In this document: positions 1-64,000 of the stretch, piece by piece
Layout: each line of letters begins with the position of its first letter
Position numbering within the stretch: the stretch's first letter is position 1
NCBI GenBank assembly: GCA_947494695.1
Contig: CANLWB010000009.1
Location: 186,001-250,000 of the forward strand
Direction of reading: 5' to 3'
DNA from: an uncultured Flavobacteriaceae bacterium
GTDB taxonomy: Bacteria; Bacteroidota; Bacteroidia; Flavobacteriales; Flavobacteriaceae
DNA: 64,000 nucleotides
Notes under the pieces: model-generated
Database searches by the model: none
What the model was told of the DNA's origin: nothing
What the model saw: only the letters and a program-made list of their open reading frames with translations
Made by a program: the position numbers and the translations under genes

Positions 1-1202
1 ATGGAATACACATCTCTGTTAATAGAACCATTTTCTACTGATTGATAAAAAATTCGGTTCGAGTTTTTGTCATAACCATAATATCTGGTTACCTCCCAAT
101 TTCCTTTGGTTATTTGATTAATAAGTTTTCCGTTTTTATCGTAATGATAAATATGGTTAAATCCATCTTTTTCGCTAGTCCAGATAAAACTATTGTCTTT
201 CAAAAAGGTTAGGTTGTCTGTTACATCTATATAAGCCTTATCTTTTTCGGCTAAAACTAAATTAGAGGTATTGCTTTTTGCGTTTATCAACCATAAATCC
301 AACTCGTTTTGATGTCTATTCATATAATGAGCACTCAAAATATTAGGATCATTGGTCCATTCAATTCTTGGAATATAGAAATCACTATAAGTCTTGTTTA
401 CTTTTACCTCACGAATTTCATTAGTTTCTAAGTCATATATATGTAAAGACACTTCTGAATTTGCTTCTCCTGCTTTTGGATATTTGAATACATGTTGTGT
501 TTGGTAGAGCTCTTTTCCATAAACATCCATAGAAAACTCTGGCACCTTAGATTCATCAAATCGTATAAAGGCTATTTTATTGCCTTCGGTATTCCACTCG
601 AAAGCACGTACAAAAGAAAACTCCTCTTCGTAAACCCAATCGGTTATACCATTTATGATAACATTCTTTTTACCATCCTGTGTTATTTGATTGGTTTCTC
701 CGGATTCTAAATTTTTAACATATAGATTATTGTTTTTTGCAAAAGCGACCTGACTTCCATCTGGAGAAAATGTAGGTTCCTGAATCTTATCTTCATCAAT
801 TAACGTTATAGATTTATCATCCACATTATAGACATAGTAGTTACCAAGACTTGAACGACGAAAAATGGCTTCTTCGTTCGTTGCTAAAATCACTTTGTTC
901 TCATCGGCACTAAAGGCGTAATCTGTAAAATATGGTATAGCGTCGAGAGTTCCTGAATTTACAAGGGTTTTAACCTTTTCCAGGGTCTTATAATCGTAAA
1001 CATCTATAGTTGTTGTTCTTGCTGCTCTATTAAAACCTAAAACGGAATATTGTTGTCCATTTGCCATGGAATGCAATACATCCATTCTTTCCGTTCTAAA
1101 AGCGCCATTCCAAATGGATTCGAGTGTAATTTCTTTTGTTTGTGCAGTTAAGAAAAACGTTGTTAACAAACAAAAGAAAACAGACAATTTTAGGTGTTTC
1201 AT
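1..1202 (-). CDS. S9 family peptidase / dipeptidyl peptidase IV-like, N-terminal part (runs off the window start)
   Basis: Reverse complement from cat at 1200-1202 reads MKHLKLSVFFCLLTTFFLTAQTKEITLESIWNGAFRTERMDVLHSMANGQQYSVLGF... through DPPIV_N-like beta-propeller sequence (ITDWVYEEEFSFVRAFEWNTEGNKIAFIRFDESKVPEFSM). Absent from the ORF track because it has no stop in the window. Confidence 0.9.
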   Translation of the reverse strand, partial: MKHLKLSVFFCLLTTFFLTAQTKEITLESIWNGAFRTERMDVLHSMANGQQYSVLGFNRAARTTTIDVYDYKTLEKVKTLVNSGTLDAIPYFTDYAFSADENKVILATNEEAIFRRSSLGNYYVYNVDDKSITLIDEDKIQEPTFSPDGSQVAFAKNNNLYVKNLESGETNQITQDGKKNVIINGITDWVYEEEFSFVRAFEWNTEGNKIAFIRFDESKVPEFSMDVYGKELYQTQHVFKYPKAGEANSEVSLHIYDLETNEIREVKVNKTYSDFYIPRIEWTNDPNILSAHYMNRHQNELDLWLINAKSNTSNLVLAEKDKAYIDVTDNLTFLKDNSFIWTSEKDGFNHIYHYDKNGKLINQITKGNWEVTRYYGYDKNSNRIFYQSVENGSINRDVYS

Positions 1203-1353
1203 TAAAAAAAATATTTATTTCGTAAAAGGACGTCAAGTTTACTAAAAATTCTTCAAAAAACCAGTTTTATTAACACTTAAATAATTTCCTGCAAATTGAG
1301 GTATTTAATATTCATACCAAGAGTAGTATCTTTGTACTGCAAACGAACATTTT

Positions 1354-2670
1354 ATGAGTAAATCTATCTCGGGTTTTTCTAAACTAACCAAATCAAAAAA
1401 AATCGATTGGATTGTTGACACTTATTTTTCAAATACGGAAGAAGCTAAACGTGTTTTAATCCAATATTGGAATACAGATGAAAAACTGCAACAACTCCAT
1501 GATGAGTTTATTGAAAATACGATAACCAACTATTACCTGCCTTTGGGTGTGGCTCCTAATTTTTTAATTAACGATAGGCTTTACACGATTCCTATGGCTA
1601 TTGAAGAAAGTTCGGTAGTTGCTGCGGCGAGTAAAGCTGCAAAATTCTGGTTAGATCGCGGCGGATTTAAAACACGAGTTGTTTCGACCACCAAAATTGG
1701 TCAGGTCCATTTTATATATAAAGGTGATTTTAATAAATTAAGTCAGTTTTTTAGCGTCATAAAGTCTAAACTTATTGAGGATTCCAAATCGATTACGTCC
1801 AATATGGAAAAACGTGGCGGTGGAATTTTAGATATTGAATTGCGAGATAAGACTAAGGACATAGATCATTACTACCAACTTCACGCATCATTTGAAACCC
1901 TAGATGCTATGGGTGCTAATTTTATAAATTCCTGCCTGGAACAGTTTGCTACAACTTTTAAAAGAGAAGCTCTTGAATTTTATGCTTTCACTGAAGCTGA
2001 AAAGCAAATAGATATTGTCATGAGTATTTTATCTAATTATGTTCCAGATTGCTTAGTGCGTGCCGAAGTAAACTGTAAGGTTGAGGACTTAAGCGAAAGC
2101 GACTCCATATCTGGAGAGGCATTTGCGAAAAAGTTTGTACAGGCCATTAATATTGCTGAAGTAGAGCCTTACCGAGCCGTTACTCATAATAAAGGGATCA
2201 TGAATGGCATAGATGCCGTTGTTTTGGCTACTGGAAATGATTTTAGAGCTGTTGAAGCGGGCGTGCATGCCTATGCGTCCAGAAAAGGCACATACAGCAG
2301 CCTAACTCATGCTAAAATTGAAAACGGAATCTTCTCTTTTTGGATGGATATTCCATTAGCACTGGGTACTGTTGGCGGACTTACGGGTTTACATCCGTTA
2401 GTAAAATTAGCATTAGAGTTATTACATAAACCATCTGCTAAGGAACTTATGCAAATCGTTGCTGTTGCCGGTTTGGCTCAAAATTTCGCAGCTATTCGTT
2501 CACTCATCACAACGGGAATTCAGCAGGGACATATGAAAATGCATTTAATGAATATTCTTAATCAATTCGATGCAAATAACGAGGAAAAGGAAAGGATTAC
2601 CGCATACTTTAAGACGAATACCGTAACACATAGTGCCGTTGTTGAAGCCATTAATAAGTTGAGGGAGTAG
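1354..2670 (+). CDS. Hydroxymethylglutaryl-CoA reductase
   Basis: 438 aa; ENTITNYYLPLGVAPNFLIND, EESSVVAAASKAAKFW and GTVGGLTGLHPLVKLALELL are HMG-CoA reductase signatures. A GHMP kinase lies nearby. Confidence 0.93.
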   Translation: MSKSISGFSKLTKSKKIDWIVDTYFSNTEEAKRVLIQYWNTDEKLQQLHDEFIENTITNYYLPLGVAPNFLINDRLYTIPMAIEESSVVAAASKAAKFWLDRGGFKTRVVSTTKIGQVHFIYKGDFNKLSQFFSVIKSKLIEDSKSITSNMEKRGGGILDIELRDKTKDIDHYYQLHASFETLDAMGANFINSCLEQFATTFKREALEFYAFTEAEKQIDIVMSILSNYVPDCLVRAEVNCKVEDLSESDSISGEAFAKKFVQAINIAEVEPYRAVTHNKGIMNGIDAVVLATGNDFRAVEAGVHAYASRKGTYSSLTHAKIENGIFSFWMDIPLALGTVGGLTGLHPLVKLALELLHKPSAKELMQIVAVAGLAQNFAAIRSLITTGIQQGHMKMHLMNILNQFDANNEEKERITAYFKTNTVTHSAVVEAINKLRE

Positions 2671-2710
2671 GATTGGGTTATTAGGTAAAAATATTTATAA
2701 TGTATTACCG

Positions 2711-3160
2711 GTGACTAAGTGCCGGCCTGCCGCACGGGCAAGTAGTCGAAGCTACAAAACAATGACGGAACCTCTAAAAAATATTGGCAACATACAACAA
2801 TCAGTGATTTCGACTACGCTCAATCACCGCACAAAAATTAATACCACACCGGTGGCTGAGCGCAGCCGAAGCTACAAAACAATGACGGAATCTCTAAAAA
2901 ATATTAGCAACATACGACAATCAGTGATTTCGACTACGCTCAATCACCGTTCGACTACGCTCAATCACCGCACAAAAAGTAATACCACACCGGTGGCTGA
3001 GCGAAGTCGAAGCTACAAAACAATGACGGAATCTCTAAAAAATATTAGCAACATACAACAATCAGTGATTTCGACTACGCTCAATCACCGTTCGACTACG
3101 CTCAATCACCGCACAAAAAGTAATACCACACTGGTGGCTGAGCGCAGCCGAAGCCACATC
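2711..3160. repeat. Tandem array of ~140-165 bp units made of paired palindromic elements (upstream block, three units)
   Basis: Units contain GGTGGCTGAGCG[A/C]AG[T/C]CGAAGC...AATGACGGAATCTCTAAAAAATATT[A/G]GCAACATAC[A/G]ACAATCAGTGATTTCGACTACGCTCAATCACCG(TTCGACTACGCTCAATCACCG)CACAAAAA. Confidence 0.92.
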
Positions 3161-3173
3161 AATTTAACAGCAT

Positions 3174-3530
3174 ATGCCTAAAGGTTTTGTATATATATTA
3201 GAATGTTCAGATGGCACCTTTTACACGGGTAGCACCATTGATTTGGATAAAAGATTAGCGGAACATCAAAATGGTCAGGGAGCTAATCATACAAAGAAAA
3301 GACTTCCGGTTGAGCTGGTATATATTCAGAAATTCCCAAGGATTGATGAGGCTTTCTATAGAGAGAAACAAATTCAGGGATGGAGCAGAAAAAAGAAACA
3401 AGCACTCATCGAAAACAATTTTGATGAATTAAAAAAATATGCTGAATGCATGAATGATAGTCATTATAAAGAGTGGCTTCGACTACGCTCAGCCACCGCA
3501 GATCATAAAAAAAATGAAGATCAGAAATAA
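3174..3530 (+). CDS. Single-domain GIY-YIG nuclease
   Basis: MPKGFVYILECSDGTFYTGSTIDLDKRLAEHQNGQGANHTKKRLPVELVYIQKFPRIDEAFYREKQIQGWSRKKKQALI is a complete GIY-YIG (UvrC/YhbQ-like) domain. Confidence 0.95.
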   Translation: MPKGFVYILECSDGTFYTGSTIDLDKRLAEHQNGQGANHTKKRLPVELVYIQKFPRIDEAFYREKQIQGWSRKKKQALIENNFDELKKYAECMNDSHYKEWLRLRSATADHKKNEDQK

Positions 3531-3780
3531 AGACCTGTCAATACTTATTTCGACAACGCTCAATCACCACACAACAAATAACTCTAAACCGGTGGCTGAG
3601 CGAAGTCGAAGCCACAAAACAATGACGGAATCTCTAAAAAATATTGGCAACATACAACAATCAGTGATTTCGACTACGCTCAATCACCGTTCGACTACGC
3701 TCAATCACCGCACAAAAATTAATACTAAACCGGTGGCTGAGCGCCCGCCTGCCGGACGGGCAGGAAGTCGAAGCCATAAC
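3473..3780. repeat. Downstream block of the same palindromic repeat family, overlapping the 3' end of the GIY-YIG gene
   Basis: gtggcttcgactacgctcagccac at 3473-3497 lies inside the CDS; a full unit follows at about 3545-3780 with a nested cccgcctgccggacgggcagg palindrome. Confidence 0.9.
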
Positions 3781-3827
3781 CCGAAAGAACACATACCAAA
3801 ACCAAACTCACAAAGCCACACGAAATC

Positions 3828-4736
3828 ATGAGGAACCCTATTTATAGTAATGGAAAACTTTTACTCACTGGAGAATACGCTGTCCTTGATGGTGCACTGT
3901 CTTTAGCCGTGCCTACTAAATTCGGACAGTCCTTATCGGTCGAGGCCATCGACGTTCCCCAAATAATATGGAAAAGTTTGGATGAAAACGATGCTATTTG
4001 GTTTGAAACCGATATTTCTGTGGAACATATTAATTCGAATACCGTAACCAATCACGAGTATACAGATCGGCTTATTCAAATTTTAGGAGCTGCTAAAAAG
4101 CTTAATCCCGACTTTTTAAGTGATGGTCGTGGTTATAATGTTTCTACCAAACTGGATTTCCCAAGACATTGGGGGTTAGGCACCTCTTCGACATTAATAA
4201 ACAATATTGCTCAATGGGCCAATATTGATGCTTACAAGCTCTTAGAGCTGACCTTTGGTGGCAGTGGGTACGATATTGCATGTGCACAGCATGACTCTTC
4301 TATCCTTTATCAATTAGAACACAACAAACCTTTTGTAAAATTGGTAGATTTTAACCCAGTTTTTATAGATCATCTATACTTTGTATATCTAAACAAAAAA
4401 CAGAACAGCCGAGATGGCATAAGGCATTATAATGCCAATAAGACTAATTTAAAATCCGTTCTTGAAGATATTAACAAGATTACTTCTGAGGTGATTAATA
4501 CAGCCAACCTGGAGCATTTTGAAACCTTGATAGATAAACATGAAACCATCATATCTAAACTAACCAGGCAAGCCCCTGTTAAGACACGTCTCTTTAGTGA
4601 TTTTAAAGGCAGTATTAAAAGCCTTGGCGCCTGGGGAGGCGATTTTGTCCTGGCTACCACTAAGAACAACCCAATCACCTATTTTAAGGATAAAGGGTTT
4701 GAGACCGTAATTCGTTATAGTGATATGGTCTTATAA
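3828..4736 (+). CDS. GHMP kinase (mevalonate kinase-like)
   Basis: NGKLLLTGEYAVLDGALSLAVPT; WGLGTSSTLINNIAQW (GHMP Gly/Ser loop); GSGYDIACAQ; C-terminal GAWGGDFVLAT. Confidence 0.9.
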   Translation: MRNPIYSNGKLLLTGEYAVLDGALSLAVPTKFGQSLSVEAIDVPQIIWKSLDENDAIWFETDISVEHINSNTVTNHEYTDRLIQILGAAKKLNPDFLSDGRGYNVSTKLDFPRHWGLGTSSTLINNIAQWANIDAYKLLELTFGGSGYDIACAQHDSSILYQLEHNKPFVKLVDFNPVFIDHLYFVYLNKKQNSRDGIRHYNANKTNLKSVLEDINKITSEVINTANLEHFETLIDKHETIISKLTRQAPVKTRLFSDFKGSIKSLGAWGGDFVLATTKNNPITYFKDKGFETVIRYSDMVL

Positions 4737-4766
4737 AAAAAGGCCTCGTTAAGACGAGACCTTTTA
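4735..4766. terminator. Rho-independent terminator between convergent genes
   Basis: aaaaaggcctcgttaagacgagacctttt hairpin with T/A-rich flanks. Confidence 0.8.
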
Positions 4767-4788
4767 AATACTTTATTTCTTTGTGTTC

Positions 4789-6912
4789 TTACTGAACCTG
4801 AGTTTCGGCTCTGTTATCTTCGATTTCTGCTGCTTCTTTTAAAGCCTGATACAGTTTTGTATTTACTGTACTCATTTTTTGTTGCTCTACTCTGTTTGCA
4901 GCCGCCTGATAGTTATCTAGTTTTACAGCTGGAGTTACTTTAGTAACTTGAATTAGGTATACTCCCTTTTCGCCATCTACTAGTTTTGAGGTCTCTCCTT
5001 CTTTCAATCCAAATGCAGCACCAACTACCATAGGCTCTCTTCCTGCTCCAGAAATGGTTGGGCTTTTCATATTAAGAGCTGATGCCGATCTTACAGTTGT
5101 ATTTTCTGCAGCAGCTAAATCCTCCAATGTTGTAGCAGAGACTCTATCTCTTATCATCTTAGCCTTCTTTTCTTTTCTTACTAAAGGCAATACTTTAGCT
5201 GTAGCATCTTCTACAGACATTAGTCCTTCTTTATGCTTAGCAACTAACTGTGCCACAACATAACCGTTAGGAATGTTAAAACGTTTTACAGCTCCAATTT
5301 CTGTATCTTTATTAAATGCCCAACGCACAATTGGCCTTTGGTTCCCTACTCCAGGGATGTTCTCATCTAATACTTTTATCCCATTTACTGGTCGTACTGT
5401 AAATGAATTTTCTTTAGACATAGCTTCGAAATCTCCTTCGCTTGCTTTGATTTCAAAATTAGAAGCGTCTCTAAATAATTCTGCTGTAGTTGCTTCAGAA
5501 GGTTCTATTTTTCTTGCTATAGTTCCTACCTGAACGGCTTTTGTTTTATTCTTCTGACCTTCAATCTCAATAATGTGAAATCCAAAAACTGTTTTCACTA
5601 CTCCGATATCCCCTACTTCACCTTCGAATTCAAAATCATTAAACTCTGGAACCATTCTATTATATGGATGCCAATCGTAACGTCCTTCGTTGTTAACGCT
5701 TCCTTGATCTGATGAAAATTCTTTTACTAAATCCGGGAATTTAGAACGATCTGATTTTATTACGGTTAGTAAACTATCTGAAGTAACTTTAGCCTCTGCT
5801 TCTGTTTGAGTTACATCTGGACCTGCACTTTGAGCACCTTTAAATGGAATTAAAATATGTCTTACTTTAGCCGAATCTGGAACCTGCTTTACAGCAATAA
5901 CTTTAGTAATCTTAAAATACCCGTTATCTTTATATGGTCCGTAAACTCCAGATGCTTCTAAATTGTAAATACTATCTGCTGCAGTAGTAGGTAAACTTGA
6001 TTTAAATACAAAACGCTTATCAAACTTAATATCTGAGTTTGAGTTGATATAATCCTCATTATCCTTAACTTGAGAAAATGCGTGGATGGTATCTTTTCTT
6101 CCTCTGTCATCAACAAAACGTCCTTTTAAAAAGACATTAAGATCGGCTTTTAATGCGTTTTCATCTTCTACAGACGCCACTTCACTAAACTGTACAAATT
6201 TAATATCTCTTGAAGCTTCAACTTCGTAAGCTTTTTTATTTTCATTAATATAACCTGCTATCTCAGATTTAGAAACTTCTACTAAACTATCCTTAATAGT
6301 AGAATAAGCAACCTGAACATATTTTATATCAACTTTATCGCCTGCTAACTTATGCTCTAATTCACCTTCTGCCAATGTTCCGGTTAATCCGGCTTTCACC
6401 ATGTTAAAGTAGTTTTGCTGTAATCCGTTTGCCGCTATAGACTGCTCGTAATTAATCCAGCTAGCATAAGCTTGTTGCGATGTTTCTTTTAAGTTAGCGA
6501 TATACTCATTTAACTTATTTTCATCAAAAATACCGGCTTCGTTTAAAAACTCTGGGCTTGTAGCCAGAGAGGTCTTTAACAAATCTCTCATTTGATCTTT
6601 CTCAACAGAAATACCTAGCTCGTCATACTGAGTCTGCATAACAGCTCTTCTCACCTCTTGCTCCCATACCATGTTCATCACTTGTGTATTTGTAGCATTT
6701 GGCCCGGATTGTCTTTGTGCGCGTTCTACCTTCTCCAGGAAATCTTCACGTGTTATATCTGTACCATTTATAGTAGCAACGATGTTTTGCGATTTTGAAG
6801 AAAGCGCATCACTATTTTTAAATAAATCTGCTAATACAAAAGAAAATAACGCCAATGCTATAATTAATATTAAAAATAGTGAGCGTTGTCTAATCTTATT
6901 TAAAACTGCCAT
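4789..6912 (-). CDS. SurA N-terminal domain / PpiD-like peptidylprolyl isomerase
   Basis: MAVLNKIRQRSLFLILIIALALFSFVLADLF (membrane anchor), SurA_N-like region, parvulin core RHILIPFKGA...EFSSDQGSVNNEGRYDWHPYNRMVPEFNDFEFEGEVGDIGVVKTVFGFHIIEI. Confidence 0.9.
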   Translation of the reverse strand: MAVLNKIRQRSLFLILIIALALFSFVLADLFKNSDALSSKSQNIVATINGTDITREDFLEKVERAQRQSGPNATNTQVMNMVWEQEVRRAVMQTQYDELGISVEKDQMRDLLKTSLATSPEFLNEAGIFDENKLNEYIANLKETSQQAYASWINYEQSIAANGLQQNYFNMVKAGLTGTLAEGELEHKLAGDKVDIKYVQVAYSTIKDSLVEVSKSEIAGYINENKKAYEVEASRDIKFVQFSEVASVEDENALKADLNVFLKGRFVDDRGRKDTIHAFSQVKDNEDYINSNSDIKFDKRFVFKSSLPTTAADSIYNLEASGVYGPYKDNGYFKITKVIAVKQVPDSAKVRHILIPFKGAQSAGPDVTQTEAEAKVTSDSLLTVIKSDRSKFPDLVKEFSSDQGSVNNEGRYDWHPYNRMVPEFNDFEFEGEVGDIGVVKTVFGFHIIEIEGQKNKTKAVQVGTIARKIEPSEATTAELFRDASNFEIKASEGDFEAMSKENSFTVRPVNGIKVLDENIPGVGNQRPIVRWAFNKDTEIGAVKRFNIPNGYVVAQLVAKHKEGLMSVEDATAKVLPLVRKEKKAKMIRDRVSATTLEDLAAAENTTVRSASALNMKSPTISGAGREPMVVGAAFGLKEGETSKLVDGEKGVYLIQVTKVTPAVKLDNYQAAANRVEQQKMSTVNTKLYQALKEAAEIEDNRAETQVQ

Positions 6913-7136
6913 TTTGTAATTTAAATTTTAAAAATCCGTGTTAGGATTTAACTGGTTAAGTTAGTTGTCAATTTCATTCGAATTGACAAAATATCGTGCG
7001 CGAAAATACCATTTTCTATTTAATAATAAAAGTAGAAAGACGCATTAATTATATTAAACGCATAGATTCTCGCTTTCTTATAAATAACGGTAGCAGATCA
7101 ATCTTTAGTAAAAATCTAACCGTAACTTTTTTACCA

Positions 7137-8426
7137 TCAATCTTCTTCTAAACGTCTCAATTCCACCAGGTCAATTTTCGTATTAGAAACTTCTAATATT
7201 TTAAACTGAAATGTTTCTATTTTAACGATATCATCCTGGTTGGGAATTCCTTCGGTATGGTTTACAATAAGCCCTCCAAGTGTTTCATAATTCTCACTTT
7301 CGGGCAAGTTTATTTTATAGGTTTCATTTAGATAATCTACCTCTAAACGTGCAGAAAAACAATACGTATCTTCATCTATAACATCTTCAATAAGATCTAC
7401 AGTATCATGTTCATCCTCAATTTCACCAAATAATTCTTCTACAATATCTTCAACAGTCATTATACCAGATGTTCCTCCGTATTCATCTAAAACTACAGCT
7501 ATACTTCTACGCTTTTTGGTCAATACGCCTAGCACATCTTTAACCAATACTGTTTCTGGAACAAACTCTACGGGTAGCATCATGGATTTAATATCCCTGG
7601 GTTTCTTAAACAATTCAAAAGAATGTACATACCCCAAAATATCATCCATAGTATCCTTATAAACCAATATTTTGGTACACCCCGATTCAATAAACAAATT
7701 GTTAAGTGATTTAATAGAATCGTTAATTTCTACCGCAATAATTTCAGTACGTGGCACCATAACCTCCCGGGCCTTAACTTCTGAAAATTCCAGAGCATTT
7801 TGAAAAATCTGAATTTCGGTATCAATCTCTTCATGAGCTTCCACAGCTTCCATTTGTTCACTGATGTAGTTTCCGAGCTCTACTTTTGTAAACGCAAGCT
7901 GTATCTGGTCTCCTTCCGTCTTAAACAGATGTTTAAGCACAAAGTCTGAAATCCAGATAACAAAATCTGAGATGAATGTGAACAAAAGATAAAATGCATA
8001 GGCCGGAATTGCCAATGCTTTTATGAGGGTATTCGAATAGATCTGAAAAAACACCTTAGGCAAAAATTCTGCAGTAATTAAGATAATGAATGTCGATATT
8101 AACGTTTGAGAAAGCAAACTTAAATCGGTAAGCATATAGTTTATAAAACTATACGAGGTTGGTAATATGCCTTGAAACCATTTCACCAATACATCGCCCA
8201 TAAAAAACCCATAAATTACCAGTGCTATATTGTTCCCAATAAGCATGGTCGCAATAAACTTGGAAGGTTTGGCTGTAAGTCTACTTAGCACTTTCGCAAA
8301 AATACTCTCTTGCTTTTTTTCAATTTCTATATGAATTTTGTTTGAAGATACATAGGCAATCTCCATTCCCGAGAAAAAAGCAGAAAGCATCAATGATGCA
8401 ATTATAATAATTACATATATGCTCAT
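7137..8426 (-). CDS. CNNM-domain/CBS-domain HlyC/CorC-family membrane protein (GldE-like)
   Basis: DUF21-like N-terminus, VMVPRTEIIAVE, CBS pair, RRSIAVVLDEYGGTSGIMTVEDIVEELFGEIEDEHD, C-terminal CorC_HlyC domain. Confidence 0.9.
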   Translation of the reverse strand: MSIYVIIIIASLMLSAFFSGMEIAYVSSNKIHIEIEKKQESIFAKVLSRLTAKPSKFIATMLIGNNIALVIYGFFMGDVLVKWFQGILPTSYSFINYMLTDLSLLSQTLISTFIILITAEFLPKVFFQIYSNTLIKALAIPAYAFYLLFTFISDFVIWISDFVLKHLFKTEGDQIQLAFTKVELGNYISEQMEAVEAHEEIDTEIQIFQNALEFSEVKAREVMVPRTEIIAVEINDSIKSLNNLFIESGCTKILVYKDTMDDILGYVHSFELFKKPRDIKSMMLPVEFVPETVLVKDVLGVLTKKRRSIAVVLDEYGGTSGIMTVEDIVEELFGEIEDEHDTVDLIEDVIDEDTYCFSARLEVDYLNETYKINLPESENYETLGGLIVNHTEGIPNQDDIVKIETFQFKILEVSNTKIDLVELRRLEED

Positions 8427-8621
8427 TTAGTTGGTATTACCTTTCTTTTCGAACTTTTTACTAAACTTCCTTCTAAAGAAAAACATAAAAATTGCGAGGG
8501 CAGCAAGTAATATAGAAGGATAGGCAATTTCGCCTGTACTGGTATATTTTGCAATGGCATCATAAATAAATAGCCCTGCAAACCCCAAATAGGCGTATTG
8601 AAAAATCTTTGAATATTTCAT
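8427..8621 (-). CDS. Small hypothetical membrane protein
   Basis: 64 aa with two hydrophobic stretches and a basic tail, abutting the upstream ORF on the same strand. Confidence 0.6.
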   Translation of the reverse strand: MKYSKIFQYAYLGFAGLFIYDAIAKYTSTGEIAYPSILLAALAIFMFFFRRKFSKKFEKKGNTN

Positions 8622-8690
8622 TAAATAACAATCGTTAGTTTATTATAACAAAGATAATAAATTCGAAACAAGAATTCTGTGAAGGTATAC

Positions 8691-9248
8691 TTATTCCTCT
8701 AGCGAAATAATTCCTGTGACCTCTAATACCTCTGCATTCTTGAATTTGGAGTCAGAATCGAAACCGTTACCATGAATAATATCCTGCTCTGTGGTAAACG
8801 TTACAGGCACATTGGTAAACAACCACTCTCTCTTTTGGTCGTAATACAATTGTTCACTCTTTAAGACATTACCATCGTGTGTTGTAATGATCACGTTTCC
8901 CTGTAAATCTATGAGATCGGTCTCATCGTATACAATGCCATAATCGGAAACAATCGTACTCTTTTTGTTTTCATTGTCGTACACATATAGGGTTAACCCT
9001 CCTTTAAACTCATTAAAAGGGAAATCTCTATTTGAATAATCGTACATTTTAGCACTTAAAAGGTTTGCCGTTACTCTTCCTGAGTCTGTATATTTTAAAT
9101 TTATATTTTCGGCAACTCCTATGGGTTCATTTTCTGAAATACCAATTTTCTGAACCTGTTTGTAGTTATCATTACATGAAAAAAACATAGCCACAGCGAT
9201 AAAAGCTGTGACTATGTTTATTGTATTTATATATTTTCTTTTGTTCAT
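8691..9248 (-). CDS. lptC: LPS export ABC transporter periplasmic protein LptC
   Basis: Start refined to the internal Met (MNKRKYINTINIVTAFIAVAMFFSCNDN); LKYTDSGRVTANLLSAKMYDYSNRDFPFNEFKGGLTLYVYDN...DYGIVYDETDLIDLQGNVIITT is typical Bacteroidetes LptC. Confidence 0.85.
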   Translation of the reverse strand: MNKRKYINTINIVTAFIAVAMFFSCNDNYKQVQKIGISENEPIGVAENINLKYTDSGRVTANLLSAKMYDYSNRDFPFNEFKGGLTLYVYDNENKKSTIVSDYGIVYDETDLIDLQGNVIITTHDGNVLKSEQLYYDQKREWLFTNVPVTFTTEQDIIHGNGFDSDSKFKNAEVLEVTGIISLEE

Positions 9249-10630
9249 TAGATTTTTGGCACAGTAACTGAAGCCCCAATCCAACATCCAATTTTAATAA
9301 CTTCTCCTGATCTTCCAGAACTAAATATTTCGGACTTCTGAGGAGCTTTAGCTTTGTAATTGGCAACCGATTTAGCAGAGTTTTTCTTTTGCGTAGGGTC
9401 TACTCTGCCCGCTTTTTTAGCTTCTGCTGCTGCTAACCAATACACCGCTCTTTTATCAAAGTTACTGGTTCCACAATTATTAGCACTTGCCGCATACATG
9501 GCTGCAATTGATAAATATGGACGCCCGTTTGAAGGATTCAATTTCAAGGCTTGTCTAAAGTAATTTCTAGCTTTACCATATCTGTGTTTCTTCTTTAACT
9601 TTAAAGCAATTCTATTGTAAAGTTTTGCTTTCTTAAAGTTATCCTTTTCTAAACTAAGGGCTTGTTCGTAAAATTTGATAGCCTCGTTAGTTTTCTTCTC
9701 TTTATCTTTTAAGATCCCTAAATAATACGCGGAGTTAGCCGATGGACTTAACTCATGGTAAGCATTTACTAACTGGAAGAATAATGGGTCGTCTGTACAT
9801 TCTTTTTCAGACATTTTTCCGGCAGCTCTTTGCAACCAAACCGCATCCTTTTTATGCGCATCAAAATCTTTCTTATACAACGGAATTAGATTTTCACAAT
9901 TTGCTCTATCTCCTAATTTCTGATCGATACTCCCTGAAATTTTATCATAAGCATTTAAATAACTCGAATAAAACTTCTTATAACGTCCTTCTTTCCCCGA
10001 TAATGTCGTACCACCGTCTTCTTTTGCAATTAGTTTATTAAGCTTTTCTGAATAATTCTTAACTTCTTCTTCAACTTTCTCTACAACATCATCATACTTA
10101 TTAAATAAATCTTTTGCTGGCTTCTTCTTGGCATCGTACAAATCTACCATTAAAGAGAAATAAGTGTATAAACTCTTAGGATTTGTAAACGTTTTTTTAT
10201 CTAATTTATAAGCCGCATCAAAGCATTCATAAAGCTCTTCTTTAGATATGTTTAAAACTTTTCGGTTGTCGTACTTTAATTGACAGGCTTTGGCTGCATA
10301 TTCTCCTTTTTTAGTCTTACTGGCAAAGTGAAGGGCTCTTTGTTCCCAAAGTTTTAACAGATCGTTAATATAGTTTACCTGCTCTGTCCCTGTTGATTTT
10401 TTAATCTTATGGTTTAAAATTTTCTCTCCGTCAATATAAATAGCATTATTAAACTTCGGACATTTATTTCGCACCGCCATCCATGGCTCAAAAGCCGCAT
10501 CGTAATTCTTAGCTTTCGCATACTCGTGAAAAATAGAAAGCTTCGTCATACACTCTTCATCCTGTTGCGCAAAACCAATATTTAAAGCAACAAATAGTAA
10601 TGTAAATAATAATGTAATTTTCGTTTTCAT
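9248..10630 (-). CDS. Tetratricopeptide repeat protein
   Basis: 460 aa with signal peptide; AYYLGILKDKEKKTNEAIKFYEQALSLEKDNFKKAKLYNRIALKLKKKHRYGKARNYFRQALKLNPSNGRPYLSIAAMYA. Confidence 0.88.
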   Translation of the reverse strand: MKTKITLLFTLLFVALNIGFAQQDEECMTKLSIFHEYAKAKNYDAAFEPWMAVRNKCPKFNNAIYIDGEKILNHKIKKSTGTEQVNYINDLLKLWEQRALHFASKTKKGEYAAKACQLKYDNRKVLNISKEELYECFDAAYKLDKKTFTNPKSLYTYFSLMVDLYDAKKKPAKDLFNKYDDVVEKVEEEVKNYSEKLNKLIAKEDGGTTLSGKEGRYKKFYSSYLNAYDKISGSIDQKLGDRANCENLIPLYKKDFDAHKKDAVWLQRAAGKMSEKECTDDPLFFQLVNAYHELSPSANSAYYLGILKDKEKKTNEAIKFYEQALSLEKDNFKKAKLYNRIALKLKKKHRYGKARNYFRQALKLNPSNGRPYLSIAAMYAASANNCGTSNFDKRAVYWLAAAEAKKAGRVDPTQKKNSAKSVANYKAKAPQKSEIFSSGRSGEVIKIGCWIGASVTVPKI

Positions 10631-10648
10631 GATAATAATTTTATGCTG

Positions 10649-11950
10649 TTAGTCATACTTTCTTTTTTGAAACCATCTGTCATTTAAAGATAAACTTATC
10701 CGTAAATTAACAAAGTCTTCTTGAATAAGATTACTATTCGTAGTTCCACGTTTTCCAATCTCAACACCAATATTTGCATTAGACAGAAAGTTTCCCAGTG
10801 GTAATCCTACTCCAAAAGATATGCCAAACTCGTTAATCGATTCATTATTTATATTTAATCCTGTTTTTTCGTAACGCACACCAGCTCTGTAAACTGTGCG
10901 CTTAAGGTAGCTGGTGAATGAATTATATTGGGGTATATAAAACCCTCCTAAAGCGATCGTCGAGGCATCCTCATAGGACGTTGAAATACCAGTATATAAT
11001 TGATTTGAGAAATCACTCGTTTTTTCTGCTGTATACTCTGCACCAACAAACCAATGTCTTGGTTGCCCTATCCCAGCTCCTACAGAGAATTTCGAAGGTA
11101 ATGTTAAATCGGTTTCTAGCAGATTAAGTGCTTCTAAATCGACTTCTACCGTGTTTCCTACAAGCTCTCCTCCGGTAGTAAAATTCGTCACAACGTTAGA
11201 AAATGACCTTTCATTTTTAGATACCAGATCACTTTTTGGTGTATAAGTTGCGCCCACAGAAAGTTCTAGTTTATCTGTGATCATTCTCTTATAAGCCAGC
11301 CCGATATTATAGTTTAGACCACTTAAATCGGATCTGTTATCCTCTCGCGATTGGGATTGAATCGGTACCCCATCCTCATCATAAGCGAACGCAACCGTAC
11401 TGTTTTGAATATTTCCAAAGTTATATTGTACATCCACTCCAATACTTAATCCGTCAATAATTTGATACCCTAAGCCCAGAAATGCTTTATTTACGCCTCC
11501 TTCTCCTCTAAATTTATTTTCTATGGCTCCATCTGAATTTAATGCCTGTAATTTATAGCCAACTGCGGTATATGGTAACAACCCGAAAGTCGCTCCAAAT
11601 TTCCCTATAGGAACCGATACAGCCAGATAATCGAAGGTAGAAGACGATGTCCTATCTTCGCTGGTGTCACTTTTTAGTCCAATGCTGGAATAACTTCCCC
11701 CTACCGTAAACTTAACGGGTCTGCTTTCTCCTTCAAAAATATTTTTTCCAGCATATGAAGCCGGATTTCGTAAATTAATGTGAATACTATCACTATAGAT
11801 ACTAAGCCCTCCCATACTCCTATTCTCAACGGTTCCCTTAAATTTAAGACTTCCAATACCATAAAAAGAATAAGGTGAAGCCGTACCTTCCTGACCGTAA
11901 CTTTGAATTGCTAAAACTGCAATAAAAACTAATACAAGTTTTTTTATCAT
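10649..11950 (-). CDS. Outer membrane beta-barrel protein (FadL/porin-like)
   Basis: Signal peptide MIKKLVLVFIAVLAIQSYGQ; GTASPYSFYGIGSLKFKGTVENRSMGGLSI; beta-rich, aromatic-terminated strands. Confidence 0.75.
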   Translation of the reverse strand: MIKKLVLVFIAVLAIQSYGQEGTASPYSFYGIGSLKFKGTVENRSMGGLSIYSDSIHINLRNPASYAGKNIFEGESRPVKFTVGGSYSSIGLKSDTSEDRTSSSTFDYLAVSVPIGKFGATFGLLPYTAVGYKLQALNSDGAIENKFRGEGGVNKAFLGLGYQIIDGLSIGVDVQYNFGNIQNSTVAFAYDEDGVPIQSQSREDNRSDLSGLNYNIGLAYKRMITDKLELSVGATYTPKSDLVSKNERSFSNVVTNFTTGGELVGNTVEVDLEALNLLETDLTLPSKFSVGAGIGQPRHWFVGAEYTAEKTSDFSNQLYTGISTSYEDASTIALGGFYIPQYNSFTSYLKRTVYRAGVRYEKTGLNINNESINEFGISFGVGLPLGNFLSNANIGVEIGKRGTTNSNLIQEDFVNLRISLSLNDRWFQKRKYD

Positions 11951-12678
11951 TCGCTTGAGTTATATTGTAACATATAATTTAATCCCTCTAAAAGAAAATT
12001 AGAATTCGCAAATATGCTACTTTTTAATTGTTTTGACAAAAAATTAGCGTCACCTCCTGTTAAAATTACTGTTAAACCTTGGTATTTCGTGTTATATTCA
12101 TCGATAACACCATCTATTTCTTTTAAAATACCATATACCACCCCAGAATGTATAGATGTGTTTGTTGAATTACCAACAATGTTTTCAGGGATTTCAGATT
12201 CTAATAACGGTAAATTCGCTGTTAAATTATTTAATGATTTATAACGCATACGAAGACCTGGCGAAATAGCACCTCCCATGTATTCGTTATTTTTTGTAAT
12301 AAAGTCGTAAGTAATACACGTTCCTGCATCAATAATGAGTACATTATGATCTTTGAACTGATCAACCGAAGCACATACTAAAGCGATTCTGTCTACTCCT
12401 AACGTTTTTGGTGTAGCGTACAGATTCTTGAATGGTAACTTGACCTTAGTATCTAAAATCATGACATCGAAAGACGCTTTAATGGTCTCTACATCTTCTT
12501 TTCTCAATGTTCCCACCGAAGAGATTATGGCTCTTTTTACAGAAGGATATCTTTCTTTTAAAGCATTTATGTTCGTTATTATATCATCTACAGCGACTAC
12601 TTCTTTGTATTCCAACGTACTCGATTTAAAAACGGCCAGTTTAACGAAAGAATTACCTACATCTATTACTAAATTCAT
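11947..12678 (-). CDS. coaX: Type III pantothenate kinase
   Basis: MNLVIDVGNSFVKLAVFK; GVDRIALVCAS; LIIDAGTCITYDFI; GGAISPGLRMRYKSLNNLTANLPLLE; VILTGGDA. Confidence 0.95.
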   Translation of the reverse strand: MNLVIDVGNSFVKLAVFKSSTLEYKEVVAVDDIITNINALKERYPSVKRAIISSVGTLRKEDVETIKASFDVMILDTKVKLPFKNLYATPKTLGVDRIALVCASVDQFKDHNVLIIDAGTCITYDFITKNNEYMGGAISPGLRMRYKSLNNLTANLPLLESEIPENIVGNSTNTSIHSGVVYGILKEIDGVIDEYNTKYQGLTVILTGGDANFLSKQLKSSIFANSNFLLEGLNYMLQYNSSE

Positions 12679-12838
12679 AAATTCATTAAAAGGGTAAATT
12701 TACAAAATGACGCATAATTATATTTTTATTTAACTTTATATTATGCCTAATCAAGCATATAAAGAAAAAGGATGTTATTTTTTATAATTTTCTTTGGTAA
12801 TAATAAAAATGAATTTATATTTGCATCCGCTTTAGCGA

Positions 12839-12911
12839 GGTACCTTAGCTCAGTTGGTAGAGCAAAGGACTGAAAATCCTTGTGTCCCTGGTTCGATTCC
12901 TGGAGGTACCA
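12839..12911 (+). tRNA. tRNA-Phe (GAA)
   Basis: GGTACCTTAGCTCAGTTGGTAGAGCAAAGGACTGAAAATCCTTGTGTCCCTGGTTCGATTCCTGGAGGTACCA: acceptor stem GGTACCT/AGGTACC, anticodon loop CTGAAAA (GAA), T-loop GGTTCGATTCC. CCA not encoded. Confidence 0.97.
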
Positions 12912-12925
12912 CAACTAAAATTAGA

Positions 12926-12963
12926 AACCCTTGATTATCTTTCGATTTTCAAGGGTTTTTTTG
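12926..12963 (+). terminator. Terminator downstream of tRNA-Phe
   Basis: AACCCTTGA-N14-TCAAGGGTT followed by a T run. Confidence 0.9.
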
Positions 12964-13011
12964 TGGCGTAAAAAATTGGGATCAATCTCGGATCATGACT
13001 AAAAGTTGTGT

Positions 13012-13161
13012 TTATGGAAAAATTTGTGTTAGTCTGAAGAGGAAGAATTCTATATTTTTGACCCCTCTGAATTGTGCTCTGAAAGCTTTAATTTTAGCAT
13101 TGAAAGATTCAGCAGAAGCGTTAGTACTTCTGTTTATAAAGTAATTTAATATTGATCTATA
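13012..13161 (-). pseudogene. C-terminal remnant of an ISL3-family (ISAon1-like) transposase
   Basis: Reverse-strand translation RSILNYFINRSTNASAESFNAKIKAFRAQFRGVKNIEFFLFRLTQIFP*, the conserved C-terminal part of the DDE_Tnp_ISL3 family; the rest of the gene is absent. Confidence 0.85.
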
Positions 13162-13390
13162 GTTAATGCGGATCAATCTCAAAACATCTAAATATTTAAG
13201 ATCTTAAATATGGTTTTGATTGCTGAGTAAATCGTTACTCTATTTTATTCTCGCCTTACTTTAATAAAAACAAAAGTCAGATAATCTTTTTAAGCCTTAC
13301 GCTTATTCTTATGACATATATCACTGTTTGTGAACAACTTAAGCAAAAACATCGCCATAAAATTTCACAAACTTTGTATCTTTGTTTTTA

Positions 13391-13954
13391 ATGAGATATA
13401 AAGAATATAATCCAAATAAAGTTTTAGAAAAAGCAATTGAGTTATTTTGGAAAAATGGTGTTAACGGGTGTTCTATTAATGATTTAGTTGAATACACTGG
13501 TGTTAATAGATTTTCATTATACAACGAGTTTGATAACAAGCTAGGTATACTTTACGCTTCATTTGATTTGTATCGAGATCGATTTTGTAAAAGCAAGTTT
13601 TCGATACTAGACGGAGAAGGCAAATTAATTCAAGTTCTGTTTGAGTTTTATATATCCTTCTTAAACAATAGCAATCCTATTTCTGGCTGCTATATTATTC
13701 ATGTAGGCACAGAATTAGCAGATACCGATATGGTGGTAAAAGAAAATCTCAAAAGTTACTTAAAAGACATAGAAAGTCTATTCTCAAAATTACTGGTAAG
13801 GCATGGTTATTCAGAAATCAAATCTAATTTTCTTTCAAAACACTTTATAGGATTGTATTGTACAGCTATGAGCTTCTGTCTTATTCATACCAGAGAAGAG
13901 CAGAAAAAATATTTGTTAAACGGCATTCAATTAATCTTATCTAATCATGGCTAG
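13391..13954 (+). CDS. TetR/AcrR family regulator (first of an overlapping pair)
   Basis: MRYKEYNPNKVLEKAIELFWKNGVNGCSINDLVEYTGVNRFSLYNEFDNKLGILYASFDLYRDR, a TetR_N HTH. ORF track start is 13382; the MRYKE Met at 13391 is preferred by homology with the 19 kb paralogue. Confidence 0.88.
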   Translation: MRYKEYNPNKVLEKAIELFWKNGVNGCSINDLVEYTGVNRFSLYNEFDNKLGILYASFDLYRDRFCKSKFSILDGEGKLIQVLFEFYISFLNNSNPISGCYIIHVGTELADTDMVVKENLKSYLKDIESLFSKLLVRHGYSEIKSNFLSKHFIGLYCTAMSFCLIHTREEQKKYLLNGIQLILSNHG

Positions 13955-14522
13955 AGTACTAAACGCATCATATAACGATTTAATCGAACGCGCCCAAGAA
14001 ATATTTTGGATTAAAGGGTATAAAGGACTTTCTGTACAAGAACTATCTAAATATCTAGAAGTAAGTCAATCTGTTTTGTATAATAAGTATTCTAAAGATA
14101 TGTTATTCACAGGATCTTTAGACTATTATACAAATACATATTCCGATCCGTTTCTAAGTCAACTAAGAGCATCAAACAAAGGTTTAGAATCTTTAAAACT
14201 ATTTTTTTATGAGCTAATAGACGCTTTAAAGAATAAAACATTTCCTAAAAGTTGTTTAATGGTTAACACCATTGTTGAGTTAAGAAACGAAAACCGAGAA
14301 GTTGTTGATAGATATGACTCATATCTGGAAGTCTTAAAAGACAGCTATATAGTTGTTCTTAAAAAATCTTATAAATTAGGGCAATTCAAAAAAAAGGAAT
14401 GTATTGATAATTATGCTGATTTTTTATTAGGTATCATTTTTAGCATGAGTATTCTATATAAGCTAAATGATGTTCCAGAATTGCGTAAATATATCGACGA
14501 ACAACTTTCCTTTATAATATAG
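13947..14522 (+). CDS. TetR/AcrR family regulator (second of the pair)
   Basis: LIERAQEIFWIKGYKGLSVQELSKYLEVSQSVLYNKYSKDMLFTGSLDYY, TetR_N HTH; overlaps the first gene by 8 nt (ATGGCTAG). Confidence 0.88.
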   Translation: MARVLNASYNDLIERAQEIFWIKGYKGLSVQELSKYLEVSQSVLYNKYSKDMLFTGSLDYYTNTYSDPFLSQLRASNKGLESLKLFFYELIDALKNKTFPKSCLMVNTIVELRNENREVVDRYDSYLEVLKDSYIVVLKKSYKLGQFKKKECIDNYADFLLGIIFSMSILYKLNDVPELRKYIDEQLSFII

Positions 14523-14603
14523 TTTAGAAAATAACTGAACGCCATTTTTTTATTCCGCTTAGTCTGTGTTTAGATTTGATATATAAATTTAAAACAGCAA
14601 GTT

Positions 14604-15020
14604 ATGAATAAAGTAAGCGTAAGCAAACAAATTAAAGTTCCTGCAAAAAAAGCTTGGGCTGCATTGTCTTCATTTAAAGGAATTGAAAATTATTCACCAA
14701 TAGCAGGTTCTACAACTTCTGGAGAGGGCAAGGGAGCAACCAGAACCTGTGTTATGCCCGATGGTGCAAAAATTAATGAAATGTTAAATTTTGTAGATGA
14801 TGATAAAATGGAAATGCAATATATTATAACTGACGGCCCTTTTCCCGTTACTAATTATGTTAGTGATGTGAAAGTAACCGCAGTTGACAATGCTAACAGT
14901 AACGTTACTTGGGAATGTGATTTTGATTCATCATTAGAAGTTCAGGAAGACATGAAAGATTTATTTGAAGGTTTCTATAATGTAATCATTGACAATTTAG
15001 AAACTTATTTAAATACTTAA
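14604..15020 (+). CDS. SRPBCC family protein (START-like/polyketide cyclase fold)
   Basis: MNKVSVSKQIKVPAKKAWAALSSFKGIENYSPIAGSTTSGEGKGATRTCVMPDGAKINEMLNFVDDDKMEMQYIITDGPFPVTNYVSDVKV. Confidence 0.85.
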   Translation: MNKVSVSKQIKVPAKKAWAALSSFKGIENYSPIAGSTTSGEGKGATRTCVMPDGAKINEMLNFVDDDKMEMQYIITDGPFPVTNYVSDVKVTAVDNANSNVTWECDFDSSLEVQEDMKDLFEGFYNVIIDNLETYLNT

Positions 15021-15031
15021 ATAATAAGCAC

Positions 15032-15058
15032 AAAGTCTCTCAAATTGAGAGGCTTTGT
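15032..15058 (+). terminator. Terminator after SRPBCC gene
   Basis: CAAAGTCTCTCAAATTGAGAGGCTTTG hairpin. Confidence 0.65.
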
Positions 15059-15113
15059 ATACACGGTATTTAGTTATATAGTAGTACTAACTAATTTTTA
15101 AAGATTCTAAGCC

Positions 15114-16277
15114 ATGAAATCATCAAATGAATCCACTGCACAACCAACGCTTATTTTCATTCCTGATATAAGTGGTTTTACCAAGTTTGTTCATGAAACT
15201 GAAATATCTCATAGTGAACATATCATTAAAGAGTTGTTAGAGGCGCTTATAGATGCTAACGAAATGGAACTTCAAGTTTCGGAAATTGAGGGAGATGCTG
15301 TTCTTTTTTACAGAACGGGTAGAAAACCCACTGCCGTTGAAACCCTTGCTCAAGTACAAAGAATGTATACTAAATTTCACGCAAGTCTTCGAAAATATGA
15401 TTCACAAAGAATATGTCAATGTGGTGCCTGCATAAAAGCTAATAGTTTAGCTCTAAAGTTCATTATACATTATGGAAATATATCAATTAATCAAGTTAAA
15501 TCCAGTTCAAAGCTATTTGGAAAAGATCTAATTGTAGCACATCGACTCATGAAAAATGATATTTCCCTTAAAGAATATGTTTTAATTACACATCAACTTA
15601 TAAATGCATGCTCCACATGGATAGAAATAGATCATATTGCTTGGGAAAAACCAAATCAAGGAAATGGTAAATATGACTTTGGGAATATTAAATATTGTTA
15701 TTTATCGCTAGCCCCTTTAGAGTCGCATATTCCTCAACCTACTATTGAAAATTACACATCTGACTCTAAAATGAGTAAAATTCTCTCTGTAGAATCTGTA
15801 ATAAATGCGCCTATCGAGTTAGTCTTTGATGTTGTTTCTGATACTCATGCAAAACACCTCTGGGTACTTCATGTAAAAGGAAGTGATAAAACAAATGGTA
15901 AAATTACAAAAAATGGCAGCACACACAGATGTGTTATGAATGGAGACGAAAATGACCCTTTTCTTACTTCTCGTAATTTTGAAATCTCAAAAGACCTAAT
16001 CACTTGGATAGATACAAATCATACAGCAAAATCTGATCTATTGATAACTCTTAGACGTATTGGAAATCGTTTAACAAGAGTTAATTTAACTGTATTACAA
16101 AAGAAAAACCCTATTAAAAAAACATTTTATAATCTATTTAAAAAGAAAAGTTTTGTACAATTCTATGGTAGCTCATTGGCAAAACTCAACGAATATTGTC
16201 AAGGTTTAGTGAAAGAAGGCAGTAGTCATTCTTCTGGTATCTTGTTGAAGCCCGCTAATAAAGTTAGTTCAAACTAA
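15114..16277 (+). CDS. DUF2652 (class III nucleotidyl cyclase-like) protein with C-terminal SRPBCC domain
   Basis: TLIFIPDISGFTKFVHETEISHSEHIIKELLEALIDANEMELQVSEIEGDAVLFYRTG...CQCGACIKANSLALKFIIHYGNIS, then SVESVINAPIELVFDVVSDTHAKHLWVLHVKGSDK (SRPBCC). Confidence 0.82.
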   Translation: MKSSNESTAQPTLIFIPDISGFTKFVHETEISHSEHIIKELLEALIDANEMELQVSEIEGDAVLFYRTGRKPTAVETLAQVQRMYTKFHASLRKYDSQRICQCGACIKANSLALKFIIHYGNISINQVKSSSKLFGKDLIVAHRLMKNDISLKEYVLITHQLINACSTWIEIDHIAWEKPNQGNGKYDFGNIKYCYLSLAPLESHIPQPTIENYTSDSKMSKILSVESVINAPIELVFDVVSDTHAKHLWVLHVKGSDKTNGKITKNGSTHRCVMNGDENDPFLTSRNFEISKDLITWIDTNHTAKSDLLITLRRIGNRLTRVNLTVLQKKNPIKKTFYNLFKKKSFVQFYGSSLAKLNEYCQGLVKEGSSHSSGILLKPANKVSSN

Positions 16278-16322
16278 TATTGGTAGTATCTCACCAAGTA
16301 TGTAAACACCTTGTTTTGGCTT

Positions 16323-17156
16323 TTACTCTAGCTCCAATGTTATAGTTCCAACTGATTCTGTATTACCAACTGCAACACTTACTTCAGCCGAAGTATAATC
16401 AACATAACCTTCTCTAGTGATTTTTAAAATATAATTTCCAGCTTCAAGCCCTTGTACCGTAAAATTGCCTTTGTCATCCGTTAATGTATCTTTAACTAAT
16501 ATGTCATCTGTAGTATAAACTTCTACTACTTGATTAGCAATTGCTGTTTCAGCTTCTTCAATATTTTCTACTACTTTACCATCTATAGAACCTGAACTAA
16601 CTTCAGCATTAACTTTAATTACTGGTTTTAAAATATACTTTCCAGAATTACCTGCTTTAACAATAGATTTTTGAACGCTCCAATCTAAAACAAACGTATA
16701 CACAAACCCTGCTTCCAATTCTTCATATAAATTAAGTTTTAAACCCGATTGCTCTGCACTTGGGGTATCTAATGGGATTAACTCATCTTCCCCTTCTATT
16801 TTAAGCGTGTTATTATCACTTAAAACCAATCTTACTTGTTTTAACACACCAACTTGAACTACTTCATCAGTTAACAACAAACTATTACCTGCAATAAGTT
16901 CAGTAATATCAACATTAATAGGGTATCCTACATTAGGAGTAAAGCTTTCCCAGCTCTTTTCTTCTTCAGATTGATATTGAATGTCAATTATTTCAATATT
17001 TACTTCTTCATAATCTCCTGGCTCGTCTACTAATTTTAATTGAACCCTTGCTGTTTCACTTTTATTACTATTACCACTATCACAATTAACCACTAATAAT
17101 AGTGCCATAATAGTTAATACGGTTCCTAAAACAGATTTCAAACACTTAACACTCAT
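16323..17156 (-). CDS. DUF4382 domain-containing lipoprotein with C-terminal carboxypeptidase-regulatory-like domain
   Basis: Lipobox-like VNCDSGN; RVQLKLVDEPGDYEEVNIEIIDIQYQ (DUF4382); C-term VVEVYTTDDILVKDTLTDDKGNFTVQGLEAGNYILKITREGYVDYT. Confidence 0.85.
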   Translation of the reverse strand: MSVKCLKSVLGTVLTIMALLLVVNCDSGNSNKSETARVQLKLVDEPGDYEEVNIEIIDIQYQSEEEKSWESFTPNVGYPINVDITELIAGNSLLLTDEVVQVGVLKQVRLVLSDNNTLKIEGEDELIPLDTPSAEQSGLKLNLYEELEAGFVYTFVLDWSVQKSIVKAGNSGKYILKPVIKVNAEVSSGSIDGKVVENIEEAETAIANQVVEVYTTDDILVKDTLTDDKGNFTVQGLEAGNYILKITREGYVDYTSAEVSVAVGNTESVGTITLELE

Positions 17157-17440
17157 AATTCTCTTTTTTACAGATAATTACAAAAATAACATCTACCTCA
17201 AAACAAATCTAATTCCTAGCAAACTTTTCGATAAAATACGCTCTTTTAAATATTCAAAAAAAAGAAAAAAAGCCATCTAAGAAGTGACTTTTATGCGACC
17301 TTAAATATTCTCTTTAAAGAATAAGTCTAACATTAAGACACATCAACAAAATATTGGATCTTAACAAGGTACACAATATTTAGTGCAATTTGATAAACAT
17401 ATGTTAACGCTCTCTTAGATTTAGATAAATATATTTTATA

Positions 17441-17620
17441 AAAAAGGCGAGTATTAACTCACCTTTTTTGCCCCAAATCTACCATGAACTTAACCTACTT
17501 ATGTTATGGTGACTCAAACATAAATAAGTTCTATAAATTAAAATAGAATTTTCTACAAACCTCTTATCTAATCGTTTAAATGAGTTTAATCTACTAAATA
17601 ATAGTAATTTTCATCCTCTC
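17441..17620. repeat. Copy A of a ~165-bp intergenic direct repeat (hairpin plus conserved downstream sequence)
   Basis: caccttttttgccccaaatctaccatgaacttaacctacttatgttatggt...gaattttctacaaacctcttatctaatcgtttaaatgagttta; near-identical at 33855-34035. Confidence 0.9.
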
Positions 17621-17721
17621 TACTGGTTAGCCCCCTTAGTGATTAAACTATTATAAAACAGCATATTACTTACTTTTTATTATCTTAGTTACAAACCATA
17701 TATGAAATTATTAAAAATTCT

Positions 17722-18684
17722 ATGTCTAAAGTTTTGTTAATCTTTATTTTATTTATTCTTATAGGATGCTCAAAAAATAGCTATAAAAAATTAGATGAAA
17801 ACACTATTATCAATCTATATGATGCATTTGGGGATAATAAAGAAGGCTTGACTAAAGACTTTGGGTTTTCATGCATAATTAAATATAAGGGCAAAACAAT
17901 ATTATTTGATAGTGGTACAAATGCCGACATTTTTAAAAATAATGTAGAAGCATTGAATATAGATTTATCTCAAATTGATTTTGCTGTAGCTTCACATTCT
18001 CATTTTGATCACATCAATGGTTTTGATTACCTCCTGAAAATTAACCCTAATGTTAAAATCTATTTTCCGTTTGACTTATTTTGGGGAGCCAATATTCCTT
18101 TTGATATTTCTGGTACAGATTCCACGGCAACAGATTCCCTGGATAAAAGAATGCAATATTTTGAAGGAAATTACAAAAATTATCATTTTAATCAAACAGG
18201 ACGGTTTTGGAATGCTAATATTAAATTTATTAAAGAGAATACAGAAATTGAGCCAGGCATAAAGTTAATTACTACGTCTTCTGAATATATGGGCTATTTT
18301 AACAAATACCCTGGTCTTGATGCATGTGAAAATTGTGAAACTCATAACGCTAAATTCAATGGACTTAAAGAAATTTCCCTGTCACTAAAATCTGATAAAG
18401 GAGAAATATTATTTGTAGGTTGCTCTCATAGTACCATTGAAAAAATTATTTCTGAATCAAAAGAATTTACCAATAACAATATTGAAATGGTTTATGGAGG
18501 TTACCACCTTCTTCCTTATGATAAAACTGTGCTAATAGATTTAGCCAAAAGGTTAAAAAATAATTTGAAAGTTAATAAAGTAGCCCCTACGCATTGTACA
18601 GGCCATTTAGCTCTTAAAATCTTACAAGATTATTTTGGAGAAGATTATGTATTTGCCGGATTAGGAGAAAATATAAAATTTTAG
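17722..18684 (+). CDS. MBL-fold metallo-hydrolase lipoprotein
   Basis: Lipoprotein leader FILIGCSKNS; ILFDSGTNADIF; VASHSHFDHINGF; FVGCSHSTIEKI; APTHCTGH. Confidence 0.88.
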   Translation: MSKVLLIFILFILIGCSKNSYKKLDENTIINLYDAFGDNKEGLTKDFGFSCIIKYKGKTILFDSGTNADIFKNNVEALNIDLSQIDFAVASHSHFDHINGFDYLLKINPNVKIYFPFDLFWGANIPFDISGTDSTATDSLDKRMQYFEGNYKNYHFNQTGRFWNANIKFIKENTEIEPGIKLITTSSEYMGYFNKYPGLDACENCETHNAKFNGLKEISLSLKSDKGEILFVGCSHSTIEKIISESKEFTNNNIEMVYGGYHLLPYDKTVLIDLAKRLKNNLKVNKVAPTHCTGHLALKILQDYFGEDYVFAGLGENIKF

Positions 18685-18714
18685 CATATGGATAAAAAAA
18701 CTAAAGGTTCAATA

Positions 18715-18998
18715 ATGCAGATTGTAAAAATTAAAACAAAACTATCTGAAGATAACATGTTCAAAATTGCAAAAGAGCGTGAGCCAGAGTTTAAAGCAAT
18801 TCATGGCATAAATACAGAAATATTATGTAAAAATGAACGAATCTGGCTATTATGGAGGTGTATATATTTGGGATTCTATGGAATCATTGAAAAAGTTTAA
18901 AGAATCTGATTTGGAAGCTTCAATCCCAAAGGCTTATCAAGCTATAGAACCACCCTCGGTTGAAATAGTTGACATCATGTTTGAACTAAGAGAATAAA
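18715..18998 (+). pseudogene. Monooxygenase-like (YdhR/antibiotic-biosynthesis-monooxygenase-like) gene split by a single-base frameshift
   Basis: Frame 1 MQIVKIKTKLSEDNMFKIAKEREPEFKAIHGI continues in another frame as QKYYVKMNESGYYGGVYIWDSMESLKKFKESDLEASIPKAYQAIEPPSVEIVDIMFELRE*; frame break near 18811-18814. Confidence 0.78.
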
Positions 18999-19110
18999 TT
19001 TCACATAGCCAATTATCAGCTTAAAAACAATGCTTAACTTGTAGTTGTATTTTTGAGTGGATATTGCCCCCCTTATTCGAACTTAAAAAGACAACTAGAG
19101 TTTGTTATAT

Positions 19111-19680
19111 ATGAGACCTAAAGAATTTAGTAGAAACAATGTTTTAGAAAAGTGCTTAACTCTCTTTTGGAAAGCAGGGTATAACGGAACTGGTATTCAA
19201 GAAATAGTTGATCGAACTAATGTAAATAGATATTCACTTTATGAAGAATTTGGAAACAAAGAAGGCATATTACTTGCTTCTCTAGAATTATATAAAAAGA
19301 GGCATATTGACTGGGAGCTATTGTCTCAACCTATATCAATTGAGCAGAGATTATTTCAATTTTACATGAGTTTTTTTAACCCATCCAAGAACAATAATAA
19401 TCCCATTGGATGCTATATTTCCTCTATGGCAATGGAACTTAGAGAAACTCATGAAATGCAATCATTTTTCAATACGTACTTGGATTTTCTAAAAGACAGG
19501 TTCAAGCAACTACTCAAAGAAAAATTAACGCTTAGTATTGATACGTTAAAGATAACGTCGCAGCAACTAACTACTTTCTATTGTACAAGTATGGGTATGT
19601 ATGTGATTTTTTCACATAAAGAAGCAGAGAGGTATATTCAAAATAATTTAAACTTAATCACCAAATGTATAAACACATAG
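19111..19680 (+). CDS. TetR/AcrR family regulator (first of second overlapping pair)
   Basis: MRPKEFSRNNVLEKCLTLFWKAGYNGTGIQEIVDRTNVNRYSLYEEFGNKEGILLASLELYKKR; close paralogue of the 13391 gene. ORF-track start is 19102. Confidence 0.88.
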   Translation: MRPKEFSRNNVLEKCLTLFWKAGYNGTGIQEIVDRTNVNRYSLYEEFGNKEGILLASLELYKKRHIDWELLSQPISIEQRLFQFYMSFFNPSKNNNNPIGCYISSMAMELRETHEMQSFFNTYLDFLKDRFKQLLKEKLTLSIDTLKITSQQLTTFYCTSMGMYVIFSHKEAERYIQNNLNLITKCINT

Positions 19681-20231
19681 ACCAGGAACAACTGATTAAA
19701 AAAGCTGTTCCTATATTTTGGGAGAATGGCTATAGGGCAGTTTCATATAAAGAGCTTGCCGAAGGGATGGGAATAAGCAAATCTTTTCTCTACAATCATT
19801 GGGGAAAAGAACAACTTTTATTGGATAGTATAGACAGTTACCTATCGGAAAATATTGATCCTGTATTTCACTTTATTGAACATAGCGAGAAAGGCGTTGA
19901 AGCAATAAGAGACGTTTATCATGAAGTAGCAAATTCCAATTTTAATGACGACCCTTGTACTTGCATGCTCATGAATATTGCATTGGAGCTAAAACAAGAG
20001 CTAAAAATCCTCAGTCCAGTGTATAACCAATTTCTTAAAAACATGAGAAACTCCTATAGTGCTGCACTGCATAACACCTATAAAGCTGGAGGAATTAAAG
20101 ACATCAACAAAATACCTGAGTTTGTAGAAATGTTAGTAGGATTAATGTTTGGATTAAATCTACTTCTACATTATAAACAGAGTAGTGAACTTATCGTCTA
20201 CATTGATTCGTTCTTTAATCTTATTGAATAA
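19665..20231 (+). CDS. TetR/AcrR family regulator (second of second overlapping pair)
   Basis: LIKKAVPIFWENGYRAVSYKELAEGMGISKSFLYNHWGKEQLLLDSIDSYL; overlaps the upstream gene by 16 nt; paralogue of the 13947 gene. Confidence 0.88.
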   Translation: MYKHIDQEQLIKKAVPIFWENGYRAVSYKELAEGMGISKSFLYNHWGKEQLLLDSIDSYLSENIDPVFHFIEHSEKGVEAIRDVYHEVANSNFNDDPCTCMLMNIALELKQELKILSPVYNQFLKNMRNSYSAALHNTYKAGGIKDINKIPEFVEMLVGLMFGLNLLLHYKQSSELIVYIDSFFNLIE

Positions 20232-20262
20232 TGAAGACACATACGTTTTGTTAAAAACATCA

Positions 20263-20293
20263 AAAAAGCAGGTATTGCAGAACCCTGCTTTTC
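20263..20293. terminator. Bidirectional-looking terminator between convergent genes
   Basis: AAAAGCAGG-tattgcagaa-CCCTGCTTTT. Confidence 0.7.
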
Positions 20294-20315
20294 TATTGTT
20301 TTAACACTTCAGAGT

Positions 20316-20738
20316 TTAGCCTATCCAACCTAATTCACGTAATGCCCATGGTGCATTCCAGATTTTGGTCATACTCGATACTTTGCCATTGTTATCCATT
20401 TTTATGGCATAGACATAATCGGTATTTGTAGTTTTTTGAGTTGGTGGAATAGGCCCTCCTTCACCAGTATGTGTTCCAATAAATGTTGAGAAAAAAATAG
20501 CAGTATTGGTTTCTTCATCATAAGCAGAAGCATGAACCTCATATTTACTTCCGGGCATTGTCACATTACTCAAGCCATATACCCAATCAACATAACTTTT
20601 AATGTCATTAACATTGGCTAGTGCTTGGGATTGACAATCAAATTTACCATTACCATCTACATATGCTGCACAGGCTTCCCAACCTTTTGCAGATTCACAA
20701 TTGTGAAAGAATTTTTGAGCATTTTCAAATAAAGTCAT
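20316..20738 (-). CDS. Nuclear transport factor 2 / SnoaL-like protein
   Basis: 140 aa; AQKFFHNCESAKGWEACAAYVDGNGKFDCQSQALANVNDIKSYVDWVYGL...VYAIKMDNNGKVSSMTKIWN, SnoaL-like alpha+beta pattern. Confidence 0.7.
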   Translation of the reverse strand: MTLFENAQKFFHNCESAKGWEACAAYVDGNGKFDCQSQALANVNDIKSYVDWVYGLSNVTMPGSKYEVHASAYDEETNTAIFFSTFIGTHTGEGGPIPPTQKTTNTDYVYAIKMDNNGKVSSMTKIWNAPWALRELGWIG

Positions 20739-21153
20739 AATATTTTGTTTTTAACGGTTTATATATACAATACTATGGAGTATTGCCCATCACCTAAATA
20801 ATTTCGTTCAGAAACTTCTCATTGAATTTAGCTAAACTTGTATTTACCAACTCAAAAAATGTAACAACAACATACCTTATAAAAATCCCTAATGAATTTC
20901 AGGTAAAAAAACTAATTCCCTAAAAATTGAAGTTTAAACCCTAAGAATTCCTTGATACTTGTATCGGTTGTAACATACAAAATCTGTAAATTTCTAATAG
21001 AACTCGATTATCAAAAAATAATGTCAGTCTTAAATATGCTCTCGAATACTCAATTGTGCATCAAACCACACAAATACATTTACTAATTAAAAGAATACTA
21101 CAAAAGCGCAAATAAATATATACAGGTATATACGAATACATTATGGCAAGCTA

Positions 21154-21217
21154 CTGGAGGCTCCACTTTCAAACCCCACAAACCCTTAATTATCAGTTGA
21201 TTTTCAAAGATTTTTTA
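21154..21217. other. Degenerate copy of tRNA 3' end plus terminator (candidate att remnant)
   Basis: CTGGAGGCTCCAC...AACCCTTAATTATCAGTTGATTTTCAAAGATTTTTT aligns with tRNA-Phe 3' flank CTGGAGGTACCAC...AACCCTTGATTATCTTTCGATTTTCAAGGGTTTTTTT. Confidence 0.55.
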
Positions 21218-21347
21218 GTTACCGCTCTTAAACATGGTCAAATATCTTTCTTGATTTAAATTATTTCAAATAGTCTCATTCTTATACTATTAAATATAAG
21301 TTAAAACAAGTTGGGATGTAAAGGGGTTTTATATCTTTGTATATATT

Positions 21348-21764
21348 ATGAAGCAGGTATTCAGCAAAATAATGTCATTTTTGATGGCTTTTGTAGTCTT
21401 ATTTTCTACAATGTCATTTACAATAGATATGCACTATTGTGGAGATACTTTAGTTGATACTTCTGTTTTTAGTAGGGCACATACGTGTGGTATGGATATG
21501 CAAAAACCTGAAGAGACTTCAGATTGTTCTCCTACTAAAAAGAAATGTTGTACAGATAAACAAATTACTATTGAAGGTCAGGATGAGTTAAAAATATCAT
21601 TTAATAAACTCACTTTCAACCAACAAGCTTTTGTTGCTTCATTTGTTTACGCTTACATCAACCTTTTTGAAGGTTTAAATAAAAGTGTAACTTCTTACGA
21701 AGAATACGAACCACCACTCGTCATTAGGCAAATCTACAAGATTGACGAGACTTACTTAATTTGA
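21348..21764 (+). CDS. HYC_CC_PP-type small Cys-rich protein, common upstream of flavobacterial metal-efflux genes
   Basis: MSFTIDMHYCGDTLVDTSVFSRAHTCGMDMQKPEETSDCSPTKKKCCTDKQITIEGQD. Confidence 0.75.
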   Translation: MKQVFSKIMSFLMAFVVLFSTMSFTIDMHYCGDTLVDTSVFSRAHTCGMDMQKPEETSDCSPTKKKCCTDKQITIEGQDELKISFNKLTFNQQAFVASFVYAYINLFEGLNKSVTSYEEYEPPLVIRQIYKIDETYLI

Positions 21765-21870
21765 TTTTTAAACATTAGACTGTTTATCCTATAGCAAATG
21801 TTATAAGGATAATTTGCTGTATTCGGTGTTATCGTAACATCAATGTCTAACCGTTTAATAATCATTTATA

Positions 21871-24800
21871 ATGCTAAACAAAAGCATAAAATTTTTAATA
21901 GAAAATAAACTTGTAGCTGTTTTATTGCTCGCTCTTTTTATAGGATGGGGAACTGTAAACGCTCCATTTAATTGGGATATTGATTTTTTACCAAGTGATC
22001 CAGTGGCCGTTGATGCCATCCCAGATATTGGAGAGAATCAACAAATTGTTTTCACCAAATGGGATGGTCGTTCCCCACAAGATATTGAAGACCAAATTAC
22101 ATATCCGTTAACAACATCTTTATTAGGAATACCAGGAGTAAAAACGATTCGTAGTTCTTCCATGTTTGGCTTTTCCAGTATCTATATCATTTTTGAAGAA
22201 GATGTAGAGTTTTATTGGAGTCGAAGTCGGATTCTTGAAAAATTAAACTCATTACCGAGTGGATTACTTCCAGAAGGAGCGAATCCAGCTTTGGGGCCAG
22301 ATGCAACAGGTTTAGGTCAAATATTTTGGTACACGCTTGAAGGAAGAGATGAAAATGGCAATGTAACTGGAGGTTGGGATTTGCATGAATTGAGAAGTAT
22401 TCAAGATTTCTATGTAAAGTATGCCCTGTCATCGACAAGCGGTGTTTCCGAAGTTGCATCCATAGGAGGCTATATTCAAGAATACCAAGTAGACGTTAAT
22501 CCTGAATTAATGAGACAATACAATATTGGTTTACACCATATTGTAAAAGCAGTAAAAGAAAGCAATAAAGACATTGGAGCACAAACCTTAGAGATTAATC
22601 AAGTCGAATATTTAGTCAGAGGTTTGGGGTATATAAAATCCATTGCAGATATAGAAAACGCCGTCGTTACATCTAAGGACTATACAGCCATTAGAATTAA
22701 AGATATTGGAAAGGTGTCTTTAGGAGCTACTACAAGAAGGGGGATTTTAGATAAAGAAGGTGCTGAAGTGGTTGGAGGAGTTATTGTAGCTCGTTATGGA
22801 GCAAATCCAATGGAGGTTATCACAAAGGTAAAAGAGAAAATAAGCGAGTTAAGTTCAGGATTACCTTCAAAAGTTTTAAGTGATGGTAGAACATCGCAAC
22901 TTACAATAGTTCCCTTTTATGATAGAACCGAATTAATTCAAGAAACATTGGGAACACTTAATGAAGCCTTAACTTTAGAGATATTGATTACCATTTTAGT
23001 CATCATTATTATGGTGTTCAACTTGCAAGTTTCGGCACTTATTTCTGGTCTATTACCTGTGGCGGTTTTAATGGTATTTATTGCGATGAAGCTCTTTGAG
23101 GTAGATGCTAATATTGTTGCTTTGTCGGGTATAGCTATCGCCATCGGTACAATGGTAGATGTAGGTGTTATTCTTTCCGAGAACATAATAAGACACTTAG
23201 ATGAAATTAAAGACAAATTACCAATTAATACAATAGTCTATAATGCAACTGCTGAAGTTTCAGGTGCCATTGTTACAGCGGTTATGACTACCATCATAAG
23301 TTTCATTCCTGTATTTACAATGATAGGTGCAGAAGGAAAACTATTTAGACCTCTGGCATTTACAAAAACCTTTGCTTTAACGGCTTCAATAATTGTCGCC
23401 CTGTTTTTAATACCACCTTTGGCAGCATTTCTATTTAAGTCGAAGGAAGTAAAAAAGACATTCAATTATGTGATAAACGGACTTTTAATTTTTTCTGGCG
23501 TTGTGGGTATAATCTTTGGATATTGGCTCGGACTTATATTGATTGCATTTGGTATAACTGCACTACTAAAATTAAATAAGCAACTTTCGGAAAAGAGAAC
23601 AAACTTCATAAATATTGTTATTTCGGCTCTTGCCATAGTGTTTCTTCTTGCAGAATATTGGAGGCCTTTAGGAGTTGATAAGAGTATTTTTTGGAATCTC
23701 CTTTTTGTGGGCTTAATATGTTTTGGTTTATTAGGGGGCTTTAGATTATTTAGAAGATATTATACTCACATTTTGCAATGGGCTTTAGCCAATAAAGTTT
23801 TATTTCTATCCATTCCTACACTCATTGTTACTGGAGGCTTCTTTATTATGAAAAATACCGGAAAAGAATTTATGCCATCATTAAATGAGGGATCTTTTCT
23901 TTTAATGCCAACATCGATGCCTCATTCTGGCGTGGAAGAGAATAAACGAGTACTTCAGCTATTAGATATGGCCGTGGCAAACATTCCAGAGATTAAAACA
24001 GTAGTTGGGAAAGCTGGACGCACAGAATCTGCCTTAGACCCAGCCCCTTTATCAATGTATGAAAACGTGATTCAATATAAACCTGAATACATGTTAAATC
24101 TATATGGAGAACGTCAACGTTACAAGGTTAATGAAAAAGGTTATTTTGAGTTGAAGGATGGAAGTTTTGCAGGAAACCCTAATAACACATCCGAAAACAT
24201 TCCACTTAATTCTGGTATAGTTAAAGAACAATTAATTAAAGATAATAGCGGAGAATTTTATAGAAACTGGAGACCAGAAATAAAAAATCCAAATGACATT
24301 TGGAAGGAGATTGTTCGTGTCACCAAATTACCAGGTGTTACATCAGCCCCTAAATTACAGCCCATAGAAACACGTTTAGTCATGTTACAAACAGGTATGC
24401 GTGCTTCAATGGGCATTAAAGTGAAAGGGCCAGATTTAAAGGGAATTGAAGGCTTTGGCATTCAGTTAGAGGACATTTTAAAGCAAGTCGAAGGTGTTAA
24501 AGTTGACGCTGTATTTGCCGATAGAATTGTTGGCAAACCATACTTGTTAATTGATATAGACAGAGAAAAAATAGCGCGTTATGGTATCTCTATTGAGGAC
24601 GTTCAAAATGTTTTAAAAGTAGCTGTTGGAGGTATGGTGTTAACACAAACTGTTGAAGGCAGGGAACGTTACGGCATTAGGGTGCGGTATCCCAGAGAAC
24701 TACGTGGTAATCCTACAGATTTGGAAAATATTTATGTTCCAGTAGAAAAAGGAAGTCCAGTACCACTGAGTGAATTGGCAACCATTCGTTACGAACAAGG

Positions 24801-25584
24801 AGCGCAAGTCATTAAGAGCGAAGATACTTTTTTAGTGGGCTATGTGCTTTTCGATAAATTAGATGGATATGCAGAGGTTAATGTTGTTGAAAATGCACAG
24901 GCACTAATTCAACAGAAAATTGATTCAGGAGAATTAGTAGTTCCAAAAGGGATTAATTATCAGTTTACAGGAACATACGAGAATCAATTACGAGCAGAAA
25001 AAACCTTGTCGGTTGTAGTACCTCTAGCACTATTAATTATCTTCTTAATTCTATATTTTCAGTTCCGTTCAGTCGCCACATCTTTTATGGTATTTACAGG
25101 TATAGCTGTTGCCTTTGCAGGTGGTTTTATCATGATTTGGTTATATGGTCAAAACTGGTTTTTAAACTTCAACTTCTTTGGAGAAAACCTGAGGGATTTG
25201 TTTCAGATGCACCCCATTAATTTGAGTGTAGCCGTTTGGGTCGGTTTTATAGCCCTATTCGGTATTGCAACAGATGATGGCGTTGTAATGGCAACATACC
25301 TTACTCAAATATTTGATAGAAATAAGCCAACAAATAAAAAGGCTATAAGAGCTTCGGTAGTGGAAGCAGGAGAAAAACGTATTAGACCTTGTTTAATGAC
25401 CACAGCAACTACCATATTGGCATTATTGCCAGTATTGACTTCAACAGGTCGTGGTAGCGATATTATGATTCCAATGGCAATTCCAAGTTTTGGAGGTATG
25501 CTCATTGCCTTGATTACACTATTTGTTGTTCCAGTTTTATACAGTTGGAAAGCAGAGTTACAACTTAAAAAAGTAGTAAAATGA
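21871..25584 (+). CDS. cusA: CusA/CzcA family heavy-metal efflux RND transporter
   Basis: 1237 aa; DPVAVDAIPDIGENQQIVFTKWDGRSPQDIEDQITYPLTTSLLGIPGVKTIRSSSMFGFSSIYIIFEEDVEFYWSRSRILEKL; GTMVDVGVILSENI; RIRPCLMTTATTILALLPVLTSTGRGSDIMIPMAIPSFGGM. Confidence 0.97.
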   Translation: MLNKSIKFLIENKLVAVLLLALFIGWGTVNAPFNWDIDFLPSDPVAVDAIPDIGENQQIVFTKWDGRSPQDIEDQITYPLTTSLLGIPGVKTIRSSSMFGFSSIYIIFEEDVEFYWSRSRILEKLNSLPSGLLPEGANPALGPDATGLGQIFWYTLEGRDENGNVTGGWDLHELRSIQDFYVKYALSSTSGVSEVASIGGYIQEYQVDVNPELMRQYNIGLHHIVKAVKESNKDIGAQTLEINQVEYLVRGLGYIKSIADIENAVVTSKDYTAIRIKDIGKVSLGATTRRGILDKEGAEVVGGVIVARYGANPMEVITKVKEKISELSSGLPSKVLSDGRTSQLTIVPFYDRTELIQETLGTLNEALTLEILITILVIIIMVFNLQVSALISGLLPVAVLMVFIAMKLFEVDANIVALSGIAIAIGTMVDVGVILSENIIRHLDEIKDKLPINTIVYNATAEVSGAIVTAVMTTIISFIPVFTMIGAEGKLFRPLAFTKTFALTASIIVALFLIPPLAAFLFKSKEVKKTFNYVINGLLIFSGVVGIIFGYWLGLILIAFGITALLKLNKQLSEKRTNFINIVISALAIVFLLAEYWRPLGVDKSIFWNLLFVGLICFGLLGGFRLFRRYYTHILQWALANKVLFLSIPTLIVTGGFFIMKNTGKEFMPSLNEGSFLLMPTSMPHSGVEENKRVLQLLDMAVANIPEIKTVVGKAGRTESALDPAPLSMYENVIQYKPEYMLNLYGERQRYKVNEKGYFELKDGSFAGNPNNTSENIPLNSGIVKEQLIKDNSGEFYRNWRPEIKNPNDIWKEIVRVTKLPGVTSAPKLQPIETRLVMLQTGMRASMGIKVKGPDLKGIEGFGIQLEDILKQVEGVKVDAVFADRIVGKPYLLIDIDREKIARYGISIEDVQNVLKVAVGGMVLTQTVEGRERYGIRVRYPRELRGNPTDLENIYVPVEKGSPVPLSELATIRYEQGAQVIKSEDTFLVGYVLFDKLDGYAEVNVVENAQALIQQKIDSGELVVPKGINYQFTGTYENQLRAEKTLSVVVPLALLIIFLILYFQFRSVATSFMVFTGIAVAFAGGFIMIWLYGQNWFLNFNFFGENLRDLFQMHPINLSVAVWVGFIALFGIATDDGVVMATYLTQIFDRNKPTNKKAIRASVVEAGEKRIRPCLMTTATTILALLPVLTSTGRGSDIMIPMAIPSFGGMLIALITLFVVPVLYSWKAELQLKKVVK

Positions 25585-26816
25585 AATACTTAGAAAAGAA
25601 TGCTTCAATAATCTTTGCTCTTTTGTCTTTATTCTTTTTTCTAAAAGGTAATGCACAACAGTTGGAAATATTAATCAACGAAGCCTTAGCCAACAATCCA
25701 GAAATCCAGAAGTTTGAATTACAATATAACATAGCTTCAGAAAAGGTGAACGAGGTCAACACTATTCCAAACACGGAATTTGGAGTGGGCTATTTTGTAA
25801 GTGAACCTGAAACAAGAACAGGCGCACAGCGTTTTAAGATTTCTGCCAAACAAATGATACCCTGGTTTGGTTCCATTACTGCCAGAGAGAATTACGTTAG
25901 CTCGTTAGCTGATGCTAAATATGAAGATATTACCATAGCGAAACGAAAATTAGTTGCCTCCGTGTCGCAATCTTACTATAATCTTTATGCGCTTAAAACA
26001 AAACAAAAGGTTTTTGATGAGAATATAGCTCTTCTCAAAACTTATGAAACGTTGGCTTTATCGTCTCTTGAAGTTGGTAAAGCTTCAGCCGTTGATGTAT
26101 TACGATTGCAAATGAGACAGAATGAACTGGAACAATCTAAGCAAGTATTAGCGCAATTATATTTGGCAGAACAGACAACATTCAATAAGCTTTTAAATAG
26201 AGAAAAGTCTGTTGAAATTGATTTAGTAAACGCATTGACTATACCGTTAAATGATGCTGTAAATGATTCAGGAGATTTAGCATTGCATCCTGAATTGACA
26301 AAGTATGATAAGTTGTTTCAATCTGTAGAACAATCCGAGCTATTAAATCAAAAAGATAGTCAGCCAATGATTGGTTTTGGACTAGATTATGTTTCGGTTT
26401 CAGAACGACCCAATATGAATTTTAGTGATAATGGGAAGGATATTGTAATGCCAATGGTATCGCTTTCAATTCCAATTTTCAATAAGAAAAACAAGTCACA
26501 AACCAGACAAAATGAATTAAAGCTAAAGGAGATTACATTTCAGAAACAAGAAAGGGAGAACATTTTAGAAACAGCTTTGTCTAAAGCAATTAATAACAGA
26601 ATTGCTTCACGGATAACTTACGATACACAAGCTAAAAATTTAAAGCAGGCAAAAGACGCAGAAGAAATTTTAATAAAGAGTTATGAAACCGGAACGATTG
26701 ATTTTAATGATGTATTGGACATCCAAGAATTACAATTAAAGTTTCAAATTAATCAGATAGAATCTGTTAGGAACTATTATGTGCAATCAATTGTTATTAA
26801 CTATTTGACAGAATAA
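25581..26816 (+). CDS. TolC family outer membrane efflux protein
   Basis: Overlaps cusA stop by 4 nt; LEILINEALANNPEIQKFELQYNIASEKVNEVNTIPNTEFGVGYFVSEPETRTGAQRFKISAKQMIPWFG. Confidence 0.92.
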   Translation: MKYLEKNASIIFALLSLFFFLKGNAQQLEILINEALANNPEIQKFELQYNIASEKVNEVNTIPNTEFGVGYFVSEPETRTGAQRFKISAKQMIPWFGSITARENYVSSLADAKYEDITIAKRKLVASVSQSYYNLYALKTKQKVFDENIALLKTYETLALSSLEVGKASAVDVLRLQMRQNELEQSKQVLAQLYLAEQTTFNKLLNREKSVEIDLVNALTIPLNDAVNDSGDLALHPELTKYDKLFQSVEQSELLNQKDSQPMIGFGLDYVSVSERPNMNFSDNGKDIVMPMVSLSIPIFNKKNKSQTRQNELKLKEITFQKQERENILETALSKAINNRIASRITYDTQAKNLKQAKDAEEILIKSYETGTIDFNDVLDIQELQLKFQINQIESVRNYYVQSIVINYLTE

Positions 26817-26818
26817 TT

Positions 26819-27376
26819 ATGAAACATACATTAAGTATAAAGAATATGGTGTGTAATCGTTGTAAAACAATTATTGAACAACAATTTAAAAGAGAAGGCT
26901 TTGAAGTTGAATCCATTGAACTTGGAAAGGTAGTTGTTAAAGGAGATAAAGAGTTTGATTTTATAAAACTCGAAGAATTATTGAAAGCTGAAGGTTTTGA
27001 ACTTATTAATAACGCTTCAGAAGTACTAATTGAAAAAATTAAAATATCGATGATTCAAAAGATGGAGAAAAATGATGTAGAGAATATACTTTCTGAATTA
27101 CCAAAAGAATTTGGAAAGAGCTATGCTGTATTGAGCAGATACTTTAGTAAATCAGAAGGGATGACACTTGAGAAATACCTTATTAATTTAAAAATTGAAA
27201 AAGTAAAAGAATATATTCAAATAAATCAGTTGAACTTTTCGGAAATAGCTTATAGCCTCAATTATAATAATAGTAGCCATTTAGCTAAGCAGTTTAAATC
27301 TGTAACAGGCATGTCAATGTCACAATACAAAAAGTTACAAGATTGGAATAGAAAAGAATTGGACAAAATTGTATAA
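26819..27376 (+). CDS. HMA-like domain fused to AraC-type HTH
   Basis: N-term MKHTLSIKNMVCNRCKTIIEQQFKREGFEVESIELGKVVV; C-term FSKSEGMTLEKYLINLKIEKVKEYIQINQLNFSEIAYSLNYNNSSHLAKQFKSVTGMSMSQYKKL. Confidence 0.88.
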   Translation: MKHTLSIKNMVCNRCKTIIEQQFKREGFEVESIELGKVVVKGDKEFDFIKLEELLKAEGFELINNASEVLIEKIKISMIQKMEKNDVENILSELPKEFGKSYAVLSRYFSKSEGMTLEKYLINLKIEKVKEYIQINQLNFSEIAYSLNYNNSSHLAKQFKSVTGMSMSQYKKLQDWNRKELDKIV

Positions 27377-27451
27377 AAATTAATCATAATTAGAAAAACA
27401 ACAAGTTCAAGGTAAATATAGTTTTGGGAGTTAATTCTAAAATTTAAAAAA

Positions 27452-28174
27452 ATGAAACACACATATAAAATTGAAGGAATGACTTGTGGAGGATGCAAAG
27501 CTTCAGTAGAGAAATATTTAAACGAATTAAATGATGTTACCAGCGTAGTTGTAAACCTTGAAAAAGGAGAAGCAGAAATAGAAATGAAAGCGCATATTGA
27601 TACTAAAGAGCTACAAAATGCCTTGCCTGAAAAATATACACTTTCAGAAAAAAATGTATTTACTTCAGCACCACAATCAAGCTTAGAAATAGAACAAGAA
27701 AAAAGCAAACTAAAACAATTAAAGCCTTTATTGCTTATTATCTTTTATATAGTGTCAGCAAGTATTCTGCTCCACTATAAAAACTGGTCTTGGAGTTCTT
27801 TTATGCTCGATTTTATGGGATTGTTCTATATCGTATTTAGTTTCTTTAAAATGCTGGATTTAAAGGGGTTTCCTAAATCCTTTAGCATGTACGACCCATT
27901 AGCTAAAAGACTGCCTATTTACGGTAAAATTTATCCATTTATAGAAACAGCTTTAGGTTTGATGTTCTTGATACGAATTGAAGTGAATATTGCCCTTATT
28001 ATTACACTGGTAATATTGGGTATAACTACAATTGGAGTTACTAAAACTTTATTTGATAAAAAATCTATTAAATGTGCTTGTCTTGGGACTGCGTTAAAAT
28101 TGCCTATGACAGAAGCCACATTCATTGAAAATGCCATTATGATTGTGATGGCTATATTTATGTTATTTTATTAA
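27452..28174 (+). CDS. HMA domain fused to MauE/DoxX-like four-TM protein
   Basis: MKHTYKIEGMTCGGCKASVEKYLNELNDVTSVVVNLEKGEAEIEM, then TM region with YDPLAKRLPIYGKIYPFIETALGLMFL and KKSIKCACLGTALKLPMTEATFIENAIMI. Confidence 0.85.
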   Translation: MKHTYKIEGMTCGGCKASVEKYLNELNDVTSVVVNLEKGEAEIEMKAHIDTKELQNALPEKYTLSEKNVFTSAPQSSLEIEQEKSKLKQLKPLLLIIFYIVSASILLHYKNWSWSSFMLDFMGLFYIVFSFFKMLDLKGFPKSFSMYDPLAKRLPIYGKIYPFIETALGLMFLIRIEVNIALIITLVILGITTIGVTKTLFDKKSIKCACLGTALKLPMTEATFIENAIMIVMAIFMLFY

Positions 28175-28176
28175 TC

Positions 28177-28968
28177 ATGTATAAAACAGTATTTAAAATA
28201 TCAAAAATGGACTGTCCTTCAGAGGAAAACCTGATTAGATTAAAGTTATCTGAAATTGAAGGTATAAATCAGCTCGATTTTGATTTGGAGAAAAGAAATT
28301 TGACTGTATTTCATATAGGCAATGTTGACTCTATCCATTATGCTTTAAAAGAATTAAATCTTAATGAAACTATATTAAGTACAGAAGAGACAGATATTGT
28401 TATTAATAAAGATGTATCAGACCAATCAAAGTTACTTTGGACGGTTTTAATTATCAATTTTATATTTTTTATTGTAGAAGTTGCAACTGGAATTATTTCC
28501 AAATCGATGGGCTTAATTGCTGATAGTTTAGATATGCTTGCTGATTCTTTTGTGTATGGTTTGAGCCTTTTAGCAGTTGGAGGAACGGTTATAAAAAAGA
28601 AACGTATTGCAAAGTATGCTGGATATTTTCAAATACTTCTCGCACTAATAGGAATTGTTGAAGTTATTAGAAGGTTTTTAGGTTTTGAAGCTTTACCTGT
28701 TTTTACAACAATGATTATAGTTTCAATCTTTGCTTTGATAGCCAATAGTATTTGTCTTTTCATATTACAAAAATCGAAAAGTAAAGAGGCTCACATGCGA
28801 GCAAGTATGATTTTTACATCAAACGATATTATCATAAATCTTGGAGTAATCGTTGCAGGAGTTCTCGTTTATTGGACAAACTCTAATATTCCAGATTTAG
28901 TAGTAGGTATCATTGTTTTTTTATTGGTGGTACAAGGGGCATTACGAATAATGAAACTAAGTAAATAA
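28177..28968 (+). CDS. Cation diffusion facilitator-like transporter with HMA-like N-terminus
   Basis: KISKMDCPSEENLIRLKLSEIEGINQLDFDLEKRNLTV; then VATGIISKSMGLIADSLDMLADSFVYGLSLLAVG. Confidence 0.85.
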   Translation: MYKTVFKISKMDCPSEENLIRLKLSEIEGINQLDFDLEKRNLTVFHIGNVDSIHYALKELNLNETILSTEETDIVINKDVSDQSKLLWTVLIINFIFFIVEVATGIISKSMGLIADSLDMLADSFVYGLSLLAVGGTVIKKKRIAKYAGYFQILLALIGIVEVIRRFLGFEALPVFTTMIIVSIFALIANSICLFILQKSKSKEAHMRASMIFTSNDIIINLGVIVAGVLVYWTNSNIPDLVVGIIVFLLVVQGALRIMKLSK

Positions 28969-28974
28969 ATAGAA

Positions 28975-30696
28975 ATGAAAACGTATGTAATTTATATAGG
29001 AATATTAATAGCTGGTTTACTTTTAGGCTGGTTGTTGTTTGATGATTCTTCCAATGAACAAACGGAGCATAATCATTCTGAAATGGCTTCAGATAGTCAA
29101 ATATGGACGTGTTCTATGCATCCGAAAATTATGCAACCGGAATCAGGAGATTGTCCAATATGCGGTATGGATTTAATTCCTGTAGAAAGTGGAGCTAACG
29201 GATTAACGGCAGACCAATTTAAATTAACTAAAAATGCAATGGCTTTGGCCAACATCCAAACATCTGTTGTTGGTAAGAGTAAAGTCGAAGGGAATACGAT
29301 AAAACTTTCAGGAAAAATAGTTGAAAATGAAGAGTCAAACGTAGTTCAGGTAAGTTACTTTTCTGGTAGAATAGAAAAACTGAACGTTAGCTATACTGGG
29401 GAAAAAGTAAGAAAGGGACAATTACTAGCAACTATATATTCTCCGGAATTATTTGCAGCCCAACAAGAACTTATTACAGCATCTTCTTTAAAAGAATCTC
29501 AGCCAGAACTATATCAGGCGGTTCGTAATAAACTAAAACTTTGGAAGCTATCAGATGCCCAAATAAACCGAATTGAAGCATCTGGTAAAGTGAAAGAGAA
29601 TTTCTCCGTTTTCGCTACTGTATCGGGTACGGTATCTAAAAAATTAGTAGAACAAGGTGAGTATATCAAACAAGGGCAACCTTTATTAAAAATTGCAAAC
29701 CTAAACACTGTTTGGGCAAATTTAGATGTCTATGAAAATCAAATAGACTTGTTTAAGGTAGGACAGGAAATTTCAATTAAAACCAATGCCTATCCTAATA
29801 AAACGTTTAAATCAAAAGTATCTTTTATAGACCCAACCCTCGATGTAAAAACAAGGACTATGAAATTAAGAACTGTGTTAGATAACGGAGCAGATTTGTT
29901 CAAGCCGGGCATGTTTATAGAGGGTAATATAGAGCCCGTTAATGCTATGACTGAACAGACACTTGTTATTCCTTCAAGTGCTGTTTTGTGGACAGGAAAA
30001 CGCTCTGTAGTGTACCTAAAGAAGAATCCTAACGAACCCTTATTTGAATTACAAGAAGTAACTCTGGGTAATAGAACTGGAGAAAGCTACCAAGTATTAG
30101 AAGGTATTAATGATGGAGATGAAATTGTAACTAACGGCACGTTTACTGTAGATGCTGCTGCTCAATTGCAAGGTAAGAAATCCATGATGAATAAAGAAGG
30201 TGGCAAGGCAATGACTGGTCATGAAGGGCATGTTATGGATGATAAGGTTGAAAAAATTGATTTTAATAGTAACGTTGAAAAATCATTTCAACCAGTAATT
30301 GAAGCTTATATAAGTCTCAAAGATGCTTTAATTAAGTCTGATGTATTGTTGGCATCCCATGAAAGTAAAGTATTCAGAAAGGTATTAGAAGAAATACCTG
30401 TCGGTAAAAGAAAGCAAACACGTAATTATTGGTCTATTCTACATAAAACATCTAAAGGGATAAATGAAAATGTGAGTTTAGAGCATCAGCGTAAACAGTT
30501 TCAAATGATTTCAGATAAACTCATTGAAATGGTAAGAAACTTTGATAAGATTAGCCATAAGCTATTTGTACAGTTTTGTCCAATGGCAGATAATAACAAA
30601 GGAGCCTATTGGTTAAGTAAAGAAGAAAAAATTCTTAATCCATATTTTGGGGATGCCATGCTTAAATGTGGAGAAGTCAGACAAATAATAGAATAA
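28975..30696 (+). CDS. cusB: CusB-like efflux RND periplasmic adaptor with heavy-metal-binding motif and DUF3347 C-terminus
   Basis: IWTCSMHPKIMQPESGDCPICGMDLIPV; adaptor core QVSYFSGRIEKLNVSYTGEKVRKGQLLATIYSPELFAAQQEL; C-term VEKSFQPVIEAYISLKDALIKSD...FCPMADNNKGAYWLSKEEKILNPYFGDAMLKCGEVRQ. Confidence 0.93.
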   Translation: MKTYVIYIGILIAGLLLGWLLFDDSSNEQTEHNHSEMASDSQIWTCSMHPKIMQPESGDCPICGMDLIPVESGANGLTADQFKLTKNAMALANIQTSVVGKSKVEGNTIKLSGKIVENEESNVVQVSYFSGRIEKLNVSYTGEKVRKGQLLATIYSPELFAAQQELITASSLKESQPELYQAVRNKLKLWKLSDAQINRIEASGKVKENFSVFATVSGTVSKKLVEQGEYIKQGQPLLKIANLNTVWANLDVYENQIDLFKVGQEISIKTNAYPNKTFKSKVSFIDPTLDVKTRTMKLRTVLDNGADLFKPGMFIEGNIEPVNAMTEQTLVIPSSAVLWTGKRSVVYLKKNPNEPLFELQEVTLGNRTGESYQVLEGINDGDEIVTNGTFTVDAAAQLQGKKSMMNKEGGKAMTGHEGHVMDDKVEKIDFNSNVEKSFQPVIEAYISLKDALIKSDVLLASHESKVFRKVLEEIPVGKRKQTRNYWSILHKTSKGINENVSLEHQRKQFQMISDKLIEMVRNFDKISHKLFVQFCPMADNNKGAYWLSKEEKILNPYFGDAMLKCGEVRQIIE

Positions 30697-30727
30697 ACAA
30701 AAACAAATAATAATTAAATTTTTAAAA

Positions 30728-31123
30728 ATGAGAAAAGTAATTTTAGGTTTAGTAGTAATTGCAGCTATTAGTTTCATTAGCTGTAAAAATGAGACAAAAC
30801 AGAAAACAGATACAACTGCTGAAGTTGCACAAGAAATGGCAATGGCAGATTTGTCTTTTGGGGTAAGAGGAAATTGTGGTATGTGTAAAAAGACAATTGA
30901 AAAAGCAGCCAATAGTATAGATGGTGTTGCTAAAGCAACTTGGGATGTAGATAAAAAGAAAATTGATGTAACTTTTGATGATTCTAAAACTGATGCAATG
31001 GCAATTCATAAAGCAATAGCAGCTTCAGGTTACGATACCGAAAAAGTAGCTGGTAGTGAAGAAGCGTATAAAGTTTTACCAGGTTGTTGCCAGTACGACC
31101 ATGAAATGGCAATGAACCAATAA
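30728..31123 (+). CDS. Exported HMA-domain metallochaperone-like protein
   Basis: Lipoprotein-like leader ISFISCKN; FGVRGNCGMCKKTIEKAANSIDGVAKATWDVDKKKIDVTFDDSKTD. Confidence 0.88.
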   Translation: MRKVILGLVVIAAISFISCKNETKQKTDTTAEVAQEMAMADLSFGVRGNCGMCKKTIEKAANSIDGVAKATWDVDKKKIDVTFDDSKTDAMAIHKAIAASGYDTEKVAGSEEAYKVLPGCCQYDHEMAMNQ

Positions 31124-31353
31124 TTCGATCTTTCGATTTTCAAGTTTTTTTCATTCGTACTCTAGAAAACATAAAATATACTAGTTTTGTGACTATAATC
31201 GTATAACAGACTCAATGCCCAAAAACGTTACTAACAGGTTTTCCCTTTTGGAACCCACAGTAGACAAATACACGTTTAAGCAAGCTCGAAAGTCGTATTA
31301 AAACCAACACAACAATTTCTTAGCAGAAACGCTAGCCCTAATGAACCAAAAAG

Positions 31354-31965
31354 ATGAGTAAAAAGAGAATAACATTAAAAATTGACCCCAATTTATTGAT
31401 AGCCATTGGTGTCCTAATTGCAAGTTTTGGGACTTTAATCGTTTCTATGAAACAGGCATCTATAATGAACGAACAAACTGAAGTCCTCTTAGAACAATCT
31501 AAATTAAACGCCTGGCCAAGCCTGAGTATTGAAATGCACAAAGGATTTCAAAAAAATGGAATTAATAGATTTAGTGTTGAAATCTCAAATAGAGGAACAG
31601 GTCCAGCTATAATTGAACAAACTATTATTAAATATAATGGGGTATCTTTTAAGAATTGGACTGAGTTTTATGAATTACTACATGCCCCAGACTCTATACG
31701 AACTGGTCATGGCAATGATATTCTTTACAATAGAATTATTTCGCCTAATGAGGATTTCATATTAGTTAATTGGTCATTTAATAAAAAACTTGCTCGATTT
31801 ATTTACGAGAGAGCTAACAATTTTAGTGTTGAAATCTGTTATAAATCCGTTTATGGAGACTTGTGGAATGTATGCAGAAATGGACTAAAAAGCAATTTAG
31901 AAAAGAATCAAAGAAAAAAAATAGATGCTTGTGACGCCTCAAATGAAGTCTTATTTGAAGAATAA
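31354..31965 (+). CDS. Hypothetical membrane-anchored protein
   Basis: 203 aa with one N-terminal TM helix (LLIAIGVLIASFGTLIVSM) and beta-rich remainder. Confidence 0.65.
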   Translation: MSKKRITLKIDPNLLIAIGVLIASFGTLIVSMKQASIMNEQTEVLLEQSKLNAWPSLSIEMHKGFQKNGINRFSVEISNRGTGPAIIEQTIIKYNGVSFKNWTEFYELLHAPDSIRTGHGNDILYNRIISPNEDFILVNWSFNKKLARFIYERANNFSVEICYKSVYGDLWNVCRNGLKSNLEKNQRKKIDACDASNEVLFEE

Positions 31966-32149
31966 ATACTAAAGCTGATAAGACTCTGAAGAAATAGATG
32001 CAAACATACCCCACCAACTGGAATACCGCAATGAGTCAATCATTCGGAAATAAGATTATAAAATCACCCCATAGTATTGATAATATGATGAAACATCATA
32101 AGTATAAAGATCATGAACGCCCCGAACACAAAACCGAAAAAATAGTAAA

Positions 32150-32515
32150 ATGGACATCGAAATTATTGAAAACAATGGCATTAAAATAGCAAAATTATTA
32201 TCCGATAACATAGAAATTAACAACCCGCAAGATGCTGTTGAAATACTAATGAACTGTAGATATCAAGGCGCTCAAAGCATTATTATCTCAGAAAAGAATT
32301 TGAACAAGGATTTCTTCGAGTTAAAAACAAAAATAGCCGGTGAAATTTTGCAGAAATTTTCAACCTATGATTCGAAACTAGCGATTATTGGAGACTTCAA
32401 CAATTTAGAGCGTAAGAGCTTAAAGGATTTTATATATGAAAGCAATAGGCTAAAACGAATAAATTTTGTTAGCTCAATAGAAGAAGGCATTGAAAAACTG
32501 ACTTCAAAAAAGTAA
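32150..32515 (+). CDS. DUF4180 domain-containing protein
   Basis: MDIEIIENNGIKIAKLLSDNIEINNPQDAVEILMNCRYQGAQSIIISEKNLNKDFFELKTKIAGEILQKFSTYDSKLAIIGDF. Confidence 0.85.
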   Translation: MDIEIIENNGIKIAKLLSDNIEINNPQDAVEILMNCRYQGAQSIIISEKNLNKDFFELKTKIAGEILQKFSTYDSKLAIIGDFNNLERKSLKDFIYESNRLKRINFVSSIEEGIEKLTSKK

Positions 32516-32591
32516 CAACATCTTAGAAGAAGTCTTTAACCACAGGCTAAAAGAAACTGTAACATTATAAACCTAACCCCCTTATTATCAA

Positions 32592-33833
32592 ATGAATTAT
32601 AAAGATCAAAAAACAAAGATTTTATTAAGTGCTATTAGTTTACTCAATTGTATTATCGTTTTTTCCCAAAGCATAAAGGCATACGATGGACACATAAACG
32701 TCGATATCAACCAGCGAAAAATTCGGGCCACTTTCGAAATCACGTTTAATACATTACCACAGGATGATACCATAAAATTATTTATACATCAATCAGCAAA
32801 TATTGCTAGAATCTCTTCCAATTCTAATACTATTGAGTACAAGGAACTCAGTGAACAATTTCAAGAAGAAGATAAAGCCATTGAAATTAGCCCAGAAGAC
32901 ATTAGAAATAAAAAATTAACAATAGCATACTCCCATAGTTTAGATCGTATTGAGAATGAAAATTTTCAATTCAATGAAAACTGGCATGAACTCAATCTAT
33001 ATACCGCATGGTTTCCACTCAATATGGAATATGGTCGCTTTGAATACAGTATTAGTGCTCAAATCCCAGAGAATTATAAACTAGTAAGTTCTGGAACCGT
33101 ATCTAATAACAGGGGGTTTTGGCAAATCAATCAAAAGTCGCCATCCTTTGATATACCAATCATTATCTCGCCTCAATTTAAATCTATATCGGTTGCACAG
33201 GAGAGCATTAAAATTCACCATATAGATTTAAATTCAGAAACCGAAAAAGCTATAGAAAATGCTACCAATTCACATTATGACTTTCTAAACAAAACCTTAG
33301 GAAAGTCCAGTACGACTAATCTCACCCTGGCCGTTAATCAATTTAACCGTCCGATGTCGTACGCCCGAAAAGGCTTTATTTCCCTCACAGTTAGAAATTC
33401 ATTTAGTATTAAGGATGAACAAATACTTGCCCACGAAATCGGACACCTGTGGTGGAATAAGGTATCAGTTAGTAACTGGGAAGATTGGTTGAATGAAGGG
33501 TTTGCCGAATATTCTTCTATTTTAATATTAAGGAATACATATGGAGATGAAAATTTCGACAAAAACATAAGAACTTTAGAACATAGAATTAAAGATTTAC
33601 CATCGCTGTATAAACTAAAAAAAGAAAACACAAAAAACCAAAGTTCTATTACATACAAAGGAGCGTATTTGCTTTATCTACTTGAAACTAAAATTGGGCG
33701 TGAAAAATTTTCTACTTTTCTTAGAATTGTACATCAGAAAAATATAAAGAAAACTTCCGATTTTCTCATGTTGGTTAAGGACGAATTAGGAGAGGATGTA
33801 GAAAAATTTCTAAATGAACAAATGAACAAATAA
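32592..33833 (+). CDS. M1-like gluzincin aminopeptidase
   Basis: ILAHEIGHLWWNKVSVSNWEDWLNEGFAEYSSILIL: HExxH-N18-E Zn site. Confidence 0.85.
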   Translation: MNYKDQKTKILLSAISLLNCIIVFSQSIKAYDGHINVDINQRKIRATFEITFNTLPQDDTIKLFIHQSANIARISSNSNTIEYKELSEQFQEEDKAIEISPEDIRNKKLTIAYSHSLDRIENENFQFNENWHELNLYTAWFPLNMEYGRFEYSISAQIPENYKLVSSGTVSNNRGFWQINQKSPSFDIPIIISPQFKSISVAQESIKIHHIDLNSETEKAIENATNSHYDFLNKTLGKSSTTNLTLAVNQFNRPMSYARKGFISLTVRNSFSIKDEQILAHEIGHLWWNKVSVSNWEDWLNEGFAEYSSILILRNTYGDENFDKNIRTLEHRIKDLPSLYKLKKENTKNQSSITYKGAYLLYLLETKIGREKFSTFLRIVHQKNIKKTSDFLMLVKDELGEDVEKFLNEQMNK

Positions 33834-33854
33834 CCAGAGCTCAATAGCTCTAAT

Positions 33855-34035
33855 AAAAAAGGTGAACTAACGTTCACCTTTTTTGCCCCAAATCTACCAT
33901 GAACTTAACCTACTTATGTTATGGTTCTTCAAACATAAAGAAGTTCTATCAATTAAAACAGAATTTTCTATAAACCCCTTATCTAATCGTTTAAATGAGT
34001 TTATACTCCTGAATAGTAATAGTTTTCAACCTCTT
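33855..34035. repeat. Copy B of the ~165-bp intergenic direct repeat, beginning with a perfect terminator hairpin
   Basis: AAAAAAGGTGAAC-TAAC-GTTCACCTTTTTT then gccccaaatctaccatgaacttaacctacttatgttatgg..., matching 17441-17620. Confidence 0.9.
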
Positions 34036-34353
34036 TATTGTCATAATAACTTATAGCAGTTAAATTATTAACAAGCAACACTTAAAAAATAGAGTATAAA
34101 ACTTTTCATATATTCTAGAAGGGTGCTTCAAGAAAGATAAACTTTAAAGCTAGTGTTTACCAAAAAAAAGGAAAACGAAACTCCGGATATAAAACAGGTG
34201 ATAACAATATCTACCAAAACTAATTGCTTTGGCTAAGCTTTTATTTATAAAATTTCATCAGTTCTTTTTAGATTTGCTCTTGTTTTCTAACTTAGCTTCT
34301 TAACCTCGAAACTAACCATAAACATGCTGTTAGTATCCATTTAAAAAAAATTA

Positions 34354-34500
34354 ATGAAACGAATTCAAGCTATAATTTTCTTGCTTCCAGTATTTTTTTT
34401 GAATGCAAAAAATTCAACACTCGACAAATCTGAAAAACCAATCGAAAAAAACGAAAAATCAAAGACATTATAGAAGACAAACCAAGGGTCTGTTTTACAT
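34354..34500 (+). pseudogene. Short exported-protein remnant with possible frameshift; identity uncertain
   Basis: MKRIQAIIFLLPVFFLNAKNSTLDKSEKPIEKNEKSKTL*; the adjacent frame continues KIKDIIEDKPRVCFTFDNGTPSNTNDEFCREN*. Confidence 0.35.
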
Positions 34501-34839
34501 TTGACAATGGAACACCATCCAATACCAATGATGAATTTTGTAGAGAAAACTAAGGGAATTTTAAACGAAAACGCAGCTGTATTATATGGTATATTTGGTA
34601 TTATTTCCGATTCGGGCTTCTTTCCTACAAGAAAACTCCTAAATGAATTCCTTCTTAAAGGAAATGACCCTTGCGACCAAGACGAAAGAATGGATCATTG
34701 GAAACCGTTTGAACTTAAGACCAAGGAGTATTCTGAAATAAAAAATTGGTGGATTGGTTTATATCCTAATGCAGTTGAAAGTGATTTAGAACAGAAATCT
34801 TGGGAAGATTGGGTACAGATTATTATAGATCTCGAATAA
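34501..34839 (+). CDS. Hypothetical protein
   Basis: 112 aa ORF with normal composition (RMDHWKPFELKTKEYSEIKNWWIGLYPNAVESDLEQKSWEDWVQIIIDLE); family not recognised. Confidence 0.5.
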   Translation: MTMEHHPIPMMNFVEKTKGILNENAAVLYGIFGIISDSGFFPTRKLLNEFLLKGNDPCDQDERMDHWKPFELKTKEYSEIKNWWIGLYPNAVESDLEQKSWEDWVQIIIDLE

Positions 34840-35373
34840 TTATTTATAACATAAATAAAATGAACAGCCAACAACATATCCTAAAATCAATCGCTGATGT
34901 AGGTCTAGTTATAAAAGCCCTCATGGGTTTTCTATCGGGTTTACAACCATACCCCGAACAACTTTTATAATAAAAAAAGCGAACTGCAAAATAGCCGAAC
35001 TACTCCAAAAATCTAGTAAACCCTTAGTCAAACACATTGTTCTTTTATCTGCTAGCTTAGCTTCGAATAAAAAACAATGAAGGTATTACAATACAATAAG
35101 ATTATAGAATTGTTTGGAATCCTTTTACTTCCAAATACCAATTCCATAGTCTAAGACAAAACATCGAAAAGAACGTTTTACTAAATATTATTTTATCGAT
35201 TAAAAACAATCAATGAAGCCATTTTTTTTAAAAATCTTAAAATTAGCTAGTTATAAAAAACAACTTTTATATATTTGAATCAGTAGAGCCTACTAAATAC
35301 CAATTGTCAATCATCAAAAAAACACGCTCAATAAGTGTTAAAACCTTAAACTTCTAAATTAGAATACCCGAAC

Positions 35374-36561
35374 ATGACCTCCTTTAAAACCAACACTCTA
35401 ACTCCTATAAAACTTTTGCTATTATCCCTAATTTTTTTTTCTTGTAGTAAGGATGATGGGGAAGATCAATCTATTTACATAAATGATGTATCTAATATAG
35501 TTTTAGATTTTTACAATATAAAAACCTCTGAAGTATACACCAACATCAATTATCAATTTTCAGGACCAAACACAATAGACATTCTCAAAAAAATCTTATA
35601 TAAGCTTCCAACTGATGATAGTTACACAGAAGCCAATGAAGGTCTTATAACCAATTTAAAACCTGGTAAAAAATATTTAATCAAAGCAGTAATCGAAATA
35701 GGTGGCAAACAGAAAGCATCAGAGGAATTGAGTTTTATCACCTTAGGCTTTGAATCTAATTTATTAATTGGAAGAGTATTAGACTACGAGAATAGAATAT
35801 ACTCTATTTCCGATCAATCAGGATCTTTTAACTATAAAAAAGCTCCCGAATTAAGAGGCTACTTAAAGGTTGGTCAAGATAGTTTGGAACTAGAAAAAAT
35901 TGAACCGACTAGTTATGGATCATTCAGAATAACGCTACCCCAAGACACCCAATATTTTTTCGAAAAAGATTCAGAACATGTTATTAGAAAAGAATTTAGC
36001 ATTGGTTTGTTTAGTGGTGATTATTATATAGAAATAACCGAATCTGTTTTAGAAGATAATTCTAAGTTTTTAATTAAACATGATCACCATTTTACGCTTT
36101 ACAACAAAGTACCATTTATTGACAAAATTCTACTCTATAGCCCCTTTTTACAAGAATATACCTGTGATGGTATTTCCAAAATTAGATTCAGTATTCACGG
36201 AGGCTTTGGAAAACAAAAAGCATCCATCTGGAGCGATAGCCAAGAGAATAAATATGAAGAAATCTCTATCTCCATTAAAAGGAATGAATCTACAAGCAAT
36301 GAACAACTAAGCATTCTTGACTATAACGCTTTAGCCCCCAGATCTGAAAATGAAAATGGTTGGGTTTGTGACTTAGAACAGTATCGTGCTTATGAAAATA
36401 TTTCCGATCCAGTAGTGGGTATGGAACATTTAATTAATTCAATTCAATTCTCATTAAACAGAGATACTTATAGAAGAGGACACTATCAAATTCAATTTAG
36501 TGGAGTTGATAATACTGGCAAAGTATGGCACTCTAATCCCTTTGACTTTTTTCTTGAATAA
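35374..36561 (+). CDS. Hypothetical lipoprotein, beta-sandwich-like
   Basis: Lipobox LLSLIFFSCSKDDGEDQ; beta-rich 395 aa. Confidence 0.7.
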   Translation: MTSFKTNTLTPIKLLLLSLIFFSCSKDDGEDQSIYINDVSNIVLDFYNIKTSEVYTNINYQFSGPNTIDILKKILYKLPTDDSYTEANEGLITNLKPGKKYLIKAVIEIGGKQKASEELSFITLGFESNLLIGRVLDYENRIYSISDQSGSFNYKKAPELRGYLKVGQDSLELEKIEPTSYGSFRITLPQDTQYFFEKDSEHVIRKEFSIGLFSGDYYIEITESVLEDNSKFLIKHDHHFTLYNKVPFIDKILLYSPFLQEYTCDGISKIRFSIHGGFGKQKASIWSDSQENKYEEISISIKRNESTSNEQLSILDYNALAPRSENENGWVCDLEQYRAYENISDPVVGMEHLINSIQFSLNRDTYRRGHYQIQFSGVDNTGKVWHSNPFDFFLE

Positions 36562-37099
36562 AAACAATTTATGGTCATGTTTTACCAACTTACATATATA
36601 CCACCCCAATCCTAAAAACTCCTTGGTAAATCGATACTTGTAAAATTAAGCACCAAACGAAATAACTAATCTTATACACACATTACGGTCAAACATACTT
36701 GTAACAAACTCGAAGTAAACCATTTGGTATTAAACAATTCTACTGTCACACCTCTAAACTGTACTTTAAGGGCTGTTTAAAAATTGTTAGTAGAAACGCA
36801 AACCCCGAAAACTAACAATATCAGAACACGATTGGTTTATTAATTCTTTTATTAAAAATTAAATCAACACATCTATTCTTTTTATTGAGTAATTTAATGT
36901 TAGAAATGTTATAATAGATCACCTATCCAGTTTCAAAGTTTTTAGCGCAAATGTAGGAGATGTTTTAATACAATTTTTCAAATATCGCTAACATTAACGA
37001 GCAGAATTATTTACCCCCTTTCATAGACTGCTATTTTACCCTTAAAGACATTTTCTTCTTTTGATATTTGACAAATTAAACTAAATAACTAAGACTTTT

Positions 37100-40000
37100 A
37101 TGGAAAAAACCAAATTAAAACAATTAAAATATGGTAAAGCTTTACTCTGTTTTATGTTACTTTTTACAAGTATGTCCGCAATAGCGCAAAATACAATTAA
37201 TGGTATGGTTTCAGATAAAAACGGACCCTTGCCAGGAGTTAATATCATGGTAAAAGGAACGAGCAATGGAACACAAACTGATTTTGATGGAAAATATAGT
37301 TTAAATAACATATCTAGTACCGATATATTGGTATTTAGTTTTATAGGATTTGTAACTCAGGAGATCACAATGGGCAATCAAACAACTATGAATGTTATTC
37401 TACAGGAAGACACACAATCCTTAGATGAAGTTGTAGTTGTTGGATATGGTACACAAAGGAAGAGTGACCTAACCGGTGCAGTATCGGTAGTGAAAGGAGA
37501 TGCTGTTAACATTGCTCCAACACCAAACCTTACCCAAAACTTATCAGGTAAGTTAACCGGTGTTATTACCAGGCAAGTTTCTGGGAACCCTGCGGGCGAT
37601 AACGATAATGAATTTTTAATTCGTGGTCAAAGTACTTTTGGCAACAACAGTGCGCTTATACTTGTAGATGGGATTGAAAGAAGTATTGATAGAATTGACC
37701 CCAATGCCATTGAAAGTATTACGATATTAAAAGATGCTGCCTCTGCTGCCATTTACGGAGCCCGAGCTGCAAATGGTGTTGTGTTAGTAACCACAAAACG
37801 TGGAGCTACTGGAGCTCCAAGTATTTCATTTAATAGCACTTTTGGATTTCAATCTGCCGCCAATGTTCCTGAAGTTTTAAATGCAGGACAATTCGCCGAA
37901 TTTTATAATGAAGCCAGAGCTAATATTGGAGACACCCCTGCTTTTACTGATGAGCAAGTAAGACAGTACCAGGACGGCACATTACCAAGCACAAATTGGT
38001 GGGACGAAGTTATTCGCAAATCGGCTCCAATTCAACAATACGGTCTTACAGTTAGTGGTGGAGGCCAAAAAGTGCGATATTTCACTAGTTTAGGTATGTT
38101 AGACCAAAAAGGGCTTTATGAAACGTCTTCGTTTAAAAGGTATAACGTACGAGCTAATATTGACGTTGATATAACAAACAGGCTTACCTTCGCAATCGAT
38201 TTAGCAGGAAGAAGAGAAGAAATTAGCGATTCTAGTAATGAACCGTTTGGTTCTTTATTAAATGCACAACCTACATCTCCTGCCTATGTTCCCGATAGTG
38301 TTGAACCAGGAGGCTTAAATTATAATGGTGTTAATATTAGCCCTATTGGAGAGGCGCTTCGTTCAGGTTATAATAGAACGAACTGGGCCGTATTTCAAGG
38401 AAACTTAAAATTAGATTATGATATTCCTATTGACGGCTTATCTACTACCTTTAAATATAGTTATGACCACTCTTTTAGAACCGATAAAGATTTCGAAAGA
38501 CCTTATACATTTTATGTTTTCGATCCTGTCAATGATATATATAATGCCTTTCCAAGCCTTACTAACATTACTTTAGAAGAGCGATACGAGCAACCCATTA
38601 GGCAAACCACTCAGTTTTTTCTAAAGTATAATAAAGACTTTGGAAAACATAAAATTGGTGGATTATTTGTGTTTGAGCAGGTAGATTTTAGTAGAAATAA
38701 TATAAAAGCTAGAAGAGAAGGATTCATTTCTCCGGCATTAGATCAATTACTTGCTGGTGGATCCATAGAATCATCTGATGGTGGTGGATTTGAAGAAGCC
38801 AGACAAGGGTATATAGGAAGGTTTACCTATAGCTATGCAGACAGGTATTTATTTCAAGCCAATGTTAGGCATGATGGATCCAATATTTTCCCTAAAAATG
38901 GTAGATGGGGTACATTTCCCGCATTTTCGGCCGCTTGGAAAATATCTGAAGAAAACTTCTTAAAAAATGTAAACTTTATTCAATCCTTGAAAGTTAGAGC
39001 ATCCTGGGGTAAATTTGGTAATGACAGAGTTAGTGCTTTCCAATATTTATCTGCATACGAGTTTAGACTTGGTTCTGTAATTGGAGGGGCTTTTAATCCA
39101 GGAATTAGAGATACGGGTGTTCCAAATCCAAATATTACCTGGGAAACGGCAACCGACAAAAACCTGGGGGTAGATTTTAGTTTATTCAGTGGTCGTTTAT
39201 CTGGGGAATTCAATGTATTCAATAAACGCACAGAAGATATTCTACTCCCCTTAACAGGAAAAATCCCGGAAACGTTTGGAGGTGCTTTACCAGACACGAA
39301 TCAGGCTATTACTGAGAACAAAGGTTTTGAAGTTGTCTTAACCTATAAAGATCAAATTGGTAAAGACTTTAACTTTACAATCTCTCCAAATATTACCAGA
39401 GCGCAAAATGAGGTTATATTTCGCGCAGAAGCCGATGACGTACCAGATCGAATAAAAAGAACGGGGAGACCTTTCAATCAAATATTTGGTTTTACAGATG
39501 CAGGACTTTTTAAAACACAGGCAGAAATAGATAATTGGGCCGATCAAGATGGCCAGGGCAATGCATCTATAAACACAGGAGACATAAAGTATGTTGATTT
39601 AAATAATGATGGTATTATTGATGGAGAAGACATAAGTCATATAGGTAAAAGTGTGATACCAGAAATTATATTTGGTTTAAACCTTTCTGCAAACTATAAA
39701 AACCTTGATTTTAGCGCAAGTTTCCAGGGTGCTACAGAATTTAACTCGTATGCTTTCTTAGGTGCTTTCGGACTTGGTAGTAACGCCATCAAAGAACGGG
39801 TCGTGAATGCCTTTAGAGAAGGTAACGAGAATGCCCCCTACCCTAGAACGTATTTTAATGACCCTCCTAATAACACAAGAACATCTACCTTTTGGATGAT
39901 CGATGGATCTTATGTAAAATTAAGAAACGTTGAAATAGGATACACGTTACCCAAAACAGTACTTGAAAAACTTGGACTTTCCACTTGTAGGTTTTTTGTT

Positions 40001-40132
40001 TCTGGAAACAACCTGTTAACCATCTCAAAATATGATTTCTTCGACCCAGAAAGACCTTCTCAAGGCGATGCTAACATACTTTACTATCCGCAGTTAAGTC
40101 GTGTGAACTTTGGTTTTAATGTTAACTTTTAA
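37100..40132 (+). CDS. SusC/RagA family TonB-linked outer membrane protein
   Basis: NTINGMVSDKNGPLPGVNIMVKGTSNGTQTDFDGKYSL; DEVVVVGYGTQRKSDLTGAVSVVKG; plug and barrel follow. Confidence 0.98.
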   Translation: MEKTKLKQLKYGKALLCFMLLFTSMSAIAQNTINGMVSDKNGPLPGVNIMVKGTSNGTQTDFDGKYSLNNISSTDILVFSFIGFVTQEITMGNQTTMNVILQEDTQSLDEVVVVGYGTQRKSDLTGAVSVVKGDAVNIAPTPNLTQNLSGKLTGVITRQVSGNPAGDNDNEFLIRGQSTFGNNSALILVDGIERSIDRIDPNAIESITILKDAASAAIYGARAANGVVLVTTKRGATGAPSISFNSTFGFQSAANVPEVLNAGQFAEFYNEARANIGDTPAFTDEQVRQYQDGTLPSTNWWDEVIRKSAPIQQYGLTVSGGGQKVRYFTSLGMLDQKGLYETSSFKRYNVRANIDVDITNRLTFAIDLAGRREEISDSSNEPFGSLLNAQPTSPAYVPDSVEPGGLNYNGVNISPIGEALRSGYNRTNWAVFQGNLKLDYDIPIDGLSTTFKYSYDHSFRTDKDFERPYTFYVFDPVNDIYNAFPSLTNITLEERYEQPIRQTTQFFLKYNKDFGKHKIGGLFVFEQVDFSRNNIKARREGFISPALDQLLAGGSIESSDGGGFEEARQGYIGRFTYSYADRYLFQANVRHDGSNIFPKNGRWGTFPAFSAAWKISEENFLKNVNFIQSLKVRASWGKFGNDRVSAFQYLSAYEFRLGSVIGGAFNPGIRDTGVPNPNITWETATDKNLGVDFSLFSGRLSGEFNVFNKRTEDILLPLTGKIPETFGGALPDTNQAITENKGFEVVLTYKDQIGKDFNFTISPNITRAQNEVIFRAEADDVPDRIKRTGRPFNQIFGFTDAGLFKTQAEIDNWADQDGQGNASINTGDIKYVDLNNDGIIDGEDISHIGKSVIPEIIFGLNLSANYKNLDFSASFQGATEFNSYAFLGAFGLGSNAIKERVVNAFREGNENAPYPRTYFNDPPNNTRTSTFWMIDGSYVKLRNVEIGYTLPKTVLEKLGLSTCRFFVSGNNLLTISKYDFFDPERPSQGDANILYYPQLSRVNFGFNVNF

Positions 40133-40146
40133 AAAATTTAAGAATA

Positions 40147-41817
40147 ATGAAAAGGATAAAAATATTTTTAGCTTTAATCGCGGTTTTTGTAGTTGTAATG
40201 TCCTGCGATGAAGACTTCTTAGAAAGAGATGCTCTGGATAAAATTAATGATTCCGCTGTTTATGGTGATGAAGGGTATGTAAAAGCCGTGTTATTCAGAC
40301 TTTATAACTATATGCCTATAGGTTACCCAGGACGTGGACAAGTTGGAAAAAAAGATGGCGAAGAACAACAGCCAGGTGTAAGATCTAATGGTTTTACGTC
40401 CATTTTAGATAACAACACCGATATTGCCATGACCAAAAGTGGTTGGATAGAGTCTTGGAGACATATTAGATCAGGAAACATTACACCAACCAATAACCCT
40501 TTAGATAACTGGGGAGATCTTTATGAGGGGATTTATCTTGCGAATCTCATGCTATCAAATCTTCAAGATGCCGAGCTGGATGAAGACTTCAAATCCAGAA
40601 TAATTGCAGAAGTAAGATTTGTAAAAGCGTTTCAATACTTCGATCTGGCCAGACGCTATGGTGATGTTCCCATAATTAAAGAAATACAGTCGTTAGACGG
40701 TGACTTATTAGTATCAAGAGACCCAGTAAGTGAAGTGTATGCCTATGTTGATGAAGAATTCACGGCGGCAGCAGCAGATTTGCCTTCAAAAGCAGATTTA
40801 CCTGATTCAGAAGTTGGTAGAGCAACTAAAGAAGCCGCCTGGGCTTTTAATGGTAGAGCGCAGCTATTTGCGAAAAACTATACGCGTTCAGCAGAGCTAT
40901 CTAAACTGGTAATGGACTCTGGAAATCACACATTAGCACCAGACTATGAAGCATTATTTCAAACCTATGGTGGTGATCCGGAAGCTATTTTCGAAGTACT
41001 TTTTGATGGCATAACTAAAGGTCATGGTATGGATCGAATCATGCTACCATTTAGCTATAGATCAGACTGGGGTTCTCAATGTAACCCTACTCAGGAATTT
41101 GTGGATAGCTACGAAATGACTAATGGACTACCAATTACCGATCCTACTTCTGGATATGACCCTTTAAGACCATATGAAGGAAGGGACTCCAGATTTCATG
41201 CCACCGTTTTATATCAGGGATCTGAATTTATGGGAAGACCGTTGGATGTTATATTCCCTGATGGTCTTGACGCACCACTAAGAACAGGACTCCATTCAAT
41301 TACAGGATATTACATTAGAAAATTCATGGATCAAAGTGCTCCTTTTGGAGTTGGATTTGGTGAAAGTAAACAAAGTTGGATTGAAATGAGATTAGCCGAA
41401 GTGCTACTTAATTTTGCCGAAGCTCAAAACGAAGCCACTGGCCCAGATGCCTCTGTGTATGCGGCCATTAATATGGTACGTTCCAGAGCTGGGCAACCCG
41501 ATTTACCTGCAGGTCTTACTCAACCTCAAATGTTTGATAGAATTGTACATGAACGCAAAATAGAATTAGCTCTAGAAGGACATCGTTTTTGGGATTTAAA
41601 ACGTTGGAAAATGGGTGTTGATGTATTAAATGGAAACAATTTTACAGGAATGAAAGTTTTAAGCGTCGATCCAACAACAGGAGAAATGGAATTAGAACGT
41701 TTTCCTATTGATTTTAGACCAACAACCGTATATTTTGAACGATTTGATCTTTTCCCTATTCCTCAAAGTGAAATTGAGAAGAATCCAAATCTACTACCTC
41801 AGAATCCGGGATATTAA
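40147..41817 (+). CDS. SusD/RagB family nutrient-binding outer membrane lipoprotein
   Basis: VVVMSCDEDFLERDALDKIND; RFVKAFQYFDLARRYGDVPII; MRLAEVLLNFAEAQNEA; ERKIELALEGHRFWDLKRW. Confidence 0.98.
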   Translation: MKRIKIFLALIAVFVVVMSCDEDFLERDALDKINDSAVYGDEGYVKAVLFRLYNYMPIGYPGRGQVGKKDGEEQQPGVRSNGFTSILDNNTDIAMTKSGWIESWRHIRSGNITPTNNPLDNWGDLYEGIYLANLMLSNLQDAELDEDFKSRIIAEVRFVKAFQYFDLARRYGDVPIIKEIQSLDGDLLVSRDPVSEVYAYVDEEFTAAAADLPSKADLPDSEVGRATKEAAWAFNGRAQLFAKNYTRSAELSKLVMDSGNHTLAPDYEALFQTYGGDPEAIFEVLFDGITKGHGMDRIMLPFSYRSDWGSQCNPTQEFVDSYEMTNGLPITDPTSGYDPLRPYEGRDSRFHATVLYQGSEFMGRPLDVIFPDGLDAPLRTGLHSITGYYIRKFMDQSAPFGVGFGESKQSWIEMRLAEVLLNFAEAQNEATGPDASVYAAINMVRSRAGQPDLPAGLTQPQMFDRIVHERKIELALEGHRFWDLKRWKMGVDVLNGNNFTGMKVLSVDPTTGEMELERFPIDFRPTTVYFERFDLFPIPQSEIEKNPNLLPQNPGY

Positions 41818-41901
41818 GTTTTTGATGTGAATTGAGACTCAATAATAACAATTTTAAAAATCATTAAGGACGTTTATTGTTTGAGTTTATTTTTAGTTTT
41901 T

Positions 41902-41934
41902 ATTCCCTGTTCTATTTTGGAACAGGGAATTTTA
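41902..41934 (+). terminator. Terminator after susD
   Basis: ATTCCCTGTTC-tattttg-GAACAGGGAAT-tttta. Confidence 0.9.
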
Positions 41935-42074
41935 ACATTGAACTCATTTAAACCATTTATAAACTGGTTTTTCCTTAAAATTGCATGACCGTTATTTTTA
42001 GTTGGAAATATCATTTTTTGATGATATCTTATTAAGGTTGTTTTTTACAGGCTATAAGTTTAAAATAAGTAGGT

Positions 42075-45000
42075 ATGAAGGGACATAAACACCCATTTTC
42101 GCAAACAAAAAATAGCGGCTTGAATATAAAATCTCTTTGCCTGTTATTGATATTCTTGTGCGCTTTCTCACAAATTGTTTTTTGTCAGGAAGACAACATG
42201 TTTTACAACAACCTTAACTTCAAACACATCTCCACCAAAGAAGGGCTTTCCCAAAGATCTGTTATAACCATACTACAAGACAAACAAGGTTTTTTATGGT
42301 TTGGTACGAGATATGGTCTTAATAAATACGATGGAAGCACTTTTAAGAATTACAATTATAATTCGGAAGACCAAAATAGTTTAACCCATAATTGGATTAC
42401 ATGCTTAACTCAAGATGATCAAGGTCAAATCTTAATAGGCACCAGAAGAGGATTAAATGTATTAAATACCAAAAATGATAATTTTGTTCGAGTAAAAATA
42501 GATCCCGACAGAGAAAAATACTACACTAAAAGTATACGGGATTTGGTGTCTATAGACTCATCCCATGTTTTAATAGCTACAGAAAACGGTTTAGACAAAT
42601 TCAATACCAGAACCGGAAAAATCTCAAAAACAACCGATGCCATTTCCAAAAAATTAAGCTCAAACAACATAACGTCATTAATCGAAGATAAAAACGATGC
42701 GCTTTGGATTTGTACAGCTAAAAAAATAGATTTTTTTGATAAAGATTCCAAAGCTTTAAAATCTTTTGATTATCCAGAACATGGTGCACCGGATATGGTG
42801 AAAAATTATACAACAAAACTATTTGAAGATAAAGATGGCAACATTTGGCTAGGTTATTTTGGTGGTTTAGCTTTTTTTAACAGAGTAACCAAAACTTTTG
42901 AAGATTATAAACTGAACTCAAAAAAAGCAATCAACAGCCCCGTTAGGAACATTTGCCAGGATCGGGAAGGCGTTTTTTGGGTTGGAAGCTATTCGGGGTT
43001 ACACAGGATTAACATTGACAATAAATCAATTGACACCTTCAAACATAATGTAAACGATTCCAAAACCTTAAGTCAAAATTCTATTTACAGCATTATAGAA
43101 GATGCCAAAGGAGACTTATGGATAGGAACTTGGGCTGGCGGTATTAACTATTTAGATAGAAACTCAAACAATTTCTTAACCTTCACGGTTGGCCCCAACC
43201 GCAAACACCTTAATTATAAAGTAGTTAGTTCTATTGTAGAAAATGAGACAGGAGACTTATGGATTGGTACAGAAGGAGGGGGGTTAAATTTTTATGACTC
43301 TAAAAATCGCCAATTTACGTATTACACGCACGATCCCAAGAATATAAACAGCCTAAATACGAATAACGTAAAAGACATTATAAAGAGTCGGGATGGCAAC
43401 TTGTGGGTTGGAACTCATGAAGGAGGTTTGCATTTTATTGACTCGAATAATCGCCCCATGACATTTAAGCATTTCGTTAATATTCAAGGCAATATTAATA
43501 GCTTAAACGATAACAAGGTTACCGCTCTAGAAGAAGACAGCAACAGTAATATTTGGATTGGAACAAACGAAGGCGGTGTGAATTTTTATGACACCCACTT
43601 AAAAAAATTCTCCACAATTGATGATCCTAATAACATTCTTGGAAAATCCATCTTTACAATTTTAAAATCCTCGAATGAAAAAACCCTATTTGTTGGTGGT
43701 CAATATGGGCTCGCCAGTATTGATATTAGTTCAAAAAAACTTCAAAAAATAGACTTTCGAGATAAACCTCAGGGAAATTTTTCTGTTAATGAAGTCATAA
43801 GTATTTATGCCACATCAGACAGTAATTTATGGATTGGTACAGAAGGAGATGGTCTGTATAACTATAACCTGAAAACAAAAGAAAGTAAAAGTTACGGATT
43901 AAACGAAGGCCTACCTAATGAAATTATTTATGGTATTTTGCCAGATGATAAGAATAACATCTGGGTGAGCTCAAATAAAGGTATTAGCCGATTAAACCTG
44001 GATTCAAAACAAATTAAGAATTTCGATGAAACCGATGGACTTCAAGGAAATGAATTTAATTACGGAGCCTGCCTAAAAACCAGAAAAGGCAAATTAATTT
44101 TTGGAGGCACATCCGGTTTAACAATCTTCGATCCAAATAATATCATTGAAGTTGATTCTTATATCCCTCCCATTCAAATTACAGGTTTTAAAGTAAGAAA
44201 TAAGCCTTTTATTAAAAAAGTTGATTCTATTGAAGAACTCCAGCTTGTTCATAATCAAAATGATTTTAGTTTTGATTTTGTTGCTCTGGGGTATGCCCAC
44301 CCAAACAAAAATCAATATGCCTACAAATTAGAAGGTTTTGATAGCGATTGGAATTACATTGGTAATAAAAGAACCGCCACTTACACGAATATAAATCCGG
44401 GTAAATATACTTTTTTGGTTAAAACAGCTAGTGCAGATGGCAGTTGGAGCAAAGATGTAAAAAAAGTTCATCTCTTTATAAAATCACCTTTCTGGAAAAA
44501 TTGGTGGGCCTATTTAGGGTATGTTTTAATTTTTATCATTCTTACGTTAACCATTAGGAAATATAGCTTATTACGTGTTAAGGATCGCAGGCAATTAAAG
44601 CAAGAACGCCTGGATAGAGAAAAAATAGAAGAAATGAATAGACTAAAACTGCAACTATTCACTAATATTTCTCACGACTTCCGTACCCCGTTAACCCTTA
44701 TTTTAGGGCCATTAAAACGGCTTATCGATAAAAATGAGGGCAATGGTAGTATTCAAAAGCAACTTGCAGGTATGTATAGAAATGCCACAATACTCTTGCA
44801 ACTTATTAATCAGTTACTTGATTTTAGAAAAAGTGAAGCAGGTAAATTAAAGCTATCTGCCAGTAAAAGAAATATTGTTCCTTTTCTTGAAAACATTAAG
44901 CTTTCCTTTGAAGAACTGGCACTTGAAAGAAATATAGATTACCTATTTAAGTCAGATAAGAACCAATACGATATTTGGTTCGATAAAATTGAAATGAAAA

Positions 45001-46256
45001 AGGTTATCTTAAATATTCTATCCAATGCCTTTAAATTCACTCCTAAAGAAGGTCAAATATCCTTATCGATCTCTAACGTCAAGTCAAATACGTCAGATTC
45101 TAACAAGCTAAAAATCGTTATTCAGGATAATGGAAAAGGTATCAGAGAACAGGATATTCCATATATTTTCGACAGATATTTTCAGCTCGGTCAGCATCAC
45201 GAGTTAAGATCGGGTACTGGAGTTGGTTTAGCTCTTGCTAAAGACATCGTATTACTTCACAATGGAGAAATTTTTGTAAAAAGTGAAGAAGGGCGAGGCA
45301 CTCAGTTTACGATATTGCTTCCCAAGGGTCACAGTCACTTATCTGAAAATCAAATGGTTCCTCATGAAAACAATCTGGAATCCGAAATGAGTCACTTCCC
45401 TCAATATGACACATCTTCTGTTGTCAATATAGGTTGGACTAATGTAGATGAAACTTCAGAGGTATTTATAAATGATACCTTATCTTCAATTTTAATTGTC
45501 GAAGATAATATCGAAGTACGAAGCTTTATTAAGGATATTTTTGAAGGTATGTACAATGTATTTGAGGCAAAAAATGGCTATGAGGCTATTTCCATTGCCC
45601 AATCCAAGTCTATAGACCTCATTATTAGTGACATTATGATGCCTGAAATGGATGGCTTAAAGTTTTGTAGCGAAATAAAAACAGATATAACAACAAGTCA
45701 TATCCCGGTTGTCCTTTTAACAGCAAGAACATCTACCAAAACCAAACAACAAGGATATAACAAGGGAGCAGATGCCTATATTACAAAACCTTTTGATGCA
45801 GACTTGCTTAAAATGCAAGTTCAAAACCTCATAAATTCAAGAAAAAAGCTCATTGAAAAATTCAAAAAAAATATAATTCTGGAACCATCAGAACTCAAAC
45901 TGGAATCTCCCGATGAAATTCTACTTAATAAACTATTAAAAGTTGTAGAAGACAATTTATCCGAATCCACATTTATGGCTTCTACGTTAATAGAAAAAAT
46001 GCATATGAGTCAATCTGTCTTATATAGAAAACTAAAAGTTCTAACAGGACAATCTATTTCAGAATTTATTAGAACCATTAGAATCAAAAGAGCAAGCCAA
46101 TTACTACTACAAACAAACCTAAGTATTGCAGAAATCGCCTATGAAGTAGGCTTTAATGACCTTAAATACTTTAGAAGGTGTTTTAAAAAGGCCTTTGAGC
46201 AAACACCATCACAATACAGGAAATCCCAATTACAAGACATAGATTCCCAAAAGTAA
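42075..46256 (+). CDS. Hybrid two-component system (HTCS): Reg_prop propellers, Y_Y_Y, HisKA/HATPase, receiver, AraC HTH
   Basis: Repeated W(I/V)GT motifs; ISHDFRTPLTLILGPLKRL; SILIVEDNIEVRSFIKDIFEGMYNVFEAKNGYEA; AEIAYEVGFNDLKYFRRCFKKAFEQTPSQYRKS. Confidence 0.97.
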   Translation: MKGHKHPFSQTKNSGLNIKSLCLLLIFLCAFSQIVFCQEDNMFYNNLNFKHISTKEGLSQRSVITILQDKQGFLWFGTRYGLNKYDGSTFKNYNYNSEDQNSLTHNWITCLTQDDQGQILIGTRRGLNVLNTKNDNFVRVKIDPDREKYYTKSIRDLVSIDSSHVLIATENGLDKFNTRTGKISKTTDAISKKLSSNNITSLIEDKNDALWICTAKKIDFFDKDSKALKSFDYPEHGAPDMVKNYTTKLFEDKDGNIWLGYFGGLAFFNRVTKTFEDYKLNSKKAINSPVRNICQDREGVFWVGSYSGLHRINIDNKSIDTFKHNVNDSKTLSQNSIYSIIEDAKGDLWIGTWAGGINYLDRNSNNFLTFTVGPNRKHLNYKVVSSIVENETGDLWIGTEGGGLNFYDSKNRQFTYYTHDPKNINSLNTNNVKDIIKSRDGNLWVGTHEGGLHFIDSNNRPMTFKHFVNIQGNINSLNDNKVTALEEDSNSNIWIGTNEGGVNFYDTHLKKFSTIDDPNNILGKSIFTILKSSNEKTLFVGGQYGLASIDISSKKLQKIDFRDKPQGNFSVNEVISIYATSDSNLWIGTEGDGLYNYNLKTKESKSYGLNEGLPNEIIYGILPDDKNNIWVSSNKGISRLNLDSKQIKNFDETDGLQGNEFNYGACLKTRKGKLIFGGTSGLTIFDPNNIIEVDSYIPPIQITGFKVRNKPFIKKVDSIEELQLVHNQNDFSFDFVALGYAHPNKNQYAYKLEGFDSDWNYIGNKRTATYTNINPGKYTFLVKTASADGSWSKDVKKVHLFIKSPFWKNWWAYLGYVLIFIILTLTIRKYSLLRVKDRRQLKQERLDREKIEEMNRLKLQLFTNISHDFRTPLTLILGPLKRLIDKNEGNGSIQKQLAGMYRNATILLQLINQLLDFRKSEAGKLKLSASKRNIVPFLENIKLSFEELALERNIDYLFKSDKNQYDIWFDKIEMKKVILNILSNAFKFTPKEGQISLSISNVKSNTSDSNKLKIVIQDNGKGIREQDIPYIFDRYFQLGQHHELRSGTGVGLALAKDIVLLHNGEIFVKSEEGRGTQFTILLPKGHSHLSENQMVPHENNLESEMSHFPQYDTSSVVNIGWTNVDETSEVFINDTLSSILIVEDNIEVRSFIKDIFEGMYNVFEAKNGYEAISIAQSKSIDLIISDIMMPEMDGLKFCSEIKTDITTSHIPVVLLTARTSTKTKQQGYNKGADAYITKPFDADLLKMQVQNLINSRKKLIEKFKKNIILEPSELKLESPDEILLNKLLKVVEDNLSESTFMASTLIEKMHMSQSVLYRKLKVLTGQSISEFIRTIRIKRASQLLLQTNLSIAEIAYEVGFNDLKYFRRCFKKAFEQTPSQYRKSQLQDIDSQK

Positions 46257-46694
46257 ACAAACCTTTATAGGGTTAAAATCCATCGTTTTAATTGACAGAC
46301 CGAATGATGCCAGCTTCGCGAAGTAGTCTCATCAAATTCATAGGTTAACAGGCCATGTATTTGTGACTCATACATGTATAGAAACCAAAATATTCACACT
46401 AAAATTATAGGGTTTTTAACATGACCCAGATCATAAAATGTTAGGATTTCAAACGCCCTTTCTACTCAGAAAGACATATTTACACCATAACAACTTAGAT
46501 AAAACCCGATTAAATATGCATGTCTTAAACAGTTCTTCCAAATAAATTAGGTATAGATTAATTTCCCCCCCTTATTTCAATCAAAAATACCCCACAAACA
46601 AATAGCATCTCAGGACATTTGTTTTTCTATACACAAGATAATTAACCTTTTACATTTAGTTAACACGAATCCTAGATAAACCTAAAATTATAAA

Positions 46695-47900
46695 ATGAAA
46701 ATTATTCATACCAACCTTACTTTAATCATCCTATGTCTTGTCTTTTCCTGCAATAGCAATAGCTCAAAACCAAATTCCACTACGTCGCTTGTCGAAGAGC
46801 AGTTGAATCTATCCAAAATGCAAATATCAGGTCTGCTTGATACCGCTATAGCCATAAAAAAGATCCCTAGAACGGTTAAATTGAATAAAGAAATTCGCTG
46901 GACAAATTCCAATTTCGATTGGACGGAAGGCTTTTTCCCTGGTACACTTTGGTATTTATATGAACATACCAAAGATGACAAATGGAAAAACGGAGCACAA
47001 GAATTACAAGCTTTATTCGAAAGTCATAAACATGTCACGAACAATCATGATCTGGGGTTTGTTTTTAATTGTTCATATGGAAATGGGTATAGATTAACCA
47101 AAAATGAAGCGTACAAAGCAACATTAATTACTGCTGCCGATTCTTTACTCACACGATTTAGTCCAAAAGTAGGATGCATTAAAAGTTGGAATGTAGATAA
47201 AGGTTGGCAATCTAAAAGAAACTGGCAGTTTCCTGTAATTATAGATAATATGATGAATCTTGAATTATTATTCAAAGTAAGTGAGTTTACCAATGATTCA
47301 AAGTATAAAAATGCGGCTATTAAGCATGCCAATACGACATTAGAGCATCACTTTAGACAAGATTATAGCTCATATCATGTCGTGGATTATGATCCATTAA
47401 CCGGAACCGTAAGACATAAGGAAACCGCACAAGGTTTTTCTAACGAAAGCTCCTGGGCGAGAGGACAGGCCTGGGGACTCTATGGTTTTACGATTTGCTA
47501 CAGGTTTACAAAAGATGAAAAATATTTAATTCAGGCTAAAAAAATTGCAGATTATATTCTAAATAATGCTCCAGAAGACCTCGTTCCGTTTTGGGATTAT
47601 AATGCGCCTAATATTCCAGATGAATTCAAAGATGTATCGGCTGCTTCAATTACATTATCAGCCTTAATTGAATTAGACGCATATACACAACATGCTTATT
47701 TCTCTAAAATAGAAAAATTAATGTATGCTTTATCTTCCAATACATATTTGGCTAAACATGGTGAAAATAATAACTTTATTTTAAAACATGGCGTGGGGAG
47801 TATTCCTCATAACAATGAAATCGATGTCCCATTAGCTTACGCAGATTACTATTATGTTGAAGCCCTAATGAGATACAAAAACGCTTACTCTAAAAATTAA
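46695..47900 (+). CDS. Glycoside hydrolase family 88 (unsaturated glucuronyl hydrolase) lipoprotein
   Basis: FDWTEGFFPGTLWYLYEHTKDDKWKNGAQEL; DLGFVFNCSYGNGYRLT; HKETAQGFSNESSWARGQAWGLYGFTICYRFTKDEKYL. Confidence 0.93.
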   Translation: MKIIHTNLTLIILCLVFSCNSNSSKPNSTTSLVEEQLNLSKMQISGLLDTAIAIKKIPRTVKLNKEIRWTNSNFDWTEGFFPGTLWYLYEHTKDDKWKNGAQELQALFESHKHVTNNHDLGFVFNCSYGNGYRLTKNEAYKATLITAADSLLTRFSPKVGCIKSWNVDKGWQSKRNWQFPVIIDNMMNLELLFKVSEFTNDSKYKNAAIKHANTTLEHHFRQDYSSYHVVDYDPLTGTVRHKETAQGFSNESSWARGQAWGLYGFTICYRFTKDEKYLIQAKKIADYILNNAPEDLVPFWDYNAPNIPDEFKDVSAASITLSALIELDAYTQHAYFSKIEKLMYALSSNTYLAKHGENNNFILKHGVGSIPHNNEIDVPLAYADYYYVEALMRYKNAYSKN

Positions 47901-48290
47901 CCTCGTCCATAATAATATGGTTTCAAAAGTGCTATCCTTTATGACATTAACATTCAATGTATTAGAAAATAAGATGCTTCGTGATCCAACTGGCCAGCTC
48001 ATATTTTCAAGTTAAGGTAAAATGCCTGTTTGAGTATAGCGGAAGACATGTAACCCTTGATTTTAATAGTATTTTCCCAGAAAAACATTAAAATTATAAC
48101 ATTATCAATAACATAACAGACAGAATCTTTATTAGTTTCAACCTCAAGAATAAAGAATAAAAAAAATGTTATATCTTCAATGCCTTTAATGCTCAACGCA
48201 TTGAAATAAAAGTAGGCTAGGAAATTTAATAACTTACTTGCCTCATCTAAAAAGAACATTGTAACAACACATGAATCAATCCGTAAAAAA

Positions 48291-49298
48291 ATGAGTATCA
48301 ACAAAAAAAGTAGAATTAAGAAGCTATATGCCATGCAGCTTTTAGTATTTGCTTTATGTTTTTTAATGCTCACCAATTGCAAAAGTAAAAACCAGGACGT
48401 TTACCTTTTTCGAGCTAGTCTTTTGGTAAATGAAGATCACACGGTTTTTAAGGGTTTCGAATATTTCAGTAAGATTTTAGAAGAACGTTCGAATGGTAGA
48501 ATGAAACTTCAGGTATACCCTTCAGAACAACTGGCAAAAGAAATTGAAGCCATTCGGCTTATTCAGGCGGAAGTGATTGATATGACGGTTACAAGTTCTT
48601 TATTAAACAATTGGTTTGAGACTGCTGTATTTTGCGAACTCCCTTTCTTTTTTAAGGACACGACCGAAGTTCAAAACTTTATAAAAGGTCCCGTAGGCCA
48701 GCGTATGGAAGACCAAATGATAAACATTACCGGGTTAAGACCATTGGGATATTTTCAAAGAGGAGCAAGACATCTCACTTCAAATAAACCCATAAAACAC
48801 CCCGATGATTTACAGGGCTTAATTGTAAGGGTTCCTAACGTACCTTCATTTGTAACGACCTGGGAAGCTTTGGGTGCGAAACCAACACCAATGGCATTTT
48901 CAGAAGTATTTACCTCCCTGCAACAAGGGACTATTGAAGCACAAGAAAACCCGTTTGCCTTTATTAAAAATGCCGGATTTTATGAAGTTCAAGACTATAT
49001 TAATCTAACAGGACATGTTTTAGGTTTTGGTTACCCCGTGATTGGTGAAAAACAATTTCAAAAACTACCCGAAGATCTAAAAGCTATTTTATTAGAAGCT
49101 GCCAAAGACATGCAGGCCTACGAACATAAATTATTCCTGGAAAACGAGTCTAAGATTATTGCGGAATTAAAATCTAAGGGTATGGAGTTTATTGAAGTGG
49201 ACAAGGAAGCCTTTATTAAAAAAAGTGAGAAAGCCATATACAACAGTTTATCAGAAGATATGCAAGCGGTTTATCGGGAGTTAAAAAAACAGGATTAA
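48291..49298 (+). CDS. TRAP transporter substrate-binding protein (DctP family)
   Basis: KGFEYFSKILEERSNGRMKLQVYPSEQLAKEIEAIRLIQAEVIDMTVTSS; LQGLIVRVPNVPSFVTTWEALGAKPTPMAFSEVFTSLQQGTIEAQENP. Confidence 0.94.
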   Translation: MSINKKSRIKKLYAMQLLVFALCFLMLTNCKSKNQDVYLFRASLLVNEDHTVFKGFEYFSKILEERSNGRMKLQVYPSEQLAKEIEAIRLIQAEVIDMTVTSSLLNNWFETAVFCELPFFFKDTTEVQNFIKGPVGQRMEDQMINITGLRPLGYFQRGARHLTSNKPIKHPDDLQGLIVRVPNVPSFVTTWEALGAKPTPMAFSEVFTSLQQGTIEAQENPFAFIKNAGFYEVQDYINLTGHVLGFGYPVIGEKQFQKLPEDLKAILLEAAKDMQAYEHKLFLENESKIIAELKSKGMEFIEVDKEAFIKKSEKAIYNSLSEDMQAVYRELKKQD

Positions 49299-49335
49299 AG
49301 ACAGGTACATAAATAACGTATTAAAAATCGAACTT

Positions 49336-49797
49336 GTGAAAAAATACATTGAAAAGTTTTTAAAAATTGGCACTATTTGGAGTGTTTTCCTGTTGATTGG
49401 GTCTGTACTATTACAAATATTTGCTCGATTTTTTTTAGAGCAAGCACCGTCATGGACCGAAGAAGTATCCCGACTATTTTTTATTTTTTCTGTAGCTTTT
49501 GCATCAGCCCTGGCATTAAAATCAAATTATTATATCCATTTGGACGTGTTTTTTAATATGTTGAAGAAAAACTGGCAAAAAAGAGTTAACATCATCATTT
49601 TAATCGCTGTCTTTTTGCTTTTTTTGGTACTTACCATTGGGGCCTTTGAATTTGTAGTTATGGGCTTCACAGAGCACTCTCCAAGTATGGGTATTAAAAT
49701 GGGAATTGTATTTTCCAGCATGCTTATTTTAGGAATTGCTATGTGCTATTTTATAGGCTTAAAGCTATTAAAACAACTTAAAAAATCACAATCATGA
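49336..49797 (+). CDS. TRAP transporter small permease (DctQ)
   Basis: 153 aa, four TM; QIFARFFLEQAPSWTEEVSRLFFIFSVAFASALALKSNYYIHLD. Confidence 0.92.
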   Translation: MKKYIEKFLKIGTIWSVFLLIGSVLLQIFARFFLEQAPSWTEEVSRLFFIFSVAFASALALKSNYYIHLDVFFNMLKKNWQKRVNIIILIAVFLLFLVLTIGAFEFVVMGFTEHSPSMGIKMGIVFSSMLILGIAMCYFIGLKLLKQLKKSQS

Positions 49798-51068
49798 TAT
49801 TAGTCTTGTTTATTGTTTTTGTAGTATGCTTAATACTGCGTTTTCCTATTGCATTTTCATTAGGGTTATCGTGTCTGGTTTATATTGTTTTAAATGGCAT
49901 TCCTATAGTGGTTATCCCTATGAAACTCTATTCGGGGATTGACGTCTTTGTTTTATTAAGCATCCCTGGTTTTATCATGGCCGGAAATTTGATGAATTAT
50001 GGCGGACTTACAGAAAAGATTGTCAATTTCTGCAACCACCTAATGGGACATATCACAGGTGGTTTATCTTTAGTAAATATTGGAGCATCCATGTTATTTG
50101 CAGGTATTTCTGGTACTGCGGTTTCAGATACCGCCAGTATGGGCTCTATTATGATTCCTGCTATGAAAAAAGAAGGTTATGATGCCGACTTTTCATGTGC
50201 AGTAACGGCTGCTTCATCCACTATGGGGCCAATAATACCGCCAAGCATTCCCATGATTATTGCAGCCACTTTAAGCGGACTTTCTGTTGGAAGGCTTTTT
50301 CTCGCTGGAGCACTTCCAGGACTATTATTAGGTGGTGGTTTAATGGCCACTGCATATTTTATATCTAAAAAGAAGAAATATCCCAAGCACCCAAAAAGTA
50401 GTTTAAAACAAGTATTGCATAGCTTTAAAGACACGTTTTGGTCTCTATTAATGACGTTTATCATTCTCTTTGGAATTATTGGGGGTGTTTTCACACCAAC
50501 CGAAGCCTCTATTATTGCTGTGATTTATGCGTTATTAATTGGTGCTTTCGTTTATAAAAAGCTAAACTTTAAAAAAGTTCAAATCATCGTTTTAGATTCT
50601 ATGAAAACCTCGGCATCGCTCATGCTATTAGTTGGTTTTGCTAATTTATTTGGCTGGATTCTAATCACCGAACAAGTACCTCAGCTCATTTCATCCGAAA
50701 TTCTAGGGATTTCCACAAATAAGTATATGGTATTACTTATGATAAACATCCTACTCATTTTTGTAGGCACATTTATGGAAACCATTGCAGCTCTATTAAT
50801 CCTTTTCCCTATTTTACTCAAACTGGCTATTTCTGTAGATATAGACCCTATCCATTTTGCGGTAATTGCAGTACTAAATCTCATTATTGGCTTAACAACA
50901 CCTCCTGTTGGTGTGTGTTTGTTTATTTCTTCAAGTATTGGAAAAGTATCTATCGCAAAAGTTAGCAAAGCTGGATTTCCATTTTTAATCGTTAGCTTTA
51001 TAGTTCTGGCTGTGGTTACTTTATTTCCAGAGATTTCATTAGTATTGCCTGCTTGGATTTTAGATTAA
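49794..51068 (+). CDS. TRAP transporter large permease (DctM)
   Basis: PGFIMAGNLMNYGGLTEKIVNFCNHLMGHITGGLSLVNIGASMLFAGISGTAVSDTASMGSIMIPAMKKEGYDADFSCAVTAASSTMGPIIPPSIPMI. Confidence 0.96.
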   Translation: MILVLFIVFVVCLILRFPIAFSLGLSCLVYIVLNGIPIVVIPMKLYSGIDVFVLLSIPGFIMAGNLMNYGGLTEKIVNFCNHLMGHITGGLSLVNIGASMLFAGISGTAVSDTASMGSIMIPAMKKEGYDADFSCAVTAASSTMGPIIPPSIPMIIAATLSGLSVGRLFLAGALPGLLLGGGLMATAYFISKKKKYPKHPKSSLKQVLHSFKDTFWSLLMTFIILFGIIGGVFTPTEASIIAVIYALLIGAFVYKKLNFKKVQIIVLDSMKTSASLMLLVGFANLFGWILITEQVPQLISSEILGISTNKYMVLLMINILLIFVGTFMETIAALLILFPILLKLAISVDIDPIHFAVIAVLNLIIGLTTPPVGVCLFISSSIGKVSIAKVSKAGFPFLIVSFIVLAVVTLFPEISLVLPAWILD

Positions 51069-51342
51069 ACTGTTTTAAAAATTTCTGATTGTCTGTAATT
51101 TGTCATAATAGAATTTTGTCAATCTGGAGGTGTTTAAATTTTAGGTTTAAACTGCTAAATATTACCATTATAAGATTCTTCACTGCTGTTTAGGAATGAC
51201 ACAAAGCATGTGTTTATGATACAAAACGGACATTCAAATAAAAATTTAACAGTTAAAAATATCAAAAAAGTTTAAGGCTTTTATTTGCATGTATTATCTT
51301 ATATACTAATTAAATAAAATTAACCCCTTAAATCTAAAAAAC

Positions 51343-51828
51343 ATGAGCACACAGATGCAAATTGGAGGTATTATTATAGATATCCCTATTCTCCTTGAAA
51401 AATTAACCCCATCAACATCTCCAATTATTGAGCCCGAAACTTCAATTCCTGAGCCCGCGACAAATGTCATAGAAAAAGACGACAAAAACTACGTCAATAT
51501 TTTCGCTTATTTACCAAATCATTTAGTTGAAGTAGAACAGGTTGAAAGTGCTATAGAAATCACTAAAGACATATGGCTTCAATTTAATGGACTTGTAAAT
51601 ATCCCTACACCAATACCTAATGCCCCCAGTGGTACTGTACTTTGTAGAGCTTTTAAAGTAGTTTTTAATTCTGATGTACCAGATCCCCAACCATATCCTG
51701 ATTTATACAGAATATCATTTAGTTATGCTGTAACGGCAGATAGTGTTAATGCCGAAGCTCTTTTTGTACAAACCGAAAATTTAGACCCGGAAACTTCAAG
51801 AGGAACCGTAACAACCATTAGACGATAA
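51343..51828 (+). CDS. Uncharacterised 161-aa protein (paralogue 1)
   Basis: MSTQMQIGGIIIDIPILLEKLTPSTSPI...GTVLCRAFKVVFNS...LYRISFSYAVTADSVNAEALFVQTENLDPETSRGTVTTIRR; paralogue at 52152. Confidence 0.8.
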   Translation: MSTQMQIGGIIIDIPILLEKLTPSTSPIIEPETSIPEPATNVIEKDDKNYVNIFAYLPNHLVEVEQVESAIEITKDIWLQFNGLVNIPTPIPNAPSGTVLCRAFKVVFNSDVPDPQPYPDLYRISFSYAVTADSVNAEALFVQTENLDPETSRGTVTTIRR

Positions 51829-51830
51829 TA

Positions 51831-51935
51831 ATGAAATGGTTCGTTTTTTTATGGACTCCAAATAAGTCTGTTTTCTCAAAACAATATTGATGACATCCAA
51901 TTAAAACGAGCCATTTTAATGGCTTTAAGCCATTA
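51831..51935 (+). pseudogene. Truncated duplicate of the 5' end of the TPR histidine kinase
   Basis: atgaaatggttcgtttttttatgga[c]tccaa[a]taagtctgttttctcaaaacaatattgatgacatccaattaaaacgagccatt matches 52637-52723 almost exactly, then diverges. Confidence 0.88.
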
Positions 51936-52151
51936 AAAAGTATCCATACCACTTTCAATCTTAAACTTCATAGTTCTTACCTTGGTTACCATGTTCTATA
52001 AATTTCATTTGTATTGCCTGATTAGATTTCATATTAAATTGTTTTAAAAATTTAACGGTCAAAAATTTCGAGGATATTTGAGGTTTTTTTTATTTATAAG
52101 TATTAACTTACCCCTCATTTAAAGAAGATTAACACCCTAAATCATTAAAAC

Positions 52152-52634
52152 ATGAGTACACCATTACAACTTGGAGGAATAGCAATAGACACGCCTATTC
52201 TTCTGGAAAAATTAGAACCAACAACACCTGCTCCTGCTCACCACACTAATGTCGTTCCAGAGCCTCTAGCCAACGTTATTGAGATGGGCGACAAATATCA
52301 CGTCAATATTTTTGCCTATTTACCCGACAATCTCATTGACTTAGAGCATGTAGAAAGTGCTGCCAAGGTATCCAACAAAATATGGTTACAATACAACGGG
52401 CTAGCAAATATCCCTACGCCAATACCCAATCAACCTAGTGGAACTGTACTTTGCAGAACGTTCGAAGTGGTTTTCGAGTCTCAGGAAGAAGCTACTAAAT
52501 ACCCTAATTTATACAGAATTTCATTCAACTATTCGGTAAGAGCACATAGTGTTAATGCAGAAGCTATTTTTGTCTTAAGTGAAAACTTAGATCCGAAGAC
52601 TTCCAGAGGAACTATTACGACTGTTAGAAGATAA
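52152..52634 (+). CDS. Uncharacterised 160-aa protein (paralogue 2)
   Basis: MSTPLQLGGIAIDTPILLEKLEPTTPAPAHHTN...GTVLCRTFEVVFES...LYRISFNYSVRAHSVNAEAIFVLSENLDPKTSRGTITTVRR. Confidence 0.82.
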   Translation: MSTPLQLGGIAIDTPILLEKLEPTTPAPAHHTNVVPEPLANVIEMGDKYHVNIFAYLPDNLIDLEHVESAAKVSNKIWLQYNGLANIPTPIPNQPSGTVLCRTFEVVFESQEEATKYPNLYRISFNYSVRAHSVNAEAIFVLSENLDPKTSRGTITTVRR

Positions 52635-52636
52635 TA

Positions 52637-54370
52637 ATGAAATGGTTCGTTTTTTTATGGATTCCAATAAGTCTGTTTTCTCAAAACAATATTGATGACA
52701 TCCAATTAAAACGAGCCATTGAAACTGTTTGCCGGGGAAAATCCCCTAACTTTCACAAAGCCCATCTATTCTATTTTAAACAAGACATGGACTCTGCATA
52801 TTTATATAGTAGTAGAGCCTCTCACTTAAGAAAAAGAGATGAAATAAACGATTTTTTAAATTTGATATATGGGGTAAGTGCTTATAAAAAGAAATTTGAT
52901 TCTATTGCAAAAAACAAACTTGACAATATAAGTCCTGAATTCCCTTTTCAACATCTCGTCAATTTTAACCTAGCGGGTATTTCCGTAGAATCCCAAAAAT
53001 TTAAAGAAGCTTTAATATATTATAACAAAGCTCTGAACAATAATAAAATTAAAAGTAATACTAAGCTAAAAATTGCTTACCACAATATTGGTATTTGCCA
53101 CTTACACTTGAAAAATTATAATAGGGCTGAAACCTTTTTAAAAAAAGAAATTGAGATCGCTAAATTGGATAAAGACACCTTAGGCCTGTTATACGCGAAA
53201 TTAGATCTGGGCAATGTATACTACGAGCAATATAAGGACAGCCAAGCTATAGCTTTATTTGAAGAAGCTTATCATTTAGGGAAAACTCAGGAGGATTTAG
53301 CCACAAAACAAATTACAACTCAAAATATGGCTGTAGTAGAGAAAAACAGAAATAACTATAAAAAAAGTGTCGAATATTTTGAAGAAAGTATAGAGTTGAA
53401 AGATTCCCTATGGAATAAGGACAAAATTTCATTGCTACTAGAAAAAGACAAACAACAAATTGTAGCTTTAAAAGAAAAGGAAGTTCAAATTCAAAAAGAG
53501 CATGTTAAATTTCAAAAACAACGAAGCCATTGGTTTTTAGGAGGTGGTATCGTGTTCTTCCTGCTGTTCGGGATGTTACTTTATTTCTATAACATTAAGA
53601 CCCAACAAAACAGAACGATCACCGCTCAGAAAAAACAATTAGAAACATTAAATAACACAAAAAACTATTTGCTGTCTGTAATCTCTCATGACTTAAGATC
53701 TCCACTCAATTCCATCAATTATAATAATGAAACGCTACATCATGCATTAACCCATAACGACTCTCAGAAAGCATTACAACTAAATAATGAAAACATAACG
53801 ATTTCTAAAAACACGTCTCACCTACTAAACAACATTCTAAACTGGGCACTTGAGCAAAATGATCAATTATTGTTTTATCCTGATGTCCATAACATAGGCA
53901 TCCTAATAGAATCGGTCTTGTTTGATTATACCCCATTGGCTGCTATTAAAAATATTGATCTGGCATCAAACTTTCAAAATACACATACACAAGTGTTTTT
54001 AGATCAGGAGTTGTTTAAAATTACGTTTAGGAATTTAATTGACAATGCTATTAAATATACACCAGAGCATGGCAAAATAACTGTAGACATGTCTATTTCA
54101 GACCATACATGCTTTATTGAAATAAAAGATAATGGTCCGGGAATGCCTCAAGATATTCTTGATACCATCAATACCTACGAAACCCTAACCATAGAAAAAA
54201 TTGATCGCTCTAAAGGGCTTGGGCTAGGTTTACTTCTAAGTAAAGTGTTAATGCACAAAAACAAGGGCATTTTTAAGATAAAAAACAACGACAATAAGGG
54301 AATAATAATTACCTTGGGAGCACCTTTAAAAATGTCTGAAAATGAGGCCCCTGCACATACTCTTGCTTGA
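52637..54370 (+). CDS. TPR-containing membrane sensor histidine kinase
   Basis: TPRs (KIAYHNIGICHLHLKNYNRAETFLKKEIEIAK), TM WFLGGGIVFFLLFGMLLYFY, H-box VISHDLRSPLNSINYNNETL, N-box NLIDNAIKYTPEHGKI, G-box KDNGPGMP, KGLGLGLLLSKV. Confidence 0.93.
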   Translation: MKWFVFLWIPISLFSQNNIDDIQLKRAIETVCRGKSPNFHKAHLFYFKQDMDSAYLYSSRASHLRKRDEINDFLNLIYGVSAYKKKFDSIAKNKLDNISPEFPFQHLVNFNLAGISVESQKFKEALIYYNKALNNNKIKSNTKLKIAYHNIGICHLHLKNYNRAETFLKKEIEIAKLDKDTLGLLYAKLDLGNVYYEQYKDSQAIALFEEAYHLGKTQEDLATKQITTQNMAVVEKNRNNYKKSVEYFEESIELKDSLWNKDKISLLLEKDKQQIVALKEKEVQIQKEHVKFQKQRSHWFLGGGIVFFLLFGMLLYFYNIKTQQNRTITAQKKQLETLNNTKNYLLSVISHDLRSPLNSINYNNETLHHALTHNDSQKALQLNNENITISKNTSHLLNNILNWALEQNDQLLFYPDVHNIGILIESVLFDYTPLAAIKNIDLASNFQNTHTQVFLDQELFKITFRNLIDNAIKYTPEHGKITVDMSISDHTCFIEIKDNGPGMPQDILDTINTYETLTIEKIDRSKGLGLGLLLSKVLMHKNKGIFKIKNNDNKGIIITLGAPLKMSENEAPAHTLA

Positions 54371-55079
54371 AGATGACATTCATGATTTACAACAAATAAT
54401 GAATGTATTATCTGAAAACTATACCATCACAACGGTTAACTCCTTACATAAGGGAAAAAACATACTGGAATCTACGCATTTCGACCTTGCTATTCTGGAC
54501 ATTAGCATTAACGGCAAGCCTGATGGTATCGAACTTGCAAAGCACATACAATCGTTAGCGTCTCCCATACCATTTTTGTTTCTAACGGCAACACAAAGCA
54601 GAGCGACTTTCGAAGAAGCTAAACTTACCTTACCATTTACTTATCTTCTAAAGCCCTTCAATATTATAGAATTACAATATGCTATTGAGCTTGCTATTGA
54701 AAAGCACTTCCAAAATGAAAACAAACCGGTTTTAAGCCAAGAAGGTATTTTAACGACAGATTACGTCTTTGTAAAAAAACAAGGTAAAATATTTAAAGTG
54801 GTTATCGACGATATTGAATATGTAGAGGTTGAAGAAAACTATTGTATGCTGTGCAGTAAAGCGGAAAAGCACATGGTCAGACTTTCGCTAACTAAAATAA
54901 AGGACATCTTGTATCAGAAAAAATTCATACAAATACATAGAAAAATTTTAGTGAATTTAAATAGGGTTAAATCATTGAATTTATCCGAAAACACGGTTTA
55001 TCTAAATTCTGGTTCCCATGTTACTATTAGTGACCGTTATAAAAAGAAATTTCTTCAAAATCATTCTATTTTAAAGTAA
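54342..55079 (+). CDS. LytTR-family response regulator
   Basis: Receiver LLLEDDIHDLQQIMNVLSENYTI...HFDLAILDISINGKPDG...PFLFLTA...YLLKPFN; LytTR VEVEENYCMLCSKAEKHMVRLSLTKIKDILYQKKFIQIHRKILVNLNRV. Confidence 0.92.
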   Translation: MRPLHILLLEDDIHDLQQIMNVLSENYTITTVNSLHKGKNILESTHFDLAILDISINGKPDGIELAKHIQSLASPIPFLFLTATQSRATFEEAKLTLPFTYLLKPFNIIELQYAIELAIEKHFQNENKPVLSQEGILTTDYVFVKKQGKIFKVVIDDIEYVEVEENYCMLCSKAEKHMVRLSLTKIKDILYQKKFIQIHRKILVNLNRVKSLNLSENTVYLNSGSHVTISDRYKKKFLQNHSILK

Positions 55080-55233
55080 CATATTACCACGCAAAAAAGT
55101 AAAGATGCGCTTGTCATTAAAAACGAGCCACTCGTAACATCATTTACCTCGTTTATGTATATTTTTATATACGGCACCTTATTTTATTACAAATTTGTAC
55201 AAGGTTATATTAAACATAAACACCTTATTATGT

Positions 55234-55342
55234 TGAGTGCTTCGACTGCGCACAGCCCGTACTTTGTCAAGATGTTTTCAGACCGCTATTAATTAATATA
55301 AATTTTGACAAGTCTTGCCTTGAGCGGAGTCGAAAGACTCAA
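55234..55342. repeat. Pair of inverted palindromic elements (same TTCGACTNCGC...GAGCGNAGTCGAA family as at 2.7-3.8 kb)
   Basis: gagtgcttcgactgcgcacag ... cttgagcggagtcgaaagactc, inverted around a ~65-nt spacer. Confidence 0.8.
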
Positions 55343-55417
55343 GATAAATTCAATGTAAACTACGATGATTTTTAGATCTTTTTATAAACTTTAAGCGTCC
55401 AAATCAAATTATTCGAC

Positions 55418-56185
55418 ATGGGAATATTAACTTTAGATCACGCCTATACGATTAGCCTTTCTATTTTAATTATTTCTACCGTCGTATCCAGATTAGAACT
55501 CTTAATTATATCGTCTCTCTATGTAGACTTTGCGTTTTCGGGAAGACATACAAAATATAAAGAATTGGAATGGAAACTGCTTAACTATGTCATTATGGTA
55601 TGTTCCTTTTTTTCAGGAATTTCATTCATGTGCAAAGCAAGTATGTTTTTCAAATTCTTTTTTTATATCGCTGCTATAGGTGTTATTTATCTATATTCCG
55701 TAAAGAAAACAACAAAAGACAGTTCGGATCAAATTCGCGTTTTAGCTTACTTCTCTTTTATCCTTTGTATGGTATTGGATAATGAAACCGGAAAAATAAT
55801 AACCATTGGTTCCCTGGGGGTTCAATCATTAATTTCATACACCACATCTGGGCTTTCAAAAGCATTTTCTAAAAACTGGAAAAGTGAGAATATTTTAACT
55901 AACATTCTAAGTACCTATTCTTATGGGATATCCAGAACTACTATTTTCTTAAAAAAATCCCCTTCCTTTGAAAAGTTTTTATCGCGTTTAACAGTAGCTA
56001 CTCTGCTGGCCATACCAGTATGCTTTTTTATCCCTTACCAGTACCCTTTAATTGTTACCCTGCTGGGGATACTCATATTTCATTTTTTCACAGCCATATT
56101 ACTAGGCTTAAACGACTTTCTGTTCACCTTCTCTCTAACATATCCCGGAATACTAATATTGCATGCTTTTATATTTAAGTATTGA
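55418..56185 (+). CDS. Hypothetical polytopic membrane protein
   Basis: 255 aa with several hydrophobic helices; family not recognised with confidence. Confidence 0.6.
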   Translation: MGILTLDHAYTISLSILIISTVVSRLELLIISSLYVDFAFSGRHTKYKELEWKLLNYVIMVCSFFSGISFMCKASMFFKFFFYIAAIGVIYLYSVKKTTKDSSDQIRVLAYFSFILCMVLDNETGKIITIGSLGVQSLISYTTSGLSKAFSKNWKSENILTNILSTYSYGISRTTIFLKKSPSFEKFLSRLTVATLLAIPVCFFIPYQYPLIVTLLGILIFHFFTAILLGLNDFLFTFSLTYPGILILHAFIFKY

Positions 56186-56283
56186 CCTCTTGTAAACACA
56201 TGTACTAACACCTCTATTCTTAAAATAAGAACCACCATTTAAACATCATCCGACCTGTTATAGCCTCGCTTAACACTATTTAA

Positions 56284-56305
56284 GGATCATGAGTAAAAGT
56301 TGTGC
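56284..56305. other. IS-end-like remnant shared with the flank of the ISL3 transposase remnant
   Basis: ggatcatgagtaaaagttgtg versus ggatcatgactaaaagttgtg at about 12989-13010. Confidence 0.45.
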
Positions 56306-56439
56306 TTAACGCTTCGCAAAGTCTTCCAACTTTGCGGAACATGAACCAACTAGGCATCTAAAATTAGAAAGATGTTTACACGGGATACGAAGTCACGAAA
56401 AAACGCATTCTATTGATGTATGGATAGATTGGATTGATT

Positions 56440-56680
56440 GGTGGATAGTATCTTAATTGTCATTGTTTTTTCAAAAGGCCAATCTAGTGCTATAGCTTAT
56501 AAAACATCCTCTTTTGTAGTAAAACGAATATCCTTACTGCTCCATTCTTTCGAGGATTCTGTATCAAACCCAGTTTTTATTTGTGTAGGACCTTCTCCAT
56601 ACGTAATCCAGGGTCTTGTACCATATATAGCTTCTCCGTTTAAATTCTGCTGTACCAAATACTTTTTTACCCTTAAATTC
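56440..56680 (-). pseudogene. C-terminal remnant of a GH29 alpha-L-fucosidase
   Basis: Reverse strand: LVQQNLNGEAIYGTRPWITYGEGPTQIKTGFDTESSKEWSSKDIRFTTKEDVL*AIALDWPFEKTMTIKILST; NGEAIYGTRPW...YGEGPT...DIRFTTK is a GH29 signature. In-frame TAA and no N-terminal catalytic part. Confidence 0.82.
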
Positions 56681-56839
56681 TTCTAAGTTTTTAAAATTCA
56701 CCCAACTCTTTTTGGGTGGGTTTATAATCCGTTTTGGATAGAATTTAGCCTAAACACAAATATTAGAATTTAAGGCGTATCCTATGGGTAGAAATGTCTC
56801 TTTATAGTTAATATTTAGTTCAGAAGGAAACGCACATCT

Positions 56840-58390
56840 TTACTTCTTTTTTATATCCTTTATCCATTTAGGGAGGTTTCCAAGTCTTAATTTTAACTGT
56901 GCTTCAAATAAAGATTCAGGGTTAACAGGTGTTCCTAAACTTTCTAAAATTTGAACCTCATCTTTTTTAAATGTTGTTCCCGCTCCATGAAATCCAACAA
57001 TAATGGGAGGCGAAATTCGCCAGAACCAAGTATCGGTAGCCACAAATCGGAAGTTTTCTTCCGGTTCATCAATTTCCTTAAAATTCCAGAGCACCAGATA
57101 TCTTCCATGATTAGGTAAATTAAATCGAGCCCCTCCAGCTCTACCTTGAAAAAACCCGCCTTCCACCTTATCGAAAAGCGTACATCGAGGTTGTGATGCA
57201 TGAGATTCGAACGAAGAATGAGCAGCATAATTAGAGCGCCATATAACGGTACCTGTAGCGTGACCATCCACTCCAAATGAATGATGCATTCCCGCTCTAT
57301 CTACACAATTCGCTATCAAAATACCTGTAGAGCGCGCTGCATGTATAGCACTATGCCCCAGGTTTCCGTCTATAGTATTGTTTAAAGCTGTAGAATAGGC
57401 CGATTGAGAAAAACTAACGGCACTGCTCACATTTCTGAATGTACAATTTTTAACCCACGAATTAACAACTTGGGACATCTTTAAAATACTCCACCCACCA
57501 TCATCTTGTGCAGACCTATGGTGAACAAACTTTTTTGTCCAATGTCCCTCGAATGTCAAATTTTCAAATCCTATATGATCTATATGGGAAAAACTATACA
57601 CTTCCCAATGATGTTTTGCTTTGATATCATAATGTATTGAAGCTACGGTCTCGATCGTATTCCCTGTAACAGATGCGACCTCGTGATATTCATTTACTTT
57701 GACGCCCTTCTCCAATATAGAAGTCCATGCCTTATCTGACTTCAGACCTCCTAAGTCGTAGTTCACCAGTTCCTTGCTATTGTTTAAAACTTTTAAGATA
57801 ATCCAATCTCCCTTTTTAATTTTAGACGCATCATCTACTTTTATTTTATGAGATTCTCTTTTTGAATCTGAAATAATCTTAGTTATAAAAGTCCCTCTTT
57901 TTAAACACATGGCCTGAATAGCCTGGGGGCATGTCCATAACTTTTTGGGATCGGTGGGCGGTAAATCCTTATCAAAAAATAAAGTAGTACTGTTTTTATC
58001 TTCTCCTCTAAACACAATATTAGATGATGTTATTTTAACAATGCTTTGATCATCATTATTAGTATTGATATAATATTTCCCTTTTGGGAAATAGATCACG
58101 CCACTTCCATGCTTTGATGCTGCTTTAATCGCTTCTTTAATGGCGTTCTTATCGGAAATTTCATCATTAGGGTTAGCCCCGTACTTCGTAACATCAAATA
58201 TTTTATAATCTGTATGAGGAATTTCAACTTCACTAAATTTATAACCAGCATAAGAGAAATCGGGTAATATGGGTTCCAAATTAGCCGTTTTTGCTTGTTC
58301 AAAGTTTTCCCAAAGGGTGGTTTCTTGTGCTCTAGAACTCCAAACGGAACATGAAATAACCACAACCATTATAAATAACTTTGAAAACAT
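56840..58390 (-). CDS. Secreted right-handed beta-helix protein (pectate-lyase-superfamily / DUF4955-like), candidate polysaccharide lyase
   Basis: FDVTKYGANPNDEISDKNAIKEAIKAASKHGSGVIYFPKGKYYI (Pectate_lyase_3-type start), then repeated beta-helix coils (IGFENLTFEGHWTKKF...SWVKNCTFRNVSSAVSFSQSAYSTALNNTIDGNLGHSAIHAARSTGILIANCVDRAGMHHSFGVDGHATGTVIWRS). Confidence 0.85.
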   Translation of the reverse strand: MFSKLFIMVVVISCSVWSSRAQETTLWENFEQAKTANLEPILPDFSYAGYKFSEVEIPHTDYKIFDVTKYGANPNDEISDKNAIKEAIKAASKHGSGVIYFPKGKYYINTNNDDQSIVKITSSNIVFRGEDKNSTTLFFDKDLPPTDPKKLWTCPQAIQAMCLKRGTFITKIISDSKRESHKIKVDDASKIKKGDWIILKVLNNSKELVNYDLGGLKSDKAWTSILEKGVKVNEYHEVASVTGNTIETVASIHYDIKAKHHWEVYSFSHIDHIGFENLTFEGHWTKKFVHHRSAQDDGGWSILKMSQVVNSWVKNCTFRNVSSAVSFSQSAYSTALNNTIDGNLGHSAIHAARSTGILIANCVDRAGMHHSFGVDGHATGTVIWRSNYAAHSSFESHASQPRCTLFDKVEGGFFQGRAGGARFNLPNHGRYLVLWNFKEIDEPEENFRFVATDTWFWRISPPIIVGFHGAGTTFKKDEVQILESLGTPVNPESLFEAQLKLRLGNLPKWIKDIKKK

Positions 58391-58429
58391 ACTTATGTAT
58401 TAAAGGTGACAAAATATACTTTATACAAA

Positions 58430-58447
58430 GTTGGTATGATTACCAAC
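58430..58447. promoter_or_regulatory. Perfect 7-4-7 palindrome upstream of the beta-helix gene (GntR-like operator candidate)
   Basis: GTTGGTA-TGAT-TACCAAC. Confidence 0.5.
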
Positions 58448-58756
58448 TAAAAAAGGGTGCGTCCAAAATTCCCCACCCTTTTATTAACTAAACCAAACTC
58501 AAAAATATTTTAAACTTTTGAATTCTGTAAATCAACTTCCGTTAACTTAACAACAACTTACAAATTAAACTAAGCTTAAATACGGCTTACGCTCAAACCA
58601 TATTACCTTAGCAGGTATAAAATTACTTTTAATTTCATACTCAAAGGGAGTAAATGCGTTCATTTAATAAGGACTAATAAGTCAAAAACGATCTTATGCT
58701 TAAAATAAGCCGCCTCATGTTAGCTTATTATGATCTATATTTAATATCCCCCAATA

Positions 58757-60166
58757 TTAGTTCACATAATCCAATGGATTTGTTCCCACAGTATTGAAAA
58801 ATCGCATACCAGACTCCAAACGCTTTATGATAATATTATTCTCTTTTAATTGAGCATTTATAAGGCTTCGTTCACGAGAATTGATAAGAAATAGTGAGCT
58901 TTCACCTAAAGAGAACTTACGCTCTTCCCCTTGTAGTAGTATTTTATAGTTTGCAACCACACGAGTTGCCAATTGCTCTTGCTTTTCTAATGATTTAATT
59001 TCACTACTAATCGCGCTAACTTTGTTTCTTATGGTAAGCGCTTGAGAGGTTCTTTCATAATCAATATCTTGTAATTTTAGCCTGGCTAGCTTTAAATCTC
59101 CGCGCTCTTTACGCAGAAAAACTGGAATACTAAAATTCACAAATGCTTTGTAATTTGCAGTGTTAAAACTTTGAAACGGTTCATAATCTTCAGATAAAAA
59201 ATTATATTGTAAATCAAGCTTAGGCAATAATTTATTCATTTTTAAATTTCTATCAACTTTTAGCGCAGCCATCTTGTTATCTAATGATCTTAATTTTGGA
59301 TGGTTGCCTAACTCCAGGGAATCCGTTAAACGTTGTTTCATCATTAGCGCCATGTCCAAATCGTCTACAGATGGTTTAGAAGGAAAAACGGTATCTTCAA
59401 TCTCCAGTGGAATGTTTTGTACCCATAAATAATTACTTGCTTTTAAAGCTGCTTTTATTCGTTTAAGCTTGGCAGCTTCAAAACTTAATTGTCTATTTTG
59501 AAACGTAATTTTAGCTTCCGTTGAATCGATTGCCGCTTTATCACCTGTTTCTACACCACGCTTTACCGCTAGAAAACGCGTATTTGCATTGGTTAAGAAA
59601 CTCTCAAAAATGTGTTCTTCATTTGCTGCTTCCAACCATTCTAAATAGGCCTTTCCTGCTTCGAACAACACTTGATTAACTAATAAATCTCTATCTGCTT
59701 TCGATTGCTCTCTAAAGAATTTTGCTTTTCTAAGTGATGCCATTCTTTCATTAATTAAAAGCCCTTGTGCTAGAGACAGAGATACACCAGCACTGTATAA
59801 TCCATCATCTGGCACCGTTAGATTCGGATTTAAAAAAGCTCCGGAGTTTTGCTCAAAACTGGCTTTAAATTCTACGCCGTACCATGTTGGAATCTTGAAT
59901 GTGGTATTTAACTCGTCATAATATTCGGTGTTCTTAAACTTCTTCCGGTTGAAATCGACTTCAATTTTCGGATCAAACCCGCCTCTTGCTTTTAAAAGAT
60001 TGGCTTCTCCTATATTTAAGATTAAATTCGCCTGCTTAACTAAAGGATGATGCTGTTTCACATACCCCATATACTCATGGAAAGACAGTGAATCCTTAAC
60101 CACAGACTGGCCCAACACCGAAATACTAAAAAGTAATATATAACAGTTAAAAAATAACTTCATCAT
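58757..60166 (-). CDS. TolC family outer membrane protein
   Basis: DSLSFHEYMGYVKQHHPLVKQANLILNIGEANLLKARGGFDPKIEVDFNRKKFKNTEYYDELNTTFKIPTWYGVEFKASFEQNSG. Confidence 0.9.
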   Translation of the reverse strand: MMKLFFNCYILLFSISVLGQSVVKDSLSFHEYMGYVKQHHPLVKQANLILNIGEANLLKARGGFDPKIEVDFNRKKFKNTEYYDELNTTFKIPTWYGVEFKASFEQNSGAFLNPNLTVPDDGLYSAGVSLSLAQGLLINERMASLRKAKFFREQSKADRDLLVNQVLFEAGKAYLEWLEAANEEHIFESFLTNANTRFLAVKRGVETGDKAAIDSTEAKITFQNRQLSFEAAKLKRIKAALKASNYLWVQNIPLEIEDTVFPSKPSVDDLDMALMMKQRLTDSLELGNHPKLRSLDNKMAALKVDRNLKMNKLLPKLDLQYNFLSEDYEPFQSFNTANYKAFVNFSIPVFLRKERGDLKLARLKLQDIDYERTSQALTIRNKVSAISSEIKSLEKQEQLATRVVANYKILLQGEERKFSLGESSLFLINSRERSLINAQLKENNIIIKRLESGMRFFNTVGTNPLDYVN

Positions 60167-60167
60167 C

Positions 60168-61526
60168 TTATTTTTTTACGATTTTACCCTTGTCTTTACG
60201 TATTGCCGGTTTATAATAGTTAGGAGGAAAACCATTTAACTTCCGCCATACCTCAAACCAAATGGGTACGTCCTCAAGAAGTGCCATGGTATAGGCCCCA
60301 GAGCCAACCCGTATATTTGGAGGCCATATGTGACCGTTCTTATCGGGTGCAATAAGCACTCGAAACTTCCCATTATCACTAATAAAAGTTTCAATCGCAA
60401 CCACTTTACCCCCAAAGGTTCCAAATGATGCATTTGGCCATCCACTAAAGAAAATTGCCGGCCATCCATCAAACTGAATTCTTACTTTCTCCCCAGTGTG
60501 TATTAATGGTAAGTCTATAGGTTCTACGAAGGTTTCTACCGCTAAATCATAATTCGCAGGCATAATACCCACCAGGGCTTCCCCTTCTTTAAATGTTTCT
60601 CCGATCCCTGCACGAACGGCCTTATTTATATAACCATCCTGAGGTGCTGTGATGTAATAAAGTGCGTTTCTAAGTTCGTAATTCGACGTTTGGTTTTCTA
60701 GCTTTGATGTTTCTGCTTCGGCCTCAAATTGATTAGACCGTGCGGTAAATTTATTACTTTGTGTTTTAGCAAGTTTATTGGCATATTCAGCCGTAATTCT
60801 ATTCATTTCCAACCTGGAATTTATCACATCATTTTTGCTTGACAACAATTTGTTTTCCTGAGAAATCAACTTGGCCTGCGATTCCTGCATTTTTAAACGT
60901 TTAGCTTCAACAGCCGTCATGGGCTTTAACCCCTCTTTTTGGAGGGTTATAACACGTTCTAATTGCGTATTGGCTATTTTGTAATTTGTCTTAGCCGCCT
61001 CTAGGTCTATGCTATCGCTTTTTACTTTAAAAAAGGCTTGCTTCAACTTGTTTTCAGCCTGAGAAAGCTTTAACCGTCTTTCGCTAGAAATAGCATGTAT
61101 TTGATTCTCTAAAGCTTTTATTTTTTCTTTATAGGATAACACCGAATTACTTTTCGCATCTCTTTGAATTTTTGTTCGTTCTACGAGTTTCGGATCTTGA
61201 TACTCCGTCTTAATTTCCGAAATACGAAGTATCGTATCCCCCTTATTTACAATGTCTCCTTCCTTAATGTACCATTCCTCTATCCTTCCAGGTATTGGAG
61301 ATTGTATCGTTTGAGGTCGTTGCCCAGGTGTTAAGGTTGTTACATAGCCGTCTGCGGTTACATTTTGTGTCCAGGGTAAAAACAAGATAATGAGCCCTAC
61401 AATAGAAAACACTCCTAAAAACCTGTTAAACAACTTATAATGTTTTCTTTGAAATATCTTATCATGAGATCTATACCCCTTTAGTGTGACTTTTTTACTT
61501 AGTTGATTGTGAGATATATTGAGCAT
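60168..61526 (-). CDS. HlyD family secretion protein (membrane fusion protein)
   Basis: GRIEEWYIKEGDIVNKGDTILRISEIKTEYQDP; long coiled coil; ITAPQDGYINKAVRAGIGETFKEGEALVGIMP. Confidence 0.92.
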   Translation of the reverse strand: MLNISHNQLSKKVTLKGYRSHDKIFQRKHYKLFNRFLGVFSIVGLIILFLPWTQNVTADGYVTTLTPGQRPQTIQSPIPGRIEEWYIKEGDIVNKGDTILRISEIKTEYQDPKLVERTKIQRDAKSNSVLSYKEKIKALENQIHAISSERRLKLSQAENKLKQAFFKVKSDSIDLEAAKTNYKIANTQLERVITLQKEGLKPMTAVEAKRLKMQESQAKLISQENKLLSSKNDVINSRLEMNRITAEYANKLAKTQSNKFTARSNQFEAEAETSKLENQTSNYELRNALYYITAPQDGYINKAVRAGIGETFKEGEALVGIMPANYDLAVETFVEPIDLPLIHTGEKVRIQFDGWPAIFFSGWPNASFGTFGGKVVAIETFISDNGKFRVLIAPDKNGHIWPPNIRVGSGAYTMALLEDVPIWFEVWRKLNGFPPNYYKPAIRKDKGKIVKK

Positions 61527-61528
61527 GA

Positions 61529-63196
61529 TTAGTCGTTTTTGTTAATTAGTGCACCTTTTTTTAATGTAATCGTTCTATTGCACTTATCACTCCACACCTG
61601 GTTTCTACTGGAAATAATAAGTGCCCAGTCTCGCTCTGGAGAAAGTAAGTAATCCACAATGCGATTCACCTCTTCTTCTTCAAAATGTTCTAAAGGATCT
61701 TTAAGTACTAACAATTTGGGGTTATGAATAATAGCTCGCGCCAACACAATACGTTTTGAAACGGTATATGGAATTCGCTGTCCTTCCGGATAAATCATAG
61801 ACATCAAGCCATTTGGTTGCTTTTTAATAAAATCTAACAAGCCTACTGCCTTTAAAACTTCATGTAATCGTTCTTGTGTATAACTATTGCCTTTGAACGT
61901 AATATTTTCAAGAATAGTACCCTCAAAAGGCGTTTGTTCTGGTAATACCTGACCAATGTTAGCTCTATAAAGACTTGGCCACACTGCTTTTAAGGACACA
62001 TCGTTAACGTATATAGCTCCTCCTTCCGGCTCGATTAAACCCGAAATTATTTTAAGTAAAGTCGTTTTACCGGACCCCGCTGCTCCACTCAAGTGAATTC
62101 TATCTTTAGATGATATCGAAAAATTGATTCTTTTAAGAATCTTCTCTCCTTCTTGAGTATTATATGTGATGTCATCTAATTCCAGAGTAATACCCTTCTT
62201 TCTTTCAAAAGGATCTATCCCCTCCTGCTTTTCTAATTCTTTATCTACAATTTGGCCTATTTTCTCTAAAGACGTCAGTACATCATAAAAAGACTCTAAG
62301 CCGGTGATTACCTTTTCTACCGAGCTTATTAAAAGTAGGATAATGATTTCTGCGGCCACAAATTGGCCAATATTCATCTGCTGATTGAGGACAAGCATCC
62401 CCCCTATTAATAATAATCCGGCGGTTACGAGTACTTTAAAACCAATCATTTGAATGAATTGGGTTAACAAAATTTTAAAATGACTTTCCCGGGCCGAAAG
62501 ATAATCTGCGGTTAACACATCATTTCTATCCATCGCCAATTGACTCTTTCCTGATAACTTAAAGCTGATTAAGGATCTGGCAATCTCCTGTATCCAGTGT
62601 GCAACTCTATATTTATTTTTAGATTCTTTAAGGCTTGTTTCAAGTCCTTTTTGAGCTGTGGATTTAAACAAGATGTAAACCAGAACAATAAGTAAAATAC
62701 CATAAATAATAAAGAAGGGGTGATACAGCGATAATAACAACAGCCCCAATATTATTTGTAACAATGCTGCTGGAAAGTCAATTAAAATTTTGGACAATCC
62801 TTTTTGCACTGTTAAGGTATCGAAGAATCGATTAGCCAGTTCTGGTGGGTAAAAATCTCTTAATTCGCTCATTTTAATCTTTGGGAACCTATAGGCAAAC
62901 TCAAAAGAAGACCTGGTAAAAATCTTTTGCTGAATGTTCTCTAAGATTCGAATTTGCATGAGTTGTAACACGCCTTGGAATGCCACACCAAGGGTTACCA
63001 AAATTACAAGTATCACCCAAGAGGTGGACACTTGGGCACTTTGAATAAAATTGATTATTGCTTGAATCCCCAAGGGCAATGACAAGGCAACAATACCAGC
63101 AAAAATGGCATAGTAAAAGATTTGTCTAATATCCTTTTTATCAAGCTGTAATAGCCCTACAAACCTCCTCCAGGGTGTTAATTTTTCTTCTTTCAT
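61529..63196 (-). CDS. ABC transporter, TM and ATP-binding domains fused, no C39 peptidase domain
   Basis: 555 aa; LSGAAGSGKTTLLKIISGLIEPEGGAIYVNDV (Walker A), VLPEQTPFEGTILENITF (Q-loop region), RIVLARAIIHNPKLLVLKDPLEHFEEEEV (degenerate signature/Walker B). Confidence 0.9.
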   Translation of the reverse strand: MKEEKLTPWRRFVGLLQLDKKDIRQIFYYAIFAGIVALSLPLGIQAIINFIQSAQVSTSWVILVILVTLGVAFQGVLQLMQIRILENIQQKIFTRSSFEFAYRFPKIKMSELRDFYPPELANRFFDTLTVQKGLSKILIDFPAALLQIILGLLLLSLYHPFFIIYGILLIVLVYILFKSTAQKGLETSLKESKNKYRVAHWIQEIARSLISFKLSGKSQLAMDRNDVLTADYLSARESHFKILLTQFIQMIGFKVLVTAGLLLIGGMLVLNQQMNIGQFVAAEIIILLLISSVEKVITGLESFYDVLTSLEKIGQIVDKELEKQEGIDPFERKKGITLELDDITYNTQEGEKILKRINFSISSKDRIHLSGAAGSGKTTLLKIISGLIEPEGGAIYVNDVSLKAVWPSLYRANIGQVLPEQTPFEGTILENITFKGNSYTQERLHEVLKAVGLLDFIKKQPNGLMSMIYPEGQRIPYTVSKRIVLARAIIHNPKLLVLKDPLEHFEEEEVNRIVDYLLSPERDWALIISSRNQVWSDKCNRTITLKKGALINKND

Positions 63197-63409
63197 ATGA
63201 ATTATGCACTCAAACCAGCGCTTAATATTGTTTTATTGAATAAATGTTGACGTAGTTGGGGACAGCCTTCAAAATTTTTAGAAACTGAGACCGTAAGCGC
63301 GTTTATCTGAAAAAGGGAAGCTACACATAGATGTATAACGACTTATAAAATTTAGCAGATCATATCAAGTTTACAGTAGGTTCAAGGCATAGTCCTTTGG
63401 TAAAGAAAT

Positions 63410-63733
63410 TTAACTCCGTTCGGGTGGCGGGTTTAAAATATCGAAGCTAAGTTGAGTCTCAGCAGATTCTGTATAATACGTAAAATTCTCTTTAAGACTG
63501 TAAAGCAAAACATCATACACTTCAGGTATATGAAATTTTTTATATTCTTCTTTTGATTCCTCATTAGAATCTTCACCTTGAGTGTCGCTTTCGGAGTCCC
63601 ATTCTGAAGAAACGATCTCAGTTTTCAACTCAATGAAATAATTTTGAATAGATACCTGTCCAATGAAATAAGATGACATTATCACAGCGACAAACAGGTT
63701 TATCAGTTTATGTATTTGAGATTTGGGAATCAT
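63410..63733 (-). CDS. Hypothetical acidic protein with one N-terminal TM helix
   Basis: 107 aa; overlaps the upstream CDS stop by 4 nt (ATGA), suggesting translational coupling. Confidence 0.65.
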   Translation of the reverse strand: MIPKSQIHKLINLFVAVIMSSYFIGQVSIQNYFIELKTEIVSSEWDSESDTQGEDSNEESKEEYKKFHIPEVYDVLLYSLKENFTYYTESAETQLSFDILNPPPERS

Positions 63734-64000
63734 GATATACCTAATACTTTAAAAACTAAGTTTGTATAAAACCTTACAATATTATTTTTTCCTTGTTCAA
63801 AATCTGTTAACGATGGTAGGTGCTGCGAAAAGTAACGTTGTTGATGTGCTCCTTCGATCACAGTCGAAACTAACATATGAGGAAACTCAAACTGCGGATT
63901 ACACTCTAAAGCAAGATCACTTATGTGCTGTACAACGCGTTTATAAGATTTAAAAAAGCCTTTTTCATTTTCAGCATCAACAGACTTGGTGTGATAGCCT
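63730..64000 (-). CDS. C-terminal part of an unidentified CDS running off the window end
   Basis: Reverse strand, open from the window edge: GYHTKSVDAENEKGFFKSYKRVVQHISDLALECNPQFEFPHMLVSTVIEGAHQQRYFSQHLPSLTDFEQGKNNIVRFYTNLVFKVLGIS*. Not in the ORF track. Confidence 0.7.
   Translation of the reverse strand, partial: GYHTKSVDAENEKGFFKSYKRVVQHISDLALECNPQFEFPHMLVSTVIEGAHQQRYFSQHLPSLTDFEQGKNNIVRFYTNLVFKVLGIS

Follow-up and report, generated by a model that had tools for sequence, protein, structure and literature searches.

Among the systems described so far, the closest kind to the locus analysed here is the Ssn family (Neisseria NTS; 2025 study), whose members are reportedly GIY-YIG nucleases that cut single strands site-specifically and are associated with genomic repeats; Ssn homologues are said to be widespread, with sequences of their own. 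Elsewhere among GIY-YIG proteins, Slx1 requires Slx4 and is not sequence-specific, and we know of no hairpin partner for the UPF0213 proteins. In RAYT/TnpA-REP systems (REPtrons), the enzyme gene is flanked by subclass-specific, dispersed GTAG REPs that are sometimes intragenic and that spread while the gene itself remains stable (PMC6006769, PMC3733652). CGTC REPs, which have a YGTC tag, a stem starting with AT and a CCA tail (Di Nocera et al. 2013, PMC3733652), were reported without a dedicated transposase in that 2013 survey.

The window analysed here is a 64-kb stretch (64,000 nucleotides) of the genome of an uncultured member of the Flavobacteriaceae, in which a GIY-YIG gene lies amid an array of hairpins. 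The initial annotation likened this arrangement to RAYT/REP loci, and the resemblance holds in that hairpins flank the gene, have copies dispersed elsewhere, match the subclass in type and have inserted within genes. Unlike a REPtron, the window enzyme is a GIY-YIG protein rather than HUH/Y1_Tnp, and its hairpins lack the GTAG foot and have the inner motif TCGA..CTC; the system would thus work like a REPtron without being one. Like the Ssn systems, the window system has a small GIY-YIG protein and a cognate repeat near the gene with many dispersed copies; unlike them, the hairpins that form its proposed target class keep TCGA..CTC fixed, have freely covarying stems, and occur in tandem arrays and within genes. 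The window hairpins also differ from CGTC REPs in having no CGTC tag, and form a sister hairpin class associated with another GIY-YIG clade. A literature search that did not reach the 2025 Ssn study found no report of stem-TCGA...CTC-stem' hairpins.

The GIY-YIG gene and its hairpin array

The gene (3174..3530, + strand) encodes 118 aa and matches PF01541 (E=3.7e-19, profile search). The protein has the GIY-YIG domain and the catalytic Tyr, Arg, His and Glu that define the superfamily; Y7, Y17, G19, R27, H31 and E64 are kept in 99-100% of 173 relatives, and the gene is catalytically intact as judged from its sequence. Structure prediction gives a catalytic core at aa 1-80 (AF2 pLDDT 85-92) and a low-confidence tail from about aa 91 (48-59 for aa 91-118). 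The predicted fold is that of UPF0213 (1zg2, 1ywl) and Slx1: Foldseek searches with the predicted structure ranked UPF0213 proteins first, followed by Slx1, and 1zg2 was matched by sequence at 1.6e-17. The closest relatives are from Flavivirga, Bizionia, Winogradskyella and other Flavobacteriaceae. The gene had been called ‘lone’, which is true locally, but six other GIY-YIG loci are present in the genome. A group I intron homing endonuclease was rejected as an identity (TIGR01453, 24.5 bits vs. a cut-off of 56; gene intergenic; no Rfam family above threshold). The array gave merely sub-threshold MIR397 matches in Rfam, while PADLOC returned no match and PHROGs weak matches alone.

The locus is bounded on the left by a HMG-CoA reductase gene (1354..2670, +; PF00368, 6e-95) and on the right by a GHMP-kinase-like gene (3828..4736, +), the name of which is inferred, without a Pfam match. 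A 156-aa ORF (2711-3181) is an open frame across the array and has no Pfam match. A repeat scan confirmed the four-unit array described in the initial annotation, with three units upstream of the GIY-YIG gene and one downstream (86-nt copies at 2744, 2864, 3005 and 3604; identity 95-98%). A scan of the window for the core TGAGCGNAGYCGAA (≤1 mismatch) gives 15 occurrences (0.09 expected), 13 of them within the array. In the whole genome the array spacer is confined to the four units, indicating that the array arose by local duplication in tandem; a mobile unit of ~140 bp is ruled out by the same restriction of the spacer to the window.

In a correction to the initial annotation, the first and last palindromes (2707..2757 and 3729..3779, both +) each have their loop interrupted by a further palindrome, CCNGCCTGCCGNNCGGGCAGG (2722-2742 and 3744-3764), which reads CCCGCCTGCCGGACGGGCAGG in the last hairpin; the first was delimited by repeat D4, a palindrome scan and the sequence, the last by repeat and palindrome scans. 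Repeat and core scans place the unit 1 hairpin GTGATTTCGACTACGCTCAATCAC at 2803..2831 (-), the unit 2 hairpin GGTGGCTGAGCGCAGCCGAAGCTAC at 2850..2875 (+), the unit 3 hairpin GGTGGCTGAGCGAAGTCGAAGCTAC at 2991..3016 (+) and the downstream unit hairpin GGTGGCTGAGCGAAGTCGAAGCCAC at 3590..3615 (+). The same scans find two hairpin cores, 21 nt apart, at the end of unit 2 (2923..2972, -), at the end of unit 3 (3064..3113, -) and in the downstream unit (3663..3712, -). A degraded hairpin, its core with one mismatch, lies at 3543..3571 (-; core scan). The hairpin closest to the start codon (3133..3157, +; core scan and orientation survey) is in the orientation GAG..TCGA, the usual upstream orientation of the clade. 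It forms an inverted pair flanking the GIY-YIG gene with a hairpin in the orientation TCGA..CTC (3472..3498, -; inverted repeat I4; core 3478-3491), which lies within the 3' end of the GIY-YIG frame and encodes aa 101-108.

Such inverted flanking by T1 hairpins, the type found in the window, is directional across the set (40 loci one way vs. 9 the other; P=9e-6). T1 stems covary, with pairing kept while the bases vary: pairing was 0.94/0.91/0.92/0.62/0.48 in 341 distinct copies, vs. 0.65/0.36/0.44/0.44/0.33 for shuffled arms. DNA folding gives a stem with an irregular inner loop for most hairpin types.

The GIY-YIG gene lies beside HMG-CoA reductase in 33 loci of the set, which indicates that the position is old, and dN/dS (0.03-0.08 among congeners, where estimable) shows that the gene is under strong purifying selection. 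Old, vertically kept and with low dN/dS, the window gene is not a freshly jumping element. The gene is present at this locus in 4 of 12 congeners; in the other 8 the site is empty and HMG-CoA reductase abuts the GHMP-kinase-like gene with a gap of 18-64 bp. The number of hairpins at the site is just 2-4 in congeners, vs. the larger array of the window. As for insertion-sequence features, inverted flanking hairpins are present and target duplication is absent at the empty sites among congeners. In filled sites the beginning of the downstream gene is overlapped by the last hairpin. At the HMG-CoA reductase/GHMP-like junction (L200, L209), the downstream frame of gene-carrying congeners appears to cross the hairpin, which would alter its N-terminus.

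Hairpin enrichment and the match of hairpin type to enzyme clade

The core TGAGCGNAGYCGAA has 84 exact copies in the genome, vs. 0 for a reversed-pattern control. Of 200 genomes surveyed across the family, 124 have the core and 75 the GIY-YIG gene; core density was 0.7-1.0/kb within 300 bp of the gene and ~0.01-0.03/kb beyond 1 kb. One of five hairpin types lies ≤400 bp from 82 of 87 family GIY-YIG genes; among control windows of the same size, 17 of 374 contain one. When loci were retrieved with only the protein as query, 77 of 81 GIY-YIG matches had a hairpin type within 400 bp. The core also clusters at the gene in 80 loci fetched with the protein alone. The enrichment of palindromes within 300 bp of GIY-YIG genes that the initial annotation anticipated was a preset test, and it came out at ~40-fold. 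Its expectation that palindromes be scarce where the GIY-YIG clade is missing is borne out by medians of 8 hairpin copies in genomes with the gene and 0 in those without (P=7e-15), but not by some congeners without a window-type gene, which have 78-130 cores.

Loci without the exact T1 core have sister hairpins, all of which fit stem-TCGA...CTC-stem', and the exact T1 core is ruled out as the sole target given the many loci with sister types. With the rule stem≥5-TCGA..CTC-stem', set after the data were seen, 98 hairpins were found within 300 bp (1.88/kb), vs. 0.02-0.07/kb at 1-8 kb; eight altered motifs yielded almost no hairpins. The five types are T1 TTCGRCTNCGCTCA, T2 TTCGACARGCTCA, T3 TTCGAGANCCTCA, T4 TCGATAC..CACTC and T5 TCGACTNCGCTCGA, together covering 163 of 174 GIY-YIG genes, and 97% of the hairpins near a gene are of that gene's main type. 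On the protein tree, hairpin type changes 14 times (shuffled mean 66.7), a clustering that is partly common descent, with named and unnamed sets sharing a few species. Paralogs within one genome also differ in hairpin type (e.g., G107, G142, G160, G133, G055).

The median number of T1 cores per genome is 27 with a T1-type GIY-YIG gene, 5.5 with another GIY-YIG gene and 0 with none. T1 cores are common in all congeners but one; the minimum, 18, is in the sole congener without a GIY-YIG match at E<1e-12. The congeners rich in T1 cores without a window-type gene (G200, G206, G207; 78-130 cores) rule out that gene as the only driver of T1 copies, and suggest that either other GIY-YIG paralogs serve these hairpins or the copies outlast the enzyme. 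The N base of the core is mostly T with a window-type gene (81/128) and mostly C without (86/106), based on two genomes per side.

Hairpins in coding DNA and paralogs with other palindromes

The hairpin islands read in the window's own genome are nearly all intergenic. A loop of argS was compared in 12 species: 5, including the window's own, have a hairpin or decayed form in one orientation, 2 have the opposite orientation, 2 have nested forms and 3 (G019, G209, G202) have no hairpin. This shows that hairpins were gained in coding DNA in the past; the argS data do not indicate the enzyme responsible. Neither a target-site duplication nor an exact excision of a single copy was seen; at argS, loop sequence was replaced and no clean unit added. 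The argS hairpin (L243:2001, L252-L263) is inserted in frame, in either orientation among congeners.

Three further observations concern T1 sequences. A T1 hairpin at L241:2001 lies inside a 547-aa frame that, by eye, resembles a pyruvate dehydrogenase E2 linker. A second large T1 array, with units of ~123 bp and no GIY-YIG gene (L226:2001-3050), is possibly a site of gene loss. Six near-identical copies (L216, L219, L220, L222, L239, L242) of a >200-bp repeat starting TTAATCAAAAAGAATTCCTCGACGC include the T1 core as part of a larger hairpin.

One diverged GIY-YIG paralog (L230), with 36% identity, has TGTCATTCCTGCGAAGGCAGGAATCCA on its flanks; the genome has 21 copies of this sequence at ≤1 mismatch. 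At this locus (L230:1926-2516, contig C3 of the same genome) one CGTC-type REP lies upstream and three downstream, inverted. The features that define CGTC REPs are present at the paralog locus (L230/L283) and missing from the window hairpins. CGTC-type REPs lie within 400 bp of 17 of 30 phylum-wide relatives of this paralog, at 1.9/kb near the gene vs. 0.18/kb in the flanks, with altered tags giving approximately zero.

Two further GIY-YIG paralogs are located in other palindrome arrays. At L231:1587-2600 (contig C9:151678-152691 of the same genome), three GIY-YIG genes in 310-bp tandem units lie beside an intact tRNA-Arg(tcg), and each unit repeats the 5' part of the tRNA, split by the palindrome CCTGCCTGCCGGCAGGCAGG. 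The genome also encodes three Y1_Tnp genes. Two nearly identical Y1 (RAYT-like) genes on contig C17:1695-3521 (L250, L235) lie among a different palindrome, GCTACCGCTAGCATTTGCTAGTGGCG. A RAYT was rejected as driver of the window hairpins on the grounds that these C17 genes, two of the three Y1_Tnp genes and the one cluster read, are surrounded by that other palindrome.

A candidate enzyme-target system

We consider it probable (about 0.78) that the GIY-YIG protein is the enzyme, and the hairpins the target, of one matched system, with the protein acting as a small structure- and sequence-specific endonuclease. Enzyme and hairpin type change together across hundreds of related genes, which makes a matched pair very probable; that the protein binds and cuts the hairpins we infer from these sequence comparisons. 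The cognate target would be stem-TCGA...CTC-stem'. Its inner motif is constant, its stem can have any bases that pair, and a further hairpin may take the place of its loop. Copies of this hairpin lie in inverted orientation immediately ahead of the start codon and at the gene's 3' end, with others dispersed and mostly intergenic. The enzyme probably acts on a single-stranded or extruded target (replication fork, DNA uptake, cruciform), and a nick at the hairpin, followed by repair or recombination there, could spread, tandemly duplicate or replace hairpins. It is plausible that the enzyme moves hairpins, and cutting as the driver of their spread is likewise merely plausible. Against a matched system, the pairing could also arise from a gene landing beside hairpins, with no action on the dispersed copies, and T1 cores are abundant in the three congeners without a window-type gene.

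A rival explanation, raised as a possibility in the initial annotation, is a REP-mobilising system; here the GIY-YIG nuclease would make new hairpin copies as RAYT does for GTAG REPs. The dispersal of hairpin copies in the genome, the argS-loop hairpins gained in either orientation and absent from three species, the near-identical longer repeats with the core, and the greater number of cores where a type-matched gene exists all favor it, but neither target-site duplication nor exact single-copy excision was seen and the argS changes exchange loop sequence without a clean unit being added. Moreover, GIY-YIG enzymes are hydrolytic and, to our knowledge, have no strand-joining activity, so mobilisation would need host repair, which counts against this explanation; we regard it as tentative, at somewhat less than even odds. 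The gene might instead be part of a selfish, homing-like unit that copies itself, with its inverted flanking hairpins, into hairpin targets, the dispersed hairpins being landing sites or remnants. The fixed orientation of the flanking hairpins, the filled and empty sites among congeners and the three tandem GIY-YIG genes beside tRNA-Arg, with a palindrome each, are consistent with such a unit; we think it unlikely for the window gene, which is old at its place beside HMG-CoA reductase, under strong purifying selection and in single copy at the locus. It is highly improbable that the GIY-YIG gene is just a neighbor of hairpins that are transcription terminators or REPs moved by Y1 (RAYT-like) transposases. 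The three Y1_Tnp genes and the mostly intergenic location of the hairpins would fit, but the Y1 genes in the one cluster read (2 of 3) are amid a different palindrome, hairpin type matches GIY-YIG clade and paralog, and hairpins occur in coding DNA too.

Beyond the matched enzyme-target system proposed for the window, GIY-YIG nucleases might be a second, non-HUH class of REP-associated enzymes, with separate clades generating and spreading separate hairpin superfamilies, including the CGTC REPs; this generalization is speculative and we lean against it at present. REP-like hairpins rank with the most common repeats of bacteria, and for many of their families no enzyme is known. The nuclease family and its hairpin type shift in step across Bacteroidota and some other phyla, so that sequence itself points to enzyme-target pairs, each of which can be tested separately. 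For CGTC REPs, the family supplies a specific candidate for the enzyme they have lacked; it also provides naturally diverged nucleases whose predicted hairpin targets differ from one another.
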